64,000 bases of DNA from Chrysaora quinquecirrha. Its lineage: Eukaryota > Cnidaria > Scyphozoa > Semaeostomeae > Pelagiidae. Below the pieces are notes generated by a model. The model was not told the DNA's origin and did not search any database. It saw only the letters and a list, made by a program, of their open reading frames with translations. Below, in pieces: positions 1-64,000 of the stretch. Every line of letters starts with the position of its first letter. The stretch's first letter is position 1. The position numbers and the translations under genes are program-made. The stretch lies in NCBI GenBank assembly GCA_014526335.1, contig JACTAT010000021.1, positions 2,368,195 through 2,432,194 on the forward strand, written 5' to 3'.

Positions 1-22
1 TAATACCTATTTAAATAAGGAA

Positions 23-195
23 GGTGCTGTGGCGTCGTGGTGTAATCCAGCTGACTCGTGGTGTCAGAAGCTCAGTGTGGTCAGGGTTCGAGCCCAGCCA
101 CGGTAGCGTCACAGCCAGGGTCGTGGTCTCGATTAGTTAACCTACTACTGAGATCCTAGCGACTGGCGCTAAAACACCATTTCACCTTCGCCTTA
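23..195 (+). mobile_element. tRNA-derived SINE, family 1, full length
   Basis: Head GGTGCTGTGGCGTCGTGGTG resembles an A box (TGGCGTCGTGG) and GGTTCGAGCCC is a B box, about 40 nt apart. The body includes TAGTTAACCTACTACTGAGA and the tail is made of CACC-TT-CACCTT units. Inserted in the last visible POLA1 intron. Six copies in the window define the family. Confidence 0.85.
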
Positions 196-257
196 AGTTC
201 AATTTAACCGAGGCCTTCCCCTTAAGGGTCTCGTAGTTATATATTCACAAAGCTTAC

Positions 258-34638
<34,381 letters not shown>

Positions 34639-34810
34639 CTAAGACAGATGAAAAACCTACGAGTTATAATCATAACCATGGGCGACACAAGCTAAAATAA
34701 GTTGTAGAATCGAGATCAGGGATAGCAGTTGAGGGTTAGAACTATAGGACTATAAGAATCACGTTCAAACAATGCTAGAATCAATAACCGAAGCAATAGT
34801 GTTCAGAAAG

Positions 34811-34880
34811 AATGACAAAGTGGCGAGAGAGTCGGACTTGCAATCTATGATTCTGTGTTCGATTTCCACCAAGATCAAAC
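34811..34880 (+). mobile_element. tRNA-like relic (SINE head)
   Basis: AAGTGGCGAGAGAGTCGGAC followed 30 nt later by GTGTTCGATTTCC resembles A and B boxes, but the acceptor stems do not pair. Sits just upstream of the first POLA1 exon found. Confidence 0.4.
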
Positions 34881-37800
34881 TTGATAAGCGAAAAAGTCAC
34901 ACGGAGCTTTTGGCAACAGGGACATTGCTGTGGGCTGATTAGCATATTTAACAAATGTACTACGTCGAGGAATTAACATTGGAAAGGCAAATTAAGAATT
35001 TAAATTCCATTCATTATTTAGTTTTTAAACTTATAAATGAGTTGAGTGGAGTAACAAATCTAAATTATTTCAAAAATTTGAGCTGAAAAGCTTAAACTGT
35101 TTGAACTGGGTTTAAAGAATAAATTTACCAAAATTCAAGAAACTTTTTCATTCTAACCATAAAACAAGGAGAATTTATGGGTGAATTTTATAATAAGGGT
35201 ACGGTTCCTTTTGTACACGTCAATTTTTGGAAAAGCGATTTATCTATTTTCCGACTGCAGATTTAAATATTTAAATTTAATTCGAATTTCCTTGATTTAA
35301 AAGGGATATATCATGTAAAAATTTTGTAACTATGAGAAATGCATTATCCAGCCGCAATAATTTCCTCTTTAGTTGGAATAGTAGATATTAAAAGTTTAAG
35401 CCTATAAAAAACTTGAACAAAAACAATTTGCTTGTCCAAATAAAATATTGGAACAATCGATAAATTGCTTGCTAAATAAATAAGTCCAGTCAAATTAAAA
35501 TGATATTTAACGTTTTGCGTTTGGCTGGAATTTTTTTAAAAATTAGAAACAATTTTAATTTATTTAGAGAGTTTTGTATATTAGTTGGGAATTGTTGAAA
35601 AAAAATTTTCTGAAATAAAATAAAATTTAAACCTGCAAAAACAGTTTTTTGAAAAATTTTGTTAAGAACCATAATGTTTTACGAATTCAAAGTTCATTGT
35701 TTGACCAAACATAGAAAACCAATTGAAATTAAAGTTGACTTTTCTTGAATTAGGAACTTGAATGTTTTGTATTTCTAATAAAACTGTTTAGGGACACTTC
35801 TTGAAAGTTGAAAATTTTGGTTGAAGAATGTGGGATTTGGCAATTAGGAAATATTAGTAAGCATTTATGGACGAGTAAGTTGCAGTAAGTTTATTTCAGG
35901 TATAGTAAAAATTATTTAGAAGAAATACAAGTTGAAATTAATGAGAAGATTTGCATGGTATTTTTAAAATAGAATTTAATGTTATGTGTAAGTATGAAAT
36001 GTTAGTAGAAATCTATTATAGCGAATTAGAAATAAAATAAAAGGTATGGCTATTATTAAAAAAATTAAGCAATTAAGCTTAAAAACATGGTTAGGAATTA
36101 AATTTAGATTTGTAATTGGAGTTGAAAGAAGGTGCAAAAGTTTTAAGTTTAGGTTTGCATAAAATTATAAAAATTTTAAAGTTTGCAAGAAAACTTTAAA
36201 TGTTATTGTTTAAGCTTTGATTGGAAACCAGTCCTGAAACAAAAATCAAGAAGAAAAACAAGTTAGTAGAATTTCTTAATTATGTGAAAAGCAATTCGCA
36301 TCAAAAGCATTTACCTTACATGGAACTTTGATTTATAGCAAACGCATGGGAACATCCCAGGAAAGAAAATTAAATTTTTTAACCTGAAATATTTAATTTA
36401 ACAGTATACTTTCACCTGAGAAATATTCTTCATTTTAACTTTGGCAAGACAAGATTAACGAAAGATAAAAAAAGGAAAAAAAGAGAAAAATTTAAAGGGA
36501 AAATGAAAGGGGAAAATTTGGTTGTTAAAAGAAAAATGGAAAAAAAGTTAACGAGGAAAAATTGACATTTAAAGAGGAAAAAAAAGAGGAGAAAGATCAG
36601 ATTTTTGGATCAGAAGCCGTTAAAGACCAAGTAGGTTGTTAAGTCAAATTAAAAATGTTTGGAAAGTTGTGCTTTTCGCAAAGAAATAGTAGAGGCATTA
36701 TTTGAAGCCAAAACAATTTTATGTTTGGATAACGAATTTTCGATGGCCAAACGGATGAAAAGAAATCTTGAATGATGATAATGTAAAGATAAAAGATAAT
36801 AAAGGATAGTTTAATCTTGTTCTAAAAACTTATAGTCCAATTCTTTCTACAAAAACTTTATAATTAAACAATAAATTGTGCTTAAGGGTTTATAATAACT
36901 AATTTGATGAAATATAGATGAAATTGCAGAAACAGTTAAATTAAGTTTTATCTACTAAAAACTAAGGTTTTAATTTTAAACCGGTTTGTAGTCAGTATTG
37001 CATGAAAATAATTTCCCTTTTAACCTGGTTTCAGGACCAAGTTTTTAGAGGAAATTTGTAATTTTAAATTTACTGTTTTAAGCTTGTTTTCAATTTAAAT
37101 TTAACTTGGACAAGAAATTGCAAAAAAAAGTTTACCTAAAGTGTTTACTTAGCTTAGGGGTTTGCATTGGTTAAACTGAAATTGCCAATTTCGTGCTTCA
37201 ATTGGTTGGTTTTTAAAAAAATAATTATTTTAGGTTAAAGTCAAAAGAACAATCTCGGTCTTAAGTTTTTAATTCTTGATAAATTGTCGTTAAACCTTGA
37301 TTTATAATAATTATGTATAGTATATAAGGAATTTAGGTATAGTTGGGTAGGGTTAATTTGAAGACAATATTAAGGGCTTATTTGTAGTAGAATTAAAGGA
37401 ATGAAGAAATGGAAGTATAAATAAAGATTCCGGGTTATAAGAAAAAAGAAATAAAGCTGAATGGAAATTAGGTATGTTAGATGATTGGGAAATTTATTTG
37501 AGGCCATTATCTATTGAAAAGCAAAAAGGTTTCCCAACGAGAAAGAATTTAACCATAGGATTTAGAACAAATAGAGTGTTTTTTGTATATGCCCGCTGAT
37601 TATAATTTGAAATAAAGAAATTTCTTAAAAATTAAATGAAAAGTCTCTTTGGAAACGATTGTCGATTTAAAAATGCATACCAATTACATAATTTCATGTC
37701 GAGTAAAACAAACCATAGGACTAAATTGGTTGCTTAAAAAGGTGTTAAAAAAGCTTAAAATTTGAAGGGAAATATGAGAAAAGAAGCAAGAAAAAGAAGA

Positions 37801-39999
37801 AAAAAAGAAAAACAGAATAAAAGATAAAAGGAGAAGATACAGAAAAAAATTTGGAACTATTGGCAAGGAAAAAAAAACCCGGATTAACCAAAAGGAAAGG
37901 GAAGAAGATTTGAACCCAGGAAAGAGTAAGCTGAACGAAGAGATTGTAGGCTTTAACAAAAGATAGAAATCATTAAATTGAATAAAAAGTTAAATTAAAA
38001 ATTGTTTTGATTCAACGTAAATTATTTAAACTCAATAAAATTGCCAAAACCAAAAAAAGCAATGTTAAGGTAATTCGTAAACAATCTTGACAAATTCCCG
38101 GATGGAAAAGGGAAATTTTAAAAACTAACAAAGATAATTTTTGATTTTGGGAGATAAGATACGACGAATTACACAAAGGGTAATGTTTTAATTGTAGTTC
38201 CAAGGTTAATAACCGGATCTCTAGGAAGCTCAATATATTCTAAGGTCAGTAATACAAACTTAATTATAATAAGGAATTTAGCTAAAACGAATTTTGAGAC
38301 TTTTGGGATTTACTGAAAAGTAAAGTAAATTGTAAATTAAAAAATTGCAAGGTTAGAAATATAAATTGAGAACCAAGGAACGACCAACTTTAAGCAAATA
38401 TTTCAATACTAACTTAATGACAAAATTAAACAATTAAAAATTAAAATTTCAATATAGAAAATGTAGGTAATAATTGAAATTGAAATAAGGGGGTTGTAAA
38501 AATAAAAAAATTTGCGATAGAAAGAACTTTTCAGTGGCCAGTTAGATAAGTTTTGCTTTATTAATTTTCTTTTATATTAGAGAGTTTTAGATTTTTGTAT
38601 GTTGTACTGAAGTTTATGTAAGTTGGTATTTTAAGTTAAATAAGCTTATTATTATGGTTTTAGGTTAAGCTGTTTTTTATAAGGAAAATTATTGAAAGGA
38701 TAACTTATTAATTTACGGATTAAAGATTTTATTTTCAAATTTAACTGTTTATTAAACTTGCATTAAATTCATAGTTACGAATGTAAACGGTATATTTGAC
38801 TTAGGGCTTAAAGAACCAATTATTAAGATACAAAATAAGGTATGCTGAAGCAGGGTAATGCGTAACAACTTAAAAAAATGTTATTTGTTAAGAGCATTCT
38901 TGGAACATAAACTCGAAAGCAAAATCCCTTAATAGAACCTGTAATTTGCAGAACCTAATATGTAAGGAAGGAGTTCCATTAGGCAAGGACAAATTTAAAG
39001 GGAAACATGAAATTTGTTAAATTGCTTGTAGAATTAAATTTGGGTGTTAAATAGATAATAGAAAGTATCATTTATTTGAATAAGGTTTCTGAATCTGCGA
39101 AAGTAAAAGTTTGTTTCAAAATAGAATAGTTTACTGATTAAAAATTTAGACAATGATTAAACAATGAAAAGGTCTTTGACTAACCTTATAAAAACATAAT
39201 TCATGAAAAAATATTCACAAGAATCTTCTTGGAAAACAGAAAAAAGAATTAATATAAAAATAGAGGACAAAACAAGGAAAGATAAAGTATTAGTACGAGT
39301 TTAGTTTAAAATAATATTTAAAGCTTCGGAAGAACAGAAGAAAAAGGAAATGTAAATTTTTACAGCGTTGAAGTTTGTGGAAGGAAAAACATGAATTTAT
39401 GAATTGACGAGGTTTGTTAAGAAGAGAAAAGAGTGAGTAGGAATTGGAGAACCAAAAGGTTAAAAAAGGGGAAAGCGTAATAAGAAGTTGGGGAAGAGGA
39501 AATAAATGGGAAAATTAGAGGAAAAGGAGGAAAAGGAAAGTGGAGAAGGTTAAGAGAAGAAAATATTTCAAAGGGTTTCCAAACAAGAGGACTTTTTCGA
39601 ATTCTAAACATTCTCTAGTGAAACTAAAAAGTAAACAAAATATTTATTAAGTTAAGAATTTCATTTAAAAATCTTATTTATTCATAAAATTTTTGGGAAG
39701 TTGTTAATTTTTAAAATTACGATTCAGATTAACATACAACAAATAAGGAATGATGAAAATTGATTAGTTAAAAGTAAGGATAGAAAGTGAAAGCTTAGGT
39801 AAGAGGATTAAGTTATTAAAGAAATTGAAAAGAAAAGTGAATACAGAATTAAGTTAATTTAAGAAAGATTTTAAAGTTGGGTTTCTGAAAATTAAGCAGT
39901 AATTGAATTAAAAAGAAATTTAAGAAAGTAATTAAGAGGAAAGGAATTAAATTGGTTAGAAAAAGAAGAAGAAATTGTAAATTGTTTATTAAAAAGGCC

Positions 40000-40920
40000 C
40001 TTTAAAAAAGGGAAAAATTAAAAATAAAAAAAAAATTTTATAAATAAAAAAATGGTTAAATTTTTAAAAGTTTCCCCTTTTCTTTTAAAAATTTTCAAAA
40101 TTCCCCAAAAAACCGTAAAAAACCCAAAATTTTGGCTGCCCGGGAAAAAAAACCTCTTTCGGGAAATAGGCCGAAAAACAAATGCCCCAAAATTTTAAAG
40201 GGTTTTTTTGGATTTAGGTTAAAGTAAAAATTTAAATTTTATAAAAACTACCAAAAAAGCTTTGGGAAAAAGGGTAAAAGTTTTTTGGGAAGGAACAATA
40301 CCCAAGGTTTCCCCAAAATTTTAAAAAGGGTTTAAAAGGAAAAAGGGAAAAAGAAAGTAAAAAACAATTAAAATTTAAAAACTTTTGGGAATTTAGGAAA
40401 AAGTTTTAAAAAATTTAAATTTAATTAAGCAAAAATTTTGAGGTAAATAAACTTTTTTAAAATTAAAATTTTATTTTTTCCCCCCTTTTTAAAAAAATAA
40501 ATTTAAAGAAAAATTTTTCCCTTTTAAAGTAAAAATTATTTCGGGTTTTCCCGTTTATAATTTTAAAAACTTTTTTTAACAATTTAGAAAAACTTTAAAA
40601 GGTTGGGAAAATTAAAAAAAAATTGGCCCTTGTGGGGTTTAATTGGAAAAGGTTTTGAATTTAACATATGAAAAACCAAAATATTTTTAGTATTAAATTG
40701 GGAAAAACCTTTTTTAAAAAATTTTACTAAATTTTAAATTTTTTTATTTGAAAGGGGAAAAAAGAAGGAAAAAAAAAAAAAGAAAAGAAGAGGAAAAAGG
40801 GAAAAAGAAGGGGTTAAGGGGGGAAAAAAAAGGAAAAAAAGAAAAAAGGGAAAAAAGGGGAAAAAGAAAAGAAAAAAAAAAGAAAGAGAGGTTGGTATGC
40901 GTTTGTATTTTCTCGTTAAA
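40000..40920. other. Homopolymer-rich, probably unreliable sequence
   Basis: Nearly every base lies in a run of two to nine identical bases, giving strings of AAAA, TTTT, GGG and CCCC with few single bases; 40752-40905 is a pure purine tract. This texture is unlike any other part of the window and resembles poor long-read consensus. Real DNA of this kind cannot be excluded. Confidence 0.55.
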
Positions 40921-41606
40921 CAATGCCATCTGATCTTTCTCGCAACTACGTCCTCCCCTTCTTAACTGGTGACGTTATTAGCTTCTGTAGCTCTTCTTTT
41001 CTTAGCTCTATTGCTTTCTTTCTTATCAACAACTTACTAAGTTTGTTTTCATAATTTATTAAAGATATTCTAAATTTAAAGCCTGTTTCTCTTCTCTCCT
41101 CCTCTTCTCAAGCTTTTATCCCCTTTTCTTCATGTTTTGCATCTTGAATGCTTTGGTTTTTGAGTTTTTTTCTTGTTATGTTATTTGCTTCTAAAGATCC
41201 TTGTTTCTTTGGCATATTTCTTGGTTCTTGGTTTTCTAACTCCTTCTCCTCAAATGCTTTTTCTTCTTCCGTTATTAACTTTTAAAGTTGCTTTAAACTC
41301 TTTGCTTTTTGCCTCTCAGGTTCTTTTAGTGAAGTTCTTTGCTTCTTAATATCCTAGCTGCTTAAATTGCATTTGCTTCTTAAATCCTTAGTTTCTAAGC
41401 TGTCTAAGGAACTTAAGTTCTTATCTTCTTTGCCTTGAAGTTTCTTAGCTGTTTCGTACATTCCTTGTTTCATAGGCTTCTTGATTTCCTCTCAATTAAT
41501 ATTGTTATTTCGTTAATACTTAGCTTTTTACTTTGACGCTTCAATATCAGTATTTGTAATCACGAAGTCCAGGTTTAGAATTTCGATTTCTTTTTTCTGT
41601 TTTCAG

Positions 41607-44600
41607 TTGGACGAGAAGACAGAACAATATAATCTTCTAAGAGTTGAATATGAAGAGAAGAGAGCTGAATGTTTGAAGATACAAACTGAATTTCAAGAAT
41701 TGGAAGAAAGATTTTTTAAAACTGGTGTGAAATCTAAGGAAGAAATGGGCAGAGATCTAAGGGTAATTTCAAACTAGAATTAATCAGAGTAATATTACGG
41801 TTTCAACCTATTAAGCAAAGGTTTTGAATCAGATCCCAATCAGCGTAAGGACAAGTAGCTATTTCTCTAACTGGCTGGCTTCAAACAAGGTCTCGAAAAC
41901 TTCCTTCTGGAAGCATACCGTAAATCCTCAAATTATCCCCCTTCGTATTAGCTATCCCCTCAAATTAGCCCCCCTTCGAATTAGCTATCCCCTCAAATTA
42001 TCCCCCCTTCGTATTAGCTATCCCCTCAAATTAGCCCCCCTTCGAATTAGCTATCCCCTCAAATTATACCCCCTTCAGATTAGCTATCCTCAAATTATCC
42101 CCTTGAATTAGCTATCCTCAAATTATCCCCTTCAGATTAGCTATCCTCAAATTAGCCCCCTTCAATTAGCTATCCTCAAATTATCCCCCTTCAGATTAGC
42201 TATCTCCTCAAATTAGCCCCCTTGAATTAGCTATCCTCAAATTATCCCCCTTCAGATTAGCTATCCTCAAATTAGCCCCCTTCAATTAGCTATCCTCAAA
42301 TTATCCCCCTTCGAATTAGCTATCCTCAAATTATCCCCCTTCAATTAGCTATCCCATCAAATTATCCCCTTGAATTAGCTATCCTCAAATTATCCCCTTC
42401 AGATTAGCTATCCCTCAAATTATCCCCTTCAGTATTAGCTATCCTCAAATTATCCCCCTTCAATTAGCTATCCTCAAATTATCCCCTTCAGATTAGCTAT
42501 CCCTCAAATTATCCCCTTCAATTAGCTATCCTCAAATTATCCCCCTTCAATTAGCTATCCTCAAAATAGCCCCCTTCAGATTAGCTATCCTCAAACTATC
42601 CCCCTTCAATTAGCTATCCCTGAAATTATCCCCCTTCAATTAGCTATCCTCAAATTATCCCCTTCAGATTAGCTATCCTCAAATTATCCCCCTTCAGATT
42701 AGCTATCCTCAAATTATCCCCCTTCAATTAGCTATCCTCAAATTATCCCCCTTCAGATTAGCTATCCTCAAATTATCCCCTTCAATTAGCTATCCTCAAA
42801 TTATCCCCCTTCAATTAGCTATCCTCAAAATAGCCCCCTTCAGATTAGCTATCCTCAAACTATCCCCCTTCAATTAGCTATCCTGAAATTATCCCCCTTC
42901 AATTAGCTATCCTCAAATTATCCCCCTTCAATTAGCTATCCTCAAATTATCCCCCTTGAATTAGCTATCCTCAAATTATCCCCTTCAATTAGCTATCCTC
43001 AAATTATCCCCCTTCAATTAGCTATCCTCAAATTATCTCCCTTCAATTAGCTATCCTCAAATTATCCCCCTTCAGATTAGCTATCCTCAAATTAGCCCCC
43101 TTCGAATTAGCTATCCTCAAATTATCCCCTTCAGATTAGCTATCCTCAAATTAGCCCCCTTCGAATTAGCTATCCTCAAATTATCCCCCTTCAATTAGCT
43201 ATCCTCAAATTATCCCCTTCAATTAGCTATCCTCAAATTATCCCCCTTCAGATTAGCTATCCTCAAATTAGCCCCCTTCGAATTAGCTATCCTCAAATTA
43301 TCCCCCTTCGAATTAGCTATCCTCAAATTATCCCCCTTCAGATTAGCTATCCTCAAATTAGCCCCCTTCGAATTAGCTATCCTCAAATTATCCCCCTTCG
43401 TATTAGCTATCCTCAAATTATCCCCTTCAATTAGCTATCCTCAAATTATCCCCTTCGTATTAGCTATCCCTCAAATTAGCCCCTTCGAATTAGCTATCCT
43501 CAAATTATCCCCTTCAGATTAGCTATCCTCAAATTAGCCCCCTTCGAATTAGCTATCCTCAAATTATCCCCCTTCGAATTAGCTATCCTCAAATTATCCC
43601 CCTTCGAATTAGCCATCCTCAAATTATCCCCCTTCGTATTAGCTATCCTCAAATTATCCCCTTCGAATTAGCTATCCTCAAATTATCCCCCTTCGAATTA
43701 GCTATCCTCAAATTAGCCCCCTTCGTATTAGCTATCCTCAAATTATCCCCCTTCGAATTAGCTATCCCTGAAATTATCCCCCTTCGAATTAGCTATCCTC
43801 AAATTATCCCCGCTTCGAATTAGCTATCCTCAAATTATCCCCCTTCGAATTAGCTATCCTCAAATTATCCCCCTTCGAATTAGCTATCCTCAAATTATCC
43901 CCCTTCGAATTAGCTATCCTCAAATTATCCCCCTTCGAATTAGCTATCCTCAAATTATCCCCTTCGAATTAGCTATCCTCAAATTATCTCCCCTTCGAAT
44001 TAGCTATCCTCAAATTATCCCCTTCGTATTAGCTATCCTCAAATTATCCCCCTTCGAATTAGCTATCCTCAAATTATCCCCCTTCGAATTAGCTATCCTC
44101 AAATTATCCCCCTTCGAATTAGCTATCCTCAAATTATCCCCCTTCGTATTAGCTATCCTCAAATTATCCCCCTTCGTATTAGCTATCCTCAAATTATCCC
44201 CCTTCAAATTAGCTATCCTCAAATTATCCCCTTCGTATTAGCTATCCTCAAATTGTCCCCCTTCGTATTAGCTATCCCTCAAATTAGCCCCATCCTAGAG
44301 CGAGATATTGTTAATAAGCCCCCGTCGAATAAGCCCCACCCCTGACATGTTGGTGTCAGCCTTTTGAGTCCATATTTGTCCTTTATCGAGCTATGACAGA
44401 AATATGCATTCTCTAAGTCGATGATAAAACATGCTCTTGTGGATAATTTTATAAGCCCTTCGTTTAAGCCCCCACCTCAAATAAGCCCCCTCCAAAATAA
44501 TGAGAAATAACTAAGCCCCCAGGGGGGCTTATCCGAGGATTTGCGATACTACTGTTAGGTTGTCTTAGGTAGAATTTATGTGTAGTAGCTATTTGATGAA

Positions 44601-47600
44601 ACTTAGAACCTTTTTAATATCGCTGAAAGAGTATCGTGTTGAAAGATTAATAAAGCCTTTATAGGTGCCTTGTACTATTTAACCAAGCCTGGTTTCATTT
44701 TGGCATAACTTCAATGATTGAAACAGCTTACATTACACCATATTTTTTCTATTATCTTATTCACCTTTTAGGAGGAGATCAAACATTTGAAATACGAATG
44801 TCGCCAAAAGGAGATTGCAGCTGAACAAGACAGAGCTCTTAGAAATAAAGTAAGCTTGATGTGAGATATAATTACATAATTAATACCAAGAGGTAGCAAC
44901 CTCGGGTTGCATGTCTTGAAGTGCTTCTTGGCCATTTCTTGAAGCTCTTTAGCTCATTGGAATTATTGTCAACTCATTGACAATTACGTTTACAGTAAAT
45001 TCAAGTCCCATCATCCTTCCAAGTTCAATACCCTTAACTTGTGGTATATTATGCCACTTGGGTCCTCTACGAAAAATCGACCCCTGTGTTTCTCATACAA
45101 GAAAAATACACAATTTTAATAAATAGATCTACAATCAAGATTTCCAATTACTTTCTGCTCATTTTGTTTCGTAAGAGGACAAGATACCACCAAACGTACT
45201 AAAGGTAGGCAATAGGAAAGGGAAAGGCACTAGGAAAAGTGCGAAGTATTTATATGTCAGAAGGGTTAAGCCAATGGAAAGACGTTAAATTTCTCTTATT
45301 AAGGCAATGCCTATGAATATGATGGCAACTTCTACCTTCCCCCACACCAAACCGGGTTAGTTTAATCTCAGTTTAATCATCAAGTAGATATGAAAAAATT
45401 CACAAGCTGATTGCTTTCGTAGATATCAGATGATTGTGCAGCTCTTGTAAAAGAAAATGCAGCTCTGGCATCACAGACATTGGAATTGCAGAAGCAGCTT
45501 GACGCAGTGAGTTATTATCCACTCTTTTAACAACTAACCTATCTGCCTACTATTGTGGAAAGTTTATTTTGAGTTACTTTTGGTGGACACACAGTTATTA
45601 AAAGACTGTAAATCATTAACTACCTGAACAGATAATTTACTGCAGCAAAAACAAGAAAATTCTGGGTCTTTCGTCGTTTTAAATTTACCAGTCCTTGAGT
45701 TTTTTGAATATTTACGCTGTTCTAGTGTCTCATAAAGCTATGGCTAAACTGGGAAACACCGAGGGGACATCAATGTCGCGCGCAACATGTCTCTTAGCTT
45801 AGCAACGCCTTAAGATTCTTCCAAACAAATTTCTTATGGGGAATAAATATTTCTAATAGTAATTTCATATGCAAGTATAGTAGCCGTCAATTCTAAACAC
45901 TGCCTCCTGAAAATATATCTTTCCAAGTGTCTTATCTATGACCAAGAGGATTGAGTCCGGGGGGTAATCTAGACATCTAGCAACTAAGATAGAATATTTA
46001 TGATTTTATGATTTTCATAGGAAAGACATTTTCAAGACAACCAAGAAACACGAAGACATGCCAACATTCAAGAGTTAGTTGAATCAAAAGAAAAAGTCAA
46101 ATATCTTGACAGGGAGGTTGAGCATCTCAAAGATCAGCTAAGGATTGAGCGGCAGAAGCACAAGGATGCAATGGACAAGGTTTGTGACGTTCTTTGAGTT
46201 GAATTCTTTCGGTTGAAAGGATACCTTAAGGACAGCAGCTTTTTAACTTATTTAAACCAACTCGGTCCAGTTCAGTAGTCCTTCAGGGCCGTAATCATCT
46301 TTCTCAGGCCATTCTATAAGCATTTGCAGTGGTGCAGTTCCAACGGGAGAACTCTAATGCACGAACTTCCAAAACTTTTGCTTCCTAACTGCCTCTGAAA
46401 TTGATGGAAATAGCTTTCTCAATTTTCGTCACTTCCTCACTTTATGCCTAGTTGACGCAGCTTCTTTTTACCGAAAAGCATTGAAATGAAGTAAACTTAC
46501 TTCGTCTCCTTTCCTGGCACTTTTATTCAATTTTCCCTGACCTTGCATCATTAGTTTCTTAATTCTTGAGTCGTATTTGACAAACATCCGTCCACTGAAA
46601 AGATAAATGTTATAGAGAAGTGTAAATGTCAAATGTTATATGTTATAGCATATGGTTATAGACAAAGAGATGAACCCAGATAGCATAACGTTGTTTTCTG
46701 TTTCTTTCATCCTAATTATTTGCTTCCTTCTTAGCTTTTGAAAGAAGAACGAGGTCTAAGCAGAGGTAGCTACTTTTTAATCTATTTTCTAATTCTATTT
46801 ACGCAACGTCAAGTTAGTGGTACTCACAGTAAGACCCTGGCCAAACAATCAAACATTATTTGTCAAACATTTCAAATTTGCTTGTCAAGCAAAATGTTTG
46901 ACCGTTTGGCCATATCGTTAAATCTGCTTGTCAAATTTTCGCTTGCGTCGAAGGAAATTATTTTGAGGAAAATTTCAAAAATTTCTAATTTGCTTGTCAC
47001 GCAAAAGGTTTGACCGTTTGGTCATACCTTAAAATATTGCTTGTCAAACACTTTTTGCTTGCATCGACCAAAATGTTTTTGGACTATTTCCAAAACATAG
47101 CGCAACAAATTCAGCACATTTTTGCTTGTTATGCAAAGTTTTTAGCGTGGCCAAATGGTCAAAGATTGCTTGCAAAGCAAATCTTAAATGTTTCAGAAAC
47201 AATGTTTGTTCGTTCGGCCAGGGCCTCAATCGAAACATCGTTCCTTGCAATAAAACGCTTAAAAACATTGCAAAGTTCTGCTGTTTACTTTAATTAACAC
47301 ATACTTTTTTCTCTAGCGAATTTAAGAGGAACAAAATTGCAATCAGAAGTTGCAGAACTTGAACACTTGAATCTGAACCAAAATGAAGAGAACGTCAAAC
47401 TGAGAAGAGATAAGATGATTCTGGCTGATCATGTTGCCGACCTTCAAAACAAGGTATGTTCTTGTTTCAGACTTTAAATCCCCGGATATTTGCCCTCCTG
47501 GGAGGTTAGCTAGCTTACTTACCTAGGCAAATACGGGGGGTCCATACGCAAAAATCAATTCGCACCCAAAAATATCGGCTTTTTGGGCCGATGAACTAAG

Positions 47601-48147
47601 GGCGTGTTCCTTCTTCTTAACCTCCAAAACCTTCCGAATTTTGAAAGCAGAATGCTTCCAACAAAAGAATTGGTTAAGATGAACACGCCCTTAGTGTGTT
47701 GTGTTGAATTTCACCTAAATCTGAACGATCATAGACAACATACCCATTTCAAGTAGAATTGGCACCTCAAAATTGCGGATGGACGCCCCCGTATAGCCCT
47801 ATATAAGGTGCCTGAGTAAACCCCCTGGAGCTAGTGTGCTACAACCTAAGGATACACTATTGACAACATTTGATATTACTAAATAAATAAATAAACAGTT
47901 ATTAGACAAATAACCACTCATAATGATATTTCAGCTAAATGAAGTTGAACGTGAAAATGAAGACTTGAAAATGGACCTCAATCATTTCCAAACGCAAACA
48001 GCTCAACTTGAATCGAAAGTCAAACTACAGAAAAGCATGGATACCATAAAATGGGAAGAATTTGAGAGGATGGCAGACAGTCTTAAAGAATTCTCAAGAA
48101 ATATGTCGCCGATGAAAGAATCGAAAACTCTAGATTTTGCTATTTGA
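41607..48147 (+). CDS. coiled-coil protein, 3' seven exons
   Basis: Exons at 41607-41762, 44772-44849, 45423-45506, 46021-46179, 46735-46765, 47317-47453 and 47935-48147 join in consistent phase and end at TGA (48145-48147), giving about 285 residues. Nearly the whole product is heptad-rich and charged (for example EEIKHLKYECRQKEIAAEQ, NAALASQTLELQKQL, KVKYLDREVEHLKDQLRIER, VAELEHLNLNQNEENVKLRR), so a long parallel coiled coil is expected, followed by a short tail WEEFERMADSLKEFSRNMSP. I do not recognise the family; a centrosomal, ciliary or cytoskeletal scaffold is only a guess from the coiled coil. The N-terminal part should lie upstream but was not found. The first intron (3 kb) holds the 30-bp satellite. 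Confidence 0.85.
41926..44552. repeat. 30-bp satellite inside a short inverted-repeat element
   Basis: About 80 tandem copies of a 27-31 bp unit, typically TATCCTCAAATTATCCCCCT followed by TCGAATTAGC; variants differ mainly in C-run length and in TCGAA/TCAGA/TCGTA. The left edge reads TACCGTAAATCCTCAAATTA and the right edge, read on the minus strand, TATCGCAAATCCTCGGATAA, both followed by CCCCC: the same termini as the 53112-53178 element. The repeat unit is therefore a variant of the element's own subterminal sequence. It fills intron 1 of the coiled-coil gene part seen here. Confidence 0.9.
45738..45812. mobile_element. Family B element, minimal 75-bp form
   Basis: CTATGGCTAAACTGGGAAAC faces CATGTCTCTTAGCTTAGC with little interior. 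Confidence 0.6.
46838..47227. mobile_element. Family A palindromic element
   Basis: Left CCCTGGCCAAACAATCAAAC, right ATGTTTGTTCGTTCGGCCAG, in an intron of the coiled-coil gene. Confidence 0.65.
47520..47800. mobile_element. Nested foldback element
   Basis: Outer pair AATACGGGGGGTCCATACGC / GGATGGACGCCCCCGTAT; inner pair CTAAGGGCGTGTTCCTTCTT / GATGAACACGCCCTTAG at 47597-47697. Confidence 0.7.
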
Positions 48148-49323
48148 CAATTTAGGTTTTTATATGGACGCATAAAGCATTTTACCTGCTCAAGATATTA
48201 TAGTTCAAAGATATTATTGTAATTGATAAATAACTTTAAAATGATTATTGTAGTTAAGAATGGTTTTAGATACCTTTTTAGTTTATGTATTACGATTTTG
48301 ATTTCACAAAGTTTAGTTGCATTTTTATTAATATGTTAAATTTTAAGATGAGCAAATTTATTTATGATCCAAATCCGACATACCGATCCATTGTCTCTCC
48401 CACTTTTCTGTTTTTCTTTAAACGGGTCGATTCAGCACCTTTAGTTGTCATCTCACATATGGCCTAGGCATCCAAAGGCATTCCTTTTCGAAATTTGAAA
48501 AATACAGTGAATTAACTTGATAAAAGAGGGGAAAAAGTTTAAATATAATAGACTTAAAGTTAAAAAACTTATCAAACCTTTTAGAAAGTCGCGAAGGCTT
48601 TCTTTCAATGCACCAAAACAGCATTTCAACTGCATTTCACAGCTCCTGGCACAGCTCCAAGGGCTGGTTCAATCCAGGCATTGTCGCCAGCACATTGCCA
48701 TGTGCGCAGTATGTGCATTGCCATGCGCGCAGTACCTACGCCAAGTGCAAGCCAAATGTAAATTGAGTTGAGTTATTGGAAATTTCTAACCATTAGAAAC
48801 CCAGTGCAATTGGGGGCAAAAATATAAAAAACATCTTTGCTGCAAGCAAAGCTAGCTTTGCTCAAAGAAAGTATGCAAGCAAAAAGGGTAGAAACAGATA
48901 ATTAACACAGACAAGAACTATAATAAACACCATGCAAAATTCTATTATAAAAAACCATAAAAATGTTAATTTACAAACAACCAGTATATTAAAGATACAA
49001 ACCATTAAGTATAAAACTTTTAGTGTGAAAATACGACAAATTTAAGAAGCATAATATAATATCATAACTATGATATACGACAAAAGTTCACAAAGAACCA
49101 TACATGAAAACAAAAATTGTCTAACATTGTCTAATAACTTTCACTTAAATAAAATTTCTTAAATTCTATTGAAAACCAATTCTAATATAATACAAAAATA
49201 CTGAAAATTTTAATATTACATTTCTATAATAATGACGAAAATTTAGGAATTTAAATTACTGCTTATAAACGGTACAAAATATTGAGAAATATTACGAAAG
49301 CAAGCAAAATGACTTCACAAAAA

Positions 49324-49329
49324 TTTATT
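49324..49329 (-). promoter_or_regulatory. Candidate poly(A) signal of the ADAMTS-like gene
   Basis: AATAAA on the minus strand about 810 bp after the stop codon. It is the first perfect hexamer I noticed downstream; position only, no transcript support. Confidence 0.25.
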
Positions 49330-49379
49330 TTTCCTTTCCCTGCAAACTACTAGAATTTTGTCAAGAATGCTTTCTGTTT

Positions 49380-49830
49380 GGGTGGTATGACCATTTTACT
49401 GTATGACCATTTTACTGCAAGACCAGTGAAAACAAAACTGACAGAATTTTCAAGCGTTCCTTTTGCGAGCTTTATCGTTGCTTTAGAGATTAACATGGAA
49501 ATGTAACCGTACGACCGTTATTATATGACCATTTGACCGCAATACCACATTAATGTACGACCAGAGAAGTCAAAATTGACATTTTTAGGACCTTCATCAT
49601 TGTTTATGAAACAAACATGACCGTATGACCAAATGACCGTTACTCTTTTACAAGTTGACAGGAAGACCGTCAGATTTCATAACCAGTTAATTCAAAACCG
49701 TCATATTATTAAACGTTTCCTTCTAAGATCTTTATCATTATTCTCGAGTATATAATTATAGTTTAAAGCATGACTGTATGACGGTAGGACAGCTACTACA
49801 TGACCGCATGCCCATATAACCGTATGTCGC
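49380..49830. repeat. Degenerate TATGACCGT repeat
   Basis: Scattered units of ATGACCATTTTACTG and CGTATGACC with three longer blocks of about 120-160 bp that repeat the same order. Confidence 0.55.
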
Positions 49831-50138
49831 ATAGAACATAATTCATCGGCTACACTACATAATCTAAGTGTTATAAAAACCGAAAAATAATTAATCTCTT
49901 ACCATGAAATTCACAAACAGATATACCCTTCTTCAAGAAAGTTTACTTTTTCTCAATCAATATTAGGGCAAAATTTTTGTTTGGTCCATAGGACACGTCT
50001 TCTACGCTCTGTGGCCCATTTCGTCTACGAATTTCCAATATCTGTGAAAATTTCTCAGTTTTTCCGCTTATGCTCTAATGTTTGTGAAGTGTTTGCGTTG
50101 ATCAGTGAGTGATGTTGTGGATAAATCACGTGTCTAAT

Positions 50139-50260
50139 TCAATTACGAAGTTCCTGGACATTTCTGCAACTGAAACAGCACTGTTCTTTCGACCATTCTG
50201 TCCGGCAGTAACCAAGACTTTTCACCATCGTACAGTATGACTGATTGTCAACACAAAGAT
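50139..50260 (-). CDS. PLAC domain, terminal exon
   Basis: Last coding exon, ending at TGA (50139-50141). It encodes DLCVDNQSYCTMVKSLGYC, then a Cys-Cys-x-Ser-Cys end (EQCCFSC), the six-cysteine PLAC (protease and lacunin) pattern found at the C-terminus of papilin, lacunin, several ADAMTS and ADAMTS-like proteins. Phase joins the previous exon exactly (CEK|D). It is too short for automatic gene finders and defines both the gene's 3' end and its family. Confidence 0.88.
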
Positions 50261-53200
50261 CTTGAAAGCAAACATTTTTCAGAAAATTAATAGAGAATCA
50301 ATTGAGGTATGGAATTGTAGATTATAGGCAGGTTCCCACGATATCGTAAGAGCTGGCACGGGGGGTTCTTGGCCAAATTTTGAGTAGGAGTGTGCCGCTA
50401 ACTTATTCAAAATGGTAACGTTGACTAAATTAATCTTTCCGAGAAACTTTTTCTCTTGGCTAGACTAATACGCGTGAAATTGTTGGCCCTTAGTCGGAAA
50501 ATTCAATTTTCGACTTGTTTCTTTTCCTCGTTTCTTCAAAAAATGGGTATGATGAAATTTTCACTTCCAAGGTTACAAAAACTGAAAACATGACAGTTCT
50601 CCATATCAATATTACAAAATTTGGTAGAAATGACAGACATGACAGACCAAGGAACGGAGGATCATTGAACATCGCAGACAAGCAGCATATGCAAACACTT
50701 TGTCGGCGATGACCGTAAAGACGGTCGCTGACTGTCTGTGATCAGATTGCGACCGATCGCAAACATAAAATCGTAAGTATGAATAGCCTGAAATTACGGG
50801 TAAACGAGTTGCCAACATACCTTTTTCACAAGGTTTTCGATTACATGCTTCATACTTCCTTGGTTTTCTTGGCAATATATGACCACAATCTGTATCTTTA
50901 GCTGCATCAGCGCCATTTTTAAACATGCACTTTACAGTTCGTTTTCTCAGGCCCTTATTTCCACACTTTGCAGAGCACTAAAACAGAAATATTGTTTGGT
51001 TTAGAAGGGCAAATAGAACCTAAAAAAGATTGATGTACCGCTGTTAAAAGTCGCTCTCTGGGCAAAATTCAGTGAAAATTCAGAAATCTATTCTTTTGCA
51101 ATAATATCTTGAAGCAAATTTTCAGGACATTTTTTGTTTAAGCAGAAGTTATCTCAGGCAGAAGTTATCTGATCTTATTAAAATAACCCTCTTCTACCCC
51201 TACTGTTGCCCCCCTTCAAGAAGGATGTTGTGTCTGCAGCAATTACAACGAAGTCATTTGGTGCTGCGTTCTAAATCTAAAGTTTCTAACGCTTGATGTA
51301 AAGGTCTGGCTAAACTAGGAGACATTTCGCGTGCAACATTGTCGCGCGTGACATTGATAACCCCTCGATGTCTCCCAGTTTGGCCACCTCGGCAACTTTG
51401 AAGAGCGAAAAAAATTTATAGCGATAGATATGCGAAAGTATGAAAGTATGTGTCTGAGAGAAAACAAAAACATTTCTAAATTCCGCGTTTCGGGGACATG
51501 TTGCTGGCTTGTCACTCGCATGTTATGGTCTAGCTACCCTCCGAGACACGCCAGACAAAATGTCGTGCGCGATATGCCCTTCTACTTTAGCCAGACGTTA
51601 CTAGTTTAGCCAGACGTTAATGAGCGGGATATATTGTCCTATCCTTACATCCCATCCGAGCGTTTTCAGCCGGTCAGGTTTTGGCCCTAACCATTAAAGG
51701 TAATAAAGGTTCGATACATACCTCTCCCCAAGGTCCGATTCCCCAAGAAGTTCCACATCTCTTAGTTCGACATTCTCGTATTTCTGCAGGGCGTTTCGAT
51801 GGATCACATTTGTCTAAAGAAACAGCTTTATTTCCATAAGACAAGCACTTGTTTTCAATGATATTCAAAGCTCTGAATGCACCAATACATTTTCCTTTGC
51901 AATCGTCTACTCCAGTTGAAATCCAGACACCGGTATCTAAAATCAACATAATCAGATAATTACAAAGTCGTAAAAGATTTACAACATATGGAATTATAAA
52001 TTATTTTTAATTTTATTATTTTATTATTTTATTTTATTTTTAATTATTTATGCACGGTAGCCCTGTCAATCCATCAGGATTGCTTTTAAGGGGGCCGTGC
52101 TACATGCTAATTACAATTTATTATCTTAAGAAATACGTGCTATTAACAACAATGAAACGTTAATTTTAAATACCAAGTTTACTTTTTAGGGTTTTCTTAA
52201 AAGTGGCAAGGGATGGGGCCTACTTTACTTGAATGTTAAGGTTATTCCATAGCTTAGATCCCCTAAAAGATACAGCCTTTTGCCCATTAAAGGTGATCAC
52301 AAACTAAACATAAATTGACGCAGCTATACTAGAAAGCTTAAGGGTGCGTTCTTTTGGAGCGAAGCAAGTGTGATTCAAAAAAAAATATTCTAATTTCAAA
52401 AAAATTGTACGTTGCTCATTCAGATTAGAGAAGAAAAACTACACAGTCGAAACATAACAATGCGACCAATTAAGCAAAACAAAAGCTAAGTCGAATCTAG
52501 CGCAAGTTAGCGTATGTGTTTGCACCATAAGTGGATGGGTTTGTAAAATCTGGGCCACTTATCCTGGTCCGTCCATAAGTTATGTAGCCCGCCCTCCCCC
52601 CCCCCCCTCCAAAGGAGTTGCTTGGAAGTTTGAAGACTAGCTAACGAACGATTCGCCATACAAAGAAACAGATAAAGAACTTAAAAATGGAATTAAGGAA
52701 ACATATAAAATTGCTTACATGGGGGTACTGGGGGGTCATGTATATGCAGTACCAATTTAGCATCGGATTTTCCAGCTTCGTTGAAACTTTTACATCTGAT
52801 CTCAAATTCACTTGTTTGAACTTTTTTAATTGTTAGAACTGATTCAACTCTACTGACTAATTTTTCACCAGAGTTGATGATTTCTTGTTTAACTGTCCAG
52901 AAAGTTTGGTCCGTTTTTTCCAGCAAAGGGTGCATATTCTTTTGCCATTCAATTTTGGTGATGGATAACCTTCCGCGATGCAGACCACTTTAATTTCTTC
53001 GTCTAGTAGAAAAATATTATTTACAAATTTCAATATTCATTAGAAATTCATTTTTAAAATTTTGCGTTATACACCGTACTGGTTCTGAAAGTGTTTTCAT
53101 TAGTTGAACGGTGGATTATACGAAAAAAACAAATTAGGCCTATTCGAGGGGGGCTTATTCGAGAATTTACGGTACTACTTGTCAAGGACTATTATTGTGA

Positions 53201-56200
53201 CCGGCCAAATGGTCAAGCATACCCAAGCATTGCTTCACAACCATATTTGAAATGTTTGACAAACAATGTTTGATCGTTTGGCAAGACAAATAGAACTTTC
53301 ACTAACCTTCTATAGCATGTAAAGCCATTTCTCTGTCTGCTCGAAGTACAGCATCAATGCCAGTTCTCATTGCATTCAGGTCATGCATTGATGGGCTAAT
53401 CATGACTGCTGGTTCTGTAAAAAAAAAATACAGACAATTTGTTTACGCACTTCGATGTGACTTAACTTAATTGAAATTCATAAATATCTGAACGACAATC
53501 AGCGGGCAAAAAGTCATGGCTTTCACTTCTTAATCAATCTAATAGACCGGTCAGTCCTTTATTACGATGGGTCGCTCTCTAATGCCCATCATATCAAGTT
53601 TTAAACCGTAGCTTCACGTGGACGCTTTGCTTGACATGGCGAAGGGACATGATAAAAAACTGTCGCCGCGACCGTAAAAACTAAGATGACGTCGCACGCG
53701 TAACCAGGAATAGATTTTCGAACGATATGTTCTTCGACCTAAGGAAACAATGGTCGCAAACCTTGATTTGGTTTAACTTTTCACAACTCGCTTGTCGCAA
53801 AGTCGCAAACACATGGCATTGTTTTCGCGCGTTTTCTGAATATTTTCGAGAATCCATTCTTCTTTCTGCGCTAGTTGATTATGGCAGCACCTTTGTCGCG
53901 CAAGTATTCGCGCATGTATTTACCTCAGGATTTCTTAAAACAGGATATTTTCAGGTGTGTCGCGTCGCCAGAACAGGTGAAAATCGCACGTGAAGCCGCA
54001 ACACTTTGCCTTACTGGTCGGTGCTCTGAGCTCTGAGCATCAAGCAATCCAATTCAATTAATCTATGTTAATGGTTGCTGCAGCATTTTTGCTACGAGTG
54101 GCATAAGACAACAGCAAAGAAGAGGCTGATAAAAGGGCTACAATGTGATCAAACAATAAAACAATCGTTTCTTACCAATAACAATGACTTCTGTGGTTGC
54201 TTTGTCTTGTCCAATTTCATTCTGAGCAATGCAAGTGTAATTGCCAGCATCTTTTGATGAGACGTCTTTTAATAGCAGTACACGGCTACTTTCAGCCTTG
54301 AATCAAACGAAAACATAAAATCCATTAGAAAAACTTTATCATCGTTAAAATTCTTCATTCAATAAATGTTTCAAAATGAAAAGCATATGAGAAGCCTTCA
54401 TTTCTTTAGACTTATTAACCTGAGTCCCAGTTATCGCTCACGAAACAGAGGCTAACACTGGAATGAGGTCGGTCAAATGAAACTTGTAATTTGTAATTGT
54501 AATTTGTAATTTGAGCGTCAAGCAGTTCAGTTCAATAACCATAACTACGATGCTAATAAGCCTATCAATTCTTACCAGTAAGCTGAAGTCGATTTCTCCG
54601 CCATTTTTCGTCCAAGAAATATCTGGCCGAGGGCTTCCGATGACGTCACAGACTACCATGACAACAGAGTGTTGTCTGACTCCTATTGATTGACCCATTT
54701 CAGCTTTGAGAGTCGAAGGTAGTATTCGCATGATTCGATCATTGGATTTTCGTATTTTTGGTTTTTCTGAAAGTAAGAGTTATTTTTGAGTTATACATAA
54801 CTTCAATGTTGCAACAAACAGCGGTAATATCATAGAGCACACTCAAAAGCTTTTTTCGTCTGACACAACAGACCGAAACAATAAACTAAGGCAGAATTTA
54901 TACCCCGATGCGGTGTGCCCTTCGATGTTTCTGCAGTTCATCGCAATTTCAAAAAAAAATCTTGTTACGGTACATCAGTGAAAAGTATGCTTATGGTTAG
55001 AAACTGGCAAAACTTCAGTTATAAGACGTTATGTTGTCATGTTTTCATAAGAGATGTGAAACATTTTAATGTGTAAGAGGTGTACAAAATTAAATGCATA
55101 CTAGGCTGTGTAAACTAAGCATTCATATTTGATCAACAAAGTTGATGCTGTTTTTGAAAGAGGGACTTTTCGCTTTAAATTCTCAGCAATCAAAGAAGAA
55201 AGAACGTGATCGTGCGTGCATGTGATGTCTGCTCAAATTTTCTAACGGTTCAAACGGTTTTAACGGTTAAAGTTTTGGTGGGAAAACGCTCGAAGCATCC
55301 CTCTCACATGTGGATTGCAAATTACTACTCTTCACATTAACGAACTCTATTCATATTGATAACAGACTCTCCAAGTTATACAACCAAAGGAAGATTAAAG
55401 CTTGAACTCAACAGAGTCTTGAGGCCAATTGCACTGAGTTTTGATTCCAATGCCTATGCAGCAAGCGATGTCAGAACGGCAGGGATGAGACGCTTTACTA
55501 TAAGCGACAAAAAGCAATATAAAAAGGCATTATGAAAGTCTTCATACCTCCGATTATAACTTTAACCGTTGCCATATTCTTTCCAGCGAGATTTTCTGCG
55601 ATGCAACGATAATTACCAGCATCTTTCTCAACAACATTTAGAATTGACAACTCATCGCCTTCTGCGAAATACTTCCGCCCATCAATGTGAATGCTTTCTC
55701 CTTCTTTGAACCATTGGATTCTTGGAAGTGGATTTCCTTGAACTGAGCATGTGATTGTGATGTTTTGATTCTTTGAGACGATGATTCTTTGTACTACACC
55801 AATGGCTGGTGCTTTTGCTCTTCTCATTGCGTTGAATCTCGATGAGGAAACTTGAGCAGACGGAGGCTCTGTGGAAGAATGACCTGAGTTTCAACAATAA
55901 ACAATAAAAGAAACAGCACAGTAACTAACGACTCTAAATCGATCTGGTTTAATTCTTACATTAGGTGGTCTGTATTTAACGGGTTCTGTTGTTGATGGGA
56001 TCTCAAGCAGATGCAACTGGCATATACAATGCCTAAGACCCTGGCCAAACGATCTAGCATTGTTGGTCAAACATCTTCGATTTTCTTGTTTAAGAAATCG
56101 TTTGGCCACATCACAAAACATGGCTCATCAAACACAGCTCATCAAGCAAATCTAAAATGTTGACCTACAATGTTTGATCGTTTGACAATGGCATAAGTGT

Positions 56201-59200
56201 GCAAAAGTTTATAGTTTAACATGGAAATTGTTGTTTTTTTGTGCACTTTTTAGGGTTGTTCGACATCGCGGTTCTCTATATAGAATCACTTATATAGGAA
56301 GATAGATTAATTGAGATAAACAGCGGAAATATCTCTGAACAAACTTAAAAGCTTTGTCGTCAGAAACAGATCGAACAATAAACTGAGGCGGAATTTATAC
56401 CCAGATGCGGATCGAAATGCACCAACCAGAAAGGGAAGCTAGATTGTTATTGTGTTTTGAACACCAATCAGCTCAAGGGATACAGCAAGATGACCAATAG
56501 AAATTAGTTGAAGAGTCCAAATGAGTAAAGAGAACTCTTCCTGTCTACACAGAACAAGAATCACTTATATAGGAATTCTAGAATGAATTATATTCAGCAT
56601 GCAAGCCTATTTCACTTGCTTGGTGACATGTCAATAAAAACTTGATGTAAAATGAAAAAACCGCCATACCAGCAACTTCAATTTTCAATGACTTCTCATC
56701 TTTTCCAGCTTTGTTTTCTGCCATGCAAACGTAAGTTCCCGCATCGCTTGATTCCACATTTTTTATCTGCAAATCACCTTCAGGAGTCAAGGTAACACGG
56801 GGGTCGATGTTGAAGAACGCATCTATTCGTCTCCATTTGATTTTCGGTGTTGGCGTACCACGAGCTGGACAGCTAACGATTAACTGAACCCCTGAAGGAC
56901 AGTAACAGACCCGCCGATTGAAGCATGAATGACCCTTGACGATGGTTCGATCGCTGTTTTGTTCTTTGTTTCGCCAATAATCGTTGGTGGATCTGTAAAA
57001 TAGAGTAATATTTAGAATATTTAGAGGTTTATATTAAGACAGATATTGTTATTTTCAGTCAGAAATCGCTAGCTGATTAACTAAGCAACGATATACCTAT
57101 GTAGAGCATTGTTTAATATTGGAAAAAACAGAAAGGCTATTGCTGGTCGCTTTTTCACTGGATCGCTTCGACGCTCAACTAGCCTGATAAACAGACAGTA
57201 GTTATCAGACTAACAACCAACATGCTGGGTAATAAACAGTCCTTGATAGCCCCCTTTCTAATATAAAACCTCCTCTTTACTTAGCCCTAATTTTGCCCCC
57301 ATCTTATATTAAGCCCCCTCTGCACTAAATTCTCATTTAAGCCCCTTTTCTAATATAAAGCTCCCTCTGTACTTAGCCCCCATTCAGCCCTCCACCTCAC
57401 ATTAAGCCCCCATTGCGCTAAAGCCTCATTTAAGCCTCATTTCTAATATAAAACCCCTCTGTATTTTTATCCCTCATTTAGCCTCTCCATCTTGTATTAA
57501 GCCCCATCTTCACTAAAGCCTCTTTTAAGCCCCTTTTATAATATAAAACCCCCTCTGTACTTAGCCCCCATTCAGCCCCCATCTTGTATCATGCCCCCTC
57601 TGCACTAAAGTCTCATTTAAGCCCCTTTCTAATAAGCCCCCTCTGTACAAAGGCCTAAATTTCTTAAAATCTCCAAAGTCGATTAAACCGCCTTAGGAGG
57701 CTTAAAACAGCTTCAGTGTAGTTGTAGCTATTATTGTCAAAATTCACAAAAAAACCTCACCTACAACAGCGATCTTGGAAGTAGCTTTATCAATTCCAAA
57801 TTTATTCCTTGCAATACACGTGAAAGTGCCATCATCTGATGGAGCAACAGATGGGATATCTAACAGTCCTTTGATGACTGATAAATAAGGAGAACCAGGC
57901 TCAAGGAGGATGCCATTTTTATACCAACTTATGTGTGGTGCAGGAATGCCTCGTGAGAAGCACTGCAGGACAACCTCAGCTGATGTCGATACGATAGCTT
58001 TGCCTCCAATTGGTACGGTCACTGAGTCTTGTTTGATTGCGGAGATGATCGTGTTTTTATTTGATGATGACTGAATAGCTGGTACCATGCCTAGAAAATA
58101 TTTTCATGTCTCATTACACTTCCTTCATAGGAATCTTAAGCCAGACGTATGTCGACATTGCGCACAGTCAGAACTAGTTGCCGACGGCTTATCAAGGAGG
58201 ATTTACATCTCTCCACTAAGACCTCCTTCTATTAAGCCCCCTCTCTCTCTCTTTTAAGAATAACACTTTATTAAGCCACCCATTTTAGCTCAGCTACCCG
58301 CTCTCTATTAGACCGTTGTCTCTCTGCTTGGCTTCCTTATTCCTAATTGGTAACGGAAGTATACTAGCACCACTGTAAATAATTGTAACAATTGGCGTTA
58401 AGAAGCCGTGTGACTGTTCTTCTCGAAACATGCATAGCGTCCGCTCCAAAGACCCCCTTCACACGTCAGTTATGGTTTGGTACCAGGTTAACTTTTCATA
58501 TACCCAATTTTGCCCCCATGCATTAGATACCCATATTTTGCCTATCAAAGACATGCAGTAGTTTCTAAACAGAGAGACAGTCTCTGTACACGCTGGGAAT
58601 AACTTGGGCAATTTGAATCTATAGTCACCACAACAGAAGCATTACTGTTCGGTGTATCAGTTCAGTGTCATGTATCGTCACAAACGTAATAGAAAATGTT
58701 CTTAATAACTGTTTCGAAGTTCGCTTGAAGGATCTAGCTCAATAGCCAGGGTATGTAAAGCTAATCAGTATCAACAACAATTACGCTAGTTAATTTCATA
58801 TCTAACTTACCAACATAAATAAACGTCGATGCTTCATCTTTGCCAAGAACATTTTCAGCACGACATGTGTATTTTCCGGAATGCTTCAACTTCAATTTAT
58901 TCAAAGTATACGAAGCAGTTCCACTGTCGGCAGCTAGCTTAGTCTCAGTCAGTAGATTACCATTGAAGAACCACGAGACTTTCGGGCTGGGTGTTCCACT
59001 GACTGGACATGTGATTGTCACAACTGTTCGACTTGGGGCATCCAAACGTCCACCTATTACTACTGATACTTCGTTGTTCCCCATGTAAGTTGTCACATTT
59101 TCTTTTACCATTGTAATTACAGGTTTCAATGATTCTGTCAAAATGAACAATAACAATAACAATGGACAATGAAGATTAACAATTACAATTAACAATGGTT

Positions 59201-62200
59201 AACAATTACATACAGATGGAACCTTCCAGTTCTATGCTGGCAGGCGTGGCTAATTTTGAGGTCAATTTCATTCAACACTTATTTTAAAAATATAAACGCC
59301 AGGTCGATCTCTTCATTGGCACTGAGGGTGGTCACTGCCAGAGGGTCTTTCACGTCCTCGATGGTTCTTTTAAGTCCCGATCAATTTTGAGAATGGCCCG
59401 TCACTTGACGTGAACATCCGAGTCACCGAGAGCAAGGGGTTTTTACAGCTTGTAATTTGTGCTCCTTACAATGAATTTCAATACGCGGACTTTAAGCGAA
59501 GATGGCGCAAGTACAATACACTACCCTCTGCCCTCTGCAAAAATGGCGCAAATGCTGGCCAGTACAATACACTGCCCTCTTACACTGCCCCATTAAACTG
59601 AGGAGACATTAATGGAGATGGGTAGGCTTATTTCAAATTTTCGGTTGCCAGGGGAGCTTAATAGAGAGGAAGGCGTGTTAGATAGAGAGGATGGGGTTGA
59701 GTTAACTTTTGAGTTTTGGGGTAGTTTTATTTCTAAGACTTTTGAAATGTAGACTCGGATGATAGGCCGATGTAATAAATGTACTGTGGAGGTCCAAATT
59801 AGTTTGCGGCATAGCCTAGGGACGAGGATGGCATTAGGACAGGGACAGAAGATCAGAAAACAAAGCAATACCTGCAACGGTAATCCTGGTGAGTGCATAA
59901 TCACTGCCAAATATATTCGATGCGATGCATTTATAAACCCCATTCGATATCTTCGTTACTTTCCGGATCTTCAATGTTCTGCCTTGATCCAACTCGATGA
60001 CATCACGTTGTTCTAGTTCATAGCCTCGTTCTCCTGACCATATTACAGTTGCAGCAGGTTCTGCTTTCAATGGGCATCGAATCACGACCTCAGCCCCCAT
60101 CAATACGACAACGTTTTTTCCTATTGTTACGTTTGCTTTCAAGGTCTGTGATAGATCTTCTAGGCCGGTTTCTTTGAAGATGATTGGCGACGTAGGGTCT
60201 AAAATGGAATTATTTAAACACTGCCGGTTCTCGTTGATTGTAGAATCAATAATAGGAACAACAATTGATTTTAGTCGATGACATAACAGAAGATAATACT
60301 CAGAATCTATAGATAAAAGCCCCCATGGGGAAGTATTCGAAGGCCTTATGAATTTTTTTGCCTATAATGCATCTTTTAACTATTTAATACATTGAAAAAG
60401 CTAGTGCTGACAGGTTTACTATCAATTCAACAAATAATCAGTCATTTGTTGTTGACAAGCAGCTGATTCTAATTATAGAATACACATAAAATATCTTGTT
60501 TCAGCTCTGTCTAGAACATACTGGAAGTACTGAACTTTGAAATCAGCCCCGCCCCCCCCCTCGAACAATACCCCACAAAAAAATTCACTCAGCATTAACG
60601 GTATATGGAAAGCAGGCTTAATACCAACTCACCAGTAACCGAAACGGTTAAATTTCTTGAATATCCGCCAGCAACATTAACGGCAAAACATTCGTACGTC
60701 CCTTGTATTCCACTTGTCAAATGAGGAAGAATCAGAGTTCCATTCTTTTCAACATTTGCAAAACTATCATCGTTCATAATCCGTTTGCCATTTCTCGACC
60801 AGAACACATGCGGAACTGGAAAACCAGCGACTGGACAATCAATATAAACTTCAGTTCCTGGGTATGCCGAGATGTTAGCTATCCCCACTGTTCCGTATAA
60901 ATAACCTTTTCCTTTAAGAATATTGTATCCATATGTAGGGGTAGACTTCTTTTCGATTATAGAAGGAGCCACAGGATCTAGAGAAAAAAGAAGATTACAA
61001 GAATATAAGGCGCTCTGTCTGGAAAGAAGCTCTACAGGAATCTTGCATTATAAAAACGTATCTAAGCCTCCCCCTCTATTAAACCAAGCACTCTCTTTAT
61101 TAAGCCACCCTGTCTCCAATGAGCGTCATCTCTCTACTAAGCCGCACCCTCTTTTTATAAAACGGACCACTCATTATTAAGTCATCTCTCTATTCAGCAG
61201 CACTCTCTCTATTAAGCCACCCTTTCAAAAAGCCACCCTCTCTTTATTCAGCCAGCCTTCTGTCTTTTAAGCCACCCTGTCTCCATTAAGTTACATCCTC
61301 GCTTTATGTAACTAAACTTTCACTACTAAGCCTACACCTCTATTAAGAAGCAACCATTAAATATCTCTCTTTTCGGCAAGCCATTCTCTCTTTATAAAGC
61401 CACCTTCTCTTCAATAAGCTACCATTTTGTCCTCTCTTCATCAATATAAAAAGAGTAGATAAATGTCTATAAGGGAGCATAAACGAAAGAGGGTGCAACT
61501 TAATAGAAAGAGGGTGCAGTTTAATAGAAAGAGGGTGCAACTTAATAGAAAGAGGGTGGCTTAATAAGGAGACGTTGGCTAAAGAACGCTGACCTCTCTC
61601 TCCATTAAGCCATGCGCTACCAGTTTAGGAATAGATCCATATTTATTCGTTCTTCCACGCGATCCATAAAATAATATCAAGATATTAAAAGCCTTTTTTC
61701 AAATAAAGCATAAGGTTTGTTGATAGCTCAAAAACAGCATTTCAGAGAAAAAGTTGCTTTTTGTCGATCTATTGCTCTATATCCTCCAGCAAGAGAATCA
61801 ACAAATAAACAAGTAAAATAAACAAGCAAAATACTGTACTTACCAAGAAGCTGTAAATTTGTTGTTAAATTATAAGACCCAGCTGAATTTTTAGCCACAC
61901 ATTGGTATTCTCCATTCGTTTGTTTTGTTGTTATCTTTATAGTAAGGATTCCATTTTCAGCATCAAATTCAAACGTATCATCATTTTCAATTATTTTGCC
62001 ATTTTTCATGAAAACAACGTTGGGCTTCGGCACCCCAATGGCTGGACATCTATGAGAGAAGACAAAAAAACATTTGAGCTCCAGTCCAGATGGCGTCAAA
62101 AAACCCTGATCTGTGCTAAGGCTGATGAAACACGAAAGTCACATGGGATGAGAGCCTTGCGTTGTATGACTTGGATAGTTTGATCATCAATTTCATTTAA

Positions 62201-63783
62201 CTCATAGCTCAGTGGAAACATTAGAAATGACATCAGCTCTCTAACAAGCCTAGAGTCAAGCGTTGAAAATGGCTATGGACCCTTTCAAAGAGGTCTGGAA
62301 CGGCGCAACGTCTGGGTCGGTTGCAATCCCACTTGTAACATTAGGAAAAGATTCCCTTACTCAAGATGTCCGTCATCTTCCAGAAAATGTCTTGTCGACC
62401 CAGATCTCTTTGGGAAGGCCTATTGTGGGAAATTATAAGACATTTACGTACTTGATGGAAACCTCGGTTCCAGTAAGAGTCTTGAGATCATCTCCAATGT
62501 CAATAGCAACAGATCCTTTACCAGAAACAGATGAAATAACTTCAGTTTTCGCTCCTTTCGTCGGATCTCTCTGAATCAAAGGCTTCTGTTGTTCTGAAAA
62601 CAAGAAACATTTATCAAATTCTGAGATGCATTATATACAAGAAGAGCAATGCTTTCATAATGCATGAAGTTTTGTAAGGAACAATGTAGAAGGCTGTGAT
62701 TTTCTCTCATTAAATGGGGCTATTGAGGCCACTAGGGGTGCTGAACCCCCCCAGTGTCCCAAATATCTATACCTTTATCTTGAGTCTATCTCAGGACAAG
62801 GGATAGGAACGGCCATCGTCATTTGCATAAACGTCTATTAAAGAATTATGGGTGGCTTGCTTGAAGTTTGCAAACAACTTCTATAAAAGCAACTGGACAG
62901 CTAAATGAAAACAAATTACAAATTTCGACTCACTCATGACTTTAACTTTACTGCTCATCGTCTGCGTACCAAACACATTTACAGCTTTACAAATATATTC
63001 CCCACTATCAACATCATTTGCATCGTCAAATTGAAGCGTCTCGACATTTCTCGCAATGATTTCGCCATTTTTCAGCCAAATTATATCCGGTTTTGGATCA
63101 CCAGAAACTGGGCATTTTAACACCAATTTCATACCAGCCAGAATGCTGTAGTTCTGTCCAATGTTTCCTACTTTGTTTTCTTCTGTTATTATGGTTGGTT
63201 TCGGTTTAATTTGTTTAAAGATTCGTTCGCTTGTGTCTATCTTGATAGCTGCGCTACTCGGCTCTGAAACAAAAAACAAACTTATCAAATTTCGTAAAAC
63301 CTTGAGGGGTTGAAGGTAGAGCCGTCGAGACGGAGAGCGGGGCCCGGGGTAATGTAATTGTACGAGACCTTTAGGATTTTATGGAAAATTTTATGGAAAT
63401 ATCCCGGGGAAAACTTCTCGAATTTAGAAGATTTACAACAAATGTTATAACTTACTGTAAACTTGGACCATAATGCTTTGCTTAGCTTTCTGTCCAACAC
63501 CGTTAGATGCAGAACACATGTAAGACCCAGCGTCTTCCATGGTAACATAGGGCAACCGTAGTATACTTCCAGTTCCTTTGATAATTACATTGTCTGTTTC
63601 AGTCAGTTTTCTAGTGTTTCGAAACCATGTTATTTCAGGCACAGGTATCCCAGTGTAAGGACATTTGATGTCCAGTTGACTGCCCATTTTCACTTTGATT
63701 TTTCCTCCAATGTCGACACGGAACTTTGTGATCGGTTGAAAGTTTATTATTGTTGGTTGCTGTTATTGAAGGTTTGATTGGGT
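50139..63783 (-). CDS. ADAMTS-like matrix protein: Ig array, TSP1 x2, PLAC (3' part)
   Basis: Secreted extracellular-matrix protein, 5' part beyond the right edge. Sixteen exons: 63456-63783, 62934-63263, 62452-62593, 61844-62049, 60633-60977, 59872-60198, 58811-59134, 57761-58090, 56670-56992, 55548-55868, 54576-54766, 54176-54296, 53307-53414, 52719-53002, then 51722-51936, 50821-50977 and the terminal exon 50139-50260 (17 counting the last). Order is eleven I-set Ig modules, a cysteine-free linker, two ADAMTS-type TSP1 repeats and a PLAC domain. Vertebrate ADAMTSL1/ADAMTSL3 share the Ig-TSP1-PLAC order but carry few Ig domains; papilin ends Ig-PLAC. Hemicentin is less likely because PLAC is absent there. 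Two Ig exons are one base short, and the first has a frame conflict; a catalytic domain is not visible. Confidence 0.9.
50821..51936 (-). CDS. Two ADAMTS-type TSP1 repeats
   Basis: Exons 51722-51936 and 50821-50977. The first repeat begins TGVWISTGVDDCKGKC and closes RPAEIRECRTKRC; the second begins WGIGPWGECSAKCG, with GLRKRTVKC and a closing YEACNRKPC. The WG-x-GPWG-x-C-S-x-x-CG pattern is that of ADAMTS and ADAMTS-like TSP1 repeats, which bind matrix and can be O-fucosylated. The first repeat is divergent: the usual WS-x-C-S start is replaced by a cysteine pair spaced CKGKC. Domain boundary and exon boundary coincide at GE|CS. Confidence 0.88.
51304..51607. mobile_element. Family B palindromic element
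   Basis: GGCTAAACTAGGAGACATTT at left; ACTTTAGCCAGACGTTA twice at right, suggesting a terminal duplication. Confidence 0.65.
52000..52310 (-). pseudogene. LINE C-terminus with (AATAAA-like) tail
   Basis: Minus strand reads FNGQKAVSFRGSKLWNNLNI, a stop, then APSLATFKKTLKSKLGI, the standard C-terminal pattern, followed by a run of TAAAATAAAATAAT units as 3' tail. In an intron between Ig11 and TSP1-1. Confidence 0.78.
52719..63783 (-). CDS. Array of eleven I-set Ig modules (mostly one per phase 1-1 exon)
   Basis: Each module shows the Cys-x(10-14)-Trp core and the D-x-G-x-Y-x-C end of I-set domains, for example CPVSGDPKPDIIWLKNG with DVDSGEYICKAVNVFG, and CPVSGTPSPKVSWFFNG with KHSGKYTCRAENVLG. 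Linkers begin with a repeated E/D-P motif and a variable GG-x(n) loop before the first Cys. Eight modules are single symmetrical phase 1-1 exons of 321-345 nt, the exon class that duplicates without breaking frame. Ig3 (62452-62593 plus 61844-62049) and Ig10 (54576-54766 plus 54176-54296) are split by an intron, at different places. Ig8 (323 nt) and Ig11 (284 nt) are each one base short of frame. Confidence 0.92.
53112..53178. mobile_element. Family C-like terminus
   Basis: Minus strand TACCGTAAATTCTCGAATAA followed by GCCCCCCTCGAATAGG: the intact form of the sequence that seeded the 41.9-44.5 kb satellite. Confidence 0.6.
53195..53285. mobile_element. Family A element, minimal form
   Basis: GACCGGCCAAATGGTCAAGC faces AATGTTTGATCGTTTGGCAA over 90 bp. 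Confidence 0.6.
53620..54005. mobile_element. Family E element, uninterrupted
   Basis: GTCGCCGCGACCGTAAAAAC to GCACGTGAAGCCGCAAC; dense in CGCG and GTCGC words and in contrast to the AT-rich surroundings. Confidence 0.65.
54808..54962. mobile_element. Family D MITE
   Basis: Starts ACAAACAGCGGTAATA and ends GCAGTTCATCGCAATTTCA; body ATAAACTAAGGCAGAATTTA is shared with 56310. Confidence 0.6.
55320..55440 (-). mobile_element. SINE family 2 fragment
   Basis: Keeps the CTCTCCAAGTTATACAACCA block only. Confidence 0.45.
56036..56192. mobile_element. Family A element, short form
   Basis: CCCTGGCCAAACGATCTAGC faces ACAATGTTTGATCGTTTGAC. Confidence 0.6.
56310..56580. mobile_element. Family D element, uninterrupted body
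   Basis: GATAAACAGCGGAAATATCT then ATAAACTGAGGCGGAATTTA, CCAGATGCGGATCGAAATGC and GTGTTTTGAACACCAATCAG. Serves as the empty-site reference for the transposon at 12759. Confidence 0.65.
57230..57660. repeat. TAAGCCCCCTCT minisatellite, ~92-bp units
   Basis: Roughly four higher-order units, each of several TTAAGCCCC-TCTNTA subunits (for example TTAAGCCCCCTCTGCACTAA). In an intron between Ig7 and Ig8. Confidence 0.85.
59228..59470 (+). repeat. Interspersed repeat, GGTGGTCACTGCCAGAGGG type
   Basis: Second copy of the 7803-8035 repeat, including GGCAGGCGTGGCTAATTTTG and CAGCTTGTAATTTGTGCTCC. Confidence 0.6.
61050..61570. repeat. TTAAGCCACCCTCTC minisatellite
   Basis: About 20-bp units CTCTTTATTAAGCCACCCT, partly inverted at 61440-61565 (AAGAGGGTGCAACTTAATAG). 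In the intron between Ig3 and Ig4; a short related patch is at 58200-58320. Confidence 0.82.
62120..62290 (+). mobile_element. SINE family 2
   Basis: Plus-orientation copy with TTGTATGACTTGGATAG and CATAGCTCAGTGGAAAC, in the intron that splits Ig module 3. Confidence 0.55.
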
Positions 63784-63829
63784 CTGAAAAAGAGAGAATT
63801 GAGAAACTTGATAAATGCAAAAAAATGAT

Positions 63830-64000
63830 TACTTATGAGACAAAGAAAAAATAAGACAAAATGTAACCGGAAGAGACGAGACAAAAATACAACAAAGACT
63901 GCCAAGATGAGATCAGAAGAGAACACAAGAAAAGACAAGACAAGACATGACAAACAGGGCAGGGCAGAACAAAGCAGAACAAGGCACGACATGATACGAC
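63830..64000. repeat. AAGACAAGACA simple repeat
   Basis: Degenerate GACAAGACAAGACATGAC and GGCAGGGCAGAACAAAGC words running to the window edge. Confidence 0.75.

Follow-up and report, generated by a model that had tools for sequence, protein, structure and literature searches.

A 30-bp tandem array in an intron of Chrysaora quinquecirrha very probably grew from the arm modules of a MITE

How does a long tandem array come to lie between the two ends of a short inverted-repeat element? The question is raised by a locus in Chrysaora quinquecirrha, within a 64,000-nucleotide stretch of contig JACTAT010000021.1 (positions 2,368,195 to 2,432,194; hereafter the window). An earlier note on this sequence had read an array of 30-bp units as an internal expansion of one MITE, a reading supported here by copies of graded module number, by the register of the array edges and by matches to the element's body in 40 other rows of the genome. 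The note took the locus as a direct view of the step from transposon to satellite. The kind of step that the locus shows has already been described in other animals.

Results

The array lies within one TA-ended element that fills most of an intron

End patterns and the limits of matching genome rows place a whole MITE copy at 41916-44548 on the forward strand, 2,633 bp in length with TA at both ends. The span first proposed, 41926-44552, was right in describing one inverted-repeat element but missed its true limits; likewise, TA dinucleotides do flank it, not at 41924-41927 and 44550-44553 but at 41916-41917 and 44547-44548. The left end TACCGTAAATCCTCAAATTATCCCCC runs from 41916 and the right end TATCGCAAATCCTCGGATAAGCCCCC from 44548 on the other strand, so that the two are inverted and face outward. 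The left terminal inverted repeat (41916-41941, forward strand; end pattern, alignments and genome rows) includes the first module of the array, and its right counterpart occupies 44523-44548 on the reverse strand (end pattern, alignments and body rows). A 25-base end pattern allowing at most 3 mismatches occurred three times in the window against 0.00 expected, which upholds the proposal that the array edges are the two inverted ends of one element; together with the genome copies, this expectation rules out a chance pairing of ends. Only the outer 26-28 bp of the element pair as an inverted repeat, the array and body modules sharing one orientation, and the long, internally repetitive inverted repeats on both arms that mark a foldback element are absent from the window copy.

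The third match to the end pattern lies at 53149-53174 on the reverse strand (end pattern, alignments and profile search). An intact end had been reported at 53112-53178, and the end at 53174 does match both element ends (41916 and 44548), but it is apparently solo: a profile built from the ends in the window itself detected no opposing partner upstream of it between 53174 and 41916. In the genome, the other seven rows matching this region span just query bases 16-65. Beyond this animal, a match to the end pattern in a Heimdallarchaeota contig was judged to be chance because it is not followed by the C-run seen after other ends, and no match came from viral contigs scanned with the unit and with the end, from phages or from a text search of the end sequence.

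The entire element is enclosed by a GT...AG intron of a coiled-coil gene (41763-44771, forward strand; sequence and exon translations), of which it makes up about seven eighths (2,633 of 3,009 bp). When the exons are joined across 41763-44771, their translation aligns gap-free to protein P0035 with 92% identity over 106 amino acids. Other matches of the gene reach 75% (a EukProt protein), 48% (Xenia), 43% (Stylophora) and 41% (Nematostella), and judged by these its closest named relatives are cnidarian. Elsewhere in the window, exons on the reverse strand at 50612-63762 encode Ig I-set and thrombospondin type 1 domains and belong to a gene that we take to be hemicentin-like. A search with the Ig gene yielded matches of just 21-27%.

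Paired modules make up the array, which stops short of an ordinary body

TRF reported a 30-bp period with 79.6 copies at 41924-44291 (forward strand), which unit parsing resolved into 79 units of 28-33 bp plus 19 bp, with 33 distinct sequences among the 79. Each unit consists of two half-units of about 15 bp, such as CTCAAATTATCCCCC and TTCGAATTAGCTATC, and 159 such modules were counted at up to 3 mismatches. The earlier note had the array reach the right end of the element; it stops at 44291 and is followed by 257 bp of ordinary body. The unit had also been called a variant of the sequence just inside the end, to which it is indeed related, but the array starts at base 9 within the left terminal repeat. 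Four 33-bp units stand at the left edge (41953-42084, forward strand), a length near the distance between modules 1 and 3 of ordinary copies, and the last, partial unit of 19 bp (44273-44291, forward strand) occupies the position of module 3, as judged by comparing the right edge with four copies and further arms.

Along the array, the same unit types return 3, 6, 7 and 9 units apart more often than in 1000 shuffled orders (p = 0.015, 0, 0.001 and 0; 15 lags tested), and the longest run repeated exactly is 3 units, which makes for modest evidence of blocks. This recurrence is compatible with block-wise slippage and with unequal exchange alike, separating neither from the other.

How closely the unit resembles the element ends was gauged against shuffled sequences. 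Its score against the whole 53174 end was reached in 6 of 500 shuffles (18 of 500 for the inner part) and its score against the right end in 96 of 500 (347 of 500 for the inner part); the alignment of unit to right end is thus not significant as evidence by itself. Taken from the window sequence alone, the likeness of unit and end would be weak, and it was the genome-wide copies that settled it.

The body at 44292-44548 (forward strand) comprises spacer, modules, core and right end, and matches 40 other genome rows at 82-92% identity. Its modules lie near 44308 (weak, 5 mismatches) and at 44323, then, after the core, at 44458 and 44475. A diverged two-module stretch at 44449-44490 (forward strand) resembles the array unit: its score against a 33-bp unit was reached in 1 of 1000 shuffles. 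For the 30-bp unit, the best stretch of the body was 44456-44499, with a score reached in 8 of 1000.

Ordinary copies are short and dispersed

We searched the animal's own genome (328 Mb, 740 contigs) with the 257-bp body plus 12 bp of flank. As 40 of 491 first-look candidates were scored, the counts are lower bounds: at least 41 rows including the window, two of the rows belonging to one element, L051. The element thus has the many dispersed copies of a MITE. Of the 40 other rows, 33 have their last matching base between query bases 249 and 261, and in 16 it is base 257, which corresponds to 44548. The left edge as query yielded 59 rows, of which 21 fall in the window array and 38 outside it; 34 of these 38 start at query bases 13-18 (41912-41917). 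The match spans at most bases 13-86, enough for the end and about two units, in 31 of the 38, and extends beyond base 86 in the remaining 7, which lie at four loci.

We fetched 60 genome stretches, which together with the window hold 58 body rows, 57 of them outside the window. Ordinary copies have the short length of a MITE, with 29 of 39 rows with both ends measuring 302-337 bp and the rest 261-532 bp; the window copy, at 2,633 bp, is not short and was left out of these counts (its automatic left end was an inner module, giving 2353). After 6 repeats had been dropped from 40 flank pairs, 34 distinct pairs remained, that of the window among them, and 26 of these have TA at both ends of the element. 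Beyond the TA, flanks matched at 0.35 for one base (control 0.29) and 0.38 for two (control 0.28), and matches of 3-10 bases were not above control in the 34 pairs. The TA pattern fits a target duplication or the end of the terminal repeat; either may account for it. In L051 (2938-3413), the body itself is partly duplicated in tandem, a second mode of growth between the same ends.

Copies between the same ends carry graded numbers of modules

The earlier note had proposed looking for copies with other unit numbers between the same ends, and these exist. Of the 57 rows outside the window, 46 have a left end and the inner anchor; the other 11 have no detected left end, and 8 of them show two or three modules before the body by eye. 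Modules before the usual spacer, counted at up to 3 mismatches in 40 rows, number two in 5, three in 31 and four in 4. Some of these rows depend on one another: L051 enters the count twice, L019, L020 and L063 have the same 10 bases of left flank, and L017 and L018 represent a single duplicated locus (left flank 93.3%). By eye, L049 and L057, counted as two, have a decayed third module, and the fourth module of L023 comes from a repeated spacer segment; L046 carries an insert in its arm. Arms with clearly two modules are found in L034 and L038, and with clearly four in L014 and L017/L018. In an extra set of 12 loci, L012 among them, from which L026 (a false end) and L072 (no row) were left out of the counts, three modules precede the spacer in 8; the spacer is missing from L074 and L076, which seem to represent a different subfamily.

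Longer series occur as well. L010, one of 6 rows without the usual spacer, has 14 modules and both ends (the right end with 3 mismatches in 14), and L011 has 38 modules and a left end, with no right end found in the fetched stretch. L013, built of double units of 35 bp, belongs to a relative family.

Both edges of the array keep the register of an ordinary arm

In ordinary copies, ACCCTAGAGCGAGAAATTGTTAATAAG follows the third module; in the window, compared with four ordinary copies, ATCCTAGAGCGAGATATTGTTAATAAG follows the last, 19-bp unit. The array thus begins in module 1 and ends at the position of module 3. That the last unit meets the normal spacer just as a third module does argues for growth in place, and the array most likely expanded between modules that were already there. 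The distance between modules 1 and 3 runs from 26 to 38 bp over 29 arms; it is 31-32 bp in 18 of them and exactly 33 bp in a single one. Attempts to assign half-units to particular ancestral modules failed, as each half-unit matches modules 1, 2 and 3 about equally (9, 9 and 10 of 12 bases).

Related arrays occur at other places, with periods of their own

A second 30-bp array was not found elsewhere in the genome by the left-edge search (36 of 36 candidates scored, very common words skipped). Within that search, the array lacks what strictly defines a satellite, namely a unit that forms long arrays at numerous places or in heterochromatic blocks. The label 'satellite' given to it was therefore overstated; as far as the left-edge search shows, it is a minisatellite at a single place.

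Searching with the L010 array gave at least 87 rows (40 of 368 candidates scored), from which 16 places were fetched, two of them at their edges only. Runs of at least 8 related modules stand at 19 places including the window, L010, L011 and L013; L097 has 6. The figure of 19 is a census of matches and not a rate, because the module list was widened after arrays had been seen and places were picked for their array match. For control, the longest module runs were measured in 60 one-kb window pieces lying clear of the element, where they were 0-4, and in 20 shuffles of each of 21 fetched loci, where none exceeded 2.

At least one element end (a 14-base match, up to 3 mismatches) accompanies 13 of the 19 arrays. 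Both ends are present at four places (the window, L010, L013 and L089) and one end at nine (L011, the C257 array, L086, L088, L090, L091, L092 with 3 mismatches, L094 and L095), the L094 stretch ending inside its array. No end was found in the fetched stretch at the remaining six, the C116 array, L084, L085, L087, L093 and L096, of which the L096 stretch begins inside its array and leaves the left side uncovered. Arrays are thus not always separate from the element, the outcome that the earlier note had set against its own reading, but these six places mean that they are not always seen inside it either.

Best TRF periods are 69 or 28 in L010, 17 in L011, L086, L087 and L089, 34 in L090, 35 in L013, 16 in L084, L088 and L091, and 302 or 201 in L094. 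Since periods differ between places, the other arrays would have arisen independently. L086, L088 and L091 belong to a sister family with CTCTAATAAGCCCC modules and a right end resembling TTTTACGGTA. In C116 (245450-249900; L082/L083), we observed an array of about 3.8 kb made of TCTCGAATAAGCGCC-type modules with no visible element ends, flanked by what look like two copies of one flanking sequence.

Two pairs of loci are duplicates of one insertion that differ in length. L085 and L087 share their left flank at 99.3% over 286 bp and their right at 89.9% over 346 bp, with TRF arrays of 249 and 721 bp. In L025 and L028, which share flanks at 97.7% over 684 bp (left) and 89.9% over 735 bp (right), the elements measure 313 and 264 bp and the difference spans module to module. 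Both pairs are compatible with growth or with loss.

A sister MITE of 438 bp at 32616-33053 of the window has ends TATCGTATTTCCTCAAATAAGCACCC and TACCGTATTTTCTCGATTAAGCACCT and a similar right-end layout, and related ends lie at 4432-4457 (reverse strand) and around 7445. A different inverted-repeat element at 27110-27470, with arms of 29 bp that are 97% complementary and contain GTCAACTCGCCCC-type modules, appears from its sequence to be another family with modular arms. Modules of TTAAGCCACCC type with inverted arms lie at 61092-61572, including a 21-bp array at 61485-61558, and a 92-bp array of 4.4 copies at 57248-57648 is rich in AAGCCCC motifs. By eye, three MITEs hold a similar dispersed segment (L024 ~1110-1280, flipped; L092 ~620-790, flipped; window ~32750-32910), which in L092 has the inverse orientation and is perhaps a SINE.

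Discussion

We consider it very likely that the array at 41924-44291 consists of multiplied modules from the left arm of a MITE that is non-autonomous, flanked by TA and normally about 320 bp long, and that these modules expanded by misalignment while the ends and body of the element were kept. We see directly the element ends, TA on both sides, the ancestral register at both array edges, a graded series of copies and differences in module number between duplicated insertions. The array has the marks of a MITE-derived one, in that its unit comes from the element and copies with few units lie between the same ends. The starting point would be an ordinary copy, whose left end usually bears three 15-17-bp modules of similar sequence in the same orientation, with module 1 falling within the terminal inverted repeat. 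With such modules, the DNA could pair with itself out of register by one or two of them, presumably by slippage during replication, by unequal exchange or in the course of repair synthesis. In the window copy, misalignment would have multiplied a two-module interval of about 30-33 bp until the arm reached 159 modules, while the ends and the body stayed in position, and similar growth would have occurred at other copies and in sister families. We infer that growth followed insertion and that a Tc1/mariner-type transposase mobilised the element.

Could the MITE instead have taken up an existing satellite, by carrying or inserting into an unrelated 30-bp array, or do two MITEs bracket one? A capture model is proposed for miDNA4 of Xenopus in excerpts of PMC12628747, and the 6 of 19 array places without an element end in the fetched stretch are in keeping with it. 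Here, however, the unit begins inside the terminal repeat, ordinary copies already contain a few modules, and the left-edge search (36 candidates scored, very common words skipped) found no other 30-bp array; the ancestral register at both edges strains the idea further, and we regard capture as very unlikely. Growth in an element elsewhere, followed by a move of the enlarged copy to this intron, is improbable: with both ends and TA present the enlarged copy is mobile in principle, yet no other copy with a 30-bp array was found by the left-edge search, very common words being skipped. Nor do we give much credence at all to an assembly or sequencing artefact that would put the length of the array and its one-base unit variants down to errors in the reads. 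The variants do differ mostly in C-run length and by one-base deletions, but they cluster regionally and recur at fixed lags, and related arrays stand at many other places.

Selection on transposition offers a different account, one that we think possible but doubtful. Modules would be retained and multiplied as transposase binding sites, more modules would give better transposition, and the long array would be a runaway case. Such a role is proposed for Galileo and Tetris (PMC4079207, in part), module 1 overlaps the terminal repeat, and arms with three modules are the most frequent (31 of 40 rows). The binding sites are putative, and the long array has no daughters in the left-edge search. 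Multiplication of arm modules by misalignment within the element is our preferred reading.

Arrays of this kind have precedents. Growth of tandem repeats within MITEs and later loss of the ends is described in excerpts of PMC12628747, and arrays derived from terminal inverted repeats, Xstir and Tetris included, are catalogued in PMC9659126 (excerpts). Xenopus has in Xstir/Xmix (Hikosaka and Kawahara 2004) a MITE that occurs alongside a tandem array and a composite of the two (PMC12628747, PMC9659126), and the unit, like that in the window, comes from the MITE itself, from internal sequence according to the former source and from the terminal inverted repeat according to the latter. The window element differs in host and sequence, and its array edges, a starting arm of three modules and a number series can be seen in copies of one genome. 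Tetris, a foldback transposon of Drosophila virilis, resembles the window element in that tandem repeats within its terminal repeats expand; as given in portions of PMC4079207, these repeats share 37 bp with the outermost part, arrays reach 66 copies and one allele pair has 3 and 4 repeats. Tetris has a repeat of about 220 bp and long terminal repeats, whereas the window element has 15-bp modules, an array in one arm only, short terminal repeats and TA ends.

For miDNA4 of Xenopus tropicalis (Scalvenzi and Pollet 2014), a Tc1/mariner MITE whose internal repeat varies in copy number, the longer arrays may finally become a satellite without ends (PMC12628747, PMC9659126, both in excerpt); where capture of an existing tandem repeat is proposed for it (PMC12628747), the window unit instead overlaps the terminal repeat. 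The BrickBuilt MITE of Porphyromonas gingivalis likewise places a minisatellite (23-bp) between parts with short inverted ends, according to excerpts of PMC4596501; it is bacterial, has 19 copies in one strain and is likened here by layout, not by sequence.

Foldback of Drosophila and the TU elements of sea urchin have internally repetitive terminal repeats and long inverted arms. Galileo has the same layout (PMC3573991). In contrast to all three, the array and body modules of the window element run in one direction and only its outer 26-28 bp are inverted. Titles and abstract openings on MITEs, satellite DNA and Cnidaria (corals included) gave no cnidarian example of a MITE-born array. The kind of process is already known in other animals; the present case is new as far as the literature was searched.

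The steps in the birth of arrays from MITEs are usually assembled across species or alleles. Here one genome holds copies with 2, 3, 4, 14, 38 and 159 modules. It also holds arrays in which both ends, one end or neither can be seen, and duplicated insertions whose module numbers differ. The rate, direction and mechanism of array birth thereby become measurable from one assembly. We lean slightly towards a broader view, in which this MITE superfamily acts as a standing generator of minisatellites: with several copies of a short module maintained beside its end, every insertion would be a potential nucleus, arrays with private periods would be born repeatedly at many loci, and some would lose their ends and become free.
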